DNA of 64,000 bases, taken from NCBI GenBank assembly GCA_002238505.1, contig MPMM01000001.1:248001-312000 (forward strand), given 5' to 3'. The stretch is from SAR202 cluster bacterium bin22 (GTDB taxonomy: Bacteria; Chloroflexota; Dehalococcoidia; Lucifugimonadales; UBA3495). Below are positions 1-64,000 of the stretch, in pieces. The translations under genes were made by a program, and so were the position numbers. Each line of letters opens with the position of its first letter. Position 1 is the stretch's first letter. Below the pieces are notes generated by a model. That model was not told the DNA's origin and searched no databases. It worked only from the letters and a program-made list of their open reading frames with translations.

Positions 1-1370
1 TTGAAGTAGAAAGACAGCCACTCCTGAATTCCCGACAGTCCGGCGCGATGGGCCAGGTCCATGAAGAGTACCAGGTCCAACACCAGCGGGGCCGCCAGAA
101 TGGAGTCGGAGCAGAGGAAATCAATCTTTAACTGCATCCGGCGGTCCAGCCAGCCGAAAATGTCGATGTTGTCCCAGCCTTCCTTATTGTCACCCCGGGG
201 CGGGTAGTAGTTGATGCGTACCTTGTGGTAGGCGTCCTCGTAAAGCTCCGGGTACATTTCCGGCTGCAGAATATATTCCAGCACGCCCAGTTTGGACTCT
301 TCCTTTGTGCGGAAGTTTTCGGGTTCATCCAGTACTTCGCCGTCCCGGTTGCCAAGAATGTTGGTGGAGAACCAGCCGTCCATGCCCAGCATTCGGGCCT
401 TGAGCATGGGGCCAATGACCGTCTTAACCAGGGTCTGCCCGGTCTTGAAGTCCTTGCCGCAGATGGGCACACCCCAGTCGGTGGCCAGCTTCTCCAGGGC
501 CGGAATGTCCACGGTCAGGCTTGGTGAGCCGTTGATGAAGGGAACGCCTTCCTGCAACGCGGCGTAGGCGTAGAGCATGGACGGGGCGATAAAGGCGTTG
601 TTATCGCGCATGGCGCCCACGAAACCCTCGATGTCCTGGTGAGCCTCGGTTTCGTCCATGAACTTCTCAGTAGAACCGCACCACGCCATAACCAGGCGGT
701 CACAGTTGTTCTCTTCCTTAAAGCGCCGGATGTCCTCCCTCAGGGCATCTACCGCATCCAGCTTGGAAGAAGTGGTCTTGACGTTGGTGCCATTAAGGCG
801 CTTGACATAATCATTGTCGAATACCGCTTCCATGGGTTTGATGGATTGCAGGTATTCAGAAACGGGTTCAATTTGCTCGTGCCGGTCCAGGACGCCGCAC
901 TTTACGGCGGCCTCATAGGCGTTGTCGGGGATAGGATCCCAGGCCCCGAAAACCAGGTCATCGAGATCCGCCAGGGGCACAAAATCCCGGATAAGGGGCG
1001 TACGGTTGTCGGTGCGCTTGCCCAGGCGAATGGTGGCCATCTGGCTTACCGAACCTACTGGCCTTCCCGTGCCCCGCCGGATGTGCTCGACTCCAGCGAT
1101 GAGGGTAGAACTAACCGCGCCAAGTCCCACCAAGAGAACACCCAGCTTGCCTTCCGCAGGCTTGATGTCGGTGGCAGAGGCGTTGACGAAGTCCTTGGCC
1201 TCCAGGCTGACGCCCTGCTGAACTGCAAGCTCCATCAGCTTTTCCTGCCATTGGGCCGGAATCCTGCCAGTGCGGGCCCAGTGCTGGACCGTGCTCTGGC
1301 GTTTGCCCAACAGGCTGGCCAGTGCGGACTGTCCGCCAAAGCGGTCAATAATCTGTCTAGCGTTGCTCAT
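1..1370 (-). CDS. ino1: myo-inositol-1-phosphate synthase with N-terminal HTH domain (3' end cut by window)
   Basis: The protein converts glucose-6-phosphate to inositol-3-phosphate with NAD, the entry to inositol lipids and inositol-based thiols. About 456 codons are visible before the window edge, read from the reverse complement. Family blocks include GKDFKTGQTLVKTV, GWFSTNILGNRDGEVLDEP, EESKLGVLEYILQPEMYPEL and KVRINYYPPRGDNKEGWDN, followed by DSILAAPLVLDL. The Rossmann motif VLLVGLGAVSSTLIAG starts only near residue 77. Ahead of it, residues 5-50 (IIDRFGGQSALASLLGKRQS, then VQHWARTGRIPAQWQEKL) match the YdaS/Cro-type helix-turn-helix pattern, which ordinary Ino1 proteins lack. ATG at 1368-1370 is preceded by AGGAT. 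The identity of the enzyme is secure; a DNA-binding role for the N-terminus is inferred. Confidence 0.9.
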   Translation of the reverse strand, partial: MSNARQIIDRFGGQSALASLLGKRQSTVQHWARTGRIPAQWQEKLMELAVQQGVSLEAKDFVNASATDIKPAEGKLGVLLVGLGAVSSTLIAGVEHIRRGTGRPVGSVSQMATIRLGKRTDNRTPLIRDFVPLADLDDLVFGAWDPIPDNAYEAAVKCGVLDRHEQIEPVSEYLQSIKPMEAVFDNDYVKRLNGTNVKTTSSKLDAVDALREDIRRFKEENNCDRLVMAWCGSTEKFMDETEAHQDIEGFVGAMRDNNAFIAPSMLYAYAALQEGVPFINGSPSLTVDIPALEKLATDWGVPICGKDFKTGQTLVKTVIGPMLKARMLGMDGWFSTNILGNRDGEVLDEPENFRTKEESKLGVLEYILQPEMYPELYEDAYHKVRINYYPPRGDNKEGWDNIDIFGWLDRRMQLKIDFLCSDSILAAPLVLDLVLFMDLAHRAGLSGIQEWLSFYF

Positions 1371-1478
1371 TATTAATCCTCATTAACTGTATTTTTGTTG
1401 CCTTTGCCTGCTTGATGCCTCTCAACCCCTTTGCTTCGCGGAGAGAGTTGCCTCGTCCTGATTTCTGCCAGCCATAAG

Positions 1479-1497
1479 ATAACAAAATTTTCGTTAT
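1479..1497. promoter_or_regulatory. Near-perfect 19-bp palindrome, candidate operator
   Basis: ATAACAAAATTTTCGTTAT is an inverted repeat with one mismatched pair around a central base. It lies about 110 bp upstream of the ino1 start. Since ino1 carries a helix-turn-helix domain, this is a plausible binding site for its own product, but only position and symmetry support that. Confidence 0.4.
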
Positions 1498-1621
1498 ATG
1501 TCAAAACAGAAAAGGTCAGTTAATATCCTGCTCCGAAGCCCTGAACGAGGAAGCAGAGCAATCTCTTTCACTGTCAGTTGGCGCCTCCCTGGCTGTTACG
1601 CGTCAGGATCCCCTTTTGGAA

Positions 1622-1651
1622 TTGACGTAATCTGCACGGAAACACTAAAAT
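1622..1651 (+). promoter_or_regulatory. Sigma70-type promoter for the DUF1800 gene
   Basis: A TTGACG -35 box (1622-1627) and a TAAAAT -10 box (1646-1651) are separated by 18 bp. They lie about 40 bp before the DUF1800 start codon, which itself has AGGAGA upstream. Confidence 0.55.
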
Positions 1652-1691
1652 CTGGATAGAGTTAGAACATTATCCTTTCAGGAGAGCACCG

Positions 1692-3104
1692 ATGCCGGAA
1701 AGCAATATTGAACTGATTGCCCACTTGCTGCGACGGGCCGGTTTTGGGGCCAGCCGCGAGGAATTGGAAAAGTATGCCGCCAGGGGCTACGAGGCGACGG
1801 TGGACGAGCTGCTGGACCCTGGAAACGAACAGCGGATGAGCGACTACCTGATTCGGCGGTTCCATCCTGAACTGTCCGGTATGATGGGGCCACAGGCGCC
1901 GGGCGAGAACTGGCTCTACCGGATGGTCACTACCACCGCTCCACTGCAGGAAAAGCTGACCCTTTTCTGGCACGGAATATTCGCAACCGGCTATAACAAG
2001 GTCATTCACGGCAAGGCCCTTTCCGACCAGACCCGAATGTTTCGCCGGCTGGGTATGGGCAGTTTCCGCACCCTGCTGCTGGAACTCTCGAGGGATCCCG
2101 CCATGATTATCTGGCTGGATAACCAGGACAACCACAAAGACGCCATTAACGAAAATTACGGCCGGGAATTGCTGGAACTCTTTTCCATGGGTGTTGGCAA
2201 TTACTCGGAACAGGACATCAAGGAATGCGCGCGGGCTTTCACCGGCTGGACCATCGCCAATCGTCAGTACATGGAATTGCGTTCCCAGCGTGACTCAGAC
2301 TGGCCCTACGGTCGCATATCCTGGCACTTCGAGTTTCACCCGGAAGACCACGACTATGGCGAGAAGGAGTTTCTCGGCGAACGGGGCAACTTTGGCGGCG
2401 AGGACATTATTGACATTATCTGCCGCCAGCCGGCCACTGCTCGATTTATTGCCCGCCATCTCTACAGCTTCTTCGTGGCCGACGAACCCCCGGTACCTGA
2501 ATGGCCCTACTCAACGCCGGCAGACCAGCAGGCCATCGACACGCTGGCGCATGTTTATTTCGACAGCGATTACAACATCGGGGACATGCTGCGGGTCCTG
2601 TTTAATTCGGACTTCTTCAAGTCAGAGGAAGCCCGTTATGCCAAGGTCAAGAGCCCAGTGGAACTGGTAGCCGGTGTGGTTCGCCTGACTGGCGAATTCG
2701 ACCGGCCCCGGTACGAAATCCTGGAGCGATACAGCCAGGCTTCTTACATGGGACAAATTCTGAACAATCCACCCAGCGTCGAGGGTTGGCACACGGGAAC
2801 CGACTGGCTCAACAGTGGCACTCTGGTGGAACGCATCAACTTTGCCAGCAAACAAATTGGCGACGCTACCAAGCCGGGAATCCGCTGCATGGTTGACCAC
2901 ATTAGTGCCAGTATGACAGAGACTACCTCGCCAGAGTTGCTGGTGGACGCCTGCCTGGAAGAGGTTGGAGCACTGGCTATTGAAGAAGATACCCGGCGGG
3001 TGCTGGTGGACTTTTCTGCCCGGGGCAGCGCCAATACGGATCCCCAGCATATTGCGGATGTGCTGCAGATGGTGGCGGCAACCCAGGAATTCCAGCGCGC
3101 CTGA
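1692..3104 (+). CDS. DUF1800 family protein
   Basis: The 470-residue protein belongs to DUF1800, a widespread family of unknown biochemical function that is often next to DUF1501 proteins. Family features visible are the opening LIAHLLRRAGFGASREEL, the block KLTLFWHGIFATG, the stretch LDNQDNHKDAINENYGRELL, then FSMGVGNYSEQDIKECARAF and the C-terminal PPSVEGWHTGTDWLNSGTL. No signal peptide or membrane segment is evident, which is notable because many homologues are exported. The start at 1692 has AGGAGA seven bases upstream. It is followed 80 bp later by an NHL-repeat gene and then a DUF1501 gene on the same strand, suggesting one functional unit. Function remains unknown. Confidence 0.9.
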   Translation: MPESNIELIAHLLRRAGFGASREELEKYAARGYEATVDELLDPGNEQRMSDYLIRRFHPELSGMMGPQAPGENWLYRMVTTTAPLQEKLTLFWHGIFATGYNKVIHGKALSDQTRMFRRLGMGSFRTLLLELSRDPAMIIWLDNQDNHKDAINENYGRELLELFSMGVGNYSEQDIKECARAFTGWTIANRQYMELRSQRDSDWPYGRISWHFEFHPEDHDYGEKEFLGERGNFGGEDIIDIICRQPATARFIARHLYSFFVADEPPVPEWPYSTPADQQAIDTLAHVYFDSDYNIGDMLRVLFNSDFFKSEEARYAKVKSPVELVAGVVRLTGEFDRPRYEILERYSQASYMGQILNNPPSVEGWHTGTDWLNSGTLVERINFASKQIGDATKPGIRCMVDHISASMTETTSPELLVDACLEEVGALAIEEDTRRVLVDFSARGSANTDPQHIADVLQMVAATQEFQRA

Positions 3105-3184
3105 TTGGACTGCCCGGTTCTGGCTGCCCGTTGGGGTGCCGGCCAATCTAAAGACTAACGCCCTGAGACTAGCCGAGGAGAGCT

Positions 3185-4198
3185 ATGACGACAGCACAGC
3201 AAACCGATTTCCTGGTATATGACCGCGCTCTGGGCATGACCGTTATGGAAGGGAAGGGCTTCTACTATCCCGTAGATACCGTGGCGGGAAAGGACGACCG
3301 CCTGTACGTCATAAGCCGCAGCAAGGAAGAGACCACCCGGGGCATTCGGGTGACCATTTGCGATCTGGACAGCGGGTATTACGGCAATTTTGGCGGTTAC
3401 GGCTTTAGCGGCGGCCAGTTTGTGTGGCCCTCCTGTGCCTCCGTGGACAGCCAGGGGCGATTCTTCATCAGCGATGAACGACTGCACCGGATTACTGCCT
3501 ACGACCCGGAAGGAAACTACCTGTTTCACTGGGGAGAGCAGGGCCCCGGGGAAGGCCAGTTGGATACTCCCTCAGGCCTGGCTTTCGACAGTCTTGATAA
3601 CATCTTCGTTGCAGATACCTACAATAACCGGCTCCAGAAGTTCACTGCCGACGGAAAATTCGTCCGGACCATCGGAGGGAATTCGCCGGAAGGAGTAAGC
3701 CTGCCCTGGGGCCTGGCTGTGGACAGCCACGATAATGTTTACGCGGCAGATTTCGGCAACGACTGTGTCAAGAAATTCTCTGCAGAGGGAGAGTTTCTGG
3801 CGCGGTTTGGCGGTCCAGGCCGCGGTAATGGTCAATTCAACAAGCCGGCGTCAGTCGCGGTGGACAAGGATGGCTATATCTATGTAGCCGACTGGGGCAA
3901 CGAACGGGTTCAGGTGCTGGATGACGAAGGGAACTGGATATCCACTTTGAGAGGCGAGGCGACGTTGTCCGAGTGGGCCAACAATTTCCTCAGCATTAAC
4001 CAGGAAGAGGCTGCCGCCCGGGCTACCGCCGACCTGGAAATGGATATAGACTACGTTGTGGACGATCCCCACGAGGAATCGTCCCACATTGAAAAGTATT
4101 TCTGGTGTCCCTCTTCGGTGCGGCTGGACAGCCGGGGCTACCTGTACGTTACCGAGACCAACCGGCACCGGATACAGGTTTACCGGAGAAACGAATAG
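3185..4198 (+). CDS. NHL-repeat beta-propeller protein
   Basis: This 337-residue protein is mostly NHL repeats. Units such as LDTPSGLAFDSLDNIFVADT, LPWGLAVDSHDNVYAADF, KPASVAVDKDGYIYVADWGN and CPSSVRLDSRGYLYVTETN recur about every 47 residues, giving an approximately six-bladed propeller. There is no signal peptide, so the product looks cytoplasmic. NHL propellers usually bind proteins, peptides or nucleic acids, and some are lyases; no catalytic residues can be assigned here. It sits between the DUF1800 and DUF1501 genes with short spacers on both sides and a GAGGAG ribosome site before ATG 3185, so co-expression is likely. It may scaffold the two DUF partners, which is inference. Confidence 0.85.
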   Translation: MTTAQQTDFLVYDRALGMTVMEGKGFYYPVDTVAGKDDRLYVISRSKEETTRGIRVTICDLDSGYYGNFGGYGFSGGQFVWPSCASVDSQGRFFISDERLHRITAYDPEGNYLFHWGEQGPGEGQLDTPSGLAFDSLDNIFVADTYNNRLQKFTADGKFVRTIGGNSPEGVSLPWGLAVDSHDNVYAADFGNDCVKKFSAEGEFLARFGGPGRGNGQFNKPASVAVDKDGYIYVADWGNERVQVLDDEGNWISTLRGEATLSEWANNFLSINQEEAAARATADLEMDIDYVVDDPHEESSHIEKYFWCPSSVRLDSRGYLYVTETNRHRIQVYRRNE

Positions 4199-4258
4199 CG
4201 GTCGGGGCCGTTTACGGTGGAGAACGCCCTAGGTAATCTCAGGCAAAGGAGCGAAACC

Positions 4259-5392
4259 ATGGTATCAACCAATAAAGAACGCACCCTGGTGGTAATTGAA
4301 CTGGTGGGAGGCAATGATGGGTTGAACACCGTGGTCCCATACGGCAACGGATTGTATTACGACAATCGTCCTGGTATAGGCATTTCCCAGGATGAGGTGC
4401 TGCCCGTCGATAGCGAGATTGGCTTCAACCCCAACATGAGAGAGGTCAAAGCTCTCTGGGATCGGGGTGAGGCGGCGATTATTGAGGGTATTGGGTATCC
4501 GCTGCCCAACCGTTCCCATTTCCGTTCGAGGGACATCTGGTACACAGCCGAGCCTGAGAGCATAGGGAGCCAGGGCTGGCTGGGAGCCGCGATACGCGAC
4601 CTCGACTCCAGCGGAGAAAATGTGCTGACCGGTGTCAATTTTGGGCGCGGACTGCCCCGGGCTTTTGTCTGCAAGGGTGTGCCGGTGGCGTCAGTGGGAG
4701 ACCTGGAAACCTATGGCCTGTTGCCCGACATTGACGACGAAAATGTCCGTGTCCATGCTCTGGACGCCCTGGGGCGGATGTATGGCCCGGATGGCGGGAA
4801 AGACATCGTGGCCCAGTCCCTGCGTGAAAATGGCGCACAGGCCCTGATGGGGGCGGATATTTTGCGCACTGCCCCGGAGCTTTATTCCTCCAGCGTGGAA
4901 TACGGGGATACACCCATCGCCAACAGTTTGAAGGGCGCTGCCCAGGTAATGAGCGCCGGTTTGGGTACCCGGATTCTGTACGCCCAGCATGGCAGTTTTG
5001 ACACCCACAGCAATGAACTTCAAACTCACGCCAAATTGTGGCAGGACGTTTCCGGCGCAATCGGCGACTTCACGGACGACCTGAAAGAGCAGGGTCTCTG
5101 GAATAACACTCTTATCCTGGTATGGTCGGAGTTTGGCCGACGGGTGCAGGACAACGGCACCGGGTGCGACCACGGTTCCGGTGGCGTGGCATTTGCGCTG
5201 GGAGGCGCGGTTCAGGGCGGCCGGTACGGGCAGTATCCGTCTCTCAGGGAGGCAGACTTGTCCGAGGGTGACCTGGCCTACACCAATGATTTTCGATCTA
5301 CTTATGCAACCATCCTGGACCGGTGGCTGGGCCTGGACCCCGACCCAATAGTACACGGCCAGTTTGAGCAGTTTGGTTTTCTGAACCGTTAG
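4259..5392 (+). CDS. DUF1501 family protein
   Basis: DUF1501 proteins share the alkaline-phosphatase/sulfatase-like fold but have no settled activity. Supporting blocks are LVVIELVGGNDGLNTVVPY at the N-terminus, IIEGIGYPLPNRSHFRSRDI, the central YAQHGSFDTHSNELQTHAKL, then LILVWSEFGRRVQDNGTGCD and HGSGGVAFALGG. I chose ATG 4259 rather than the in-frame GTG at 4217 because AAAGGAG lies immediately upstream; this gives 377 residues. Many relatives begin with a Tat signal, and this one does not, matching its DUF1800 neighbour. It is the last gene of the three-gene cassette and ends 27 bp before a strong terminator. Confidence 0.9.
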   Translation: MVSTNKERTLVVIELVGGNDGLNTVVPYGNGLYYDNRPGIGISQDEVLPVDSEIGFNPNMREVKALWDRGEAAIIEGIGYPLPNRSHFRSRDIWYTAEPESIGSQGWLGAAIRDLDSSGENVLTGVNFGRGLPRAFVCKGVPVASVGDLETYGLLPDIDDENVRVHALDALGRMYGPDGGKDIVAQSLRENGAQALMGADILRTAPELYSSSVEYGDTPIANSLKGAAQVMSAGLGTRILYAQHGSFDTHSNELQTHAKLWQDVSGAIGDFTDDLKEQGLWNNTLILVWSEFGRRVQDNGTGCDHGSGGVAFALGGAVQGGRYGQYPSLREADLSEGDLAYTNDFRSTYATILDRWLGLDPDPIVHGQFEQFGFLNR

Positions 5393-5417
5393 AAATCGTT
5401 TGCTGGAACTAGGTCCA

Positions 5418-5460
5418 AACCGCCGAAGGCCGGATACGCAGGTCTTCGGCGGTTTCTCTT
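5418..5460 (+). terminator. Rho-independent terminator after the DUF1501 gene
   Basis: CCGCCGAAG at 5420-5428 pairs with CTTCGGCGG at 5444-5452, followed by a T-rich run TTTCTCTTTC. It closes the DUF1800-NHL-DUF1501 unit. Confidence 0.8.
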
Positions 5461-5667
5461 TCATTCCCTGTCAGCAATGTGGTGCGCTTTCGGCAAGTCT
5501 GAACTGACGCTATTGTACGTATTGGAATGGTATAACGGAGATTCAGGAACCAGGACGCAACTGAATACCCAACAGCTTCGCGAGTTACAACTCCAAGTAT
5601 GCAGCTGCTGGTGTATGCAGTCTGACGTAAGGATCGTCTCGCTCAAACGGTGAAAGGGAGTCGGGTT

Positions 5668-7767
5668 TTGGCAAGATTGGCCCACATTTCCATCAGCTAC
5701 CGCGTCATGGTCCGTACTCTTGGGACATTCCTGGTTTTGCTGCTGCTCATAGGGGGAGCAGCCTGCCGGCCTGCTGATTTCGGGTCCGGCGAAGAGCAGC
5801 CAACCCCCCGCATCCAGGGCTCACCCATTCCCACCCCTGCATCCCCTGATTTGCCTGAAATCGCCACCTCTCCGCCTGAAATCGCCCCTTTGACTAAGGC
5901 AAGTGCATACCCTGCACCCGTAGCTACTGTGACTGCGGTACCGAATGCGACAGCAGAGCCCGAGGAATCTGCTTCCAAACCACCTCTGGAAGTGCAGGTC
6001 GCTATGACCGAACAACCTGCAGCCCCCGATCGGGATCTTTTCAAGCTGGCTTACGAACTGGTGCTTGCGCCGGGTCACCCTGAGGTAGTGCCCGTGGTAA
6101 ATGAGGAGTTGGTCAATTATGAAGCCGGAAGAATAGACCAGTTTCACCTGGTTGACCTGGAAAGAGAGGAGAAATACCAGTCCAGGTTTGAACTGAGGCA
6201 CGTTTCACCCCGAGCCTATTGGTATGTCGAGGAAGGGATGAGGGTGGCTCAGGATGATATCGAACGGGCCGCAGTGGAATTTGAAGAGGTGATTTACCCT
6301 CGGGTTACCGGGTATTTTGGCACGGAGTGGACACCGGGCGTGGACAACGACCCCCACCTGACCATTGTCCACGGCCATATACGGGGAGCGGGCGGCTACT
6401 TCAGCTCCACCGACGAGTATCCGACGGCCATACGGCCGCACAGCAATCAGCGCGAAATGATTTACATAAACTCCAGGTATCTGGCTGTAGGGTCCGAGGT
6501 CTATTATCACGTCCTGGCTCATGAACTGAATCACGCTGTTATGTGGAATCATGATCCCTCCGAGGATACCTGGGTCAGCGAGGGATTGGCCGAATTGTCA
6601 GTGACTGTGGCCGGCTACCAGGGGGACGGTATCCGACATTTCCTCCGCAGACCCTTTGTTTCCCTGGTGCACTGGCCTCTGGACAGCTCCGCCATCGGCG
6701 CCCACTACGGAGGGGCATCCCTTTTTGTGCATTATCTGTATGAACATTACAGCGGCCCGGATCGGTCAGGCATGCGAAACCTGCTGGCAGAAGACGATGA
6801 CAACGTAAACGGGATAGACACTTATCTGTCCAAAGCTGGATATGACCTGGACTTTCATGGCGTGTTTCGGGACTGGATTGCGGCTAACTTCCTGGATGAA
6901 GCGGGGAGCTTATATGGCTACGACGATCTCGTGGTGGAGGTGCAGGCCAGCCGACGGTTGAGTCGTCCGGGCGATGTTGACCGTGAGGGCAACCAGTACG
7001 GCACTCATTACATAGAACTGGGCGGGAGCCTTAGGGATAGACCAGCGACAATAGAGTTTGAGGGCCAGGGCTACAATCGGCTTTTGCCTGTGGATGTTCC
7101 CGAGGAAGGCTGTTGGTGGAGTAACTCCGGGGATTCCATTACCTCCACCCTGACCAGGGAAGTGGACTTGACGGGAGTGAGCGCCGCGACGTTGACTTAT
7201 GACGGGTGGTACGGCATCGAAAAGGACTGGGACTATGTTTACCTGCAAGTCTCCATCGATGGCGGGACTCACTGGGACATTCTGGAAGCCGACTATACTT
7301 CAGCGGCCAACCCGATCGGTGTGGCCTTTGGGCCGGGCTATACCGGCAATGTCAAGGACTGGGTAAGTGAAGAAGTCGATCTGTCGCAGTACGCCGGACA
7401 GGTCATAAAGGTTCGTTTTCAATACGTAACGGACGACGCCCTGAACGATATTGGGATGTGTCTGAAAGAACTGGCCATTACTGAAGCTGGCGTTCTGCCG
7501 TTGGATGGAGGGTGGGACGACGACGGGTTTGTGCTGGTAAATAACATTGTCGCCCAGGACTTTATGCTTCAGATAATCCAGAAAGGCCAAACCAACAGGG
7601 TTATTCAGGTGCCATTGGAGCGGAATGCCGATGGTGACTGGCAGGGCGAATACCGGGTTGAACCATATCCTGGGCTGGAACGTACCATGCTGGCCATAAC
7701 CCCCTTCGCTCCCGCTACCAGGGAGAAGGCTGGCTATGTGCTGTCAGTTGACCACACGGATTCATAG
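5668..7767 (+). CDS. Secreted gluzincin-type zinc metallopeptidase
   Basis: The 699-residue protein starts at TTG 5668, chosen because AAAGGGAG lies seven bases upstream; an in-frame GTG exists at 5650. A hydrophobic segment (TFLVLLLLIGGAAC) ends in a cysteine, so it may be a lipoprotein or secreted protein. A Pro/Thr-rich linker follows. The active site is HELNH near residue 285, followed by EGLAELS 18 residues on, the HExxH...E zinc pattern of gluzincins. The C-terminal third (DGWYGIEKDWDYVYLQVSID and neighbouring VKVRFQY-like strands) resembles the beta-sandwich domains of immune inhibitor A (M6) peptidases. The role is probably extracellular protein degradation. It appears monocistronic. 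Confidence 0.75.
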   Translation: MARLAHISISYRVMVRTLGTFLVLLLLIGGAACRPADFGSGEEQPTPRIQGSPIPTPASPDLPEIATSPPEIAPLTKASAYPAPVATVTAVPNATAEPEESASKPPLEVQVAMTEQPAAPDRDLFKLAYELVLAPGHPEVVPVVNEELVNYEAGRIDQFHLVDLEREEKYQSRFELRHVSPRAYWYVEEGMRVAQDDIERAAVEFEEVIYPRVTGYFGTEWTPGVDNDPHLTIVHGHIRGAGGYFSSTDEYPTAIRPHSNQREMIYINSRYLAVGSEVYYHVLAHELNHAVMWNHDPSEDTWVSEGLAELSVTVAGYQGDGIRHFLRRPFVSLVHWPLDSSAIGAHYGGASLFVHYLYEHYSGPDRSGMRNLLAEDDDNVNGIDTYLSKAGYDLDFHGVFRDWIAANFLDEAGSLYGYDDLVVEVQASRRLSRPGDVDREGNQYGTHYIELGGSLRDRPATIEFEGQGYNRLLPVDVPEEGCWWSNSGDSITSTLTREVDLTGVSAATLTYDGWYGIEKDWDYVYLQVSIDGGTHWDILEADYTSAANPIGVAFGPGYTGNVKDWVSEEVDLSQYAGQVIKVRFQYVTDDALNDIGMCLKELAITEAGVLPLDGGWDDDGFVLVNNIVAQDFMLQIIQKGQTNRVIQVPLERNADGDWQGEYRVEPYPGLERTMLAITPFAPATREKAGYVLSVDHTDS

Positions 7768-7926
7768 TAGCGTTGGGATGCACACCCCAGAGGGCGGCCT
7801 CTTCTGGGCCTGGCATCGAGCAATTAAACCGACCCCGGGTCAAGGACCTCTACCTTGTGGTCGAAAAGAAGGTTGGTGGCAGGGCCCCTGATTGGCTATT
7901 ACAGGAATAGGATTATTTTGTACGGC

Positions 7927-8928
7927 ATGAACCACTCAAAGTTGGGCCTTTGCGTTATCGGTTGTGGCGCCTATGCTGCCCAGTTTGCCGGAAGTATGGG
8001 TAAAGTGCGAAGTGAGGTTGACCTCTATTTTGCCAGCAGGGATGCGGGCAAGGCGGAGGACTATGCCCGACGGTTTGAGGGCAAGGGCTGGTTTGGCAGC
8101 TACGCCGAAGCCGCTGAATGTGAGTACCTCGACGCTCTCTACGTTTGTACCCCGCACCACTTGCACCGAGAACACTGCCAACTGGGTGCAGAGAATGGTA
8201 AGCATGTGCTGGTGGAGAAGCCGCTGGCTCACACCTCAGAAGACGGCGCAGCAATTTTAAAGGCAGCAGAATCATCCGCCATAACCCTCATGGTGGCCGA
8301 GAACGTCCGGTTTATTACCCAGGTCCGCCGGTGCAAGCAGCTTGTCCTGGAAGGCGCCATCGGCGACCTGAGGTTGATCAACTTCCAGGAGGAGTTTCCC
8401 TTCCGGTCTGGAGGTTGGCGTAGCCAGGAGGACCTCAATGGCGGGGGAGTAACTATAGATGGTGGCATCCACAAGTTTCATTTTATGAGGTACTTGGTTG
8501 GAGAGCCTGATTCAGTCTTTGCGGTCGAGCTGCCGAGGGCCATGACCGGGCAGGAAGGCGAAGATGGCATGGTGACAACCCTGAGGTGGCCAAACGGAAC
8601 CGTTGGTCTGATTAATCACTCCTGGACTTCGGGCAAGCCCCTTCCGCCCTCGGTACAGGTGGCTGGAACCAATGGACGCATATCTTTTGAAGTCGGCAGC
8701 GGTCGTTTGACCGTGGAATGCGGAAGCAAAGAACGGACTCTGCGCTTCTCGCCTGACAACAGGGGCATTCCCCTGATGGTGCAAGACTTTATTGAGAGTG
8801 TACGTGAAGGCCGCGAACCGGAGACATCGGCTGCGGAGGGCCTCAAGGATTTGATGCTGGTGAATTCAGCGTACAATTCTGCCCGGTCGGGCGGGGTGGA
8901 AAAGGTTAGCTACCCTGGATGCGTCTAG
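7927..8928 (+). CDS. Gfo/Idh/MocA family oxidoreductase
   Basis: This is an NAD(P)-dependent sugar or cyclitol dehydrogenase-type protein of about 333 residues. The N-terminal Rossmann motif LGLCVIGCGAYAAQF is followed by the family signature VCTPHHLHREHCQLGAENGK and HVLVEKPLAHT, where the EKP lysine is the usual catalytic or structural residue. A later GGGVTIDGGIHKFHFMRYLV block contains the substrate-pocket His. ATG 7927 puts the Rossmann strand in the usual place; TTG 7918, with AGGA closer by, is an alternative. The substrate cannot be deduced. It is convergent with glnA. Confidence 0.85.
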   Translation: MNHSKLGLCVIGCGAYAAQFAGSMGKVRSEVDLYFASRDAGKAEDYARRFEGKGWFGSYAEAAECEYLDALYVCTPHHLHREHCQLGAENGKHVLVEKPLAHTSEDGAAILKAAESSAITLMVAENVRFITQVRRCKQLVLEGAIGDLRLINFQEEFPFRSGGWRSQEDLNGGGVTIDGGIHKFHFMRYLVGEPDSVFAVELPRAMTGQEGEDGMVTTLRWPNGTVGLINHSWTSGKPLPPSVQVAGTNGRISFEVGSGRLTVECGSKERTLRFSPDNRGIPLMVQDFIESVREGREPETSAAEGLKDLMLVNSAYNSARSGGVEKVSYPGCV

Positions 8929-8963
8929 ACCGGGAGGAGTAGGGTAAATCGCAGACAGAAAAA

Positions 8964-8988
8964 GAGGGAGAGCACATCGCTCTCCCTC
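8964..8988 (-). terminator. Rho-independent terminator for glnA
   Basis: GAGGGAGAGC and GCTCTCCCTC form a 10-bp stem around ACATC. Read on the minus strand it is followed by TTTTTCTG, so it ends glnA transcription. The plus-strand side has no T run. Confidence 0.8.
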
Positions 8989-9011
8989 TCAACTATTGGC
9001 AAACAGCGGGT

Positions 9012-10391
9012 CTAAAGGTTTGGGAGGTACTGTTCTATTTCGTAGTCGGTAACAGTGGCGCGGTATCTCTGCCACTCCAGGCGCTTGTTGCGAATATAGC
9101 TCTCCAGAATGTGGTCGCCAAGGGCTTCCCGCAAAAGGGAGCTGTCTTCAGCGATTGAGATGGCCTCTCCCAGGCTGCCCGGCAATACCTTTATGCCCTG
9201 GGCACGGAACTCATCACTGGTCATGGCATATACATTTCCCTCGACGGGCGGGACCTCCGGGTATTCCTCCTCAATTCCCTTCATTCCCGCCGCCAGCATA
9301 ACGCTGAAAGCCAGGTAGGGATTGCAGGCCGGGTCCGGCGCGCGGTACTCAATGCGAACGGAGGTCTCGTAACCGGGTTTGTACGAGGGAACCCGTACCA
9401 GGTCTGAGCGATTTCGGGCCCAGGAAATATACACCGGCGCCTCGTAACCGGGCACCAGGCGCTTGTAAGAGTTGACCCACTGGTTGGTCACCAGGGTAAT
9501 TTCCGGCGCATGTCGAATCAGTCCCGATATAAAGCGCTTGGCCACCGAGGAAAGCTTGTATTCGTCCTCCGGGTCGTAAAACGCGTTCACGTCGCCCTTG
9601 AAAAGGGATTGGTGCGTGTGCATTCCCGAACCATTTACCCCGGTGAAGGGCTTGGGCATGAATGAAGCGTGGAAGCCCCGCAACTGAGCCAGTTCCTTAA
9701 TGGCCAGCTTGGCAGTTATCACACTGTCTGCCATGGTCAATGCATCGGTGTATTGAAGGTCAATTTCATGCTGGCTGTGGGCGCCCTCGTGATGGGAATA
9801 CTTGACCGGAATGCCCATGTCCGAAAGGTTCAATACCGTATCCCGGCGAAGGTCGGCAGTGGGGTTGCTGGATAGCTGGTCAAAGTAGCCGTCCTGGTCC
9901 AGGGGCTGGGGTGGCTTGAGCTTGTTGGAGCTGTCCTTTTCAGGTTTTTCCAGGTAAAAGAACTCCAGCTCCGGACCTACATAGTAGGTGTATCCCATTT
10001 GGGACAACCGCTCCAGGTTCCGCTTGAGGGCCAACCTGGGATCACCCATAAAGGGGTCTCCGCCCGGCGAATAGATGTCGCAAAACATGCGGGCTACTGC
10101 ATTTTGCCGGGGCCTCCACGGAAGGACGGCAAAGGTGGTGGGGTCGGGGTATGCCCGCATGTCGCTCTCATCAATTCGGTAAGAGTCCTCGGAGGCTCGG
10201 GCAAATCCCTCGATAGCCGACCCGTCAAAGCCCACCCCTTGTTCTATGGCCTCTTCCAGGTCATCCACGTTAATCGCAAATCCCTTGAGGTTGCCCAGAA
10301 TGTCGGTAAACCAGAGACGCACGAACTTTACGTCATTGTCTCTGGCAGTGCGCAGCACGTATTCCTGCTCGGTGGTGCGCGATTCCATCAT
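9012..10391 (-). CDS. glnA: Glutamine synthetase type I
   Basis: GlnA condenses ammonium with glutamate using ATP. Type I signatures in the 459 residues are KFVRLWFTDILGNLKGFAI, GFDGSAIEGFARASEDSYRI, GPELEFFY, the ATP site NGSGMHTHQSLF, and RIEYRAPDPACNPYLAFSV. The region NVYAMTSDEFRAQGIKVLPG resembles the GSI-alpha class rather than the NLYDLP adenylylation loop of GSI-beta. Control is therefore probably by feedback or protein binding and not by GlnE. GGGAG precedes ATG 10391 (an ATG-ATG pair). It is the last gene of a minus-strand nitrogen block. A second, unrelated glutamine synthetase lies directly upstream. Confidence 0.95.
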   Translation of the reverse strand: MMESRTTEQEYVLRTARDNDVKFVRLWFTDILGNLKGFAINVDDLEEAIEQGVGFDGSAIEGFARASEDSYRIDESDMRAYPDPTTFAVLPWRPRQNAVARMFCDIYSPGGDPFMGDPRLALKRNLERLSQMGYTYYVGPELEFFYLEKPEKDSSNKLKPPQPLDQDGYFDQLSSNPTADLRRDTVLNLSDMGIPVKYSHHEGAHSQHEIDLQYTDALTMADSVITAKLAIKELAQLRGFHASFMPKPFTGVNGSGMHTHQSLFKGDVNAFYDPEDEYKLSSVAKRFISGLIRHAPEITLVTNQWVNSYKRLVPGYEAPVYISWARNRSDLVRVPSYKPGYETSVRIEYRAPDPACNPYLAFSVMLAAGMKGIEEEYPEVPPVEGNVYAMTSDEFRAQGIKVLPGSLGEAISIAEDSSLLREALGDHILESYIRNKRLEWQRYRATVTDYEIEQYLPNL

Positions 10392-10517
10392 TTCAATCTC
10401 CCGAGGCTCGATTCAGTTAGTTTCGCAGGTCAAAAGTTGCGATTGCTCTGGTCCAGGACCTGCAACGAGTAACGAGTAAGAGCTTATCAACCTATTGCAG
10501 GGATTCTCATCGACAGA

Positions 10518-10545
10518 AAACGCCGCCTCGCCCGAGGCGGCGTTT
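10518..10545 (-). terminator. Terminator after type II glutamine synthetase
   Basis: AAACGCCGCCTC pairs with GAGGCGGCGTTT around a 4-base loop, followed on the minus strand by TTTTCTG. It separates the type II synthetase from glnA, implying glnA has its own promoter. Confidence 0.75.
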
Positions 10546-10567
10546 CCATGATCACTGGTTAACCGGT

Positions 10568-11593
10568 TTACCGGCCCTTGGCGTCGGCGCCCACGGTCTC
10601 AACAATCAACCGGGTGACGACGTAGGGGTCAGAGTTGGCATTGGGCCGGCGGTCTTCAATGTAGCCCATTCCGTCCCGGGCCACCTGCCAGGGTATCCGC
10701 ACGGAAGCGCCCCGGTCGGAGACGCCATACCTGAACTCCCGGTAGGAGCAGGTCTCGTGCAGGCCGGTCAGGCGCTCCTCAATCCGGTGACCATAGTTGG
10801 CGATGTGCAGGTCGTGGCGCGTGCTCAGGGCCTCAGCAGCAGCGACGCAGGCTTCGTAATTTTCGCGCATCAGGTTGGTGGAGAAGTTGGTGTGCGCCCC
10901 GGCGCCGTTCCAGTCACCCTTGACCGGCTTGGGATCCAGGGTGGCGCTGATTCCGCGCCGACCATCAACGGTTTCCACGTCCTCGCCGATGCGATAGAGC
11001 AGCCAGCGGGCGAGCCACAGGTGGTCGCCCACGGCAGGGGCGCCGATGGGCCCAATCTGGAACTCCCACTGGGCTGGCATAACTTCGCCGTTAATGCCGG
11101 AAAAAGCCAGGCCGGCGTAAAGGCAGGCCTCCATGTGCTGTTCCACGACCGGTCGTCCGAATACCTCGTCGGAACCTACCCCGCAATAATAGCCGCCCTG
11201 GGGAGCGGGAAAACCGTTATCGGGCCAGCCCAGGGGCTTTATGCCGTCAAAGAAGGTGTATTCCTGCTCGATCCCGAACCAGAAGTCCATATCGGCGTAT
11301 TCCGCAGCCGCAGCCGCGCAGCCCGCCCGGGTGTTGGAAGGATGGGGCGTCATGTCGGTAAGCAGGACTTCGCACATGACCAGTTTGTGGTTGCCGCCGC
11401 GAATCGGGTCGGGAACGACCAGCACGGGATTCAACACGCAGTCCGACGCTTCGCCGGGCGCCTGGTTGGTGCTGGAACCATCGAATCCCCAGACGGGGGG
11501 ATCCTCGCCGTCGGGCACGATCTTGCCCTTGGAGCGCAGCTTTGCCGTAGGCTCCTGCCCGTCAATCCATATGTATTCAGCCTTGTAGCTCAT
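10568..11593 (-). CDS. glnII: Glutamine synthetase type II (eukaryotic-type)
   Basis: At 341 residues this has the length and motifs of the compact GSII family found in eukaryotes and some bacteria. It shows VWGFDGSSTNQAPGEASDC, LVMCEVLLTDMTPHPSNTR, then WEFQIGPIGAP and KPVKGDWNGAGAHTNFST (ATP/glutamate site). It duplicates the glnA reaction with a decameric enzyme that bacteria usually use under nitrogen limitation. GAGG lies upstream of ATG 11593. The amt gene begins 76 bp upstream, so this and amt may share a transcript. The presence of both GSI and GSII next to two transporters points to tuned ammonium scavenging. Confidence 0.95.
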   Translation of the reverse strand: MSYKAEYIWIDGQEPTAKLRSKGKIVPDGEDPPVWGFDGSSTNQAPGEASDCVLNPVLVVPDPIRGGNHKLVMCEVLLTDMTPHPSNTRAGCAAAAAEYADMDFWFGIEQEYTFFDGIKPLGWPDNGFPAPQGGYYCGVGSDEVFGRPVVEQHMEACLYAGLAFSGINGEVMPAQWEFQIGPIGAPAVGDHLWLARWLLYRIGEDVETVDGRRGISATLDPKPVKGDWNGAGAHTNFSTNLMRENYEACVAAAEALSTRHDLHIANYGHRIEERLTGLHETCSYREFRYGVSDRGASVRIPWQVARDGMGYIEDRRPNANSDPYVVTRLIVETVGADAKGR

Positions 11594-11669
11594 TTACTAA
11601 AACCTCGCTATTTGTTTTTCCCTTATGGACTCCATTCCTGTATAAAAGAAGTAACGGGCCCCGGACCAT

Positions 11670-12884
11670 TTAGATGTTGTAGGCTCCCTCGCCGTGAGTG
11701 GAAGTGTCCAGGCCCAGCTGTTCCTCGTTTTCCTCAACTCGCAGGCCGATGGTGTATTTGAGAGCCAGCAGGATTGCGCTGGTAGCGATGAAGGACCATA
11801 TCGCGGTTCCTGCGATACCGACCAACTGAATCAGGACCTGCTCCCCACGGCCCGTCCCATCGGGCAGCGCGCTGTATCCAATGCCCACGAAGAGACCCGT
11901 GGCCAGGGCGCCCCAGGTTCCGCCCATACCGTGAACACCCCAGACTGCCAGGGCATCGTCCACTTTGAGCTTGAGAAGCAGTTCAATGGCGCCGTAACAG
12001 ATTGCTCCTGCCACCAGACCAATTATAACCGCTGGCATTGCGCCCACAAAGCCAGCCGCCGGCGTTATCGCCACCAACCCGGCTACAGCGCCTGACGCGG
12101 CGCCAATGATGCTGGGGCGCTTGCCGAATATCCAGGACATGGCGACCCAGGATACCAGCGCTGCTGCGGCCGCGGTATTGGTTACCACGAATGCGTTGAC
12201 CGCCACACCGTCGGCAGCCAGTGCGCTTCCGGCGTTAAAGCCGAACCAGCCGAACCACAGCAGCCCTGCGCCCAGGACAATCATCGGGACGTTGTGAGGC
12301 GGCATGGGCTGTTCGCCGAAGCCGATACGCTTGCCGATGATCAGGGCAGCTGCCAGGGCAGCTATGCCTGAATTGATGTGGACTACGGTTCCACCGGCGA
12401 AGTCCAGAGCGCCCAGGTTGCCCAGCCATCCACCGCCCCAGACCCAGTGGGTTACGGGGGCGTAAACGACGGTTACCCAGACCACGGTGAAAATGACAAA
12501 GGCGCTGAATTTCATTCGTTCGGCAAAACCACCGGTTATAAGCGCCGGCGTAATGATGGCGAACATTCCCTGGAAGACCATAAAGGTTTGGTGAGAAATG
12601 TTATCGGCGTAGGGACCGGTTTCGTCAGCGCTTACGCCGGCCAGCCCAAACCATTGCAGGTCTCCAACTATTCCCCAGCCACCAAAGTCTCCACTGAATG
12701 CCAGGCTGTAACCCCACAGGACCCAGACTACGCCGACCAGGCCCATACACATAAGGCTGTGCATAATGGTTGCCGTGGCATTCTTCCGGCGTACCAGACC
12801 ACCGTAGAAAAAAGCCAAACCAGGGGTCATAAGAAGTACCAGAGCCGAACAGGCCAGTATCCAGGCGGTATCTCCAGTATTCAT
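11670..12884 (-). CDS. amt: Ammonium transporter (Amt/MEP/Rh family), copy 1
   Basis: The 404-residue protein is an 11-span ammonium channel. Typical stretches are LVLLMTPGLAFFYGGLVRRK, THWVWGGGWLGNLGALDFAG, GGTVVHINSGIAALAAALI, then GWFGFNAGSALAADGVAVNA and VDDALAVWGVHGMGGTWGAL, which carry the pore histidines and phenylalanine-gate region. There is no long N-terminal leader, in contrast to copy 2. A 27-residue membrane micropeptide gene lies 202 bp upstream on the same strand, and GSII follows downstream. No PII (glnK) gene is adjacent, although PII normally blocks Amt channels. Confidence 0.95.
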   Translation of the reverse strand: MNTGDTAWILACSALVLLMTPGLAFFYGGLVRRKNATATIMHSLMCMGLVGVVWVLWGYSLAFSGDFGGWGIVGDLQWFGLAGVSADETGPYADNISHQTFMVFQGMFAIITPALITGGFAERMKFSAFVIFTVVWVTVVYAPVTHWVWGGGWLGNLGALDFAGGTVVHINSGIAALAAALIIGKRIGFGEQPMPPHNVPMIVLGAGLLWFGWFGFNAGSALAADGVAVNAFVVTNTAAAAALVSWVAMSWIFGKRPSIIGAASGAVAGLVAITPAAGFVGAMPAVIIGLVAGAICYGAIELLLKLKVDDALAVWGVHGMGGTWGALATGLFVGIGYSALPDGTGRGEQVLIQLVGIAGTAIWSFIATSAILLALKYTIGLRVEENEEQLGLDTSTHGEGAYNI

Positions 12885-13086
12885 AATTTGCCATCTCCCT
12901 TTTGGCGAAAACAGCGAACGGAATTTGGAATTCGGATGCTACGGCTTCTGATAACCCGGGGGCGGGCCCCAACATTCACTTTAAGAATAGAAACAGCCCA
13001 TACTCCAATCGATTTGCTCGAAGTATGGACCTTTCCGGGTTACAGTTTGAGCGCTTTTCCTGAAGGATTGAGCTTCGGTGTACTGA

Positions 13087-13170
13087 CTACTTCTTCAGGA
13101 ATAGCTTCGGCAGCAAAACCCACATGCTGAAGAGTCCTACGAATGCTGCCCCCGCTGCGATCAATTCCAT
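13087..13170 (-). CDS. 27-residue single-span membrane micropeptide next to amt (copy 1)
   Basis: This is a 28-codon ORF with CGAGGAG upstream of its ATG (13168-13170). The peptide has an acidic N-terminus (ME), about 18 hydrophobic residues with the core AAFVGLFSMWV, then PKLFLKK. That is one membrane helix with a positively charged end, so the C-terminus is probably cytoplasmic. A second ORF at 13361-13444 encodes a peptide identical at 18 of 27 positions. Eight of those 18 residues use different codons, and all nine substitutions are hydrophobic for hydrophobic, which indicates selection on protein sequence. Its position between two amt genes suggests an Amt partner, in the manner of other tiny membrane subunits. 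I know of no described family. Confidence 0.75.
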   Translation of the reverse strand: MELIAAGAAFVGLFSMWVLLPKLFLKK

Positions 13171-13243
13171 TTCTTGTTGCTCCTCGCCAATGGTTTATGG
13201 CCCAAATTTTGGATTCCTAATGTTTCGGGGAATTTACCAACTT

Positions 13244-13258
13244 GTTAACTTTTTGTTA
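13244..13258. promoter_or_regulatory. Inverted-repeat motif upstream of micropeptide copy 1
   Basis: GTTAACTTTTTGTTA (extended on both sides as TTGTTAAC-N5-GTTACAA) lies 73 bp from the micropeptide start. It matches 13 of 15 bases of the motif at 13516-13530, which sits 71 bp from micropeptide copy 2. It is a candidate site for a nitrogen regulator; the regulator is unknown. Confidence 0.5.
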
Positions 13259-13360
13259 CAAGAACCTGGTTGCTCGCCTGGCCAGAGGTCCATTTCTTCC
13301 GCCTGGTCAACCGGTTCCAGGTACGAATCAAGGATCATTGAACCGGCTCAGGCGTTCAGC

Positions 13361-13444
13361 CTACTTCTTAAGCAGCATCTTGGGGACCACAACCCAAAGA
13401 CTGAAGAGACCGATAAAGGCTGCTGCTGCAAGAATGGCTTCCAT
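13361..13444 (-). CDS. 27-residue single-span membrane micropeptide next to amt (copy 2)
   Basis: This is the paralogue of the ORF at 13087-13170: 28 codons, start at 13442-13444, with GCAGGAG upstream. It has the same architecture, with ME, a hydrophobic helix with core AAFIGLFSLWV, then PKMLLKK. Strictly shared positions include F-x-G-L-F-S-x-W-V, P-K and the final L-K-K. It lies 265 bp downstream of amt copy 2, beyond a terminator, so it probably has its own promoter. The leader sequences of the two copies also align (TTCCC-GAAACA, then TCCAAAAT and GGG-CAT-AAC), so the whole promoter-leader-ORF unit was duplicated. One copy may serve each transporter. Confidence 0.75.
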   Translation of the reverse strand: MEAILAAAAFIGLFSLWVVVPKMLLKK

Positions 13445-13515
13445 ACTTTGTACTCCTGCGAATTAGTTGATGACCCTATTTTGGAAGGCGGGTGTTTCAG
13501 GGAAATATCGCAAAA

Positions 13516-13530
13516 GTAAACTTTGTGTTA
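13516..13530. promoter_or_regulatory. Inverted-repeat motif upstream of micropeptide copy 2
   Basis: GTAAACTTTGTGTTA (as AAGTAAAC-N5-GTTAACTT, one mismatch between the arms) is placed 71 bp upstream of the micropeptide start. It is nearly the same sequence and distance as the copy 1 motif. Confidence 0.5.
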
Positions 13531-13647
13531 ACTTGCCAAAGCTTGTCAGGTTGTCATTTTCGATGCCTCAGGCCCTTCAATCTTGACTGATTGTCCGCTG
13601 CAAGATTCAAACCAGGCGCCGCCCTCAGTGCTTGACGTAAAGGAAAT

Positions 13648-13670
13648 GGGGCAGCCATAAAGGCTGCCCC
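13648..13670 (-). terminator. Terminator after amt copy 2
   Basis: GGGGCAGCC and GGCTGCCCC form a 9-bp stem around ATAAA. On the minus strand it is followed by ATTTCCTTTA. It lies 40 bp after the amt stop codon. Confidence 0.65.
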
Positions 13671-13709
13671 ACGGAGTTAACCTTTAGAATTTGGTCGACG
13701 GGACTGGAG

Positions 13710-15062
13710 CTAGCTCATCTGGTATGCTTCCATGCCGTGCTCGGAAGCATCCACCCCGGCCATCTCCTCCTCCTCGGTCAACCGTACGCCCATGCCAACC
13801 TTCAGGATGAAGAACATCAGGAAGCCGGCACCCAGGGCCCATGCCAGTACCACTGCCATGCTGATCAGCTGGGGCACCAGCAAATCTACGCTGCCTCCCA
13901 CCAGCCCAGTAGTGCCGTTGTTGCCGCTGGCGAATATCGCTACCGCCAGGAGGCCCCAGAGACCGCAAACGCCGTGTACCGAAGACGCTCCCACCGGGTC
14001 GTCAATCTTGAGCACCCTTTCGATAAATACCACGGAAATCATCATTATCGGGGCGGCCAGCGCGCCAATAACCACAGCAGCCCAGGGGTCCACGTAGGCA
14101 ACCGGAGCGGTTATACCTACCAGTCCTGCCAGCGCGCCGTTGCAGGACATCAGAATGTCGATCTTGCCCGACCTGATCAGCTGGATGTAAAGGGCAACGA
14201 CCGCGCCGGTGGCGCCGGCCAGCAGTGTGTTAACTGCGTTCAGTCCGATTGAATCCCCAGAGTTAATGTTGAAACCGAACCAGCCGAAGAACAGTATGAA
14301 CGTGCCTATGATCACATAGGGAACATTGTGCCCAAAGAGCTGGTTGACGGAACCGTCGGCGTTGAATTTGCCGGTCCTCGGGCCCACCACGGCAGCGCCG
14401 GCCAGGGCTACGAAACCACCAACCGCGTGAACCACGCCGGAACCGGCATAGTCAGCCGCGCCCAGTGCTGCCAGCCATCCGTCGCCGTTCCAGACCCAGT
14501 GACCGTACAGCGGGTAGATTATGGCGCCGATCAGGAAACTGTAGGCGAAGTAGGCCTGGGTCTTGGTGCGCTCGGCCACCGCGCCGGCCACTATGGTAGC
14601 TGCCGTTCCGGCAAACACCATCTGGAACATCCAGTCCACGTAAACCTGCCAGTCATCGCCGCCGTTCAGCAGGAAGAAGTTGTCTGTCCCCGCGATGCCT
14701 GCCGCCGACGCGCCCATCATAATGGCGAATCCGAAAGCCCAGAAGGACAGGGAGGCAATGGCAAAATCCATGAAACTCTTGGTCATGTAATTGACCGTGC
14801 TCTTGGACCGTATCAGGCCCGCGCCCAGGAAGGCGAAACCGGCCTGCATAAAGAAGACCAGGAAGGCTGCCATCATGGTTGTAAGGTTTCCGACGTCAGT
14901 AGCAGCGGTTGCCGCTACTTCTTCCACGGTTGGATCGTCCTGTGCCAAGGCTATGTTCCAACCCATCATGATGGCCGAGGCCAGGAGTCCGGCCAGCACG
15001 TAGGGAAGGAACCTCCGCAAAGTTAAGGGGCTTAAACCAGGGTTCCAAATTCTGGTAAGCAT
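13710..15062 (-). CDS. amt: Ammonium transporter (Amt/MEP/Rh family), copy 2, with leader
   Basis: This 450-residue Amt is only distantly similar to copy 1. It opens with a hydrophobic leader (LPYVLAGLLASAIMMGWNIA, then LAQDD), which looks like a cleavable signal peptide as in AmtB. An acidic linker and the channel follow: FFMQAGFAFLGAGLIRSKS, LYGHWVWNGDGWLAALG, SGVVHAVGGFVALAGAAVV, GWFGFNINSGDSIGLNAVN and DDPVGASSVHGVCGLWGLLA carry the conserved pore elements. AGGAGGAG is present 13 bases before ATG 15062. It heads the minus-strand nitrogen block. Two divergent Amts in tandem suggest different affinity or a sensor/transporter split, which is inference. Confidence 0.95.
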   Translation of the reverse strand: MLTRIWNPGLSPLTLRRFLPYVLAGLLASAIMMGWNIALAQDDPTVEEVAATAATDVGNLTTMMAAFLVFFMQAGFAFLGAGLIRSKSTVNYMTKSFMDFAIASLSFWAFGFAIMMGASAAGIAGTDNFFLLNGGDDWQVYVDWMFQMVFAGTAATIVAGAVAERTKTQAYFAYSFLIGAIIYPLYGHWVWNGDGWLAALGAADYAGSGVVHAVGGFVALAGAAVVGPRTGKFNADGSVNQLFGHNVPYVIIGTFILFFGWFGFNINSGDSIGLNAVNTLLAGATGAVVALYIQLIRSGKIDILMSCNGALAGLVGITAPVAYVDPWAAVVIGALAAPIMMISVVFIERVLKIDDPVGASSVHGVCGLWGLLAVAIFASGNNGTTGLVGGSVDLLVPQLISMAVVLAWALGAGFLMFFILKVGMGVRLTEEEEMAGVDASEHGMEAYQMS

Positions 15063-15388
15063 GGTGAGCTACTCTCCTCCTAGTAATATGCTAGCCAGGA
15101 TTGTATTGCTCGTCCCCCAGCAGAATATTGCCCCGGTGTAACAATAGTTTTTCGGGAATGTTAATTGTTTCGTCAAAATTGTTCTCCCTGTAATGGTTTT
15201 GCAACAATTGAACGTGGGACCTGCCCCAGTACCGAAACACCGGCAACCGGCTGCATCAAGAAGTGAAATGGGTTCATGCCTCAACGAAGTTGTTTCGGCC
15301 TCCATCCTCACCTCTTAGGCTTCTTTGCTCCGGGCTCCAGGTTGCTCAAGGCTTCAATTCCAGCAATACAGGTTGTAAACTGTTGAAT
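15063..15388. other. Divergent intergenic region between amt copy 2 and lysS
   Basis: This AT-richer spacer between divergent genes must contain promoters for both. GTTAATTGTTTCGTC at 15160-15174 is a weak (10 of 15) match to the micropeptide motif and lies 98 bp from the amt start. I found no convincing promoter boxes and no gene. Confidence 0.4.
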
Positions 15389-16927
15389 ATGCAAGATCGA
15401 GAAGATTCGCTGGTTGGAAGCCGGATAGTAAAGCTGGAAAGGATGCGGGAGAAGGGCATAGACCCCTACCCGCCCCGTTACAGGCGGACAGCCCCTGCCG
15501 CCTCCGCAGTAGCTGAGTTTGAAGCATGGGAAAGTCAGGCGGGCGACGATAGTGAATCCAATCCATCTCCCGAACATGCCCTGGCCGGCCGCGTGGTATC
15601 CATGCGTGTCATGGGGCGGGCTGCGTTTCTGGATATCCGTGACGGTTCTGGCGCAGTTCAGGCCATGTTCCGGCAGAACGTATTGGGTGATGGCTATGAG
15701 CTTCTGAAAGATCTGGATCTGGGGGACTTTATCGGCGTTGCGGGACGTATGTTGCGAACCCGCACCGGCGAAGTAACCATTGAGGCCCAGGATGTAACCG
15801 TCCTTGCCAAGGGGATGCGTCCGCTCCCGGAAAAGTTTCATGGCTTGCGTGACGTTGAAATCAGGTACCGGCAACGCTATCTGGACTTAATTGCTGACCC
15901 GGAAGTAATGGAGGCCTTTGCCCAGCGCAGTCGGGTTATCAACAGCATCAGGCGCTTCCTTGACGGTCGGGGATTCCTGGAAGTGGACACTCCAATCCTG
16001 GTACCAGTGGCCGCCGGCGCCCATGCCCGTCCCTTCGATACCCATCACAATGCCCTAAACCAGCGTCTATATCTCCGCATCGCCACAGAGCTGTATCTGA
16101 AGCGGCTGATTGTGGGCGGTTTTGACAAGGTTTATGAGATCGGCAGGGTCTTTCGCAACGAAGGCATAGACCAGGACCACAATCCTGAATTTACCCTCCT
16201 GGAAAGCTACGAAGCGTACGCCGACTACAACGATGTGATGACAATGGTCGAAGGCATGGTTTCCACCGCCGCCCTGGATGCCCGGGGAACTATGTCCATC
16301 CCATACGGAGACGAAATCATTGACTTCACTCCCCCTTGGCCCCGCCTTCAATTGAATGAGGAGCTTTATCGCCGCAGCGGTGTGGACATTGACGAATATC
16401 TCGAAGATGAAGCTCTGGTCAGGAAGGTGTCTCAGCTGGGCATCGAAGTGGGGATCCGGGAGAGTCGGGGACGTCTGATCGACAAGCTCGTTTCAACCTT
16501 TGTTGAACCCAATCTGGTGCAGCCAACTTTCTTGCTGGACTACCCGGAGGACATGTCACCGCTGGCCAAGGCCAAGCCCGGTGCTCCAGGCTACGTGGAA
16601 CGTTTTGAAGCCTTCGCAGCTGGCATGGAGATCGCCAATTCCTACACTGAGTTGAACGACCCGGCGGTGCAAAGGGAACGTTTCGAGGCCCAGGAGTCTA
16701 TCCGCGAAAGATACCAGGATGAAGAGGTGGACCGCCTGGACGAGGACTTCCTGACAGCCCTGGAGTATGGCATGCCCCCCACTGGCGGCTTGGGTGTAGG
16801 CATTGACCGGCTGGTGATGCTGTTGACCGGCCAGGCCAGCATCCGCGACGTATTGCTGTTTCCCCAGATGCGCTCTCGGAGAGATGACCAGGGGGACACG
16901 GCATCTGAAGAATCCGATGCCATATAG
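15389..16927 (+). CDS. lysS: Lysyl-tRNA synthetase, class II
   Basis: The enzyme charges tRNA-Lys. From ATG 15389 it has 512 residues, the usual length. An in-frame upstream ATG at 15263 would add 42 residues with no family similarity. The order of domains is an OB-fold anticodon-binding domain (AGRVVSMRVMGRAAFLDIRD, then GSGAVQAMF), then the class II core with motif 1 (RSRVINSIRRFLDGRGFLEV), motif 2 (FRNEGIDQDHNPEFTLLE) and motif 3 (GGLGVGIDRLVMLL). No clear Shine-Dalgarno precedes the ATG. serS follows on the same strand after 89 bp, so the two may be co-transcribed. Confidence 0.95.
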   Translation: MQDREDSLVGSRIVKLERMREKGIDPYPPRYRRTAPAASAVAEFEAWESQAGDDSESNPSPEHALAGRVVSMRVMGRAAFLDIRDGSGAVQAMFRQNVLGDGYELLKDLDLGDFIGVAGRMLRTRTGEVTIEAQDVTVLAKGMRPLPEKFHGLRDVEIRYRQRYLDLIADPEVMEAFAQRSRVINSIRRFLDGRGFLEVDTPILVPVAAGAHARPFDTHHNALNQRLYLRIATELYLKRLIVGGFDKVYEIGRVFRNEGIDQDHNPEFTLLESYEAYADYNDVMTMVEGMVSTAALDARGTMSIPYGDEIIDFTPPWPRLQLNEELYRRSGVDIDEYLEDEALVRKVSQLGIEVGIRESRGRLIDKLVSTFVEPNLVQPTFLLDYPEDMSPLAKAKPGAPGYVERFEAFAAGMEIANSYTELNDPAVQRERFEAQESIRERYQDEEVDRLDEDFLTALEYGMPPTGGLGVGIDRLVMLLTGQASIRDVLLFPQMRSRRDDQGDTASEESDAI

Positions 16928-17016
16928 TCCTGACCCGGGCTGATGTCAGCGAGAAACCGGGCCGCATCCACCGTACTTTAGCCATACCCAAACTAACTTG
17001 AGCTGAAATTACACAT

Positions 17017-18300
17017 ATGCTATCCATCGAACAGATAAGGCGTGATCCCGAAACGGTACGACAGGCCCTGGCTTCCCGGGGCGAAGACGACCCTTTAGAG
17101 GAGTTGCTAAGCCTTGATTCCCAGCGACGCCAGGCGATCAGCAAAGGAGACGAACTGCGGTCCCGCCGAAATCAGGCCAGCCGGGAAATCGGGCAGTTGC
17201 GCTCCCAGGGGCAGGAAGCCCCGGCGGATGTGGTACAGGAAATGCGCCAGGTCGGCCAGGATATAGAAGCTCTGGAGCAGGAATCCAAAGGCCTGGACGA
17301 ACGAATTCACTCCATTCTCCTGGAATTGCCCAACCTGCCCCGCCCCGACGTGCCCAAGGGGTTGAGTGAGGAGGAAAATGTCGTCGTTCGGCATTGGGGC
17401 GAGCCAAGGACGCTGGATTTTGAAGGCAAGCCTCACTGGGACCTGGCCGAGGACCTGGGAATCATTGATTTCCAGCGGGGTGTGAAACTTTCCGGTAGTC
17501 GGTTCTATACCATGTCCGGGTACGGAGCCAAGCTGGAACGGGCAACCATCGCCTGGATGCTGGACCTGCACAGCCAGGAGCATGGGTACACCGAGCTGAT
17601 GCTGCCCATACTGGTGCGCCGGGAGGTCATGGAAGGTTCCGGGAATCTGCCCAAGTTTGCCGACAACCTCTATTGGGATGAAGAGGATGATCTCTGGCTC
17701 ATCCCCACCGCCGAAGTGCCGATAACCAATCTCTACCGCGACGAAATTTTGCCACCCGATGCGGTGCCCCAGTATTTCGTAGCCCAGACGCCCTGCTTCC
17801 GCCGGGAAAAGGCAGCGGCAGGCCGGGACACTCGGGGCATAAAGCGGGTCCACCAGTTTAACAAGGTAGAAATGTACAAATTCGTGGCCCCTGATACGTC
17901 CGACGATGAACTGGACAGGCTGGTGGCCGACGCCGAGGACGTGTGCCAGCGGCTGGGGCTGGCCTACCGGGTGCTTCAACTGTGCACCGGGGACATTTCG
18001 TTTCCGTCAGCAAAGACCTTTGACATTGAAATATGGTCGGCCGGGTGCGAGGAATGGCTGGAAGCCAGTTCCTGTTCCAACTGTACCGACTTTCAGGCCC
18101 GGCGGGCCAACATCCGGTACCGCCCGGCTGCTGGCGCCCGGCCCGAGTTTGTCCATACTTTAAACGGGTCCGGACTGGCCCTGCCCCGGGTAATCATCGC
18201 CATCCTGGAAAATAACCAGCAGCCCGACGGGTCGGTGGTCATTCCGGAGACTCTGCGGCCTTACACTGGGTTCGATGTGATACCGGCGCCGGGCAGTTAA
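17017..18300 (+). CDS. serS: Seryl-tRNA synthetase
   Basis: This enzyme charges tRNA-Ser, and also tRNA-Sec in organisms that use selenocysteine, which matters here because two selenoprotein genes occur in the window. The 427 residues comprise an N-terminal coiled-coil arm (about residues 28-100, rich in Arg, Gln and Glu), then the class II core. Motif 2 is PCFRREKAAAGRDTRGIKRV, followed by HQFNKVEMYKF. Motif 3 is LNGSGLALPRVIIAILENNQ. ATG 17017 gives the canonical N-terminus LSIEQIRRDPETVRQAL, but no strong ribosome site is seen upstream. Confidence 0.95.
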   Translation: MLSIEQIRRDPETVRQALASRGEDDPLEELLSLDSQRRQAISKGDELRSRRNQASREIGQLRSQGQEAPADVVQEMRQVGQDIEALEQESKGLDERIHSILLELPNLPRPDVPKGLSEEENVVVRHWGEPRTLDFEGKPHWDLAEDLGIIDFQRGVKLSGSRFYTMSGYGAKLERATIAWMLDLHSQEHGYTELMLPILVRREVMEGSGNLPKFADNLYWDEEDDLWLIPTAEVPITNLYRDEILPPDAVPQYFVAQTPCFRREKAAAGRDTRGIKRVHQFNKVEMYKFVAPDTSDDELDRLVADAEDVCQRLGLAYRVLQLCTGDISFPSAKTFDIEIWSAGCEEWLEASSCSNCTDFQARRANIRYRPAAGARPEFVHTLNGSGLALPRVIIAILENNQQPDGSVVIPETLRPYTGFDVIPAPGS

Positions 18301-18439
18301 ATCTGGCCTCCACGCCATTCCGGCAGTTGCCGGAGGCGGGTGACAAGGGCAAATGGCTGGGCTTGGCCGCGGCTTCCCCTGTCATCGGCCCTCACATAAT
18401 CCGTTCCTCATTCATTGAATTGGACCTGGAGGTACCGTT

Positions 18440-19255
18440 ATGTCGGGAATCTGGCCCGGTGAAACCCAGTGTGTCGCAATGCTCACCTTTGATGTGGACG
18501 GCGTATCCTCCTGGCTGTGGCGCGACCCAAATTTCGCCAAATTTCCCAGCCTGATGTCCATGGCCGAGTACGGTCCTGCAGTGGCCGCTCCCCGAATTCT
18601 GGATATGCTGGATGACCACGGCATTAAGGCCAGCTTTTACGTGCCTGGATACGTTGCAGAGACCCACGTTGACCTTGTTGAAGACATCGCCCGGCGTGGT
18701 CATGAAGTGGGCCACCACGGGTACATGCACGAGCCGCCGGGTTATCTTGACCCGGAGCAGGAAAGGGAAATCCTTGAAAAGGGGATAAACATCCTCCAGG
18801 GAATAACCGGGGAGGCTCCCACCGGGTATCGATCGCCCAGTTGGGAACTTAGCGAAGTTTCGGTGGATTTGCTGTCCTCCCACGGTTTCACCTATGACAG
18901 CAGCCTCATGGGCGATGACGCACCCTATGTCCTGAACCCGGCCGACCCGGACAAGCGCCTAGTAGAGGTACCGGTACACTGGGGTCTGGATGACGCGCCC
19001 AATTTTGTCTATGCCCCGGCCGCCAACCGGGTCGGTCCCATGCGCAACCCGGACGAAGTGTTCGGGGCATGGGCGGCAGAGTTTGAGGGTCTTTATCGTT
19101 ACGGCCGCGCCTTCAACCTGACCATGCACCCCCAATACATCGGGCGGCCGGGACGGCTGCTGATGCTGGAAAAGCTGATAAGCCATATCCGCACATTTCC
19201 CAATGTGGAATTCATGCGGGTGTGCGATGTGGCCGAAATGTGGCGAGCGGAGTAA
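18440..19255 (+). CDS. Polysaccharide deacetylase family protein
   Basis: This is a 271-residue NodB-homology (CE4) protein. Motif 1 is LTFDVDGVSSWLW (catalytic Asp and metal Asp), motif 2 is GHEVGHHGYMHE (His-x3-His metal site), and GYRSPSWELSEVS is motif 3. The absence of a signal peptide and the HEPPGYL context resemble the intracellular subgroup that includes allantoinase-like PuuE and other amide hydrolases. An amide substrate is therefore as likely as a glycan. GGAGG lies eight bases before ATG 18440. The nitrile hydratase genes follow after 90 bp on the same strand; a nitrile to amide to acid route is an attractive but unproven link. Confidence 0.8.
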   Translation: MSGIWPGETQCVAMLTFDVDGVSSWLWRDPNFAKFPSLMSMAEYGPAVAAPRILDMLDDHGIKASFYVPGYVAETHVDLVEDIARRGHEVGHHGYMHEPPGYLDPEQEREILEKGINILQGITGEAPTGYRSPSWELSEVSVDLLSSHGFTYDSSLMGDDAPYVLNPADPDKRLVEVPVHWGLDDAPNFVYAPAANRVGPMRNPDEVFGAWAAEFEGLYRYGRAFNLTMHPQYIGRPGRLLMLEKLISHIRTFPNVEFMRVCDVAEMWRAE

Positions 19256-19345
19256 CCCCTGTCCCTGCCGACGGGTTTCGCTTGTAACCCGAATCCCCCG
19301 ACATTATCATTGGCCGCAATCGGCCTGACCTGAGTGGAGGGACCT

Positions 19346-19645
19346 ATGCCGCAAGTACATGATCGGGGCGGATGGCCCACCGACGAGCCAATCAACCAGG
19401 AAGAGCACATTCTCTCTGACTGGGAACGGCGGGTGGATGCCATGCACAACGTCCTCAGCGAGAAGGGACTGCGACGCACTGATGAGATGCGTCGGGCCAT
19501 CGAGAGCCTGGACCCGGCGACCTACGAAGCCTGTTCCTATTACGAGCGCTGGACTGCCGCCCTGGAAATATTGCTCCTTGAAAAGGGTGTCATTTCCAGG
19601 GAAGAACTTGACGGTAAGTTCGAAGAAATCCGGGACCGGGGATAG
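19346..19645 (+). CDS. Nitrile hydratase beta-subunit N-terminal half (thiocyanate hydrolase beta-like)
   Basis: The 99-residue product matches the N-terminal domain of nitrile hydratase beta subunits: the opening HDRGGWPTDEPINQEEHI, then EHILSDWERRVDAMHNVLSE, RAIESLDPATYEACSYYERW and ALEILLLEKGVISREELDGK. In two-subunit nitrile hydratases this is fused to the SH3-like C-terminal half. Here the second half is a separate gene two bases downstream. That split is the arrangement of thiocyanate hydrolase (scnB-scnA-scnC) and of three-subunit nitrile hydratases. ATG 19346 is chosen over GTG 19334 because GGAGGG lies directly upstream of it. Part of a tight four-gene run. Confidence 0.85.
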   Translation: MPQVHDRGGWPTDEPINQEEHILSDWERRVDAMHNVLSEKGLRRTDEMRRAIESLDPATYEACSYYERWTAALEILLLEKGVISREELDGKFEEIRDRG

Positions 19646-19647
19646 CT

Positions 19648-19962
19648 ATGACTCAGTTTTCCAGTTCATCTGGAGGAGAACCAGCGAGGTTTCATGCCGG
19701 GGACGAGGTAAGGGTTCGCGTGGACAACCCAGGCGGACACTTCCGGACTCCCACCTATATCCAGGGCCAGACCGGGCGCGTGCATAAACTGTGTGGCGTT
19801 TTCCCTAACCCCGAATCCCTGGCCTACGGCGGCGACGGTCAGCCGGCGCAGCCCCTCTACCGTGTTGAATTTTCCCAGAAAGAGGTGTGGCCGGAATACG
19901 GCGGCCCGGCATCGGACATGATTCACGTCGATATTTACCAGCACTGGCTTGAACCAGTTTAG
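19648..19962 (+). CDS. Nitrile hydratase beta-subunit C-terminal half (thiocyanate hydrolase alpha-like)
   Basis: The 104 residues correspond to the SH3-like C-terminal half of nitrile hydratase beta. FHAGDEVRVRVDNPGGHFRT, PTYIQGQTGRVHKLCGVFPN and YRVEFSQKEVW match, and the chain ends MIHVDIYQHWLEPV, which is the normal beta C-terminus. The start follows the previous stop by two bases, so translation is probably coupled. The arginines and tryptophan that approach the metal site from the beta side are present in this half. Together with the genes on each side it forms one enzyme of three chain types. Confidence 0.85.
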   Translation: MTQFSSSSGGEPARFHAGDEVRVRVDNPGGHFRTPTYIQGQTGRVHKLCGVFPNPESLAYGGDGQPAQPLYRVEFSQKEVWPEYGGPASDMIHVDIYQHWLEPV

Positions 19963-19994
19963 GCCGGCGTTTGGCTTGTGATCAGGAGGAAGCT

Positions 19995-20666
19995 ATGACG
20001 ATACCCCACGCGCCGGGCAACGGCCACGGCGGGCATGACCACGAAGAACACCCCGGCATGGCTCACGACGAGGAACTGGGCTATTACGCCGTCCGGGCAA
20101 AGGCCATGGAGGCCCTGCTGGTGCAAAAAGGTATCTGTTCCCCGGATGAAATCCAGGGCATGGTTGACCGGTTAGAGGCCCGTTCCCCGTCAGACGGCGC
20201 TCGGGTAGTCGCCCGCGCCTGGGCCGACCCGGCGTTCAAATCTCTCCTGCTGTCCGACCCGGAAGCTGCGCTGGTCCAATTGGGCTATTCGCTTCCCGAG
20301 ACTACGCCCAAGCTGGACGTGGTCGAGAACACCAACGAACTTCATCACCTTGTCGTGTGTACCCTTTGCTCCTGCTATCCCAGGGCCCTCCTGGGCCGCC
20401 CCCCGGACTGGTACAAAAGCCTTGCATACCGTTCCCGTGCTGTGGTTGACCCTCGGGGCGTGATCAGCGAGTTTGGGCTCGACTTGGCGGATGATGTTGA
20501 AGTGCGGGTGCTGGACAGCACCGCCGACCTTCGATACCTGGTACTCCCCCGCCGTCCCGAAGGAACCGAAGGAATGAGCGAAGAGGAACTGGCGGGGCTG
20601 GTAACACGGGACAGCATGATCGGAGTGACCGATGCACGGTCTCCCCAGGCAGCGCACTCCGGGTAA
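19995..20666 (+). CDS. Nitrile hydratase alpha subunit, cobalt type (thiocyanate hydrolase gamma-like)
   Basis: This is the metal-binding catalytic subunit, 223 residues from ATG 19995 (AGGAGG five bases upstream). The claw motif V-C-T-L-C-S-C at residues 122-127 has Thr after the first Cys, the signature of the low-spin Co(III) type; the second and third Cys would be oxidised to sulfinate and sulfenate. CYPRALLGRPPDWYKSLAYR follows as in the family. The first 25 residues are His-rich (HAPGNGHGGHDHEEHPGMAH), which could help load cobalt because no separate activator gene is visible. Sequence alone does not separate nitrile hydratase from thiocyanate hydrolase; the split beta chain favours either SCNase or a ToyJKL-like enzyme. 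Confidence 0.85.
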   Translation: MTIPHAPGNGHGGHDHEEHPGMAHDEELGYYAVRAKAMEALLVQKGICSPDEIQGMVDRLEARSPSDGARVVARAWADPAFKSLLLSDPEAALVQLGYSLPETTPKLDVVENTNELHHLVVCTLCSCYPRALLGRPPDWYKSLAYRSRAVVDPRGVISEFGLDLADDVEVRVLDSTADLRYLVLPRRPEGTEGMSEEELAGLVTRDSMIGVTDARSPQAAHSG

Positions 20667-20771
20667 ATGTGTAGTTTTGCCGGTCGCCCGGCGAACGCCT
20701 GACAGCAGGTTGAGTGCAAACCGGAATACTGCGGTTGATTTTCCCCATTTCCATAAAATGCGAGGTGCTTC

Positions 20772-21878
20772 ATGAAAGGCAGAATCGTAATCGTCAAGGA
20801 ATACGGGAAACCCTTTGAAATCGAGGAGTATGACGTCCCGGAACCCGAGCCCGGCGCGGTCCTGTTGCGCATGACCCAGGCAGGCATATGCGGCTCGGAC
20901 CTGCATACCTGGCGTGGTGACCAGACCCAGGAACACATGCCCATCCCGCCGACAGGCCGGGTAATGGGCCACGAAGGTACCGGTGTCGTTGAAGTTTTGG
21001 GCGAAGGCGTGGCCACCGACACCCTGGGTACACCTATTAAAGAGGGAGACCGGGTAATCTATTCGGCCATTTTCCCCTGTCACCGCTGCCACCTGTGCCT
21101 CCGGGGCGACACTAACTGGTGCGCTAACCGGGCTTACCCCACTGCCGGGGTGTACCCGTACTTCACGGGCACTTACGCCGACTTTCTTTACCTTCCTCCC
21201 CGGCATCCCTTCTTCCGGGTGCCCGACGAGCTTCCCGATGACCTGCTCGGCCCGGTCAACTGTGCTATGGGCACGGTGACTACCGGACTGATGCGGGCCT
21301 CGGCTCACGAGGGCCAATACGTTGTAATTCAGGGAGCCGGCGGCCTCGGCCTCAACGCCACCGCCATGGCCAAGGATATGGGCGCCGACCGGGTAATAGT
21401 TCTGGACCGCCTGGAGAACAGGCTGGAACTGGCCGAAGAATTCGGCGCTGATTACACCATCAATATTGAAGAGTTCAATACTCCTGAGACGCGCGTTCGC
21501 CGGGTGTGGGAACTAACCAACGGCCGGGGCGCTGACGTGGTAATGGAACTGGTGGGCAGAGCTGACCTGCTGTCGGAAGGCATAGACATGCTGAGCAATG
21601 GCGGCAGCTTCGTGGAGATAGGCGACATAGTCAGGGGCAGGGAAGTTTCGATAGACCCCTCAAAGCTCCTGTCTGGCAAGAATATCCTCGGCTCCAGGAT
21701 GTACCGACCCGACCTGTTGCCCACTTTGCTGGCTTTCCTGGTGCGTAACCAGGACAAGCTGCCCTTCCACAAGGTTGTCTCCCACAAATTCCCCCTTGCA
21801 GAAGTAAACGAAGCCTTCACCCGCGCCGAATGGGACCAGCGGCAAACGGAAATTACCCGCGCGATGCTGGTGCCGTAG
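20772..21878 (+). CDS. Zinc-dependent alcohol dehydrogenase (MDR family)
   Basis: The 368-residue medium-chain dehydrogenase has catalytic zinc ligands in GICGSDLHTW and GHEGTGVVE. The structural zinc set is CHRCHLCLRGDTNWC (Cys-x2-Cys-x2-Cys-x7-Cys). The nucleotide fold is VVIQGAGGLGLNATAMAKDM followed by an Asp-ending strand (VIVLDR), suggesting NAD preference. GAGGTG precedes ATG 20772. It lies 105 bp after the nitrile hydratase genes and just before a strong terminator, so it is the last member of that group. It may oxidise an alcohol or aldehyde linked to nitrile breakdown. The substrate is unknown. Confidence 0.9.
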   Translation: MKGRIVIVKEYGKPFEIEEYDVPEPEPGAVLLRMTQAGICGSDLHTWRGDQTQEHMPIPPTGRVMGHEGTGVVEVLGEGVATDTLGTPIKEGDRVIYSAIFPCHRCHLCLRGDTNWCANRAYPTAGVYPYFTGTYADFLYLPPRHPFFRVPDELPDDLLGPVNCAMGTVTTGLMRASAHEGQYVVIQGAGGLGLNATAMAKDMGADRVIVLDRLENRLELAEEFGADYTINIEEFNTPETRVRRVWELTNGRGADVVMELVGRADLLSEGIDMLSNGGSFVEIGDIVRGREVSIDPSKLLSGKNILGSRMYRPDLLPTLLAFLVRNQDKLPFHKVVSHKFPLAEVNEAFTRAEWDQRQTEITRAMLVP

Positions 21879-21906
21879 AGAACCGGAAATTCCTGGAAGC
21901 AGATAA

Positions 21907-21945
21907 GGTGGGGCGGACACCTTTCCGCTCCACCTCGCTTTTTCT
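21907..21945 (+). terminator. Rho-independent terminator after the alcohol dehydrogenase
   Basis: GGTGGGGCGGA pairs with TCCGCTCCACC (one G-T pair) around a 6-base loop, followed by TCGCTTTTTC. Confidence 0.75.
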
Positions 21946-21956
21946 TCGACCTGCCT

Positions 21957-23033
21957 TTACGTCACCGGCAGGGGTGGCTGCCACCACTTGCTGGTGTCGT
22001 TGACCTCTATGCTGTCCACCCACTTCACCCACTCAAACCCCCGCTTGCCGGGAGCAACCAGCCGCAAGGGATAGCCATGCCAGTGGGAGAGCGGTTCATT
22101 CCCCACTGTTGTGGCCAGTACATAATCCTCGGCCTCCTCCAGCGAAAAGCGCCGAAAATACCCGGTTACAGAGCGCACTGTGATGCTGGCGGCTTGGGGT
22201 CTTATCCCAGCCAGGTCCAGCACTGCCTGCAATGGAATCCCTGTCCAGTCCTGGGTTGTGTGCCAGCCACCGGTACAGTCCAGGGTGGCCCGAACCGTTT
22301 GGGAATGGTCATTTAAAGTCGCGAGATCGGACGGGGTCAGTTCCAGGGCCCGTTCCACCAGGCCGCTCACCTTTAGTCTCCAGTTATATATATCCACTGG
22401 GTCGGGCGCATCATTCAGCCATGAGGTAGCAGGGAATCCGTTGCCTGCCACGTCACCCCTCAGGTAAGACCCGGTAAAGCGTCGGTCGGCGCCAGGCAGG
22501 GAGGCCAGCCGATTGGCAAGTTCGCCCGCCTGCCACAGTGCCAGGCCAGCCAAGGCTAATCCCCCCAGCCGAAGCGCATTTCTTCGTTCTGCCCAGTAGC
22601 GGGTTCGGAAGTTCCACCGGTGGCGCAGGGTGTGCCACAACAGCACAGGTGTGAGGGCCAGGGAGAGGTAGATGTGCCAGCTTACTCCGCTGATGCCGGC
22701 CAAATAGAAGGGACCCAGATGACTCCAGGCGATGCCCAGTCCCAGGGCGGCAAGCAGAGTTGCCAGCAGGAACAGCGAGAGCGAATAAGGAAGCCATTGA
22801 CGTTTCCAGAGACGCCACACAAGCAGCCGCGCCAGAATGTTTCGCCCCTTCCAGAACAGCAGCGCCACGATGCCAAAACCCAGAATGCGGTGGACGTGGA
22901 GGGCCGTAGCCCATTCGGGCGTGCCATTGGTCAGCGACAGGTAGCCGGTAAGCAACTCGGCGCCGCCAAGAACGAGAATGGCTATGTTGGCCCAGGGGAA
23001 CTTCAAAACCCTTCCTCTTCGACTGTTCTTCAC
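21957..23033 (-). CDS. Fused cytochrome b561-like / sulfite-oxidase-type molybdopterin oxidoreductase
   Basis: In 358 residues this protein joins a four-helix membrane domain (about residues 12-170) to a soluble SUOX-fold Mo-cofactor domain (about 185-350). The membrane part has histidines at 46, 48, 120 and 134 within or near helices, consistent with b-type heme ligation. The soluble part has the Mo-ligating cysteine in ATLDCTGGWHTTQDW (Cys253) and later LSHWHGYPLRLVAPGKRGFE, a block typical of YedY/sulfite oxidase relatives. MsrPQ-like systems normally use two separate genes, so this is a compact fusion. Electrons would pass between the quinone pool and an external substrate. The gene is convergent with the alcohol dehydrogenase. 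Confidence 0.8.
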   Translation of the reverse strand: MKNSRRGRVLKFPWANIAILVLGGAELLTGYLSLTNGTPEWATALHVHRILGFGIVALLFWKGRNILARLLVWRLWKRQWLPYSLSLFLLATLLAALGLGIAWSHLGPFYLAGISGVSWHIYLSLALTPVLLWHTLRHRWNFRTRYWAERRNALRLGGLALAGLALWQAGELANRLASLPGADRRFTGSYLRGDVAGNGFPATSWLNDAPDPVDIYNWRLKVSGLVERALELTPSDLATLNDHSQTVRATLDCTGGWHTTQDWTGIPLQAVLDLAGIRPQAASITVRSVTGYFRRFSLEEAEDYVLATTVGNEPLSHWHGYPLRLVAPGKRGFEWVKWVDSIEVNDTSKWWQPPLPVT

Positions 23034-23151
23034 CGGGGAATACGAAGCACGCCGGGTTCGTGGATTGGATTCTGATATAAGAACGCAACCCCCTCCGCCC
23101 GTTTCGGGGGAAGGGGTCAGTTAGGGAAGACTGCGTTAAAGCTGGTTTAGT

Positions 23152-23448
23152 TTAGTCTGAAGACGGGAGTTCCTTGGGCTGCTGCAACTCCATTGGTTCC
23201 CCTCCGTACCGCAGGTCGCAGCGGCCCGCCTTGGTTACCAGTACTGATACGGACCCATCAGTGGAAGTGAAGCGCTTGCCCAACGCCATGTCGATGGCGT
23301 CAGCGGATACCGCTACTCCCTCATAGGATGCTTCGGAACCCTTCAATTGCAGTGGAGTTTCCCCGTCGGAAAAATCCCCGTCACCGCCCTTGGTTACCAC
23401 CATTTCCGCGCCGCCGGGGCTTACATATCGCTGGCCGGTTTTTACCAT
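23152..23448 (-). CDS. Small tandem-repeat protein resembling a cysteine-poor desulforedoxin domain pair
   Basis: The 98-residue product is two related units of about 35 residues. GQRYVSPGGAEMVVTKGG-type sequence at residues 5-36 and GKRFTSTDGSVSVLVTKAGR at about 56-88 share G-x-R-Y/F, VTK-x-G and G-E-x-P-x-x-L. The spacing recalls desulforedoxin (Y-x-C-x2-C-G ... GG-x-L-x-CCG-x-x-M), but the four iron-binding cysteines of each unit are replaced and only one Cys remains in the protein. It would therefore not bind iron in the usual way. I infer a metal-free relative that kept the fold; the similarity is by eye only. Function unknown. Confidence 0.6.
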   Translation of the reverse strand: MVKTGQRYVSPGGAEMVVTKGGDGDFSDGETPLQLKGSEASYEGVAVSADAIDMALGKRFTSTDGSVSVLVTKAGRCDLRYGGEPMELQQPKELPSSD

Positions 23449-23791
23449 GATCTATCGAACCCTTTCCTTTAGTGTTATACCGATTATAGTTTTGGCCGCT
23501 CGAGGGCGTCAACGAAGTTACGGCCAGGCCAGGCTCTATCGATTGGGTAAAGTGTACAAACCCTTCCGTTCGCGCTTAGCCTGTCGAAGGGCCGTCCAGC
23601 GTGTTCGACAAGTCTGTCCCGAGCCTGCTGAAGGTCTCATAATGAACGGACTCGATGGACTCCTGCCAATAATCGAAAGCCCCTGAAGCCCGGGAATGCC
23701 TCCAGGTTCGGGATGCGGGGTGGTTTCCTAAAGAGCAAGAACTAACCCGGACAGTGCCGCCCCTGACCCTGTTGGACCTGGTGTTTCGGAT
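23449..23791. other. Intergenic region with a repeat-like palindromic stretch
   Basis: This spacer separates two minus-strand genes. The only structure I see is the composite inverted repeat at 23565-23650, described separately. No credible gene is present. Confidence 0.5.
23565..23650. repeat. Composite palindromic intergenic repeat (REP-like)
   Basis: Outer arms TCCGTTC (23565) and GAACGGA (23650) enclose CTGTCGAAGG and GTTCGACAAG in inverted order, plus a GCCTGCTGAAGG segment. This layout of CCGTTCG...CTGTCGAA...TTCGACA...GAACGG resembles dispersed intergenic repeats of many bacterial genomes. Only one copy is in the window, so repetition cannot be shown here. Confidence 0.45.
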
Positions 23792-24496
23792 CTAATCGTC
23801 CACACCGATTGTACGTTTGACGCCTTCCAGCACCGCCTGGTTGCTGGTTACAACGGGTCGGCCTGCCGCCTGGCGTATGTCTTCCAGAACGTCTACCGAC
23901 TTAAGGTTGGCGCAGGACACAAACAGGCAATCCGACTCTACACCTTCCAGTTCTTGCCGGACGTAGTCCACGATTTCCTCGGGTGAAACGGCGGCGATGT
24001 TGAAGGCTCCCTTCACGTCCATTCCGTTTATGTGGGGTACTGTAAAGCCCGAAGATTCCAGCGAATCCTTAATGGTGTCGTTTATCTCCTCCGAATAGGG
24101 AGTCAGAACGGCTACGCTCTTGACGTCCAGCCGGTTTAGCTCATCCACCACGGCGCCCATGATGGTAATGGTGGGAGCCCCGGTGGCTTTGGATATCTCT
24201 CCGGCAAGTTCCTGTTCGTACTCGGGTCCACGCAGGGCCCCGGCAGAAGTGCAGCCGAAAACCACCACGTCGGGCATCAGCGTCCCTATTTGCCGGGCAC
24301 ATTCAGGAAGGTAAACGTCCAGCATCAGTTCTTCCGCTTCAATGGTCACGCTTCCTTCCAGCAGCATCCGCGACGTGTGAACGGTTGTTCCCTGGGGCAG
24401 GTGGCGATACAGGTCCGGCTCCATCACAGTGTTGGTGGACGGCACGATGAGCCCCACGCGCTTCCCTTCCAGGCTGCCGTTGGCTTTAGTGTTCAT
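23792..24496 (-). CDS. Maleate isomerase / aspartate-glutamate racemase family protein
   Basis: From ATG 24496 (GAGAGGAAGA upstream) the protein has 234 residues. The open frame continues upstream, but that part is antisense to the exonuclease gene and has no family similarity. The two catalytic cysteines of the Asp/Glu racemase superfamily lie in VVVFGCTSAGALRG and CLFVSCANLKSVDV. The start GLIVPSTNTVMEPDLYRHLP is characteristic of the maleate cis-trans isomerase and arylmalonate decarboxylase branch. Maleate isomerase would interconvert maleate and fumarate in nicotinate or aromatic breakdown; other substrates in the branch are possible. Confidence 0.8.
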   Translation of the reverse strand: MNTKANGSLEGKRVGLIVPSTNTVMEPDLYRHLPQGTTVHTSRMLLEGSVTIEAEELMLDVYLPECARQIGTLMPDVVVFGCTSAGALRGPEYEQELAGEISKATGAPTITIMGAVVDELNRLDVKSVAVLTPYSEEINDTIKDSLESSGFTVPHINGMDVKGAFNIAAVSPEEIVDYVRQELEGVESDCLFVSCANLKSVDVLEDIRQAAGRPVVTSNQAVLEGVKRTIGVDD

Positions 24497-24625
24497 TCTT
24501 CCTCTCCAGACGAGGGCCGCAAAATCAGGGTCGCAATCCTGCGGACCGGTATTGTTCAGCCCACACATTATAAGGGTGTAACGGGACAAATGGTAAAGTT
24601 TGCCAACCTCTTGTAGTACACTGAA

Positions 24626-25315
24626 ATGGTTCTTGAATACGACGTCAGCATGGAGTTGCAGGTTTTGATGGACCTCCAGAATGGATATGCGGTGGTTGAC
24701 CTGGAGACTACGGGACTGGACTGCTGGGATGACCTGATCATAGAGATCGGTGTTTCGGTGGCGAGACCGGGTCAGAGCCCCGAGACGGATTCGGTTCTGG
24801 TGAAAATCGACCGTCCTCTTCCAGACGTGATAGTACGCCTGACCGGAATTACGGACCGCGACTTGGCCGCAAGGGGAATTCCCATCGACGAGGCTCTGAA
24901 CTGGTTCGTGGAGCGCACTGCCGACCTGCCCCTGGTCGGGCACAATATTGTCCGATTCGACCGGGCGTTCCTGCTGGAGGCGGCAAGGGTCCACCGCAGG
25001 TCCGTTGAAGAAGGAAAGTATCCCCAACGCATAATCGACGAAGTGGACCACCTGCCTGCCCGGCGTTTTATAGACACCATGGCCCTGTTTAAGGGCTACA
25101 AGATGGGCCGTTACCCCGCTGAGGGCGAAAGCCATATAGACTACGTTCAGCGCATCCTGGATCTGCGAACCCCGGCGGGACTGCGTTACAGCCTCCAGGC
25201 GGCCTGCCAGGACATGGGAATTTCAACATCTCGTGTGCGTGCACATCGTGCCCACGGGGATGTAGTGCAAAACCAGAAGCTGTTTGAAAAACTTATCGAA
25301 GTTGGTGCGGTTTAG
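24626..25315 (+). CDS. DnaQ-like 3'-5' exonuclease
   Basis: The 229-residue protein is a DEDDh exonuclease domain. Exo I is YAVVDLETTGLD (Asp and Glu metal ligands), Exo II is LPLVGHNIVRFDRAFL, and Exo III is HRAHGDVVQNQKLF (His-x4-Asp). It resembles the epsilon proofreading subunit of DNA polymerase III or stand-alone relatives such as ExoX/DinG N-terminal domains. No polymerase gene is adjacent. The start is uncertain: ATG 24626, ATG 24650 and ATG 24668 are all in frame, and no strong ribosome site selects one. It is divergent from the racemase-family gene. Confidence 0.85.
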   Translation: MVLEYDVSMELQVLMDLQNGYAVVDLETTGLDCWDDLIIEIGVSVARPGQSPETDSVLVKIDRPLPDVIVRLTGITDRDLAARGIPIDEALNWFVERTADLPLVGHNIVRFDRAFLLEAARVHRRSVEEGKYPQRIIDEVDHLPARRFIDTMALFKGYKMGRYPAEGESHIDYVQRILDLRTPAGLRYSLQAACQDMGISTSRVRAHRAHGDVVQNQKLFEKLIEVGAV

Positions 25316-25879
25316 CGTTTTGATTCGGCCCCCATGTCAATCCTGACCAACATCCTCGCCACCCCACTTCGTTGCGGGATTCCCGGTTGTTCGAAGATTG
25401 CGGCAAGTTTCGAATCTATTGCCCCGGAACCTGTGCCAGACCGTGCCCCGTATCAGATTGCCGACACACTCTTGTGGACGTCTTGCGCAACACTTGCCTA
25501 CCATAAAATGCGGAGAAAATAGTCTTCAGGAATAGACTGCCCAAAACCCCGGGAACGGGAACCAGGCCTCCACCACTGCTCATTGCAGGCAAAAAACCAG
25601 TACCGGGATGATGCCATAGATACGCTTCAGCGTGCGCCGGGGGAGTCAGCAGCGCCCACTTCCCGTATACAAAATGAGCTCAGATGGGCTTGTTTGTTCC
25701 GAAAAACAGTTTTTTCTAACTTCCACTTTAACAATAGCTCAGGAAGGGCCTGCCCTAGACTTCGTTTGCATACGGTGTTTCCTTTGCCTAAAATGGCAAC
25801 ACCTCCTTTGGGGACGGGGCGTGTTTCCCGCTCCAAATCGGTTTAGAGCCCAATTCCATTGTGCTTAAGGGGTAGAGAG
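25316..25879. other. Long untranslated region upstream of acs
   Basis: About 560 bp hold only short unsupported ORFs on both strands. The single feature I can support is a promoter at 25766-25794, close to acs. The length leaves room for upstream control sites, but I recognised no riboswitch. Confidence 0.45.
25766..25794 (+). promoter_or_regulatory. Sigma70-type promoter for acs
   Basis: TTGCAT (25766-25771) and TAAAAT (25789-25794) are separated by 17 bp, about 85 bp before the acs start. Confidence 0.45.
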
Positions 25880-27832
25880 ATGGTTGAAAATACAGGCGGT
25901 ATTGAAGCGCTTTTGCAGGAAGATCGTACCTTTCCGCCTCCTGAAGAGTTCGCCAGGAACGCCAACATAAAAGACCCCAATGTTTATGAGGAAGCCCTCA
26001 AGGATCCAGAGGCTTTCTGGGCCCGATTTGCCAGCGAACTGGACTGGTTCCAGCCCTGGGATCAGGTGCTTGACTGGAAACCTCCCTATGCCAGATGGTT
26101 CGATGGTGGCAAACTCAACGCTTCATACAACTGCGTTGACCGTCACCTGAAGAATGGGCGGCGCAATAAGGCGGCCATTATCTGGGAGGGTGAACCGGGC
26201 GACTGGAAGGTATATACCTACTGGGACCTGCACCGGGAAGTGTGCCGCTTTGCTAACGGACTCAAGAGCCTCGGCGTCCAGAAGGGTGACCGGGTAACGA
26301 TCTACCTACCAATGGTCCCCGAACTTCCTATTTCAATGCTGGCCTGTGCCCGCATTGGCGCGGCCCACAGCGTGATCTTCGGCGGTTTTAGCGCCGACTC
26401 TATCCGCGATCGAATCGACGATTCCCAGTCAAAGGTGATGATCACCGCTGACGGCGGCTACCGCAGGGGTGGCATAGTCCCCCTCAAGCAGAATGCTGAT
26501 GAGTCCCTTGAAGGCGAGACACCGGTGGAGAAGGTAGTAGTAGTTCGCCGGACCGGCAGCGCTGACGACAAGATGGTGGATGGTCGGGACGTATGGTGGC
26601 ATGACCTGGTGGAAGACCAGCCCTTGACCTGCGAACCCGAGCCCATGGACAGCGAAGACATGCTGTACATGTTGTACACCAGTGGGACCACCGGGAAGCC
26701 CAAGGGCATTGTCCATACCACTGGTGGATACATGACCGGGACCTACGCCACTACCAAGTGGATTTTCGATCTGAAAGAGGACGACGTTTACTGGTGTACC
26801 GCTGATATTGGTTGGGTTACCGGGCATAGCTACATCGTCTATGGGCCCCTGGCTAACGGGGCCACTTCGGTAATGTACGAAGGGTCGCCCGATTACCCGG
26901 ACCGGGACCGGTTTTGGGCGATAGTTGAAAAGTACGGATGTACCATCTGCTACACCGCGCCCACCGCCATCCGCACCTTCATGCGCTGGGGGGAGGAATA
27001 CCCCAACCGCCACGACATGTCCACCCTGAGATTGCTGGGTTCGGTGGGAGAGCCCATCAACCCGGAAGCGTGGGTCTGGTACTGGCAGCACATCGGTGGG
27101 GGCCGCTGCCCGGTGGTGGATACCTGGTGGCAGACGGAAACGGGCTCCATCTTGATAGCGCCTTTGCCGGGCATCACCACCCTCAAGCCTGGTTCCGCCA
27201 CCCAGCCCTTCCCCGGTATCGAGGCGGAGATCCTGGACGAAGCTGGCAATCCGGTGGGACCCGGAGGCGGTGGATACCTGACCATCAAACGCCCGTGGCC
27301 GTCCATGCTCAGGGGCATTTACGGCGACCCGGAACGCTTCGTGGAACAGTACTGGTCCCGATACCCGGACACCTACTTCACTTCCGACGGCGCCAAGCTG
27401 GACGAAGAAGGGTACTACTGGCTGCTGGGCCGGGTGGACGACGTAATCAACGTTTCTGCCCACCGTATCAGCACTATGGAAGTCGAGAGCGCATTGGTGG
27501 ATAACTCCAAGGTAGCCGAGGCCGCCTGTATCGGGCGCGCCCACGAGATTAAGGGTCAGGCCATCGTTGCTTTCGTCACCATCAAGGACCAGATCCAAAC
27601 CTCGGATGATCTGATTACCGAGCTTAAGGCCCATGTGGCCACCAAGATCGGCCCCATGGCACGTCCCGACGACATCTACTTCGCCGCGGAGTTGCCCAAG
27701 ACTCGTAGCGGCAAGATTATGCGCCGGCTCCTCAGGGACGTGGCCGAAGGCCGGGCCCTGGGAGATACCACGACGCTGGCAGACCCGGCAGTGGTGGAAT
27801 CTCTAAAGGCCCAGTACGGTGACGAGGAGTAA
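25880..27832 (+). CDS. acs: Acetyl-CoA synthetase
   Basis: The enzyme activates acetate to acetyl-CoA through acetyl-AMP. The 650 residues show the ACS N-terminal region ([19 protein letters not shown]), the P-loop-like [22 protein letters not shown], the hinge [17 protein letters not shown] and the C-terminal acetylation motif [13 protein letters not shown]. That lysine is the one silenced by acetylation in characterised enzymes. ATG 25880 follows AAGGGG by eight bases; an upstream in-frame TTG at 25859 adds only seven residues. The gene stands alone, with its own promoter and a terminator after it. Confidence 0.95.
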
Positions 27833-27890
27833 GCTACCCCGCATAACGAGACAGTTTTAGCAGCCCCGGTTTTCTGATAGGCTCTGCCAT

Positions 27891-27925
27891 GGACGTCAAT
27901 ATTCAATGATATTGGCGTCCCTTTT
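27891..27925 (+). terminator. Rho-independent terminator after acs
   Basis: GGACGTCAATAT and ATATTGGCGTCC form a 12-bp stem with one G-T pair around TCAATG, followed by CTTTT. Confidence 0.7.
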
Positions 27926-27960
27926 AACGGATAACCATTCCCGGGGGTATCGCTGCCGAA

Positions 27961-29106
27961 ATGTATCGTGTACTGGCATTTCTGCTTGCCATGTTTTGCG
28001 TGGCCGTTGTTGCTCAAATAGTCGCCGTAACTGCCTTGCGTGATTACCAGAGCCATGGTGACATTTCATTTGTCAGGGCTGTCGAGAATGTCTTGCCGGG
28101 TGTGGCAAGTGGGTCAACCAGGGATGATGGGCAGCTCGATTACGCCGAGAATCCAGTGGGCAAGCAACACCCTGCCGACGGGCCGGCGCTTATTCAGGCA
28201 GAACTGCTCTACCTGATCAATGTTGAACGGGCTGTCGCCAGGGTCTCCCCGCTTTCACCCGGCCGGGACCCTGCGGTCCAGCGCCACGCCGAAAGCATGA
28301 TGACCTACGGCTATCGGTCTCATTGGGACGTCAACGGCTTCACCCCTCACATGCGTTATTCCATGAGTGGCGGAACCAATCGGGCCCGGCAGAATATCGC
28401 GGGGCCGTTTAACCTGGCCGATTACACTCAGGATGACGAATCGGTAAGTTGGCGGGACCTGGCGAAGTCGGTCCATCAAGAGCTTATGGAATCAGATGTT
28501 GGGCGGGCTAACATCCTGGACAAATGGCACGGTAAGGTGGACATCGGCGCTGGTTGCAGCGAAGCCGAGTGCTGGATTGCGCAACAGTTTGAAAGCACCC
28601 AGGTGAAATTCAGCGCGGTACCTGCCTTCAGCAATGGAAGACTGGACATCAGTGGAACTTTGAGCGCTGATCTGACATTGGACGGAGTGGCCGTCTGGCA
28701 TCACCCCTATCCCCGTCCTCTCAGCCTGGGCCAGTTGGATGCCACCTACTATTACGACTATGGCCAAAAGCCGGTTGTCTTCGTCCGGCCACCGGTACCC
28801 GGTGACCAGTACTATCCGGAAGATGCCGTCACCTATGAATGGGCTGCCGGTATAGACCCCTATTCCCTGGACTCTCGACTGTCCAGAAGTTCATCGCCTC
28901 CGCTTCCCGTCGAGGTTGGTCATTCGGCGGCCATTCCCTGGACTACCGCAACCCGCTGGGAGCAGTCGGGTGAGTCCTTCCACGTAGAGGCCGACCTGTC
29001 TCAGGTCGTGGCAAGGGTTGGGCCCGGTGTTTACACGTTGCAGGTTTGGGGCAGGCAAGGCTACGAAAGGGTGGCATTGACCAATTACACCATATTTGTG
29101 GTTTAG
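27961..29106 (+). CDS. Secreted CAP/SCP-domain protein
   Basis: The 381-residue product begins with a signal peptide or anchor (VLAFLLAMFCVAVVAQIVAV). A CAP (SCP/PR-1-like) region follows at about residues 80-225: LLYLINVERAVARVSPLSPG, AVQRHAESMMTYGYRSHWDV, ARQNIAGPF and LDKWHGKVDIGAGC. His in the SHWD segment and the Glu residues of the CAP cavity are in place. The last 150 residues look like a beta-sandwich module (FHVEADLSQVVARVGPGVYT). Bacterial CAP proteins are secreted and mostly of unknown activity. The gene has no operon partners; the start codon lacks a clear ribosome site. Confidence 0.7.
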   Translation: MYRVLAFLLAMFCVAVVAQIVAVTALRDYQSHGDISFVRAVENVLPGVASGSTRDDGQLDYAENPVGKQHPADGPALIQAELLYLINVERAVARVSPLSPGRDPAVQRHAESMMTYGYRSHWDVNGFTPHMRYSMSGGTNRARQNIAGPFNLADYTQDDESVSWRDLAKSVHQELMESDVGRANILDKWHGKVDIGAGCSEAECWIAQQFESTQVKFSAVPAFSNGRLDISGTLSADLTLDGVAVWHHPYPRPLSLGQLDATYYYDYGQKPVVFVRPPVPGDQYYPEDAVTYEWAAGIDPYSLDSRLSRSSSPPLPVEVGHSAAIPWTTATRWEQSGESFHVEADLSQVVARVGPGVYTLQVWGRQGYERVALTNYTIFVV

Positions 29107-29166
29107 TCCGGTCAGGGAATGTTACTTTTTTCAGCGGGCAGCGCTCCTGGCCGCTGGCGCAAAGCC

Positions 29167-29175
29167 TGATATAAT
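29167..29175 (+). promoter_or_regulatory. Extended -10 promoter for gatB
   Basis: TGATATAAT contains a perfect TATAAT with a TG one base upstream, the extended -10 arrangement that can work without a -35 box. Transcription would start near 29182, giving a leader of under 50 bases before the gatB ATG. Confidence 0.5.
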
Positions 29176-29229
29176 ACTTTGAGCTTATTGGCAAGAGACC
29201 TTACTGAATTCGCCCAGTCCCCCCACTAC

Positions 29230-30708
29230 ATGAACTACGAAACCGTCATCGGGCTTGAAGTCCACGTCCAGTTGCAGACCCGCAGCAAGATGTTTTGCGG
29301 ATGTCCGGCCGACTATCAGTACGCGACGCCCAATAGCCGCGTGTGCCCGGTGTGCCTTGGCCTGCCCGGTTCCCTGCCGGTCATAAACAGGAAAGCAGTG
29401 GAATACACCATCATGACGGGGCTGGCCCTGGGTTGCCGGATTCCGGAGTACTCAAAGTTCGACCGCAAGAACTACCCCTACCCGGACTTGATGAAGGGTT
29501 ACCAGATATCCCAATACGACCTGCCTCTGGCGGAGGATGGCGTACTGGAAATCGAAGTGGACGGCGAGTCCAGGTCTGTGGGAGTGACGAGGGTACACCT
29601 GGAAGAGGACGCGGCCAAGCTGCTGCATTTCCCCGGCGAGCCTGGGGGCCCTTACAGCCTGGTGGACGTAAATCGGGCTGGCTCGCCCTTGATGGAAGTA
29701 GTAAGCGAGCCGGATATGCGGTCGCCTGAAGAAGCGCGGGCCTACCTGGTGACTCTGCATTCAATAATGCAGTATCTTGGAGTTTCCGCCGCCAATATGC
29801 AAGATGGAAACTTCCGGTGCGACGCCAACGTCAGTATCCGTCCCGAGGGAAGCCGGGAATTCGGCACCCGCACAGAAATCAAGAACATGAACAGCTTCCG
29901 CTCCGTTTACCTTGCCCTTAACCACGAAGTGGACCGGCAGAAACGCATTCTTGAGGACGGTGGCCGGGTTACCCAGGAGACCAGGGGCTGGATCGAGGAA
30001 CGCGGCGTTACTGTGTCCCAGCGCAGCAAGGAACACGCTCACGATTACCGCTACTTCCCGGATCCGGACCTTCCGCCCCTGCAAATCGAAGTGGACTGGG
30101 TTGAAGAAATACGCTCCAACCTTCCCGAACTGGCCGGCCAGCGTCGGGAGCGCTTTGTCGAGCAATATGGATTGCCGCTTTATGATGCAGACCTGCTGAC
30201 CGGCTCCCGTGCCATGGCCGAATACTTCGAGGATGCTGTGTCCCGGAGACCGGCTTCCTCCGTTGATGTGGGCGGTTTTGCCAAGAATATCAGCAACTGG
30301 ATTCTGGGAGACCTGAGCCGCTTGATGAACTTGGAAAATCTGCCGCTAGGTGAAGTCAAGGTAAGGCCAATGCATCTGGCGGAACTTCAGAGCCTGGTTG
30401 ATGCCGGAACTCTCAGCAACACCATGGCCAAATCGGTGCTGGAAGAAGTTTTTGCAACCGGGGAGGAACCGGGTAAGATTGTAGAGGACAAGGGCCTGAG
30501 CCAGATAAACGACACCTCGGTGGTGGATTCTGCCGTGGCCCAGGCTCTGGCGGACAATCCCAGGGCAGTTGCCGACTTCATTGGGGGGAAGGAAACTGCC
30601 TCCAAATTCCTGGTTGGGCAAGTCATGAAGATTACAAGAGGGCAGGCCAAACCGGATCTGGTCCAGGAATTGGTCCAGTCAGCTTTAGAGGCTGCCAGGA
30701 ACGATTAG
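29230..30708 (+). CDS. gatB: Aspartyl/glutamyl-tRNA amidotransferase subunit B
   Basis: GatB is the kinase and tRNA-binding subunit of GatCAB, which converts Glu-tRNA-Gln (and Asp-tRNA-Asn) to the amide form. The 492 residues begin NYETVIGLEVHVQLQTRSKM, then CPVCLGLPGSLPVINRKAVE, DRKNYPYPDLMKGYQISQYD, RVHLEEDAAKLLH and RTEIKNMNSFRSVYLALNHE. The C-terminal YqeY/GatB domain ends with FLVGQVMKITRGQAKPDLVQ. ATG 29230 gives the conserved N-terminus, although only a C-rich stretch precedes it, and an in-frame TTG at 29179 lies near the likely transcription start. gatA and gatC are not in the window. Confidence 0.95.
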   Translation: MNYETVIGLEVHVQLQTRSKMFCGCPADYQYATPNSRVCPVCLGLPGSLPVINRKAVEYTIMTGLALGCRIPEYSKFDRKNYPYPDLMKGYQISQYDLPLAEDGVLEIEVDGESRSVGVTRVHLEEDAAKLLHFPGEPGGPYSLVDVNRAGSPLMEVVSEPDMRSPEEARAYLVTLHSIMQYLGVSAANMQDGNFRCDANVSIRPEGSREFGTRTEIKNMNSFRSVYLALNHEVDRQKRILEDGGRVTQETRGWIEERGVTVSQRSKEHAHDYRYFPDPDLPPLQIEVDWVEEIRSNLPELAGQRRERFVEQYGLPLYDADLLTGSRAMAEYFEDAVSRRPASSVDVGGFAKNISNWILGDLSRLMNLENLPLGEVKVRPMHLAELQSLVDAGTLSNTMAKSVLEEVFATGEEPGKIVEDKGLSQINDTSVVDSAVAQALADNPRAVADFIGGKETASKFLVGQVMKITRGQAKPDLVQELVQSALEAARND

Positions 30709-30818
30709 GCCTGGCACAATGGTATAGATCTCGAAATCCACGCAGCAGATTAAGTCAAACAGCTTCCTGGTCCGGTGGCGCCTTTGGAAACCGATGACGC
30801 AGGGAATAGAGGAAAGAA

Positions 30819-31037
30819 TTGGTTTACCTCAACATAGCACAAGTCCTGGTATCCGTTGTCCTGGTTCTGGTAATCCTTAGCCAGGTTAAGGAGAGTGGCA
30901 GCGGTCTGTTCGGCAGCGCCCAGTCCACAGTCCGAACCAGGCGCGGCCTGGAAAAGACCCTTTTTCAGTTCACTATTGCGCTGTCGGTCCTCTTCATTAT
31001 CGTTTCCATCATCAGCGTTGGCCTGGTTTCCGGGTAG
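30819..31037 (+). CDS. secG: Preprotein translocase subunit SecG
   Basis: This is a 72-residue protein with two membrane helices (LNIAQVLVSVVLVLVILSQV and FTIALSVLFIIVSIISVGLV) joined by a short loop (GSGLFGSAQSTVRTRRGLEK). The loop has the GLFG core typical of SecG. It assists SecYEG-mediated export. It starts at TTG, with AGAGGAA just upstream. It sits between gatB and a SAM hydrolase gene on the same strand; the next gene begins 49 bp later. Confidence 0.9.
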   Translation: MVYLNIAQVLVSVVLVLVILSQVKESGSGLFGSAQSTVRTRRGLEKTLFQFTIALSVLFIIVSIISVGLVSG

Positions 31038-31085
31038 TTTCCGGCTGCGGCCGGTTCTGCCTGCAAGGACTCTTGGAAGGGGCCA

Positions 31086-31973
31086 ATGAGCGGCCAGTCT
31101 GTCTCTGCTCCCCCCATAGTACTGACTACCGACTTCGGTACCTCCGATGCCTACGTTGGGGTGATGAAGGGGGTTATTCTCGGCATCAATCCCCGCGCCA
31201 CTGTCATCGATCTTACCCACGAGATCGCGCCTCAGAACCTCAGGCAGGGCTCCTTTATTCTGGGTACTAACCATTCATACTTTCCCATTGGAACCATTCA
31301 TGTCGCGGTAGTGGATCCCGGCGTAGGCACTGACCGCAAACCGATAGTGCTGGAAACTCCTGCGGCCAGGTTTGTGGCTCCGGACAACGGCCTGTTGAGT
31401 GAGGTCATCAAGGGTTACCTGGCAACGTCTCCTGCGGAATCCTTCGGTTCGGGCAGGGCCACGTTGCCCCCAGAATTGCAGGCCCACGAACTGACCAACC
31501 CCCGTTATCGTCTTTCCGAAGTCAGCAACACCTTTCACGGCCGCGACATTTTCTCTCCGGCTGCGGCCCATTTGTCCCTCGGGATTCCGTGCGAAGATAT
31601 GGGTCCTCCGGTTTGGGATGTGGCTTATGCGCCCCTGCCTGTACCAGAGGTCCAGGGCCACATACTCAATGGAGAGGTCATATATATCGACCGTTTTGGA
31701 AACCTGATCACCAACATAGAGATTAACGCCCTTTCCGACCAGCGACTGGACCTACGAACCGCCAGGACCCAGGTGGGGGAACGGGAGGTACAGGGCATCA
31801 GCAGGACTTTCCACGACCCCGAATCAGCTGACTCGATTCAACCTGATGGGTTGCAGTTGATAGTTCTGTTCGGCAGCAATGGCTACCTGGAAATCGCCGA
31901 GACTGATGGCCATGCCTCCGAATCTTTGGGTGTTGGTGTGGGAACAGGGGTACGACTCGTCTGCAATCCCTAG
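31086..31973 (+). CDS. SAM hydroxide adenosyltransferase (DUF62 family)
   Basis: The family hydrolyses S-adenosylmethionine to adenosine and methionine, and its members are related to fluorinase and chlorinase. In the 295 residues, VLTTDFGTSDAYVGVMKGVI opens the protein with the conserved Asp. TVIDLTHEIAPQNLRQGSF, HVAVVDPGVGTDRKP and RFVAPDNGLLSEV follow, and the C-terminal barrel has VIYIDRFGNLITNI. The fluorinase-specific insertion loop is not evident, so the hydrolase activity is favoured. GGAAGGGG lies just upstream of ATG 31086. The physiological reason for SAM hydrolysis in bacteria remains unclear. Confidence 0.9.
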   Translation: MSGQSVSAPPIVLTTDFGTSDAYVGVMKGVILGINPRATVIDLTHEIAPQNLRQGSFILGTNHSYFPIGTIHVAVVDPGVGTDRKPIVLETPAARFVAPDNGLLSEVIKGYLATSPAESFGSGRATLPPELQAHELTNPRYRLSEVSNTFHGRDIFSPAAAHLSLGIPCEDMGPPVWDVAYAPLPVPEVQGHILNGEVIYIDRFGNLITNIEINALSDQRLDLRTARTQVGEREVQGISRTFHDPESADSIQPDGLQLIVLFGSNGYLEIAETDGHASESLGVGVGTGVRLVCNP

Positions 31974-32074
31974 CCCTTTCTGGTCGCTATTGACATCCCT
32001 TACCCCCGTGCTACTATTGGGAAAATTTCGCCCCGGTATCTGTTTGAACCTACCCTGCCACCAAAGAGGGAGAT

Positions 32075-33082
32075 ATGGAACTTGATCGAGAGATGCTGTT
32101 GCATCTATACAGGACGATGACAACCATCCGCCACTTTGAAGAGCGGGGAATCCCCGAAACCGGCCAGCGTGGTATGTCGGGGTCGGTTCATTCTTCCGCA
32201 GGACAGGAGGCGGTGCCCACTGGCATCTGCGCCCACCTGACGGTGGATGACTATATCGGCAGCACCCACCGTGGACATGGTCATTGCATCGCCAAGGGTG
32301 TCGACCCCAAGCTGATGATGGCGGAGCTGTTTGGGCGTTCCACCGGTCCCAACAAGGGCAAGGGTGGGTCCATGCACATCGCTGATATGAGCAAGGGAAT
32401 GCTGGGCACCAACGGTGTTGTGGCTGCAAGCATACCTTTGGCTGTGGGCGCCGGGCTGACTTCCAAGCTGCGAAACCTGGGTCGGGTGGCCGTGGCCTTC
32501 TTCGGTGATGGCGGCGCCAACCAAGGCGTCTTGCACGAGTGCATGAACCTGGCCTCCGTATGGAAGCTGCCGGTAATTTTCTGCTGCGAGAATAACGGCT
32601 ATGCCGAGTCCACTCCGGTGGAATACGCTTTGTCCACTGCCCGGGTGGCAGACCGCGCGGCTGGCTACGACATGCCTGGGATCCATGTGGACGGCATGGA
32701 TGTCTTCGATGTTTTTGAAGCAGCAGGAGAGGCTGTCCGGCGGGCGCGATCCGGCGAGGGGCCCTCTCTGCTGGAGTGCCGCACCTACCGCTACTATGGA
32801 CACACGGTTTTCGACAATCCGCTTAGTTACCGCACCCAGGAGGAGCAGGACTACTGGCGTAACCGGGACCCACTAAAGCTCTTCCGTGAGCGCGTGGCCG
32901 ACGGCGGCCTGGTTTCGTTGACGGAACTGGATCAGATGGACGAAGAGGCAACGGAAATGATGGAAGATGCCATCCGGTTTGCCGACGAGAGTCCGCTGCC
33001 CGAGCCTCTGGAAATTTATGACGACGTTTACGTGGACTACCCCAAGGATATGATGAAGCGGGGCATCAACCTGGAAGTCTAA
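32075..33082 (+). CDS. Thiamine-diphosphate 2-oxoacid (pyruvate/acetoin) dehydrogenase E1 alpha
   Basis: This is the alpha subunit of a heterotetrameric E1 component, 335 residues. The thiamine diphosphate motif is GDGGANQGVLHECMNLASVW followed by KLPVIFCCENN. The N-terminal HSSAGQEAVPTGICAHL, HRGHGHCIAKG and the phosphorylation-loop region YRYYGHTVFDNPLSYRT are typical. The protein most resembles acetoin- or pyruvate-type E1 alpha. GAGGGAG precedes ATG 32075. The beta subunit follows 47 bp downstream, but no E2 or E3 gene lies in the window, so the acyl acceptor must be encoded elsewhere or a different acceptor is used. Confidence 0.9.
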   Translation: MELDREMLLHLYRTMTTIRHFEERGIPETGQRGMSGSVHSSAGQEAVPTGICAHLTVDDYIGSTHRGHGHCIAKGVDPKLMMAELFGRSTGPNKGKGGSMHIADMSKGMLGTNGVVAASIPLAVGAGLTSKLRNLGRVAVAFFGDGGANQGVLHECMNLASVWKLPVIFCCENNGYAESTPVEYALSTARVADRAAGYDMPGIHVDGMDVFDVFEAAGEAVRRARSGEGPSLLECRTYRYYGHTVFDNPLSYRTQEEQDYWRNRDPLKLFRERVADGGLVSLTELDQMDEEATEMMEDAIRFADESPLPEPLEIYDDVYVDYPKDMMKRGINLEV

Positions 33083-33129
33083 CATCCAGATTCGAAAGCG
33101 GGACCCCTCCCACAGGAAGGAGCATCACC

Positions 33130-34173
33130 ATGACCACTGCAATGACTCCCACCACTACCCGGGAACTGCGTTACCGGGAAGCTATCAACGAGGCCCTGCG
33201 CCAGGAAATGGAGCGGGATGAGACCGTCATTATCATGGGCGAGGAGATTGCCGGGGGCGCAGGCCGGGAGCATCTGGGCATCGTGGACGCCTGGGGTGGA
33301 CCCTTCCGCACTACGGTTGGCCTGATCCAGCAGTTCGGCAACCAGCGGGTGCTGGATACTCCCCTGTCCGAGGCTGCGTTTGTAGGGACGGCTATCGGCG
33401 CCGCTTCGACTGGCATGAGGGCGGTGGCCGAGTTAATGTTCGTGGACTTCGTGGGCGTTTGCATGGACCAGCTTCTGAACAATGCCGCGAAGATGCGGTA
33501 CATGTTCGGTGGCCAGGTGACTGTACCCTTTACCATGTTGACCCGCATTGGCGCAGGCTTTGGCAGCGCGGCCCAGCACTCGGAGTCCTTCTATTCAATC
33601 TTCAGCCATATTCCCGGCCTCAAGGGTGTGGTGCCATCGGACCCCTATACGGCCAAAGGTCTGCTGATTGCCGCCATTCGCGATGACGACCCGGTGGTTT
33701 ACTTCGAGCATAAGGGTCTATACGGCGACATGGGTCCGGTGCCCGAAGAACCCTATGCCATTCCCCTGGGGAAGGCGCGAACAGTGCGCTCCGGCAGCGA
33801 CATTACCCTCGTCGGCATCTCCCGCATGACCTGGGTGTGTACTGAGGCCGCCGATGAACTGGCCAAGGAAGGAGTGAACGCCGAGGTGATTGACCTGCTT
33901 AGCGTTTCGCCCATTGACTATGACCTGATCATTGATTCTGTACGCCGCACACACCGCCTGGTGGTGGTGGATGAAGATACCCCGGTGTGTAGCCTGGCGT
34001 CGGACATCTGCGCGCGGGTTGCCGAAGAGGCCTTTGACTACCTGGACGCTCCGCCGTCCAGGGTAACCGCCCCACACACGCCGGTGCCGTACAGCCGCCC
34101 ACTGGAAAACGTTTACGTGCCCAACGCGGCACGGGTTGTGGGGACGGTGCAGCGGCTGGTGAAAAGAGGGTAG
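33130..34173 (+). CDS. Thiamine-diphosphate 2-oxoacid (pyruvate/acetoin) dehydrogenase E1 beta
   Basis: This is the partner of the preceding E1 alpha, 347 residues. The family pattern is visible: ELRYREAINEALRQEMERDE, VIIMGEEIAGGAGREHLGIV, RVLDTPLSEAAFVGTAIGAA, RIGAGFGSAAQHSESFYSIF and HIPGLKGVVPSDPYTAKGLL. The C-terminal transketolase-type domain includes NAEVIDLLSVSPIDYDLIID. AGGAAGGAG lies eight bases before ATG 33130. The transcript ends at a strong hairpin about 45 bp after the stop, which confirms that no E2 gene follows in this operon. Confidence 0.9.
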   Translation: MTTAMTPTTTRELRYREAINEALRQEMERDETVIIMGEEIAGGAGREHLGIVDAWGGPFRTTVGLIQQFGNQRVLDTPLSEAAFVGTAIGAASTGMRAVAELMFVDFVGVCMDQLLNNAAKMRYMFGGQVTVPFTMLTRIGAGFGSAAQHSESFYSIFSHIPGLKGVVPSDPYTAKGLLIAAIRDDDPVVYFEHKGLYGDMGPVPEEPYAIPLGKARTVRSGSDITLVGISRMTWVCTEAADELAKEGVNAEVIDLLSVSPIDYDLIIDSVRRTHRLVVVDEDTPVCSLASDICARVAEEAFDYLDAPPSRVTAPHTPVPYSRPLENVYVPNAARVVGTVQRLVKRG

Positions 34174-34218
34174 GCAAACCAACGGGCGCCAGCGTCCATT
34201 TGCCAGATGGAACTCATT

Positions 34219-34270
34219 GACCGGATTCGCGGTATGTAGTCATCAGACTCGCGAATCCGGTCCTTCTTTG
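34219..34270 (+). terminator. Rho-independent terminator after the E1 operon
   Basis: GACCGGATTCGCG (34219-34231) pairs perfectly with CGCGAATCCGGTC (34250-34262), followed by CTTCTTTG. Confidence 0.75.
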
Positions 34271-34280
34271 TCTATCCAGG

Positions 34281-35192
34281 CTAATCCGTAAACGCCGTTG
34301 TTACTACTTTCTCGTAGGGTTGCCACTCCTTTACCATTCCCGCGGCCATCAGGATTTCCTGCAGTCCACCGTATTCCGGACGGCCCAGGTGGGGCGTTGC
34401 TGGCCAAGTACCCTGTTCCTTGTAGCGGGCGATGGACGCGGTGATCAAGTCCGAACTGATGTCTGGGAAGAAAGCCTTTACTACTTCGCAAGTTTGCGCT
34501 GCTGAAGCGCTGGCAAGCCACACCAGTGCCCTTGAATAGCCGGCCACAAATCGATGCACTACATCCGGGCGGCCGTTCAGGAAAGCGCTGGTGGCAGCGA
34601 AGGAGCTGTAGGCGATGTGGCCGTTTACTTTGCCGAGAGCGACTGCCAGATGGCCCACCCCGTCGGCCAATAACTGCTCGGTGGCAGGTTCCGGAAGATG
34701 GATGAAGTCGGCCCTGCCTGCCTGAAAGGCCTCAACAGCCTCGTTCAGGCCCAGCCCCTGCATCAGGTTAAGCCCCTCCAAAGCCACGCCGTTATTGCGC
34801 AGGGCATACTGGAATGAGGCCCAGGGCATGGGCGAGAATCCAACTGGGATTATGGTGGAGCCAGTGAAGTCCGACCACTGCAATCCGTCGGCAGGCTGCC
34901 GGCCGACGACAAAGAACCCATCCCTGCTGTTGATTTCCGCGAAGTGACGGGGAACGACTTCCGCGCCCCAGTCGGAAGCGATTATGGAACGCATGATACC
35001 GCTCTGGACTATGTCTGCCGCGCCGTGGTTCAGAGTGCTAAGGGGGTGGGGGAACTGCGGAGGACAGGTCTGGAAGTTCACGTCCAAACCCTCCGACTCC
35101 AGAAAGCCGCCGGCGACGGTAATGTAGATGGGTGTATAGAAGACGGTGCGGAAGGTCTCCATGAGGCGGAGTTGGAATCTTTCAGTGGTCAC
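34281..35192 (-). CDS. NMT1/THI5-like substrate-binding protein without a signal peptide
   Basis: From GTG 35192 (AGGAG seven bases upstream) the protein has 303 residues. The open frame extends to 35420 but without support. The fold is that of SsuA/THI5-type periplasmic binding proteins: the opening PIYITVAGGFLESEGLDVNF, then GAADIVQSGIMRSIIASDWG, FQAGRADFIHLPEPATEQLL and FLNGRPDVVHRFVAGYSRAL. Such proteins normally feed ABC importers for taurine, nitrate or thiamine precursors. This one lacks a signal peptide and has no permease or ATPase next to it. It may act in the cytoplasm, like THI5-type enzymes or sensors, or partner a distant transporter. An alpha/beta hydrolase gene is upstream on the same strand. 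Confidence 0.7.
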   Translation of the reverse strand: MTTERFQLRLMETFRTVFYTPIYITVAGGFLESEGLDVNFQTCPPQFPHPLSTLNHGAADIVQSGIMRSIIASDWGAEVVPRHFAEINSRDGFFVVGRQPADGLQWSDFTGSTIIPVGFSPMPWASFQYALRNNGVALEGLNLMQGLGLNEAVEAFQAGRADFIHLPEPATEQLLADGVGHLAVALGKVNGHIAYSSFAATSAFLNGRPDVVHRFVAGYSRALVWLASASAAQTCEVVKAFFPDISSDLITASIARYKEQGTWPATPHLGRPEYGGLQEILMAAGMVKEWQPYEKVVTTAFTD

Positions 35193-35253
35193 GGTGGTTC
35201 TCCTAGGGGGTGCTGGTTTTCGCTGGGGCTTGGGTGGCGGGCGCGAAATGGCA

Positions 35254-35277
35254 AGGGACGCACGGCCGTGCGTCCCT
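35254..35277. repeat. Perfect 24-bp palindrome in the intergenic region
   Basis: The sequence at 35254-35277 is fully self-complementary, with half-site AGGGACGCACGG and no spacer. It lies between two minus-strand genes. It lacks a T run and so is unlikely to be a terminator; a REP-type dispersed palindrome is more probable. Confidence 0.5.
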
Positions 35278-35310
35278 GTACCGATTTCAGTCCGTAACGG
35301 CAGTCCCGGT

Positions 35311-36111
35311 CTAGCCCTGGGGTTGGAGGAAGGCAAGCAGGGCGTCGATGAAGCCCTCAGGGTCCTCAATTTGGGGGATGTGGCCCAGCCCCGGCAGGAT
35401 GGTCTTGCTGGCGTTGACAATGTTGTTGTGGAGCAGTTCCTCGCCGTCCCGGAGCATGTCCTTCTCGCCGTACATTACCAGGGTTGAGGATGCTTTGATC
35501 AGAGGCAGGCGCGAGAGGATGTCGTAGTAGGAGAGGGAATGGTGAAGATTTCGCACCCATTCTCCTGCCTGGGCCCGGGTCTCGTTGGTGGCGTCCACCC
35601 ACTCCTGGCGGGGTTCGGCGAAGGTGGCCCGCTCCTTCAACTGCTCCAGGGTGCGGGCCGATGGCATACCGCTGGCGTCGTAGTCTGCAGCGGTGTCGGC
35701 TACCCGCTGGTTGCCTCCCCACGGGTTCCACAATGGGCAGCCCACCAGAGCCAGCTTGTCCACGCGCTCGGGAAAACTTGCGGCCATTTCGGTGGCCAGG
35801 CAGGCGCCCACGGAGTTGCCTACGTAGTGACCCCGGTGAATGTTCAATAGCTGGCAGGCATCGTCCAGGGCACGGGCGTAATCGGGGATGTTGAAATGGC
35901 GACCGGGCTTGTCTGATTCACCATGGCCCAGCATATCGAAGGCATAGCAGGTGTAGTGCTGGCTCAATCCGTCAATGACGGTGTGCCAGGCCCAGGTCGA
36001 AGTGCCCAGGGGATGAAGCATTACCAGGGGAAAACCGGAACCCTGCTTCACAAAGTGCATGTTGCCTTCCCTGGTGGGAACGCTGTCGGTTAAGTCTCTG
36101 CGGACAAACAT
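35311..36111 (-). CDS. Alpha/beta-fold hydrolase
   Basis: This 266-residue protein has the alpha/beta hydrolase order: oxyanion region LVMLHPLGTSTWAWHTVI, then CYAFDMLGHGESDKPG, the nucleophile elbow HYVGNSVGACLATEMA (Gly-x-Ser-x-Gly), an acid in STLVMYGEKDML and the catalytic His in LPGLGHIPQIEDPEGFI. The cap domain between strands 6 and 7 is rich in charged residues. No signal peptide is present. GGAGGGG lies close upstream of ATG 36111. The substrate could be an ester, epoxide or C-C bonded ring-fission product; the sequence does not decide. It is probably co-transcribed with the THI5-like gene downstream. Confidence 0.85.
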   Translation of the reverse strand: MFVRRDLTDSVPTREGNMHFVKQGSGFPLVMLHPLGTSTWAWHTVIDGLSQHYTCYAFDMLGHGESDKPGRHFNIPDYARALDDACQLLNIHRGHYVGNSVGACLATEMAASFPERVDKLALVGCPLWNPWGGNQRVADTAADYDASGMPSARTLEQLKERATFAEPRQEWVDATNETRAQAGEWVRNLHHSLSYYDILSRLPLIKASSTLVMYGEKDMLRDGEELLHNNIVNASKTILPGLGHIPQIEDPEGFIDALLAFLQPQG

Positions 36112-36924
36112 GGCCCCTCCTTACCCTGCGGGAGCAAATTCAAGAATCTGAAAGGTTGCCCCTATCCTAGCCAGACCCTGCCCGGTATGTCAATTTGCCA
36201 ACCATGGCAAACGGTTTGTGGGGCCGGAGTTTGAGATAGTCGGGCTGCGGCCAGGAAAAATGCTCATGTTCAGGGAGTTTAACATCATTTTGTATCTGGA
36301 TATTTCTGCGAGAAAGTCGTCGCCAACAGGAAATTGAGGAGAATCTTGCTTCCATTTGAGGTCTCTTTGAAGAATCACCTGCTTGCAAATTTCGGGAAGG
36401 GGCATCCCACTTTTGGCAGCCTCCTCAAGCATTATCCAGCGGGGTAGAGGTTGTGAGCAAGGTAAACTCCGGAACGGGGGTACCACGTATCGTTGCTTTC
36501 CCGATTGAAGTTGAGGGGTCATTGAAACGGCTGCCAGCCAACTGAGTATATGGTCGGCCGAAGTTATTCAGGCACGAATGGTTTGAAAGTCAGCGATTCG
36601 GAATGGCACTTGCTATGTCGGGAATCGTTAGATTGGGCTGGGCGCATTGGTATTCCAGCCTAGATGACTGGACTCGCGTTTCTCTTGTTGACTTCCCGGA
36701 GAGTAGTCACCGGGAGGTGTCGGGCTACGGGATGACTTGCCCGTCCTTCCTGCGCCGGGTTGAGATTAGCTTTGGGTTGTATTTGATGCTCCAGCTATAC
36801 CTATTATTTGGCAATATTTAATATATAATTTGCTTTTTGGGAATTAGTATGGCAACATATACCAAGTATCTATAGTTATGCAGGGTGGTCTCTCTCTGGC
36901 TGCTCCGGCTCAGGGAAGGTGCCT
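36112..36924. other. About 0.8 kb region with no convincing gene
   Basis: This is the longest stretch without an assigned gene. It becomes AT-rich toward otsA (36800-36880). Short open frames exist on both strands (for example 36190-36522 minus and 36603-36821 plus), but they show no recognisable motif, no good ribosome site and amino acid usage unlike neighbouring proteins. It could be an eroded gene plus the otsA promoter. Confidence 0.4.
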
Positions 36925-38439
36925 ATGTGGACAAAAGAGGACTTACAAAGCCTGGTGCACCGCCAAACGGGCGAATACCAGTTGATCATTGTATCCAATC
37001 GTCAACCTTACATTCATAACCTGGTGAATGGCGAACCGCAGTCTGTGACTCCTGTGGGGGGCCTGACCAGTGCTCTGGACCCGTTAATGCAGGCCTGCGG
37101 TGGTACGTGGATTGCCTACGGCGGCGGACAGGGCGATCGATACATCGTGGACAAGGACAACCGGGTGATGGTCCCGCCGGATGACCCGGCTTACTCGCTG
37201 CGCCTGGTATGGCTGACCGAGGAAGAGGAACAGGGGTACTACTACGGATTTTCCAATGAGGCGCTCTGGCCCCTTTGTCACAACGCTTACACCGAGCCCA
37301 TCTTTGATTCCAGGGACTGGCGCACCTACCAGTCCGTGAACCGCAAGTTTGCCGACCTGGTTCTGGACGAGGTTGGAGACCGGCCCGCAGTGGTGCTCAC
37401 CCAGGACTACCACCTGGCCCTGTTGCCCCAGTTCTTGCGGGAATCAGGCGCGCCAATTGTTACCGGGCAGTTCTGGCACATTCCGTGGCCCCATCCCGAA
37501 ATTTTCCGCATTTGCCCCTGGCAGGCCGAGATAGTTGAAGGGTTGCTGGGGAACAATCTGCTGGGATTTCACATTGGTGACCATTGCAGCAACTTCATGG
37601 ACACGGCCTCCCGAACTTTGCCGGTCAAGGTGGATTCCGAATACAATCGGATAGACTACCGGGGAGACACGACTCTGGTACGCCCGTTCCCCATCAGCAT
37701 AGACTTCGATGATATCTGCTCCTTTTCCGCCAGCGATGAGGTGGAAAGAGAGATGGAGCGGATCAAGGATGAGTGGGGACTGGATGGGAAGCTGATCGGG
37801 CTGGGGATTGACCGGGTGGACTATACCAAGGGAATACCCCACCGGTTTCGGGCCATCGGCCGATTCTTCGAGAAATACCCGGAGCACCTGGAAAAGGTTG
37901 TATTCGTTCAGGCCGGGGTCCTGAGTCGTAGCGACATCGAGGCTTATCAGTTATTGGGCGAGCAGATAAACAACCTGGTCAATGACATCAATGACCGCTA
38001 CGGTCGAAACGGCTGGCAACCTATCATCTATAAGCCCGACGACCTGCCGGCCGTAACCCTGATGGCGCTGCGCCGGTTATCCAGATTCTGTATTGTCAGT
38101 TCCCTGCACGACGGCATGAACCTGGTGGCCAAGGAATTCGCGGCCAGCAGGTTCGACAACGACGGGGTGCTTATCCTGAGTCCCTTTGCCGGCGCGGCCC
38201 TGGAATTGACCCAGTCGCTAATAGTCAATCCCTATGCTACCGAAGAGATGGCGGAAGCCATTCGAGATGCGGTGGTTATGCCGGAAGATGAACGCCGGTT
38301 CCGCATGATGCACATGAGGGCCATTGTGCGCGAGAATAACATCTACAAGTGGGCAGCCCGAATATTGGTGGAGTTGATGCAGTGCGCCCGGGGTTCCGCC
38401 TTTGGCCGTTCCCGCTACGCCGCTCTTCCCCTGGGCTAG
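36925..38439 (+). CDS. otsA: Trehalose-6-phosphate synthase (GT20 family)
   Basis: OtsA joins UDP-glucose (or ADP-glucose) to glucose-6-phosphate. The 504 residues contain [76 protein letters not shown], then [20 protein letters not shown] and [19 protein letters not shown], the GT20 donor-binding loop. ATG 36925 is preferred to GTG 36919 because GGGAAGG sits five bases upstream. The divergent N-terminal glycine loop and the absence of a second domain leave glucosylglycerol-phosphate synthase as an alternative. The phosphatase gene just downstream fits either product. The likely role is osmoprotection. Confidence 0.85.
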
Positions 38440-38467
38440 GCCATCCAGTAGAAACGTCTTAACCGCC

Positions 38468-39250
38468 ATGCCGCACCTCCTGAACGTTTGGCCCCGGGTC
38501 AGCCAGCTGATTTCCGGGGCCCCCCACGTCCTGCTGCTTTCAGACTACGACGGAACTCTGGCTCCCATTGCAGAGCGTCCTGAACTGGCCGTGTTGCCCG
38601 AACACATCCGTGAGCGCCTGGCGTCAATGTGCGCCTCCAACCGGATTACCGCCGGTGTAGTGAGCGGCCGGTGCCTTTTTGACCTGAAGGAAATGGTGGG
38701 CATTCCCGGATTGATCTATGCCGGCAATCACGGAATGGAGATCGAAGGCCCGGACCTGGCATATATACATTCGCATGCCGAGGAACTAAGGCCGGTCCTG
38801 GATAGCCTTTGGCACTCACTGAATGCAGGTCTTGGGAACCTGGCGGGTGTCCTGGTGGAAGGCAAGGGCCTGACCCTGAGCGTACATTTCAGACTGACTC
38901 CCCAGTCCTTGCGAAGGGATGTCTTCAGGGAATTGGACGAGGCTCTCGAAGCGTTTGGGAGAGGAGATGACCTGCGGGTAACCCGTGGCAAGGAAGTGGT
39001 TGAAGTGCGCCCCAGAGTGGATTGGGACAAGGGCAAGGCGATTAAGAAGATTGCGGAATCAGCTCCACGCGGGTCACTGGCCATGTATTTTGGCGATGAC
39101 CTGACCGACGAGGACGGATTTGCTGCAGTCCACGAACTGGACGGTATGTCGATCTTTGTAGGGCCACCCAGGCAACCAACCCGCGCCCTCTACCGGGTTG
39201 ACAACCCCGAAGAGGTGGCAACTGTTCTGGACCTGATTTCCCGGCTGTAG
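38468..39250 (+). CDS. otsB: Trehalose-6-phosphate phosphatase
   Basis: The protein dephosphorylates trehalose-6-phosphate and belongs to the HAD superfamily, 260 residues. Motif I is LLLSDYDGTLAPIAERPE with the nucleophile Asp. The cap contains GLIYAGNHGMEIEGPDL, followed by VEVRPRVDWDKGKAIKKIAE, and motif IV is MYFGDDLTDEDGFAAVHEL. ATG 38468 lies 29 bp after the otsA stop. The open frame extends back into otsA, but that part lacks similarity. The otsA-otsB pairing supports trehalose synthesis and coupled expression. Confidence 0.9.
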   Translation: MPHLLNVWPRVSQLISGAPHVLLLSDYDGTLAPIAERPELAVLPEHIRERLASMCASNRITAGVVSGRCLFDLKEMVGIPGLIYAGNHGMEIEGPDLAYIHSHAEELRPVLDSLWHSLNAGLGNLAGVLVEGKGLTLSVHFRLTPQSLRRDVFRELDEALEAFGRGDDLRVTRGKEVVEVRPRVDWDKGKAIKKIAESAPRGSLAMYFGDDLTDEDGFAAVHELDGMSIFVGPPRQPTRALYRVDNPEEVATVLDLISRL

Positions 39251-39271
39251 AGTCGGACGCAGTGGGGGAGC

Positions 39272-39721
39272 CTATCCTTCGGTTTCGACCTGGATGAGCT
39301 TATCCAGGCGGCGCTGGAAACGTGGCTCCGGCATGAAACTTGCGCCGATGAATGAAGCGACGATTTCCTTGGACAGGTCCAGGCCAATTATTCGAGCCCC
39401 CAAGCATATGACGTTCATATCGTCGTGTTCGACGCCCTGGTGACTGCTGTAAGTGTCGTGGCAAAGTCCGGCACGCACGCCGGCAACCTTGTTGGCGGTT
39501 ATGCTGGCGCCCACACCGCTGCCGCAACAGATAATTCCCCTTTCTGCCTGACCGGCCTGGATTGCGCGGGCCACTGCCGCCGCAAAGTCCGGGTAGTCGT
39601 CATCCGGGTCCAGATGGTGGGCGCCCAAATCGACAATCTGGTGGCCGGCAGACTCCAGCCAGGGCTTTAACTGTTCCTTGAGGGGCAGACCGGCGTGGTC
39701 GGCGCCAATGGCAATCTGCAT
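39272..39721 (-). CDS. rpiB: Ribose-5-phosphate isomerase B
   Basis: This enzyme interconverts ribose-5-phosphate and ribulose-5-phosphate. At 149 residues it has the RpiB/LacAB fold: QIAIGADHAGLPLKEQLKPW, then the active-site loop GIICCGSGVGASITANKVAG with the catalytic Cys, RAGLCHDTYSSHQGVEHDDM and NVICLGARIIG. GGAG lies upstream of ATG 39721. The gene is convergent with otsB and ends 21 bp from it. It is a single-gene unit. Confidence 0.95.
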   Translation of the reverse strand: MQIAIGADHAGLPLKEQLKPWLESAGHQIVDLGAHHLDPDDDYPDFAAAVARAIQAGQAERGIICCGSGVGASITANKVAGVRAGLCHDTYSSHQGVEHDDMNVICLGARIIGLDLSKEIVASFIGASFMPEPRFQRRLDKLIQVETEG

Positions 39722-39962
39722 CTTTGTTGCTCCGGGGCGGGCAAGGGCCCATGTCTGGCATTCAGCATAGAATGAAACAGGTTAGAGGGCAAGGGGCTTT
39801 ATTCCTGTTTGAAGGCCATTGTTACACGATTCACAAGAGTTGCGGGCTATGCTAGAATGCGCTAACTGATGCCGGCCCGAAGCAAATACTTTATGGCATG
39901 TTTCATCGAATCCGTAAATAATCATTGGAATCAGCCAGGGTACGGGGAGTAGATTCCTCCGG

Positions 39963-40739
39963 ATGATAAAGGCCGTATTTTTCGACTTCTACAACACGTT
40001 GGTCCGTTTTTGGCCGCCCCTGGACCAGATTCAGCAGGCTGCATGCCAGGAGTTTGGTTTCAGCATCGAGCCTGAAGCTCTCAATTACGGTTATTCGGTA
40101 GCGGATGTTTACTTCAACCGGGAGAACGAGATCAAGCCACTGGCCACCCGGACTGAAGAGGAACGACTGGACTTCTTTGCCAGCTACGAGCAGATTCTCC
40201 TGGAACATGCCGGGCTTTCGGTAACTCACGATCTGGCCAGGCAGATCTGGCAAATAGCCATCAGCGTCCCCAAGGATTTCATCGCCTTTGATGAAACTTT
40301 GGGCTCGCTGGAGCGTTTGAAAGGAAAAGGCTATTGCCTTGGCGTACTTACCAATCTGCGGCGAGACATGGGCCAGTTGTGCGAGGATCTGAACTTGGCT
40401 CCCTACCTGGATTTTTGTCTGACCTCGGCAGACGTAGGGGCGGAAAAGCCGGATCCGGCGATATTCGTTGCTGCCCTGGAAAAAGCCGGCGTCAAGCCGT
40501 CAGAGGCTGTGCACGTAGGTGACCAGCCCCGATCTGACCTGGTGGGAGCCCGGGGCGCGGGTCTCCATGCCGTGCTGCTGGACCGGGGCAACTGGCACGG
40601 CGGTGTGGATAACACTGTTCGAGTTTCCAGCCTTACTGAACTGGAAGGTCTGTTGGTAAATGCCCCCGAGTCCCTCCAGGTAAACCGCAGGGAGTCCGGG
40701 GCGTCTCCCTTTTATCCCGACGAACAAGCCGCCGAGTAG
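39963..40739 (+). CDS. HAD-superfamily hydrolase
   Basis: This is a 258-residue haloacid-dehalogenase-type phosphatase. Motif I is VFFDFYNTLVRF (Asp-x-Tyr-x-Thr), motif II is LGVLTNLRRDM, and motif III/IV is EKPDPAIFVAALEKAGVKPS with VHVGDQPRSDLVGARGAGL. A helical cap lies between residues 20 and 110. The substrate is unknown; phosphoglycolate-type or sugar phosphates are typical. No strong ribosome site lies before ATG 39963. A DsbA-like selenoprotein gene follows 95 bp downstream on the same strand. Confidence 0.85.
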   Translation: MIKAVFFDFYNTLVRFWPPLDQIQQAACQEFGFSIEPEALNYGYSVADVYFNRENEIKPLATRTEEERLDFFASYEQILLEHAGLSVTHDLARQIWQIAISVPKDFIAFDETLGSLERLKGKGYCLGVLTNLRRDMGQLCEDLNLAPYLDFCLTSADVGAEKPDPAIFVAALEKAGVKPSEAVHVGDQPRSDLVGARGAGLHAVLLDRGNWHGGVDNTVRVSSLTELEGLLVNAPESLQVNRRESGASPFYPDEQAAE

Positions 40740-40834
40740 CTTAACCTGGACAGAACGCTGCAACGTCCGGGGCGACTGGTGCGTCCCTTTGCTTCATCCG
40801 AACCCTCCCCAAATTGCGGCCAAGGAGGACACCT

Positions 40835-41470
40835 ATGGCGGAGAATATTCAACAGCCACCCAACGGAACTGACCCGGTTCGGGTGATTGTCTGGTATGAC
40901 TACATTTGACCCTGGTGCTACGTCGGCCTGGAGAGAGTCGACAAGCTGGGACAGGACTACAACATCGAGGTTGAGGGTCGGGCTTATCTGCTTCGCCCGG
41001 ATACTCCCAAGGAGGGCCTGTTGCGACAGGCGCGGTCCGGGGAGACGGATGATGAACTCAGTGAACCGATCCGCTCCCAGGTGCGCGAGGCGGGACTGAT
41101 CATGAAGCCGCCACCGGTGACGCCCAATACCATGTTTGCCCTGGAAGCAACGGAATACGCCCAGCAGCACGGGAAATTCATGGAGTTCCATCATGCCGCG
41201 TACAAGGCCTACTGGGACGAACGAAAGGACCTGGGTAAACTGGACGTTCTGGCTGAAGTAGCCACTTCCGTATCCCTGGACGCAGACGAGATGATTCAGT
41301 GCCTGGAGACCCACGAGTTTTCCAACCAAGTCATGGGCCAGTACCAGGAAGCTCTGCAGCACGGCATTCGGGGTATTCCCACTTTCGTGGTGGGGAATCT
41401 CTTGTTTACAGGGGCCCACCCCTATGACATTTTCAAGTCCGCTATGAATCAGTACCTTGAATCACAATAG
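40835..41470 (+). CDS. DsbA/FrnE-like thioredoxin-fold selenoprotein (TGA = Sec25)
   Basis: The frame runs from ATG 40835 (AAGGAGG upstream) to TAG 41468-41470 and is interrupted only by TGA at 40907-40909. Upstream it reads RVIVWYDYI; downstream PWCYVGLERVDKLGQDYN. The TGA therefore replaces the first Cys of a DYI-C-PWC motif, as in DsbA/FrnE proteins, to give U-P-W-C (Sec25, Cys28). The rest is a normal 211-residue family member with GIRGIPTFVVGNLLF carrying the cis-proline. A hairpin with SECIS-like geometry starts 12 bases after the TGA. A single nonsense mutation is the alternative, but an independent second case at 50892 makes recoding far more likely. It is probably a disulfide oxidoreductase or isomerase, cytoplasmic because no signal peptide is seen. 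Confidence 0.85.
40922..40942 (+). promoter_or_regulatory. Candidate bacterial SECIS hairpin for the DsbA-like gene
   Basis: GTCGGCCT (40922-40929) pairs with GAGTCGAC (40935-40942), with one mismatch and two G-U pairs, around the loop GGAGA. The loop begins 20 bases after the TGA and opens with G, as required of SelB-binding elements. Confidence 0.6.
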
Positions 41471-41510
41471 AGAAGACGACATAAGAGGTCGCAGATTAGA
41501 TATAAATTGG

Positions 41511-41538
41511 AAGGGGCGGAAAACATCCGCCCCTTTTT
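41511..41538 (+). terminator. Rho-independent terminator after the DsbA-like gene
   Basis: AAGGGGCGGA and TCCGCCCCTT form a perfect stem around AAACA, followed by TTT. An intact terminator supports this as a working transcription unit. Confidence 0.85.
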
Positions 41539-41621
41539 GTTATTGATTGGTGGAATACGGTTTACGAGTGAAATGAACGCGGCCAGGGCTCATATTTGGC
41601 GCGGTTTAGCATTGTGTGTCA

Positions 41622-41651
41622 TTGAATCGGCTTTCGCTATTGTGATATTAT
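41622..41651 (+). promoter_or_regulatory. Promoter for the NuoE/NuoF/FdhA-like operon
   Basis: TTGAAT (41622-41627) and TATTAT (41646-41651) are 18 bp apart, with an extended TG before the -10 box. It lies about 90 bp upstream of the NuoE-like gene. Confidence 0.5.
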
Positions 41652-41740
41652 GTTCGGGTAGATTGTTACAGAATTCACGAAGTTTTCCTCCTTCGGATTG
41701 GACATCTTCCTGAGGTGGATGGGGCCAAGGAGCCCAGGAA

Positions 41741-42223
41741 ATGGATGGGCTGAAGCAGCGAATCGAAAAGGCCGTCCACTGTCAACCTCAAGCCACTGTT
41801 ACCATACTTTCTTCCCTCTTGGCAGTGGAAGATGAGTTGGGCTATATTTCCAGAGAAGCCGTAGAAGAAGTCGCCTCATTCAACCGCGCCACCATCAATG
41901 ATGTGTGGGCAGTGGTTTCCTTTTATCCCAACTTCCGCACTGTTCCTCCGTGTGAGCATAAGGTCGAGGTTTGCTGGGGCCCATCGTGTCATCTGGTGGG
42001 GGCCATGCCCGTTGTTGCTTCGGTCCTGGAGGCGGCGGGGCTGGAGGATGAGGGAGATACTCCGGACGGCAGGCTGACGGTGCGGTACAACACCTGCCTG
42101 GGCGCGTGTGCGCTGGCGCCGGTAATGTCCGTCGACCACCACCTTGTGGGACGCGTGACCCCGGAAAAGGGAAACGCCCTGGTCTCCAGGGTGTTGAATT
42201 CTCAGGAAGAACGGGCCGGGTAG
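41741..42223 (+). CDS. NuoE-like 2Fe-2S (thioredoxin-fold) subunit
   Basis: This 160-residue protein matches the 24-kDa subunit of complex I and the gamma subunits of NAD-dependent formate dehydrogenases and hydrogenases. The 2Fe-2S ligands are Cys in VEVCWGPSCHLVGA and VRYNTCLGACALAPVM. The preceding helical region (LLAVEDELGYISREAVEEVA) is typical. It starts a three-gene set with NuoF-like and NuoG/FdhA-like proteins and a reductase. No other complex I genes are present, so this is a soluble NAD(H)-linked complex and not respiratory complex I. Confidence 0.85.
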   Translation: MDGLKQRIEKAVHCQPQATVTILSSLLAVEDELGYISREAVEEVASFNRATINDVWAVVSFYPNFRTVPPCEHKVEVCWGPSCHLVGAMPVVASVLEAAGLEDEGDTPDGRLTVRYNTCLGACALAPVMSVDHHLVGRVTPEKGNALVSRVLNSQEERAG

Positions 42224-42288
42224 GGGGATCGTGTTCTATCCAGGAATGACATTGCATCGTAATTTTCAGCGTCGCCACAGGCAGATAA

Positions 42289-44001
42289 ATGGCCGCTAGC
42301 TTTGCAGAAATTCGTGACCAGGCGGTAGAGCGGTGGCGGAGTCTTACCGACAGCCAGACTCCCTGGATACGGGTGGGAACAGCCCTTTGCGGCCAGGCTG
42401 CAGGGGCGGAAATGGTGGCCGACGCCATCCTGGAACAACTGGAAAAGCAGGGTTTGAGCGCCCGGGTCAGCCGCGTGGGGTGCCTGGGGCTATGTTTTGC
42501 CGAACCCCTGGTCGACGTACTGATCCCAGGCCAGCCGAGGGTGGTGTACGGAAACGTTGGTTTGGACCAGGTGCCTGAGCTTGTGGCTTCCCATATTGGA
42601 GGCGGCCAACCTCTCGCCGACTTGGTTCTGGGTTGTCTGGGGGACGAAGTTGGAGATGACCTCCCCGATTTGCAGCAGCACCCCATGAAAGTTCGGGAGC
42701 AACGAATTGCGCTGCGAAACGCTGGTCATATAGACCCTCTGGACATTTACCAGTACATCGCCAGCGGTGGTTACGAAGCCCTGAATCGTGCCCTTACTGA
42801 GTTGACACCAGCCGAGGTGCTGGAAGAAGTAAATGCCTCCGGACTGCGAGGCAGGGGCGGCGCGGCCTTCCCAGCCGGCACCAAGTGGCGATTCCTCGCC
42901 GGCTCAAACGCCCCGGACAAGTACATCCTTTGCAACTGCGAGGAGGGCGACCCGGGCGCGTTCAACGACAAGGGCATTCTGGAGAGTGACCCCGGAACGG
43001 TGGTGGAAGGTATCATCCTCGCCGGATACGCCACCGGCGCCAATCATGGTTACATTTTCATCCGCCACGGACACGATGGCCCCATAGATCGGGCTCGTGC
43101 TGCGGTTGACCAGGCCTATGATCTGGGACTGCTGGGCGAAGACATTTTGGGAACCGACTTCTCCTTTGACCTGGAAGTGGCCCTGACGGGAGACTCATAC
43201 GTCTCGGGAGAGGAGACGGCCTTGATGGAAGCCATCGAGGGAAGCAGGGCCATGCCCAGGTATCGTCCGCCGTTTCCCGCTCAGGTAGGGGTGTTTGGGA
43301 AACCGACCAATATCAACAACGTAAAGACCATGGCCTATGTACCGGAAATAATTGCCAGGGGCGGGGAGTGGTACGCCGGAATCGGCCACGAAAAGAGTAC
43401 CGGTACCGCGATTCTTTGCCTGTCCGGCACCCTGAACTACACGGGCATGGTGGAACTGCCCATGGGCATAAACCTCACCGAGGTACTCCAGGAAATAGCC
43501 GGAGGGGTCCCGGGTGGAAGGAAACTGAGCTTCATCCAGACGGGTGGACCTCTTGGGGGCGTCCTGAGCGCCGAGGCTGCAGACCTGTTGCTTGACTTCG
43601 ATATTTTCCGCGCCGCCGGGGCCATTCTTGGGTCGGGTGGAATCATTGCGGCGGACGAGGATACCTGTGTTGTCGATCTGACCCGGGTTCTCATCGCCTT
43701 CTGCCAGTACGAGTCCTGCGGGAAGTGCTTCCCTTGCCGGATGGGCATGAGCCATATGCTGGAAGTGCTTGAGCGGATCTGCCGTTTAGAGGGGACCTCG
43801 GACGACCTGGCCCTGATGCGAAATATCGGCGAAAACATGCAGGCAGGATCCCTCTGTGGCCACGGTCAGCTTGGATTTAACCCGGTTGCCTCTGCGCTGC
43901 GCTACTTTCCTGACCAGTTCGAGGCGCACATAATCGAAAAGCGCTGCCCCACCGGCAGATGCCAGGTGCCTCACTTTTCGCCCCGGCTTAGCCGGCGGTA
44001 A
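42289..44001 (+). CDS. NuoF-like FMN/NAD/4Fe-4S subunit with N-terminal 2Fe-2S domain
   Basis: The 570 residues begin with a thioredoxin-like 2Fe-2S domain (IRVGTALCGQAAGAEMVADA and VSRVGCLGLCFAEPLVDVLI). The NuoF core follows: the FMN/NAD site GLRGRGGAAFPAGTKWRFLA, CNCEEGDPGAFNDKGILESD, YVSGEETALMEAIEGSRAMP, and PTNINNVKTMAYVPEIIARG. The C-terminal 4Fe-4S site is ESCGKCFPCRMGMSHM (about residues 476-490) with a later Cys in GSLCGHGQLGFNP. The arrangement equals HoxF/FdsB/HndC-type subunits that exchange electrons with NAD(P)H. It lies 65 bp after the NuoE-like gene and 27 bp before the FdhA-like gene. Confidence 0.9.
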   Translation: MAASFAEIRDQAVERWRSLTDSQTPWIRVGTALCGQAAGAEMVADAILEQLEKQGLSARVSRVGCLGLCFAEPLVDVLIPGQPRVVYGNVGLDQVPELVASHIGGGQPLADLVLGCLGDEVGDDLPDLQQHPMKVREQRIALRNAGHIDPLDIYQYIASGGYEALNRALTELTPAEVLEEVNASGLRGRGGAAFPAGTKWRFLAGSNAPDKYILCNCEEGDPGAFNDKGILESDPGTVVEGIILAGYATGANHGYIFIRHGHDGPIDRARAAVDQAYDLGLLGEDILGTDFSFDLEVALTGDSYVSGEETALMEAIEGSRAMPRYRPPFPAQVGVFGKPTNINNVKTMAYVPEIIARGGEWYAGIGHEKSTGTAILCLSGTLNYTGMVELPMGINLTEVLQEIAGGVPGGRKLSFIQTGGPLGGVLSAEAADLLLDFDIFRAAGAILGSGGIIAADEDTCVVDLTRVLIAFCQYESCGKCFPCRMGMSHMLEVLERICRLEGTSDDLALMRNIGENMQAGSLCGHGQLGFNPVASALRYFPDQFEAHIIEKRCPTGRCQVPHFSPRLSRR

Positions 44002-44028
44002 ATAGAGCCAGGGGCGGGAGAGCAATGA

Positions 44029-46872
44029 ATGCCTGATGACATAACAATTTCCATTGACGGCGTAGAGATTAAGACGCAACCCGGCAAAATGGTGCTGGAA
44101 GCGGCTATAGACGCCGGAATTTATGTGCCCTATCTGTGTTATCACCCGGGCATGAAACCCTTCGCCGCATGCCGTATGTGTGTGGTTTCGGTTGAGGGAG
44201 GAAGGGGCTATCCTGCGGCCTGTACTCTGCCCGTGGCCGATGGCATGCGTGTCAGCAGCGAGTCGCAGGATGTCAACGAATTGCGCCGCAGCGTAATGCA
44301 GATGCTTATTGCAGAGCACCCCAATGGCTGCCTCACATGCCACCGTATCGACATTTGCGGCCCCACTGACGTCTGCCTCCGTCACGTTTCGGTGAACGAC
44401 CGCTGTGTCACCTGCCCCAAGAATGAACGCTGTGAATTCAAGGATACGGTCCGTTACCTGGGGATGGAGCTGGAATCCCCGCTGAATTACAAGTACAAGC
44501 AGATTCCCCTGGAGGTCGCTGATCCCTTCTACGACCGGGATTACAACTTGTGCATTGCCTGCGGTCGGTGCGTTCGCGCTTGCGAAGAGGTTCGTGTCGA
44601 TGACGCCATTTGCTTCACTGAACGGTCGGGCAAGGCGCTGGTTGGAACCTCCTTTGGAACTTCGCTGCTGGAATCCGGCTGCGAATTCTGCGGCGCCTGC
44701 ATAGATGTCTGCCCCGTAGGCGCCCTGGTGGAACGCGACCATAAATGGGAGAAGCCCCGCAAGATCGAAAGCACAATTTGTCCCCATTGCCCGGTGGGGT
44801 GCCAGCTTAACCTGGAGCTAAACGGCTCCGGAGAGCCGATTCGGGTAGTTCCCGAATTCAATGCGCCAGCCAATCGAGGTCAGGCCTGCTTCAAGGGCAA
44901 ATTCGGAATGGAGTTTATAAGCCGAAAGGACCGGGTGGAGCGTCCCTTGATTCGAAGGGATGGCGAACTGGCCGAGGCCACCTGGGACGAGGCCCTGGAC
45001 TATGTGGCCACCCGCTTGACGGACTATAAGGGTAAGTCATTTGCACTGTTGGCTTCTCCTGATGGCACCAACGAGGAACTCTACCTGGCACAGAAGTTCG
45101 CTCGAGTGGCGATGACTTCAAACAACGTGGATATCACTTCCAACCTGCAGCCGGAGCAGACGCTTGCTCTGGAACGGGGTATGGGCTACGGCGCGGCCAC
45201 CAACTCCATCTGGGACCTGGAGCAGTCCAACTGCATACTGACCTTCAATACGAATGTCACCGAAGACAATAATGTCCTGGCACTGCCTATCAAAAGGGCG
45301 GTCAGGGAAGGCGCGTCGCTGGTGGTCATTGACGTGCGTGAAGTCGAACTGACCCGGCACGCGAGCCTCTGGCTGAGGCCAGCCCCGGGAACTGAGCTGT
45401 TGTTATTGGGTGGAATACTCAGGGAGATTCTGGACCAGGGTCTGGACATGAAGGACTGGGTCGATGGGTATTGCGAAGACCCGGCCACCCTCGTCTATTA
45501 CCTGAATAACCTGGACCTGGACGAAATAGCTGCTGCCACCCAGGTCTCGCGCGACTCAATGGCTGAAGCGGCGAGCCTCTTCGGTGAGGCCGAGAAATCC
45601 GCTGTTTGCTTTGCCCTGGACAACATATCCCGCGAACTTCAGCGTGATTGCGCCAGCGCCCTGGTTGACCTGGCCCTGTTGACAGGCAATGTGGGAAAGC
45701 CGGGTTCAGGCCTTTATCCGGTCCGCCTGGGCGCCAACGAGCAGGGGGCCTGGGATGTTGGCTGCATTGCCAACCGGTTGCCCGGCCGAGGGGCCGCCCG
45801 AAACGAACGGGCAAGAAGCGAACTGGAAGAAATTCTCCAGTGCAGTTTGCCAACTGACCGGGGACTGGAACTGGCTGATTGCCTGGAAGGCGCGGCCGAC
45901 GGTCGAATCAAATCTATGTTCCTGATCGGGGACAGTCCCAACTTTACCAATGGCCGACTGGAGAATGGTCTGGCTGCCTTGGATAACCTGGACTTCCTGG
46001 TTGTCATGGACACTTTCCTGACCCAGGCCGGCCAGCGGGCCGATGTGGTCCTGCCCCGGGCTTCCCTGGCCGAGAAGACAGGGTCCATAACCAACCTAGA
46101 ACGCCGCATACAGGGCGTTAAGCCGGCATTCCGCCCGGCAAAAGGTGAGCCAGAATCGGAACTTTGGGTTCTGGGGCAGCTGGGGCAGAGGTTGAGCGCT
46201 ACGGGATTTAATCACGCATCTGCGGATGAAGTGATGGAGGAGATTTCCCGGGTTGTGCCGGCATATGCTGGCGTTTCCCATGCCATCCTTGAAAGTGCTT
46301 CTTCTCTGGTGTTCACTTCCGGGCTGGACAGCCCCAAACCTACGCAGATGCTTTATGCCGGACGGACTAGCCGGGGCATACAGTGGCCGGTTTCAGAAGA
46401 TCAGAGAAAGGGCACTGCAACCCTTTACAGCCAGGGTTTTCCCCTGGGCAGGGCTAACCTGGTTGCCCCTGAGTTCCGGGTGGCTGAAAGCTCTCAAGAG
46501 ACTGACTATCCTGCATGGCTGGCTCCAGGACGGGTGCTGTTGCAACGGGACCGAGACAACAGGATCGAAATGGACCCTGGCTCCAAGCGAAATGCAATCG
46601 TCCGGGAAGAAGTGATAGAACTGAATTCAAGCGAAGGAGCCAAATGGTCGGTTGCTGAAGGCGACTTGGTAAGGGTTGAATTTGCCCAGTCCGAGATTGC
46701 CGGCGTTGTTCGCTTTAACCCTACCGTGCCTACCGGTGTGATAGGAGTTACAGGACTGTTTGGGCAGTTGGCCGTGGAATTGGAGAGTTCAGATGAGCCC
46801 AATCCCATGGCCGGAGCGCCGGGGCTGAACGTGGTACCCGCAAGAATAGTAAAGGCTCTTGGCACTGGATAG
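44029..46872 (+). CDS. NuoG/formate dehydrogenase alpha-like subunit lacking the Mo-ligating Cys/Sec
   Basis: The 947-residue product has, in order, a 2Fe-2S domain (YLCYHPGMKPFAACRMCVVS), a His-Cys 4Fe-4S domain, a two-cluster ferredoxin domain (CIACGRCVRACEEV and CEFCGACIDVCPVGAL), then the molybdopterin oxidoreductase region with its own 4Fe-4S site (CPHCPVGCQ and later GQACFKGKFG). Formate dehydrogenases have Cys or Sec followed by His after the NN-x-DHC block. Here the aligned stretch is NNVDITSNLQPEQTLALERG, so the ligand position is Gln374 and the His is Pro. There is no TGA. It therefore should not be called formate dehydrogenase. It may bind a pterin without a protein ligand or be purely structural. 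Confidence 0.8.
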   Translation: MPDDITISIDGVEIKTQPGKMVLEAAIDAGIYVPYLCYHPGMKPFAACRMCVVSVEGGRGYPAACTLPVADGMRVSSESQDVNELRRSVMQMLIAEHPNGCLTCHRIDICGPTDVCLRHVSVNDRCVTCPKNERCEFKDTVRYLGMELESPLNYKYKQIPLEVADPFYDRDYNLCIACGRCVRACEEVRVDDAICFTERSGKALVGTSFGTSLLESGCEFCGACIDVCPVGALVERDHKWEKPRKIESTICPHCPVGCQLNLELNGSGEPIRVVPEFNAPANRGQACFKGKFGMEFISRKDRVERPLIRRDGELAEATWDEALDYVATRLTDYKGKSFALLASPDGTNEELYLAQKFARVAMTSNNVDITSNLQPEQTLALERGMGYGAATNSIWDLEQSNCILTFNTNVTEDNNVLALPIKRAVREGASLVVIDVREVELTRHASLWLRPAPGTELLLLGGILREILDQGLDMKDWVDGYCEDPATLVYYLNNLDLDEIAAATQVSRDSMAEAASLFGEAEKSAVCFALDNISRELQRDCASALVDLALLTGNVGKPGSGLYPVRLGANEQGAWDVGCIANRLPGRGAARNERARSELEEILQCSLPTDRGLELADCLEGAADGRIKSMFLIGDSPNFTNGRLENGLAALDNLDFLVVMDTFLTQAGQRADVVLPRASLAEKTGSITNLERRIQGVKPAFRPAKGEPESELWVLGQLGQRLSATGFNHASADEVMEEISRVVPAYAGVSHAILESASSLVFTSGLDSPKPTQMLYAGRTSRGIQWPVSEDQRKGTATLYSQGFPLGRANLVAPEFRVAESSQETDYPAWLAPGRVLLQRDRDNRIEMDPGSKRNAIVREEVIELNSSEGAKWSVAEGDLVRVEFAQSEIAGVVRFNPTVPTGVIGVTGLFGQLAVELESSDEPNPMAGAPGLNVVPARIVKALGTG

Positions 46873-46977
46873 TTTCATGCCGGATTGGGGAAACACCGGT
46901 CTGGTTTAGAATTGAAGAATTTAACGTAATATTTTGTCTGGTTTAGATTGGTTCACGCAGTTAATAGAGGTGAAGGA

Positions 46978-47757
46978 ATGACCACAGGGGAAAAGAGCAT
47001 AACCGCCAGCGAAGCGGAGTATAGCAAGCCCATCTACAAGACCGATAGCTTGCCCCAGGTCAGGCTGGTGGAGCGGCAGGATATTTCCGAAGAGTTAATG
47101 ATTATCAAGCTGGAGCCTGAAGACGGTCATTTTAACTTCAAGCCCGGGCAGTACTGCACCCTGGGAACAGAGGGCGTAGAAAGAGCGTATTCCATAGTTT
47201 CTGCTCCCTACGAATCGCTGCTGGAGATTTTCGTAGAGTTGGTTCCTGAAGGTGAACTTACCCCGAAGATGTGGAAGCTTAATGTTGGCGATTCCATGTC
47301 CATCCGCCCCAGGCCAAAGGGAATTTTTGTTCTCAACGAAAAAGTTCATCACCACCTGATGGTTGCTACTGTGACTGGCATCGGCCCCTATTTGAGCATC
47401 ATTCGGGAATACCTGCACCAGGGTGGAGAAGGCCACTTTTTCTATGTGCTGTTTGGGGCCAGCTACCAGGATGAACTTACCTACGACGAAGAACTGAGGC
47501 AACTGGCGAAAGACCACCCAGAGTGCGTCAAGTACGTGGGTACCGTCAGCCGGCCTGATGACCAGCGGAACGCTGAGTGGGACGGCGAACGAGGTCGGGT
47601 TAACACGCTGGTACAGAAATACCTGGCGGAGTTTGACCTCCCCCACGACGACACAATGGTTTACACGTGCGGCCACCCCGGCATGATCGCTGACGTCAAG
47701 GAGCAGGTAACCCCCTTGGGCTGGCAGTTCACGGAAGAGCGATTCTGGAAAGAGTAG
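46978..47757 (+). CDS. fpr: Ferredoxin/flavodoxin-NADP+ reductase
   Basis: The 259-residue FAD enzyme has the FNR order. FKPGQYCTLGTEGVERAYSI gives R-x-Y-S for FAD binding, VHHHLMVATVTGIGPYLSII is the NADP-binding loop with the GTGI/P-like variant TGIGPYL, and YTCGHPGMIADVKEQ follows. The C-terminus ends FWKE, as in bacterial subclass I FPRs. ATG 46978 is chosen because GGTGAAGGA precedes it. It lies 105 bp after the FdhA-like gene. If co-expressed, it could link the NAD(H) complex to NADP(H) through ferredoxin. It likely closes the operon, since a hairpin lies 50 bp further on. Confidence 0.85.
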   Translation: MTTGEKSITASEAEYSKPIYKTDSLPQVRLVERQDISEELMIIKLEPEDGHFNFKPGQYCTLGTEGVERAYSIVSAPYESLLEIFVELVPEGELTPKMWKLNVGDSMSIRPRPKGIFVLNEKVHHHLMVATVTGIGPYLSIIREYLHQGGEGHFFYVLFGASYQDELTYDEELRQLAKDHPECVKYVGTVSRPDDQRNAEWDGERGRVNTLVQKYLAEFDLPHDDTMVYTCGHPGMIADVKEQVTPLGWQFTEERFWKE

Positions 47758-47804
47758 CTCACCACTGAGGCACCAAATCTCCAAGACAATTCAGGAGACT
47801 TTGC

Positions 47805-47829
47805 AAGGGCAGCCATTACGGCTGTCCTT
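47805..47829 (+). terminator. Terminator-like hairpin after the ferredoxin-NADP reductase gene
   Basis: AAGGGCAGCC and GGCTGTCCTT form a 10-bp stem (one G-T pair) around ATTAC. The following GTCAATTT is only weakly T-rich. Confidence 0.5.
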
Positions 47830-48009
47830 GTCAATTTGGCGCGCTGACAGGAGAGGGGCGATAGGAGAAGAACCCCCTGCGGTCTTGTCAGTTGATGCAG
47901 ACCCAGCGCGGTGATTCCCTATCGGGCTGTACAGTTGTCGGCTTTTGTTGAATGACACCCCTTGCAGTAGAATGGTAGTTACCCTGCCACTCCCGAGGAT
48001 AGATACGGT

Positions 48010-50652
48010 TTGGCTTCTGGAACCACACTGACTCCCGTACGCCGCCAATATTTGAAGGTAAAGAGCGCCCACCCGGACGCCATAGTTCTCTTCCGAATGG
48101 GGGACTTTTACGAGACCTTTGACGAGGACGCCGAGGTCACTTCCCGCGAATTGGAGATAACCCTCACCTCTCGTACCTTGGGACGCAACATAAAGGTTCC
48201 CATGGCCGGCGTACCTGCGCATTCCCTGGAAACTTACCTGGCAAGGCTAATCAAGAAGGGCCACAAGGTTGCCATTTGCGAGCAACTGACCGATCCGGCC
48301 AAGTCACGGGGTCTGGTGGAGCGGGACGTGGTGCGGGTGGTTACCCCCGGGACCGTGTTCGAGTCGTCACTGCTGGAACAGGCCGCCAACAATTACCTGG
48401 CGGCAGTGGTGGAAGAGGGGGAGCGGGCAGGGCTGGCCTACGTCGATATTACCACTGGTGAGTTTGCCGCCACAGAAACTGACCGCAGCGGGCTAGCTTC
48501 CGAACTGGCCCGGATTGCTCCGGCGGAGGTTCTTATTCCGGCCGGTGAAGAACTTCCCCAATGGATTCCCGAGGACGCCAGGCTCAGATTGACCGGGGTT
48601 GTTCCACAGGAACCTGGAGACAGTCTTCCCATTACCCAGGTGAATCCTGCGTCCTTTGACTATGACCTGGCTAAGGACGCCCTGCTGGACCACTTTGAGA
48701 TTCAGACCCTGGAATCGTTCGGGTGTGACCACCTTCCCCTGGCGACGAGAGTCGCCGGCGCAATAGTCGATTATCTTGTCCAGACCCAAAGGGCGGTGGC
48801 CCCCCGGCTGGCTGCGCTGTCCGTTTATTCTTCTGAAAGCTTCATGGCCCTGGATGTTCACACCCGCCGCAATCTGGAATTGTTCCGGGCGGGGCGCTGG
48901 GAAAACCGCAGCCTGTCTTTATTCGCTGCCCTGGACTTGACCAGAACTCCGATGGGTGGACGCCTGCTGCGCCGGTGGGTAGGCCAACCCTTGTTGGAAC
49001 TGGCGGCCCTGCAACAGCGCTTGGACGCAGTGGAGTTTTTTGTCGATGGCGGATTGCAGCGGGCGCGAACTCGGGAGACTCTGGCCGGGGTAGCCGACCT
49101 GGAGCGGATCCTGGGGCGCATACAAACGGAAACGGCAGCGCCCCGGGATCTGGTTGCACTCAAGGGCGGTATTGACGCCGGGTCCCTGTTGCGAGATTCC
49201 CTGGGCGTTGAAGAGTCTGACAGGATTGAATGGCTGCGCCGTCAAATTGCCTTGATTCCCGAAGTGGCGAGCCTGATTGATGAGGCCATAAATCCAGAAC
49301 CATCGGGCAGTGTGGGAGAAGGTGGGGTTATCAAGGAGGGTTTTTCGTCCGAACTGGATGAGCTTAAAGATGCTTCGAGGAATGCCCGTTCTTTCATCGC
49401 AGGACTCGAAGAAAGGGAGAGGGATCGCACCGGGATTCGCAACCTGCGGGTTGGCTACAATCAGGTTTTTGGATATTACCTGGAGGTTAGCAAATCCAAC
49501 CTGGGACAAGTGCCGGATGACTACATTCGGCGGCAAACTCTGGCCAATGGAGAGCGTTACATAGTTCCCGAGTTGAAGGAGTATGAGTCTCTGGTTCTCA
49601 ACGCCCGGGACCGGCTTGGTGAATTGGAGAAGAGCCTGTACCGGCAGGTGTGCGCCCAGATCAGCGGGCATGCCGAGGCCATTGGCAGGTTGGCCTCCTC
49701 CATCGCAGCGATTGACGTCTTTGCCTCGCTGGCAGAAGTTGCGGCACAGCACCGTTACGTTCGTCCCCGAATTGACGAGGGCCAGTCCATTTCCATAAAG
49801 AATGGCCGACACCCGGTGGTCGAGCGGCATCTTGGAACCGGGAGTTTTGTGCCAAACGAAGTGGAACTGTCCAACGACGACGCCAGGGTTGTCGTCTTGA
49901 CGGGCCCCAATATGGCGGGGAAGTCCACCTACATCAGGCAGGTGGCCATAATAGTGCTGATGGCCCAGATTGGCAGTTTTGTACCCGCAGATGAAGCTGC
50001 TATCGGACTGGTGGACCGGGTATTCACCCGGGTAGGCCTGCAGGACGACCTGGCCACCGGGCAATCAACTTTCATGGTAGAAATGGTGGAAACCGCGGCT
50101 ATATTGAACCAGGCCACACCCCGTTCCCTGGTTGTCCTGGACGAAATAGGCCGAGGCACCAGTACTTATGACGGCCTTTCCATTGCTCGTTCGGTGATTG
50201 AGCATCTGCATAACGACCCGCGACTGGGGTGCAAGTCCCTGTTCGCTACCCACTACCACGAACTTACCGAACTGGCGAGGACTTTGCCGGGAGTACGTAA
50301 TTTCAGCGTGGCCGTGACGGAAGAAGAGGGGCGGGTTGTGTTTCTTCATCGTATTGTGCCTGGGGGAGCCGACCGGAGCTACGGAGTGCACGTGGCGCAA
50401 TTGGCTGGTTTGCCCAGGGCTGTGGTCAGCCGGGCCTGGGAGGTATTGGAAGACCTGGAGCAAACGGGAGCGGGCCGTCCAACTTCCAACCGAAAGAGAA
50501 AATCGGAACCGGCAGTACAGATGCCCTTGTTTCAACCCGAACAGCCGCTGAGGGACGCGGTCCTTGGGCTGGACGTGGCGAACCTCACGCCGCTGGAGGC
50601 GATAAACAAGCTGTACGAGTTGCAGGAACGCGCCAGGGAAGGAGAACAATAG
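48010..50652 (+). CDS. mutS: DNA mismatch repair protein MutS
   Basis: MutS recognises mispairs and starts mismatch repair. The 880 residues contain the mismatch-binding motif FRMGDFYETFDEDAE (the Phe-x-Glu wedge is the F-Y-E triplet), the Walker A GPNMAGKSTYIRQVA near residue 632, Walker B in SLVVLDEIGRGTSTYDGLSI and SLFATHYHELTELA. The C-terminal tail ends NLTPLEAINKLYELQE. It starts at TTG 48010 after GAGGAT. The length is that of canonical MutS. mutL follows 1.5 kb later, with a small selenoprotein and a HAD gene in between. Confidence 0.95.
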   Translation: MASGTTLTPVRRQYLKVKSAHPDAIVLFRMGDFYETFDEDAEVTSRELEITLTSRTLGRNIKVPMAGVPAHSLETYLARLIKKGHKVAICEQLTDPAKSRGLVERDVVRVVTPGTVFESSLLEQAANNYLAAVVEEGERAGLAYVDITTGEFAATETDRSGLASELARIAPAEVLIPAGEELPQWIPEDARLRLTGVVPQEPGDSLPITQVNPASFDYDLAKDALLDHFEIQTLESFGCDHLPLATRVAGAIVDYLVQTQRAVAPRLAALSVYSSESFMALDVHTRRNLELFRAGRWENRSLSLFAALDLTRTPMGGRLLRRWVGQPLLELAALQQRLDAVEFFVDGGLQRARTRETLAGVADLERILGRIQTETAAPRDLVALKGGIDAGSLLRDSLGVEESDRIEWLRRQIALIPEVASLIDEAINPEPSGSVGEGGVIKEGFSSELDELKDASRNARSFIAGLEERERDRTGIRNLRVGYNQVFGYYLEVSKSNLGQVPDDYIRRQTLANGERYIVPELKEYESLVLNARDRLGELEKSLYRQVCAQISGHAEAIGRLASSIAAIDVFASLAEVAAQHRYVRPRIDEGQSISIKNGRHPVVERHLGTGSFVPNEVELSNDDARVVVLTGPNMAGKSTYIRQVAIIVLMAQIGSFVPADEAAIGLVDRVFTRVGLQDDLATGQSTFMVEMVETAAILNQATPRSLVVLDEIGRGTSTYDGLSIARSVIEHLHNDPRLGCKSLFATHYHELTELARTLPGVRNFSVAVTEEEGRVVFLHRIVPGGADRSYGVHVAQLAGLPRAVVSRAWEVLEDLEQTGAGRPTSNRKRKSEPAVQMPLFQPEQPLRDAVLGLDVANLTPLEAINKLYELQERAREGEQ

Positions 50653-50855
50653 GGTTACAGCTCGGCTGGGAATCGGGCCTATAGGATGCGCGGTGTCACA
50701 AGAAAGTCCGGATGATCCGTTTCCTGGCAAAATTTACGTCACTTTACGTTGGTTTGCCCTTAAATTTTGCAGTCCATCGGCTACAATATTTCAAATCCTT
50801 GCAGGCTTGCCTGTCCGCTAGGGCGTACAGGCAGTCGGCCAAATCTGGAGGAATT

Positions 50856-51215
50856 ATGAGCAGCGCCGCGACCTTTTACTGGTGGCCCCGTTGATCTTCC
50901 TGCCGTAAAGCAAGAGAGTTGCTCTTGCAGAATGGCCTGGAACTGGAGGAAAGGGACTATTTCAAACAGCCCCTGAGCGAGTCGGAACTGCAGGAACTGG
51001 CGTCGTTAGCGTCGCCGTCGGAGCTTTTTGCCTGGCGCAGCCCCAGCTTCAAGAAGACGGGGCTGGTTGCGGACGAGGTGTCGGAAACGGAAATGCTAAG
51101 GATGATGCTGGAGGAGCCGCGCCTGATTCGTCGTCCCGTAACCAGGGTTGGAGACAAGCTCATTATCGGGTCAAACCAGAAAATCCTGGAACAGGAACTG
51201 GCAAACCTGGGGTAG
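50856..51215 (+). CDS. ArsC/Spx-like thioredoxin-fold selenoprotein (TGA = Sec13)
   Basis: From ATG 50856 (GGAGG five bases upstream) to TAG 51213-51215 the frame is broken only by TGA at 50892-50894. It reads ATFYWWPR, then TGA, then SSCRKARELLLQNGLELEER. ArsC/Spx proteins have P-x-C-x2-C-R-K-A-R at this place, so the catalytic Cys is encoded by TGA, giving U-S-S-C (Sec13, Cys16). The remainder follows the family: DYFKQPLSESELQELASL, EEPRLIRRPVTRVGDKLIIG. Total length is 119 residues, normal for the family. A perfect 7-bp hairpin follows the TGA. Likely functions are arsenate reductase-like or another thiol/selenol reductase. The intact frame, ribosome site and terminator argue against a pseudogene. 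Confidence 0.85.
50910..50928 (+). promoter_or_regulatory. Candidate bacterial SECIS hairpin for the ArsC-like gene
   Basis: GCAAGAG (50910-50916) and CTCTTGC (50922-50928) pair perfectly around the loop AGTTG. The loop starts 22 bases after the TGA and has G at its second position, matching the known geometry of SelB-binding hairpins. Confidence 0.7.
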
Positions 51216-51611
51216 CCGTCCGATGGGACCGAAGGAGTGAAAGGGCACATTTGTTGTGCCCTTTTTCGGTGAAGGCATGGGCCCTGACCGGCGTTCTTTG
51301 AGGTTCAGGCATATAACGACTCAGCCTTATTCAGTAGTGGGGTATGCGCTTGAATGTCCCCAGCGCAGGGGGAGGAGTGTAAGGCGACTACACAACAGGG
51401 CATTTTTGTGGGTTAGTCTTTGCCACAGAAACGATAATGTTCAAAGTTAACCTTTATTGGTAACCGTAGTGCTATCTCATTAGATAGCTGCCCTCATCGA
51501 GAGCGCCTCGGGCTTTTAGAGGCAAAATTGCCAATGTTGGAATTGCAAACATATCATTTCTTGTGATAATCTTTGGGACGATTTACTGCTTGGGGAGGCG
51601 GGCGCCACACC
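51216..51611. other. Intergenic region between the ArsC-like and HAD genes
   Basis: It contains the terminator at 51240-51266 and a perfect small hairpin GCTATCT-CATT-AGATAGC at 51471-51488 without a T run, possibly a protein-binding site. I see no gene. Confidence 0.5.
51240..51266 (+). terminator. Rho-independent terminator after the ArsC-like gene
   Basis: AAAGGGCACA and TGTGCCCTTT form a 10-bp stem around TTTGT, with T residues continuing after it. Confidence 0.85.
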
Positions 51612-52049
51612 ATGAAGATCTTCTTCGACGTCGATTACACCATTCTTGGGCTGGACGACACCCTGCGGCCCGGCACCAAGGAAGTATTTCAAAGGCTGCT
51701 GGATGACGAGCACGAAATCTACATCTGGTCCGGAATGGGCGAGCGGTGGGAAGTAATAGAAAAGCATGAACTCGGCCACTTTGTCAGCGGAGTTTATGAA
51801 AAGCCCACCAATCACTTTCACGAACGACTGGAAGAGCTGAAAATTCCCTTTGAGCCCGAGTTTGTTATCGACGACTATCCTGAAGTAGTCGCAGCTTTTG
51901 GCGGCGCATGGGTCCCTCCTTACTTTTTCGCGCGAAACGTGGACCAGCAGATGGACCGCGTTTATCAGATTGTGTGCGATTTCGCCAACGGAGGCACTTC
52001 CGAAGACACCCAGTACAAGGCAAAGGGCACCGTTCTTCCCCTCTTCTAA
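51612..52049 (+). CDS. Small HAD-superfamily phosphatase-like protein
   Basis: This is a 145-residue protein with HAD motif I KIFFDVDYTILGLDD and motif II YIWSGMGERWEVIEK. The central YEKPTNHF supplies a motif III-like lysine, and FVIDDYPEVVAAFGG is motif IV with its acidic pair. It has almost no cap, so it could act on a macromolecule or a large substrate. ATG 51612 gives the usual HAD start; GGAGG lies 13 bases upstream, which is rather far. It sits between the ArsC-like gene and mutL and is probably independent of mismatch repair. Confidence 0.75.
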   Translation: MKIFFDVDYTILGLDDTLRPGTKEVFQRLLDDEHEIYIWSGMGERWEVIEKHELGHFVSGVYEKPTNHFHERLEELKIPFEPEFVIDDYPEVVAAFGGAWVPPYFFARNVDQQMDRVYQIVCDFANGGTSEDTQYKAKGTVLPLF

Positions 52050-52133
52050 CCTCCACACCGGAATTACCGCCGGACGTTATAATTACCTTGGCCCTGTACC
52101 TTCAGATACATGTGGCGGCAAGGCAGGTTATCC

Positions 52134-53906
52134 ATGCCCATAAGACAGCTATCCCCCGAACTGGCCGGCAAGATAGCGGCTGGTGAAGTTGTCGAGCGAC
52201 CGGTTTCCGTGGTAAAGGAACTTGTGGAAAATTCCATAGATGCCGGCGCTACCCGGGTGTCCATTGAAATAACGGGCGGGGGAATAGATCAGGTCCAGAT
52301 AGCTGACAACGGAGCCGGTATCCCACCCGGGGAAGTGCTGCTGGCCTTTCAGCGTCACGCTACCAGCAAGCTGGACTCCCCCGATTTGCTGGATGCCATT
52401 CCTACCCTTGGATTCAGGGGGGAAGCGTTGCCCAGCATAGCCGCGGTATCCCGAATGTCGTTGACTACCAGGGTAGCGGGAGTCGACGAGGGGTACCTGG
52501 CGGAATTCAGCTGGGGTCAACTGGAAAAGCAAGGTCCCCAGGGTTGCCCACCAGGTACGACCGTGCGAGTTGATGACCTGTTTGGCAATTTGCCAGCACG
52601 GCGAAAGTTCCTCAAGTCGGCTGCCTCCGAATCGGGCCGCATCCATGACCTGATTGTTCGATATGCGCTCGCATACCCCGAAATATCCTTTACTTTGAAG
52701 GTCGGGGAACGCACGGCATTGACCTCACCGGGAGACGCCAATGGCGAGAATACTGCGGTGGCAGTTTACGGACCCAGTGTTGCCTCGAACCTTCTGAAGG
52801 TCTCTGGCGAGGATCCTGAGACGGGCTACGAGGTTCAGGGGTTCATTGGCAACCCCGGTCTCCACCGCGCGAACCGAACTTACATGACCTTCTTCGTGAA
52901 TAGACGGTGGATTCAGAGCCGGATGCTGACCTTCGCCCTTGAGGAGGCCTATCAAGGTATGCTTCCCGAAAGGCGTTACCCACTGGCCGCATTAAATCTG
53001 GCCGTCCCTTACGAGGATGTGGACGTTAATTCCCACCCAGCCAAGCGGGAAGTCAGGTTTCGCCAGGATGGCAAGGTTTATTCTGCTTTGCAGCGAGCCG
53101 TCAGGGCAGCTCTGGTGGAACATTCACCGGTCAGGGGATTTCGTACCTCTCCTGGTGGGCAGAAAATGTCTATTGACCAGGGTTTTGGCTCCCCCGGATT
53201 CTTCCGAAGCCCCTTTGATGGGGCCAGCCACTACCCAGCCGGCGGCGCGTCCGGGCTAAAGGCCGGGGTACCGGGGAGTGGCGATGGGGTAGACGGATTT
53301 GGACCTGCCGGGGCCGCAATGACTCCCCAGCAGGCCCTCCCCGCATTGCGGGTTGTGGGCCAGGTGAGATTGACCTACATCGTTGCCGAGAGTCCGGACG
53401 GCATGTACCTGGTTGACCAGCATGCTGCCCACGAGCGGGTGCTCTTTGACGGCATTGTACGGCAGTCTGCTGAAAGGGAAGTCCAGTCGCAGCCCCTGCT
53501 GGCGCCGGTGGATGTTGACCTGACTCCCGGGCAAGTCGCAACCCTGATTGAGCACAGTTCATTCTTGACAGGCTATGGCTTTGACGTGGAGGAATTTGGG
53601 GGAAGCGGATACTTGGTGAGGGCTGTGCCGTCGATACTGGTAACCCAGGACCCGGGCAAGTCGTTGGTGGATCTGCTCGACATGGTTGCCCTTGAAGGTG
53701 TAATTCAGGACAGGAAGGACACGGTGGCGGCAACCCTGGCTTGCCATAGTGCCATTCGTGCCGGACAGTCAATGACGGAAGCTGAAATGCGGGCCCTGCT
53801 GGAGCAACTGGAGGTAACGGATAATCCCCATACGTGCCCCCATGGCAGGCCCACAGTGATCCACTTCAGTTCCTACCACATGGAGCGGGAGTTCGGTCGC
53901 CGTTAA
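52134..53906 (+). CDS. mutL: DNA mismatch repair protein MutL
   Basis: MutL couples MutS to strand removal. In 590 residues the GHKL ATPase domain is complete: PIRQLSPELAGKIAAGEVVE, SVVKELVENSIDAGATRVSI, ADNGAGIPPGEVLLAFQRHA, TSKL and LGFRGEALPSIAAVSRM. The linker around residues 335-395 is Gly/Pro-rich. The C-terminal domain has LYLVDQHAAHERVLFD-type sequence and ends CPHGRPTVIHFSSYHMEREF. The endonuclease motif DQHAxxERxxYE appears as DQHAAHERVLFD, so the final Glu is replaced by Asp and nicking activity is uncertain. CPHGRP near the C-terminus is present. Confidence 0.95.
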   Translation: MPIRQLSPELAGKIAAGEVVERPVSVVKELVENSIDAGATRVSIEITGGGIDQVQIADNGAGIPPGEVLLAFQRHATSKLDSPDLLDAIPTLGFRGEALPSIAAVSRMSLTTRVAGVDEGYLAEFSWGQLEKQGPQGCPPGTTVRVDDLFGNLPARRKFLKSAASESGRIHDLIVRYALAYPEISFTLKVGERTALTSPGDANGENTAVAVYGPSVASNLLKVSGEDPETGYEVQGFIGNPGLHRANRTYMTFFVNRRWIQSRMLTFALEEAYQGMLPERRYPLAALNLAVPYEDVDVNSHPAKREVRFRQDGKVYSALQRAVRAALVEHSPVRGFRTSPGGQKMSIDQGFGSPGFFRSPFDGASHYPAGGASGLKAGVPGSGDGVDGFGPAGAAMTPQQALPALRVVGQVRLTYIVAESPDGMYLVDQHAAHERVLFDGIVRQSAEREVQSQPLLAPVDVDLTPGQVATLIEHSSFLTGYGFDVEEFGGSGYLVRAVPSILVTQDPGKSLVDLLDMVALEGVIQDRKDTVAATLACHSAIRAGQSMTEAEMRALLEQLEVTDNPHTCPHGRPTVIHFSSYHMEREFGRR

Positions 53907-53955
53907 ACTGCAGACGGCGCCGGTGCGGCGGCGTCCACAACTGGGGAATACCGAG

Positions 53956-54171
53956 TCAGCTCTGGCGACGGGGGTCTTGCCTGGGGTCCTGGGCAGGATG
54001 GAATATTGAGTCAGGGCCGGGAAAGTCGCTAGTAGAATTTTCGGGCTTCCCGCCGAACTTGACCAATCCGGCGGAAACGCCGGCCATCGCGGCAATTCCT
54101 ACTCCCAGCTTGGCCAAAAAGCTGCGGCGGTTCTCTCCGCCCTTGTTTGCCTCAGACTTCTTGCTTGTCAC
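53956..54171 (-). CDS. Small Tat-signal-like membrane or exported protein
   Basis: This 71-residue ORF has GENRRSFLAKLGVGIAAMAG, an RRSFL twin-arginine-type motif followed by a hydrophobic segment, and a short polar tail (SIFHPAQDPRQDPRRQS). GTG 54171 is preferred because GGAG lies six bases upstream; TTG 54177 is in frame. Similar short Tat-leader proteins occur as subunits or anchors in redox complexes, but no partner is adjacent. It is convergent with mutL. It may be a real small protein or the remnant of a larger Tat substrate. Confidence 0.5.
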   Translation of the reverse strand: MTSKKSEANKGGENRRSFLAKLGVGIAAMAGVSAGLVKFGGKPENSTSDFPGPDSIFHPAQDPRQDPRRQS

Positions 54172-54297
54172 GTTCAACTCCGGTGTATTCGTGGGGTGAG
54201 GTGTGAATGAGCGAGCTTGGTTCGCTCCATTACGTTTTTCGGAATTTCGGTGACATTATAGCAGTACCTACCAACTGACGCATCACCGATGTTCACT

Positions 54298-55623
54298 TCA
54301 GGCCTGGCCCAAATCTTTCATTACCATTCTGGCCACATCCCGACCCATCCTTACCGAATAGTTGGTTCCCCGGTCTTCCGGATAAATCTGGGTGGTGTTG
54401 GCGAGGTACAGGTTGCGAATTGGCGTGCGGTGATCCGGAATCTGGCTACCGTAGTTCATGCCAATAATGGGCTGTGCCCCGTCAACCTTGTGGTGGTAGT
54501 ATTCTCGAATCCACTCTCGCTTGAATTCGGGGTTAAGTTTTTGCAGGTGTGGTATGAAGTCTTCAAGCAGTTCTTCGCCAGACTTGGCGTATAGTTCACT
54601 GTCCCTGGGAGTGTAGTTGGTCAGGTAAACGATGTGGTTGCCTCCATAAAGGGATGGATCGATCATATTTGTATGCTCGATAACTCCCACAAAGGGCAGA
54701 TCCCGATCTGCCACGTTGAGCCAGTACTTGGCAGTTAGGGGCCGATCAAGGGCCAGAATCACCAATACTGCAGACAGGTACCTCACTCCCAGAAGCTTGT
54801 CCTCATATTCCTGCGGCAGCGGGGGCACCAGCCGGGTGAAGACGTAGGACGGTGTTGTGGCGATGACAGCATCGTAAGGATTGTTACGGGACTCCTGGCC
54901 CTCTAGCTGGGTTTCCAGCCCGGTGGCAACGCCCTGGTCCACCGAAATCCTGTTGACCCGGGCTGACAGATGGACCTTGCCCCCACGATGGGAAACGACT
55001 TCCTCCAGGCGGTCGAATACTTCCCCAAAACTGCCCATGGGATAGCCCAGGCGTTCCTTTTGCAGCGTCTTTCCCCGCGATGCCACCCGCAGGTAGATCT
55101 TCCCCCACAGCCAGGTCATGCTTATCTGGTCGTAGTATTCGCCGAATTTGCCCCGCAGCATGGGCTCCCAAATGGCCTGGTAAATGTCGCGTCCCAGATT
55201 GCGGGTGAGCCATTCCTGGGCCGTGACACCCTCAAACTTTCTCCAGTCCCTGGTCTTCTGAAGGACAAAGGTCAGAAGTCCCAGCCGAATTCTCTGGGCG
55301 AGGGTAAGGGGTTTGAACTGCAACAGGTCCATGGGCGTTGCAAAGTCCCAGATCTGACCGCTGTGATAAACGCCCACTTTCGATTCCAGCCAGGCCAGTT
55401 TATCTCCCAGTCCCAGTTCGTGAATCAATTCGGTTATTGCAGTGTCGCTGACGAAGAGATGGTGATACCCCCTCTCAAGCCTTCCACCACCAATATCAAA
55501 GGTGGAAGCCTGTCCGCCCAGAAAGGGCGCAACTTCGAACACCTCGGCAAAGTGTCCCTGGCCGGTCAGTTCATAGGCGGCGGCCAGCCCGGCGGCGCCA
55601 CCACCAATTATTCCCACACGCAT
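54298..55623 (-). CDS. FAD-dependent amine-oxidase-type oxidoreductase
   Basis: This 441-residue flavoprotein begins with the dinucleotide motif VGIIGGGAAGLAAAYELTGQ and continues GGQASTFDIGGGRLERGYHH, a block shared by phytoene desaturase, protoporphyrinogen oxidase and UDP-galactopyranose mutase relatives. The FAD C-terminal motif is near NLYLANTTQIYPEDRGTNYS. The start codon overlaps the stop of the upstream gene by one base, so it is translated together with a LPG-synthase-like membrane protein and belongs to an envelope glycan/lipid locus. The likely substrate is a polyprenyl or sugar intermediate, but none can be assigned. Confidence 0.8.
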   Translation of the reverse strand: MRVGIIGGGAAGLAAAYELTGQGHFAEVFEVAPFLGGQASTFDIGGGRLERGYHHLFVSDTAITELIHELGLGDKLAWLESKVGVYHSGQIWDFATPMDLLQFKPLTLAQRIRLGLLTFVLQKTRDWRKFEGVTAQEWLTRNLGRDIYQAIWEPMLRGKFGEYYDQISMTWLWGKIYLRVASRGKTLQKERLGYPMGSFGEVFDRLEEVVSHRGGKVHLSARVNRISVDQGVATGLETQLEGQESRNNPYDAVIATTPSYVFTRLVPPLPQEYEDKLLGVRYLSAVLVILALDRPLTAKYWLNVADRDLPFVGVIEHTNMIDPSLYGGNHIVYLTNYTPRDSELYAKSGEELLEDFIPHLQKLNPEFKREWIREYYHHKVDGAQPIIGMNYGSQIPDHRTPIRNLYLANTTQIYPEDRGTNYSVRMGRDVARMVMKDLGQA

Positions 55624-56705
55624 CAGCCCGGGCCTCCTTGCTGGATTGTCTCCTCCTCAGATTGGGCCCCGTCATTGTCCGGGGTAGTCAACTGCCGGAG
55701 GGACAGGTTTTCCCGCCACATTAACGCCAGGCCAGCCAGGTTTACCGGCAGCCAGAGCGCCACCAGATGGACGACCAGGGCGTAGCTGGCAGCCACGGCG
55801 CCGCCCACACCCATTACGCCAAGGGTCTGCTGGGCGATAAGCTCAAATGGGCCAATGCCGCCAATGGATATGGGCACGGCAGTGGAAAGGTTTGAGGTGG
55901 CCGTGACCAGCAGTATGGCAAGGGCGAAGGCCAGGTGGGAATCAAAGTAATTCTGCAGGCCAAAGGAGTAAGCCACTGTCAGGTAAACTGCAATTTCCCC
56001 GGCCCAGACCGGCAGAGAGAGCAAGAACATTGTCACATGTTGACGTGGCGAGTTCAGAATGCTCAGGCCTTGAATGAAGTGGAAGGCCAGCTCGCTGAGT
56101 TTGGGTCTTAATCGCTCCGGAAACAATGCAAGTATCCGTTCTATTACCGGCAGGGTGCGGGGATTGGTTGCGATGATGGTAATGGCTGCCAACCCGGCCA
56201 GCAGGGCGACCCCTGCGATGGCGGCCAGAACTATTCCCGTACTCCGGTACTTGTCTGCCGCGTCGCCGAAGACACCCAGCAACAGGAGGATAAGGGCAGA
56301 AGTGACGCTGATAATGAACAGGGTAATGGCGTCGTAGATCCGTTCCACACCTATCGTAGCCAGCGCGCTGCTGCCGCTGACCTGCTCCCGTTGGGCCAGG
56401 TAGTAGGACCGCACCAGTTCTCCGGCCCTGGCCGGAAGCACATTGTTGGCTGCGTACCCAATCACTACAACCGGATACAGCCGCCGGGCTCCAATATCCT
56501 GCAAGGGGGATAGAATGTAACGCCACCGGAGGGAGCGAAAATATACTCCAATGAAATAAATGATCACTGCGGGAACGATGTAGAGGTAATTGGCTTCCTT
56601 CAGGGCCCGGGCAAGCTCGTCAAGGTCGATAGTCCAGACAAGGAATGCCAGGAATATCGCGCTGACCCCGATTCCGAGCCACAGACGCCAGTTCTTGATT
56701 GTCAA
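55623..56705 (-). CDS. Lysylphosphatidylglycerol synthase TM-domain/AglD-like membrane protein
   Basis: The 360-residue protein has about eight membrane helices of the UPF0104 family, as in the flippase part of MprF and in archaeal AglD. Characteristic stretches are ALKEANYLYIVPAVIIYFIG, VVVIGYAANNVLPARAGELV, RSYYLAQREQVSGSSALATI and GVERIYDAITLFI, then TAVPISIGGIGPFELIAQQT. It starts at TTG 56705, eight bases after AAGGA. These proteins are linked to lipid or polyprenyl-sugar translocation. It is flanked by an Agl23-type protein and the FAD oxidoreductase in one minus-strand run. Confidence 0.8.
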   Translation of the reverse strand: MTIKNWRLWLGIGVSAIFLAFLVWTIDLDELARALKEANYLYIVPAVIIYFIGVYFRSLRWRYILSPLQDIGARRLYPVVVIGYAANNVLPARAGELVRSYYLAQREQVSGSSALATIGVERIYDAITLFIISVTSALILLLLGVFGDAADKYRSTGIVLAAIAGVALLAGLAAITIIATNPRTLPVIERILALFPERLRPKLSELAFHFIQGLSILNSPRQHVTMFLLSLPVWAGEIAVYLTVAYSFGLQNYFDSHLAFALAILLVTATSNLSTAVPISIGGIGPFELIAQQTLGVMGVGGAVAASYALVVHLVALWLPVNLAGLALMWRENLSLRQLTTPDNDGAQSEEETIQQGGPG

Positions 56706-56742
56706 ACAGTCTGTCCTTTGTCAAAAGGGTCCAGGCGGAGGG

Positions 56743-59595
56743 TTATTGGCCGTGCTCGGAATTTTCGGATTCCTGGCGCAGGTAAGTATAATACTCCGAG
56801 TTGAACCAGTCAGACTCCATATCCCGGGTCAAGAAATACTTCAGGGCTTGGTGCCACTTATCCTTCGAAGTACCTGCTTCACCGAAATACACCAAATCCG
56901 CCCTGATTTCATCGATAATTTCCTCGGACTGGCGGTCCTCACCGGGGCGCCGGTAGGTTTCCGGATACCAGAGCAGGTTTCGGCGAGGACCGAACTCATC
57001 AAAACCTGTCAGAGAGCCGGCCGGGCGATGATGGGATGCGACCAGCAGGGCCGAACCAGGTGATCCTGCAGCCGGGGCCAGGCAACCGTCCTGGCCACCT
57101 TCATCCCGAAAACAGGAGAACTTCGCATAGCCCTCTCTCTCGAGATGGCGTAAGTCCCATTGGATGGGATACCAGGTGTCGTAGTCAATCTGCACCGGCC
57201 TGGCAACCAACTGGGAACTGGCGTCGGCAAAGAACTGCTCGTCGAGTTCAGCGAAACTGTCCCGCAAGTTGGCGCTGCCCTGAGCATAGACCAGAATCTC
57301 CCGTCGAGAGTCGTCGTAAGTGTAAGCGGCCTGGATAGCGGTCCACGTGGTGAGTATGGCGAGTGAACCGGCAACGCCCAGTCCTGCCAGCGCCGGCCCG
57401 TTCAACCTGCCAGACTGGCGGACGGCCCAGGCGCCGGTCAATGCCAGTAGCAAGCACATTATGAGCGTTGTGAAGGCCGCGTAGGGCAAATCTCCCTCAG
57501 ATTCGGTGAATCTCATGGCAGAATAGAGTCCCAATGCAACGAACAATCCAGGAGCAACAAGGCAAAGGATTGCAGTTGAAGCCATGTCCCGCGAGAACAC
57601 TCTTCGCCATTGCACCCGGTCAACCAATTCTCCCAGTGCCTTGCCCGCCAGGAGGATGAAGGGCACAGTGATGTTGACCAGCAGCCAGGGCATTTTCTCG
57701 CTGGCAATGGTGTAGGCCAGGAGATTTACGCCAGCCCAAAAAGCCAGGGCCATGCCGAAGCGGTCGCGTTTCCTGACGAAATGGATGGCTCCTATAACGC
57801 CAAGTACCAGCGGCAAGAACTCGTAAACTGACAGCCCGACGAAATAGTAATACCAGGGCTGGTTGCCCCTGGCGACCTCCTGTTGGGCAATCCAGTAGCC
57901 CATACCCTGCCACGCCCCGCTGAACAGTCCCGCAAGATTGGTGAAGAAGGTGGTGTAGAGGGTCGCCCAGATTCCCCAGAAAATGGCGGCGCACGTGAGC
58001 CATACTCCTCCGTTCCAGCGAATTCCTGCTGCCAGCGAGACCAGCGTCATTAACAGCAGTATTCCGGCAGCCACAATGATGTTCAGGGGTACGGCATTGC
58101 TGCTGCTGTCAACCTGCACCCCATCCGGCAGTACTTGCAGCAAGAGGGCATCAACCTTAAGCACCGGCAGGAAGAGGAGCAAATAGGTCATTGTAAGGGC
58201 AAGCGGCGCAAAGACCAGAAGGAAGGTGTTCCTCCAGGGAATCATCAGGTACTTAAACGCTGCGGCGCAAAAGACTGCCAGCAGCAGGGCCAGGAACAGG
58301 TCCACTACGGAGCCAATGGGACGGACCAGGACCAAAGCAGTCGCCCAGGCGATGGCCACCGGAATACAAACCGACGCCGCTTTTCCTCTCCACGAAGGCG
58401 TTACTCTCCAGGCGACGTAAATGCCTACGGTGACCAGCACCAAGACCGCTACGCCAGGAGGCCAGACGCCCAGCTGAGTCAATGGCAAGGATATGAAAGG
58501 AGCTTCCCAGACCGGGGCCCCTACGATTCCTTGGGTGGCGGCGTCCCGGTCCACCAGGGTAAGCCCAAAGCCCTCGTCCAGAGATGCTGCAGCTGAGACC
58601 CAATTGAGCCGGGAGGCCAGGCTCGCGGCTATTTCTCTGACCAGTTCAATTCCGGCTGACCACAGGGGTAACGTCAAAGTAACCAGGAGTGCCAGAAAAC
58701 CTGCGGCAGGATTCAGGCTCTTCAGTGTCAGCCATTCTCTCCATCGGGCGAGCCAACCTCGGCCGCCTTCAAGTTCAGTGGGCGGACTGTCTCCTTCAGG
58801 CGTGTCGCCGTCCGCAAGTACTGGTTCAGCAGCAACCAAATTCCTGGCGCCCTTGCGAAAAGAAATGCGCGGCCTGATTGACGTGTCGGCCAGGGCCAGA
58901 AGCAGGGCCAGCAACCCGAATATGGCCGCCAGAATGTAGGCGGATTCCTTTGCAGAGAAGGCCAGGGCCAGCACGGCCGAACCCAGAAAGAGATAACGGC
59001 GCCTAGGGTTGTGGGCGTAGTGCCACAGCAGGGCGAAAAGGGACACCGCAAACACTGCCATTAGAATGTCGTTGCGGCCGAACCTGCTGAAGTAAAGCAG
59101 GGACGGGGACATTGCCAGCAACAGGCCGGTTAGCAGGGCCCCTGATTTGCCCAGCCATTCGCGCAGGAAGTAAGGAAGGCCCACCAGAATTGCTCCAAAG
59201 AGCGCATAAGCCATTCGAGCGGCAAAATCGGTGTCTCCAAACAGGCGCAGGAAAGCCGCCACCAGGTCTATCTGGAAGGGTCCGTGCATCCATGGGGAAT
59301 GAATAAAGCCTTCCAGATTGGAGAGGCGCCAGGAGTAGTAGAGGTGGATCGCTTCGTCGTAGTGCATGGTGCGCTCTGAGAGTTCCCAAAGGCGCAAGAG
59401 AAGGGCAAAGACGACCAGCAGGACGAAGACTGCCTGGTACCTGCCCAACGGGGAACCAGTCAGGTAAGCGAAAGCGCGACCCAGCCAGGATCCGCTGAAA
59501 GACGGGCCACTGGAAGGGAAGCTTGCAGCAACAGGAACGCCGGATTCCGTCACCTGGTCGGTAGCAGGAGACTGGTTCAAGGGTTGGGACTCCAT
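56743..59595 (-). CDS. Agl23-type (TIGR03663-like) glycosyltransferase-fold membrane protein
   Basis: This is a 950-residue protein with many membrane helices. Near the N-terminus, RTMHYDEAIHLYYSWRLSNL and PWMHGPFQIDLVAAFLRLFG match the first-loop DE motif of GT-C/PMT-type transferases that use polyprenyl-linked sugars. It resembles the family named flippase-activity-associated Agl23, known from Chloroflexi and archaea. A soluble C-terminal domain of about 150 residues (VQIDYDTWYPIQWDLRHLER) follows. The start overlaps the upstream DUF2298 gene by 19 bp. The two families are characteristically found together, which supports a joint role in glycosylation or glycan export. Confidence 0.8.
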   Translation of the reverse strand: MESQPLNQSPATDQVTESGVPVAASFPSSGPSFSGSWLGRAFAYLTGSPLGRYQAVFVLLVVFALLLRLWELSERTMHYDEAIHLYYSWRLSNLEGFIHSPWMHGPFQIDLVAAFLRLFGDTDFAARMAYALFGAILVGLPYFLREWLGKSGALLTGLLLAMSPSLLYFSRFGRNDILMAVFAVSLFALLWHYAHNPRRRYLFLGSAVLALAFSAKESAYILAAIFGLLALLLALADTSIRPRISFRKGARNLVAAEPVLADGDTPEGDSPPTELEGGRGWLARWREWLTLKSLNPAAGFLALLVTLTLPLWSAGIELVREIAASLASRLNWVSAAASLDEGFGLTLVDRDAATQGIVGAPVWEAPFISLPLTQLGVWPPGVAVLVLVTVGIYVAWRVTPSWRGKAASVCIPVAIAWATALVLVRPIGSVVDLFLALLLAVFCAAAFKYLMIPWRNTFLLVFAPLALTMTYLLLFLPVLKVDALLLQVLPDGVQVDSSSNAVPLNIIVAAGILLLMTLVSLAAGIRWNGGVWLTCAAIFWGIWATLYTTFFTNLAGLFSGAWQGMGYWIAQQEVARGNQPWYYYFVGLSVYEFLPLVLGVIGAIHFVRKRDRFGMALAFWAGVNLLAYTIASEKMPWLLVNITVPFILLAGKALGELVDRVQWRRVFSRDMASTAILCLVAPGLFVALGLYSAMRFTESEGDLPYAAFTTLIMCLLLALTGAWAVRQSGRLNGPALAGLGVAGSLAILTTWTAIQAAYTYDDSRREILVYAQGSANLRDSFAELDEQFFADASSQLVARPVQIDYDTWYPIQWDLRHLEREGYAKFSCFRDEGGQDGCLAPAAGSPGSALLVASHHRPAGSLTGFDEFGPRRNLLWYPETYRRPGEDRQSEEIIDEIRADLVYFGEAGTSKDKWHQALKYFLTRDMESDWFNSEYYTYLRQESENSEHGQ

Positions 59596-61979
59596 TGATA
59601 AACAGTCACGTCGTCCCGGGTAAAGGCTGGTTCCAATACGTTGCCTGCTGTGGGAGGAAGGTCGATGCCATAGGTGGCCCTTTCGCGATGTCCCATGTAG
59701 ATGTAGCGGACATCATAACTATCGAGCAACTGGCGCACAATCCGGGCGCTGTCGCTTTGGTATATGGTCGCAATGTCCTCCTCTCGTCCGTCGAAGAGAT
59801 CGGTGCTGCCCCGCCACTGGTGCTCGTGGCCCTTCCATCCCAATAGGGCTGGCTGGCCCGTGGCTGCCGAGACTCTGGCGTATTCCGAGTAGTCGTTGCC
59901 CACCGCCTCGACTATGTTTCCCCGGGGGGCTTTGTCACGCAACCAGAGGATGGCTTCGTATTCGGGTCGATTTTGATCCCTGATGTACCCCAGGCCGTCC
60001 AGGGTGTTGTCCTGGAAACTATGGTTCTCCCGCAGCAGGCCTGTCCGGTCCAGGGTAGCGCCAACCGTGTAGTAGGCGCCGACCAGGGCCATTAATACTA
60101 TTACCGGCGCCCATGACCACCTGACGAGTCTTCCAGCCAGCCGGGTATTGTCATGCCTAGTGCAAAGCAAATAGATGCCGAAGGCGCCTGCTATGCCAAG
60201 CAACAACCACGCTTGGTAGTACACCTTGAAAACGGTGTTCATGCGGTTGCCGAAGAAGTCCGCCAGTCTGAACAACTCCGCTCCCGATAGAAGAAAGAAA
60301 GCGGCGGCCAATAGCAGCAACGGGAACACGTCATAAGGGCGCCGTCCCCTGCCGGACAAAAGAAGGGCGAGGAAGACCGCCACTCCTGCCACCGCTAATG
60401 CGGGAAGGACCGTAAGGGTCCGAACGGTCAGAGTTTCGGCCAGGGTCCCCGCTCCCTGGACAAAAGTACCCCAGGTAAGAGCCAATGCCAGCCACAAAAG
60501 GAGCGGGGCAGTCGCCACAATGGACACGGTGACGATTATCGGAGCCTCAAAGGGAATGGGCCGAGGCATTCTCTGAATCTGTTTCCAGAGCAACAACAAC
60601 CCCAGAAGTGCCGGCAGGCCAATTACTACGAGGAAGTGCACAGGTCTTGTCCCGGGACCCAAGTATGGCAGGATGCCTGATGCCTGAGAGCTGAAGTCCA
60701 GGTAGAAGGGGAAATAGAGTAGCACCGCAAGCGCCAGCAAAGGGAGCATGAGAGATGCCGATGACCAGATGGCCCGGCGCAATGCCCGTACCCCGTCCTG
60801 AATGTCGAGCCCGGTTTCGGCGGCTAGGGAGGCGCCGGAGTCGTCCCAGGCCCTTGTCAGAGTCACGGCAACAAGGATGGCGGCATATACCGGAAAGTCC
60901 CACGAATTTATGAAGGCCAGCCCGCCAAAGCAAAGAGATATGGCGGCCGCCTGCCATCGGTGTGTGTTAAGCCACCCAATCCCAATGGATTCCTCGGTGC
61001 GCAGAAGATTTAGCGCAAGGGACAAAGCAAGTATCGCGAAGGGCAGGGCCAGCACGTGGGAATGGAGGTCGCCCAGCAGGAAACTAAAGAAAGGGAACTC
61101 GGTGATGGTGTAGTCCAGGCTGACTCCGCCTTCTACCGTGTCGATTACCCTGGTAGCCTTCCACCACCACCAGTTGCTCTCCGGGAATACTCCTCCTGCC
61201 GCGTTCCCTCCCAGGTCCTTAATGGCTGCCCATTCCCAGAAACCTTCACCAACCCAGCCCCGCAAACTGAGGAACTCGAGGGCACCAATAAGATTTCCCA
61301 TCACCACAACCAGGAAGCAGGCGGCAAGCCCGGTCAAGACTCCGGCGCGCAGGCCCGCTCCGGAAAGGCGTACCAGGTTGTAGGTAAGGCCCAGCGCCCC
61401 TACGGAAACCAGCGCCGGCAGCGTTGCCAGCGCCAGGTTATAGCCGACATTGGAAGGTATGCCGGCCAGTTTCATGGGCAGCGTCATGATGAGATGGCCG
61501 AAGTAGTAATAGCTGATGGAGTGCCCGGCCAGCCACGGATCATCCGGCGGAAAAAAACGGCTTTGCAGAATGCTGGTCAGGAATGCGAAGTCCATCGGCT
61601 TTTCGGTGTGGTTGATGGCGGGAACTTCCGAGACTATGTACGCCCAGACCAGGAAGACGCCAAGAAACAGCGCCTCCACCAGGAGGATGAAACGCCAGTT
61701 GGTGCGGATGAAGCGTTCCAGAGCAGGCCAGTGCCGATAATAAATCCATCCGAAAGACACCAGTCCTGCCAGCAGGATTCCTGCGATGGTTATGGGAGCA
61801 TTGGGCACCAGTCCCGTGAGACCCAGAACCCAAAGCAAATACCCTGCCAGCAAAAGGGACAAGGCTTTGGACATGGTGTAGCCCCGGTCCGGGAGCCGGG
61901 AAAACAGAAGGAAGGCCAGCGCAAAGCCCAGCAGTCCCATCAACTCTATAACCAGCAGCCAGGCGAGAGTATCAGACAT
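59577..61979 (-). CDS. DUF2298 (Chlor_Arch_YYY) membrane protein
   Basis: The 800-residue protein with roughly 15-18 membrane helices matches the DUF2298 family, which is largely limited to Chloroflexota and archaea. Visible features are NHTEKPMDFAFLTSILQSRF, PPDDPWLAGHSISYYYFGHL, EFPFFSFLLGDLHSHVLALP (conserved acidic and His residues of the GT-C-like loops) and the C-terminal RVSAATGQPALLGWKGHEHQ with DIATIYQ. It is thought to act with Agl23-type proteins in surface polysaccharide or protein glycosylation; the reaction is unknown. The overlap with the downstream gene shows translational coupling. Confidence 0.85.
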   Translation of the reverse strand: MSDTLAWLLVIELMGLLGFALAFLLFSRLPDRGYTMSKALSLLLAGYLLWVLGLTGLVPNAPITIAGILLAGLVSFGWIYYRHWPALERFIRTNWRFILLVEALFLGVFLVWAYIVSEVPAINHTEKPMDFAFLTSILQSRFFPPDDPWLAGHSISYYYFGHLIMTLPMKLAGIPSNVGYNLALATLPALVSVGALGLTYNLVRLSGAGLRAGVLTGLAACFLVVVMGNLIGALEFLSLRGWVGEGFWEWAAIKDLGGNAAGGVFPESNWWWWKATRVIDTVEGGVSLDYTITEFPFFSFLLGDLHSHVLALPFAILALSLALNLLRTEESIGIGWLNTHRWQAAAISLCFGGLAFINSWDFPVYAAILVAVTLTRAWDDSGASLAAETGLDIQDGVRALRRAIWSSASLMLPLLALAVLLYFPFYLDFSSQASGILPYLGPGTRPVHFLVVIGLPALLGLLLLWKQIQRMPRPIPFEAPIIVTVSIVATAPLLLWLALALTWGTFVQGAGTLAETLTVRTLTVLPALAVAGVAVFLALLLSGRGRRPYDVFPLLLLAAAFFLLSGAELFRLADFFGNRMNTVFKVYYQAWLLLGIAGAFGIYLLCTRHDNTRLAGRLVRWSWAPVIVLMALVGAYYTVGATLDRTGLLRENHSFQDNTLDGLGYIRDQNRPEYEAILWLRDKAPRGNIVEAVGNDYSEYARVSAATGQPALLGWKGHEHQWRGSTDLFDGREEDIATIYQSDSARIVRQLLDSYDVRYIYMGHRERATYGIDLPPTAGNVLEPAFTRDDVTVYQWSPNP

Positions 61980-62101
61980 GGGATGCCCCGTTGCGCGCTG
62001 GACTATACGCGGGAATCAAGGACCGGGTAGGAGAGGGAAAGGCTGCCTGAAGATGGAAACTCATCGGAGACCAACTATGCTCCGTTTGGCCTCTTGCCTG
62101 G

Positions 62102-63058
62102 TCAGGAAACGGGAGCCAACAGGGATTCCACGAACTGGCTGGCATCAAAGGGAGCGATGTCTTCCAGAGATTCCCCGGTGCCGATGAAAAGGATTGGCAC
62201 ATTCAGTTCCTGTTTAATTGCCAGCACGATTCCGCCACGAGCGGTGCCGTCCAGCTTGGCGAGAAAAATACCGGTGCAGCCTACGGCTTCCGTAAAGGCC
62301 TTGGCCTGGGTCAACCCGTTCAGGCCTGTGGTGGCATCCAGGGTCAGCAAAACTTGCTGGGGTGCCTGTGAATCCAACCGATTAATTACCCGGTGGACCT
62401 TTTTCAACTCCTCCATCAGGTTGGAGCGGGTGTGAAGTCTCCCGGCGGTGTCCACAATAAGGACATCGGCGCCTCTTGCCTTGCTGGCCTGCCACGCATC
62501 GTAGGCCACCGCTCCCGGGTCTGCCCCGGGTTGGTGGCTGATAACTTCTACGCCTGCCCGGTCTCCAAGGATTTCCAGTTGCTCCTCGGCGGCGGCCCGG
62601 AAGGTGTCGGCGGCTCCCAGTACGACCTTCTTGCCTTCACGGGTGAAGTGGTGGGCCAGTTTGGCGATGCTGGTGGTCTTGCCAACGCCATTTACCCCCA
62701 CCATCAAGATTACGTAGGGCACACCACTGGAAGGATGTTCTTCCCAGGTTTCCGCGACGACGCCGGAGGCCAGATTGCCGGCCAGGGTTTCTTTCAGAAG
62801 AGCGAATGCGGTTTCAGCGTCGGTTATGCCTTCATTGCGAATCTTGTCCTTAAGTTCGTCCAGGATTTGCAGGGAAGTTTCCACGCCGACGTCGGCGGAA
62901 ATCAGGATTTCTTCAAGTTCTTCCCAAACCGTTTCATCCAGATCAGAGGAGCGGAGAACGTCAAGAATGCGCCCGAACCAGCGCTCCCTGGTCCGTTTGA
63001 CGCCGTCGTCGGTTTTTTCCCGGTTATTTTCCCTGTTTCGTTGAAAGAATGAGAGCAT
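62102..63058 (-). CDS. ftsY: Signal recognition particle receptor FtsY
   Basis: FtsY docks SRP-ribosome complexes at the membrane through a GTPase heterodimer with Ffh. The 318 residues hold the N domain ([20 protein letters not shown]) and the G domain: G1 [39 protein letters not shown]3 [20 protein letters not shown] and G4 [16 protein letters not shown]. The acidic A region of E. coli FtsY is absent, as in many short forms. The start overlaps the 3' end of rnc by 157 bases in another frame. No strong ribosome site is seen, which fits coupling to rnc. Confidence 0.95.
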
Positions 63059-63867
63059 TGAGTATCGCTTATGTAGCTTCCTTGTTGATTTAGATGGGCT
63101 TGCGCCCGGGCCATTTCAGCACCGTTGGCTTTGCTTCTGTCGCCTTTTGACTGGCTGGATCGAGGCTGACGTGTATCGAGCATCGATTGCCGGTCAAGGG
63201 CAATCTGGGCTGCGGCCCGTTCGGCGTCCGCTTTCTTGTTTCCGGTACCCTGACCCAGTATCTCATCATCGACCAGTACCTGGACGGTGAAAACGGGTTG
63301 ATTATCGGGACCTTCGGTGGAGACCAACTCGTAACGAGGAGTCGTGCGGCCTATGCCCTGAATCAGTTCCTGCAAGCGGGACTTGGGATTGTCAACGGGA
63401 CGTCCCCGGCGAAAAATGTCGGCCAGATCTGGCTCCAGACTGCGCAGAACAAGATCGCGGGCAGCTTCGTAACCCTGGTCCAGGTAAATGGCGGCAACAA
63501 TCGACTCGAAGGCTTCTTCCAGGATGGACTCGCGGTCATGGCCGCCGGACTCGACCTCTCCCTTGCCAAGGGCCAGATGCTTGCCGATGGACAGTCTTCG
63601 GGCAGCCCTGGCCAGGCTGGGACGGCAAACCAGCGAAGAACGCCCCTTGGTCAATTCCCCTTCGGTTATATGGGGGAGGTTGGCGTAGAGTTCCGTTGAG
63701 ACGATTAATTCCAGAACCGCATCTCCCAGGAACTCCATTCTTTCATAGGAGTCCAGAGATGATCCGCCGTGTTCGTTGAGATAAGAACGATGAACCAGGG
63801 CCTGTCGCAACAGGCCCTGGTTGTTAAAGGTCAAACCAAGGCTGGTTTCCAGGTCTTCGATGGCCAA
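62902..63867 (-). CDS. rnc: Ribonuclease III with extended C-terminal tail
   Basis: RNase III cleaves double-stranded RNA in rRNA maturation. Residues 1-150 form the RIII domain with the signature SYERMEFLGDAVLELIVSTE and the second metal site SILEEAFESIVAAIYLDQGY. The dsRNA-binding domain spans about 155-230 (NPKSRLQELIQGIGRTTPRY and GTGNKKADAERAAAQIAL). The usual protein ends here; this one continues to 321 residues with a Ser/Gly/Lys-rich tail. The last 52 codons overlap ftsY in a different frame. Either the tail is real or the 3' end carries a frameshift. A further gene ends 21 bp upstream, so this is an operon. Confidence 0.9.
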   Translation of the reverse strand: MAIEDLETSLGLTFNNQGLLRQALVHRSYLNEHGGSSLDSYERMEFLGDAVLELIVSTELYANLPHITEGELTKGRSSLVCRPSLARAARRLSIGKHLALGKGEVESGGHDRESILEEAFESIVAAIYLDQGYEAARDLVLRSLEPDLADIFRRGRPVDNPKSRLQELIQGIGRTTPRYELVSTEGPDNQPVFTVQVLVDDEILGQGTGNKKADAERAAAQIALDRQSMLDTRQPRSSQSKGDRSKANGAEMARAQAHLNQQGSYISDTQCSHSFNETGKITGKKPTTASNGPGSAGSGAFLTFSAPLIWMKRFGKNLKKS

Positions 63868-63888
63868 ATCAATACCTGGAATGTGGCC

Positions 63889-64000
63889 TTAAATGATGCC
63901 GTGAGGCCACGGCGGGGACGGGCGTTTCACCTCGCCCACATGCTGTGCGTCGGTAATTACCCGAGTCAGGGACTCGTAGATTTCGCCAGACTGTTCGGCC
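63889..64000 (-). CDS. C-terminal end of an unidentified protein (cut by window)
   Basis: Reading the minus strand from the window edge, 36 codons are open to a TAA at 63889-63891. The product starts AEQSGEIYESLTRVITDAQ and ends PSPPWPHGII. It stops 21 bp before the rnc start on the same strand, as expected for an operon neighbour. The family cannot be told from so short a tail. Confidence 0.5.
   Translation of the reverse strand, partial: AEQSGEIYESLTRVITDAQHVGEVKRPSPPWPHGII

Follow-up and report, generated by a model that had tools for sequence, protein, structure and literature searches.

Small proteins at transporters and related regulatory systems

Few transporters have been studied as much as Amt channels, whose classic regulators in bacteria are the PII proteins. 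We know of no membrane microprotein partner of a bacterial Amt. The functionally nearest known system is sP36 of Methanosarcina mazei, a small protein of 61 residues linked to AmtB and to nitrogen status. It is proposed to inhibit AmtB1 by mediating the binding of GlnK1, and it is dispersed in the cytoplasm under nitrogen limitation and goes to the membrane on nitrogen upshift (PMC10714827). In the 64,000-nucleotide stretch of SAR202 DNA analyzed here (the window), two genes, mpA and mpB, encode 27-residue microproteins and lie between two ammonium transporter genes (Table 1). They belong to a Chloroflexota family of 27-50 residues predicted to form an intrinsic membrane helix, whereas sP36 is archaeal, longer and relocating, which sets the two apart by description.

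Among accessory proteins of other complexes, KdpF is a very short subunit with a single helix. KdpF, CydX (PMC4325964) and AcrZ (PMC7267776) are nearest to the microproteins in form, in that each is very short, consists of a single hydrophobic helix, and either is encoded alongside a larger membrane complex or binds to one. They differ in their partners. Searches of Pfam and NCBIfam at E values up to 10 gave no match to the CydX, KdpF or AcrZ families, for which very short models can be missed.

For regulation, the nearest described system is the actinomycete GlnR regulon, whose putative targets include genes for ammonium transport and urea uptake and whose box in Streptomyces has the form a-b-a-b, with gTnAc-n6-GaAAc repeated (PMC3087709, PMC10704036). 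The system studied here resembles it in its repeated gTnAC-n6-GaAAC boxes and in the association with ammonium transporter and urea uptake genes. It differs in having a Chloroflexota host, in having microproteins as the most frequent target, and in having a regulator that is at most a putative GlnR.

Table 1 Features of the ammonium transporter and glutamine synthetase region, in window coordinates
Feature	Position	Strand	Details
glnA-type glutamine synthetase	9012..10391	-	459 aa; TIGR00653 GlnA, 476 bits
glnII-type glutamine synthetase	10568..11593	-	341 aa; NF041605 GlnII, 579 bits
amt1 ammonium transporter	11670..12884	-	404 aa; TIGR00836, 462 bits, above cut-off
mpA microprotein	13087..13170	-	27 aa, ATG..TAG, MELIAAGAAFVGLFSMWVLLPKLFLKK; paralogue of mpB; ORF, alignment, profile homologues, purifying selection
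-10-like CAAAAT of mpA	13206..13211	-	11 bp after box
mpA GlnR-type box	13222..13259	-	GTAAC-n6-TTAAC-n6-GTAAA-n6-GAAAC; score 16.0, best in window
mpB microprotein	13361..13444	-	27 aa, ATG..TAG, MEAILAAAAFIGLFSLWVVVPKMLLKK; ORF, alignment, profile homologues, purifying selection
-10-like CAAAAT of mpB	13478..13483	-	11 bp after box
mpB GlnR-type box	13494..13531	-	TTAAC-n6-TTTAC-n6-GATAT-n6-GAAAC; score 14.6; conserved in genus alignment
Intrinsic-terminator-like hairpin	13646..13672	-	11 pairs; after amt2, before mpB promoter; weak alone
amt2 ammonium transporter	13710..15062	-	450 aa; TIGR00836, 406 bits, above cut-off
Weaker GlnR-type box upstream of amt2	15127..15164	-	TTAAC-n6-GAAAA-n6-GTTAC; score 14.0

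A family of single-helix microproteins

The initial annotation had described mpA and mpB as paralogous membrane micropeptides of no named family, and this description holds. Both ORFs were found where it had placed them, with 27 codons and a TAG, and AGGAG/GAGGAG ribosome sites directly precede their ATGs. Its counts were reproduced by alignment and by a codon comparison made by eye, with 18 of 27 residues identical, eight silent codon differences at the identical positions, and nine replacements that are all hydrophobic. No match near a curated cut-off was found in Pfam or NCBIfam, and literature searches returned no description of the family.

Conservation in related genomes and dN/dS had been suggested as checks. 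With the microprotein alone as query and amt never part of it, a profile built from the two sequences had matches in 14 of 393 genomes of the class, mostly beside amt, and an enriched profile had matches in 30 of the 393. Enriched profiles also matched 71 of the 247 genomes in the window's own order, compared to none of the 247 with a reversed profile, and 43 of 400 genomes across the phylum, some of them weakly. The phylum-wide search placed relatives in other Chloroflexota classes as well. A narrow-pattern scan of about 85,000 GTDB species found Chloroflexota only, but because the pattern was strict, the lack of matches outside Chloroflexota carries little weight. Within the window's genome (4.4 Mb), mpA and mpB are the sole matches. 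No disrupted copies were seen among the matches inspected.

Non-synonymous change is low in comparison with synonymous change. Against its same-genus orthologue, mpA has a pS of 0.80 and a pN of 0.03, and mpB has 0.68 and 0.05, respectively; in the g228 group, whose members have 49 residues, the non-synonymous/synonymous ratio is 0.15. Alignment across the genus shows diverged spacers, against which both ORFs and the boxes upstream of them are conspicuous. Each of mpA and mpB forms its own line of orthologues in the genus, which dates the duplication to before the genus. By these substitution patterns the microproteins are protein-coding and under purifying selection in several genera, and on the profile matches they constitute a real, previously unnamed family that is widespread in Chloroflexota.

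The same comparison bears on the idea that the ORFs are leader peptides or attenuators whose translation controls a downstream amt or glutamine synthetase (GS) gene. Many copies do precede amt1, amt2 or GS by about 100-400 bp, and the genus alignment contains a conserved inverted repeat between mpA and amt1. However, residues are kept while synonymous sites diverge, some copies are orphans or lie downstream of amt, there is no run of regulatory codons, and Rfam gave no RNA element match in 8500-15500, which together leave this idea with hardly any probability. The repeat itself, CCATACT...AGTATGG at 12998-13028, is a possible amt1 operator or RNA hairpin.

The initial annotation had also read the pattern F-x-G-L-F-S-x-W-V...P-K...L-K-K as strictly kept. 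Part of this stands, as F10 and P21 occur in all 133 distinct members, an invariance favored in part by the selection of members by profile, and W17 is retained in 125 members and replaced by F in the other 8. The C-terminus is rich in lysine and arginine across these members, with L-K-K not strictly retained. Mean hydropathy over 19 residues is 2.0-2.3, which predicts an intrinsic membrane helix and not a soluble, relocating protein of the sP36 kind. A model of a 43-residue homologue consists of one helix (residues 3-35), with blocks 1-20 at pLDDT 91-94, and the conserved residues tend to lie on one side of the helix (p about 0.02 by permutation). From hydropathy and the positive-inside rule we infer a single membrane pass, with a short acidic N-terminus outside and a lysine-rich C-terminus inside.

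Several candidates were set aside. Matches at L135, L137 and L165 (...ESDIGSKIR...) were excluded as probably another family. Together with L045, these loci encode a second small membrane peptide, ...FxxLWVVLPxRxxESDIGSKIRxFF..., which has no Pfam match and is weakly similar to the microproteins but probably unrelated. Large open frames around some copies appeared on inspection to be GC-driven and not fusion proteins.

Linkage to amt and the proposed role

All genes of the region are on the minus strand, giving the transcription order amt2, mpB, mpA, amt1, glnII, glnA. The GlnII-type glutamine synthetase (10568-11593) adjoins the type I GlnA. Linkage of the microprotein to amt is strong and conserved; an amt gene is found no more than 2 kb away from 82 of 123 copies, and 91 of 123 have amt, PII or GS within that distance. 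The commonest layout is amt2-MP(1-4)-amt1-[PII]-[MP]-glutamine synthetase (MP, microprotein), and a SAR202 bin (L060) has the order amt2-MP-amt1-GS as in the window, with neighbors that are 72-73% identical. The microprotein is downstream of amt2 in SAR202-type loci and upstream in others (L051-L057, L169, L172, L174, L193), and the linkage recurs in several Chloroflexota classes.

Two earlier suggestions do not survive the wider comparison. Two amt genes with two micropeptides is not a rule, since the number of copies ranges from one to four and does not track that of amt, and the host genome has four amt genes, two of them on another contig without microproteins. Loci L102 and L114 each carry four tandem microprotein genes after amt2, with one box for each. 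Replacement of a missing PII was ruled out, as the genome encodes PII at C16:985893 (97 bits), and many relatives have PII in the microprotein's own cluster.

The initial annotation's proposal of an Amt subunit, assembly factor or channel regulator is still the leading candidate for the role. We assign a probability of about 0.5 to the reading that mpA and mpB are single-pass microproteins with GlnR-type promoters of their own and form a putative accessory subunit of an Amt2-type transporter. Each gene would be transcribed from its own promoter with a GlnR-type box. Since that promoter carries the box, nitrogen limitation probably induces the genes along with amt2. The helix would span the membrane, and the conserved face of F10, F14, W17 and P21 would most likely pack against the Amt2-type transporter, where the microprotein may stabilize or tune the channel. 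The linkage and the box shared with amt2 suggest that the microproteins help ammonium uptake. More tentatively, they may represent a hitherto undescribed class of nitrogen-starvation-induced single-helix Amt subunits across Chloroflexota, including SAR202 relatives, which lineages multiply into tandem arrays with a GlnR-type promoter for each copy and which tune Amt besides PII. If true, a conserved microprotein partner of Amt in Chloroflexota, including SAR202 relatives, would be a new layer of control on ammonium uptake. The SAR202 group is abundant.

Some loci count against a strict dependence on Amt. Exceptions to the linkage are genus g228 (one to three tandem copies), family f133 and some isolated loci, and neither g228 nor f133 has amt closer than about 6 kb to the microprotein. 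All 12 genomes checked encode Amt, those of these exceptional groups at another site. The sole genome with a solid microprotein match and no Amt match is G157 of the order set (97% complete, 130 contigs). Its microprotein (L142) lies beside GS, between it and rnc, which encodes RNase III on the opposite strand. In the order, the majority of genomes that carry Amt lack a detectable microprotein, which indicates that Amt generally does not need it.

These loci are relevant to two other readings, both of which we consider unlikely. In one, the microprotein does not act on Amt itself but on ammonium assimilation at the membrane, where its charged cytoplasmic C-terminus would recruit PII or glutamine synthetase to the vicinity of the transporter or regulate them there. 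A second subtype (type B) between PII and GS (L036, L039, L042-L044, L136, L140, L155) is consistent with this, as are the MP-GS arrangement without Amt in G157 and the many amt2-MP-GS loci without amt1. However, the tail of the window copies has only a few residues, its length and sequence vary across the family, and conservation resides in the membrane helix. In the other, a membrane microprotein of nitrogen starvation has a target beyond ammonium uptake, such as another transporter, the respiratory chain or the lipid bilayer, and linkage to amt reflects ancestral clustering of the regulon. The one genome without a detected Amt fits this, as do the orphan tandem arrays of g228, which keep their boxes despite their distance from amt, but adjacency to amt2 recurs with either gene order and among distant classes.

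GlnR-type boxes and a candidate regulator

The boxes in front of mpA and mpB, which were not among the observations of the initial annotation, have four 5-mer half-sites with n6 spacing and an 11-bp period. Their consensus matches published GlnR boxes (PMC3087709, PMC10704036), which are actinobacterial, while the host belongs to Chloroflexota. Shuffles of the window are expected to give 0.25 box sites scoring at least 14.5. With a simple half-site model, written after the window's own boxes had been seen, 110 of 122 microprotein upstream regions exceeded the 99th percentile of dinucleotide shuffles, including those of copies far from amt. The -10-like element is conserved in position across 105 aligned upstream regions. 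The terminator-like hairpin after amt2 is weak evidence alone because the regional count of such sites equals the shuffle mean.

Across 868 kb of loci, 117 strong box clusters were found, located before the microprotein (85), amt2 (27), amt1 (2), GS (2) and elsewhere (1). Retention of the box by the g228 orphans argues that the microprotein itself, rather than a neighbor, is the regulated gene. On this promoter evidence, the microproteins are probably transcribed separately and induced by nitrogen starvation. No box was found in front of the copies from other Chloroflexota classes, and the link to GlnR is thus limited to the class studied.

Type I toxins resemble the microproteins in size, hydrophobicity and tandem arrays. 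The arrays of up to four copies, with a box for each, could therefore be read as short hydrophobic toxins of this kind, which we regard as very improbable; specific residues are conserved over a long range, the context of amt, PII and GS is syntenic, the box is of a nitrogen type, and no paired antitoxin gene was seen.

The GlnR-type box predicts a nitrogen regulon in Chloroflexota, for which our literature search found no described GlnR regulon. Genome-wide, we used only sites with zero to one mismatch because at three mismatches the reversed-pattern control was similar (14 versus 20 sites). In the window's genome, the other such boxes precede an atypical OmpR-type regulator, urtA and one unassigned gene. 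The regulator (L213, 680-1396, minus strand) is an orphan with a perfect GlnR-type box in front (C22:23788). It has an OmpR-type DNA-binding domain, its receiver domain was not recognized, and its best PDB matches are the OmpR-family chains 8hig/8hih, whose titles do not name GlnR and which we do not count as proof. Related OmpR-type regulators are found in or near at least eleven microprotein clusters, and the one inside L042 matches PF21695 GlnR_1st below the cut-off (20.7 of 27 bits). The L213 protein is a putative GlnR-type regulator of the boxes. The gene urtA encodes a urea ABC transporter substrate-binding protein (TIGR03407, 598 bits) and is preceded by a box with one mismatch (L215, 1501-1538; C40:54612).
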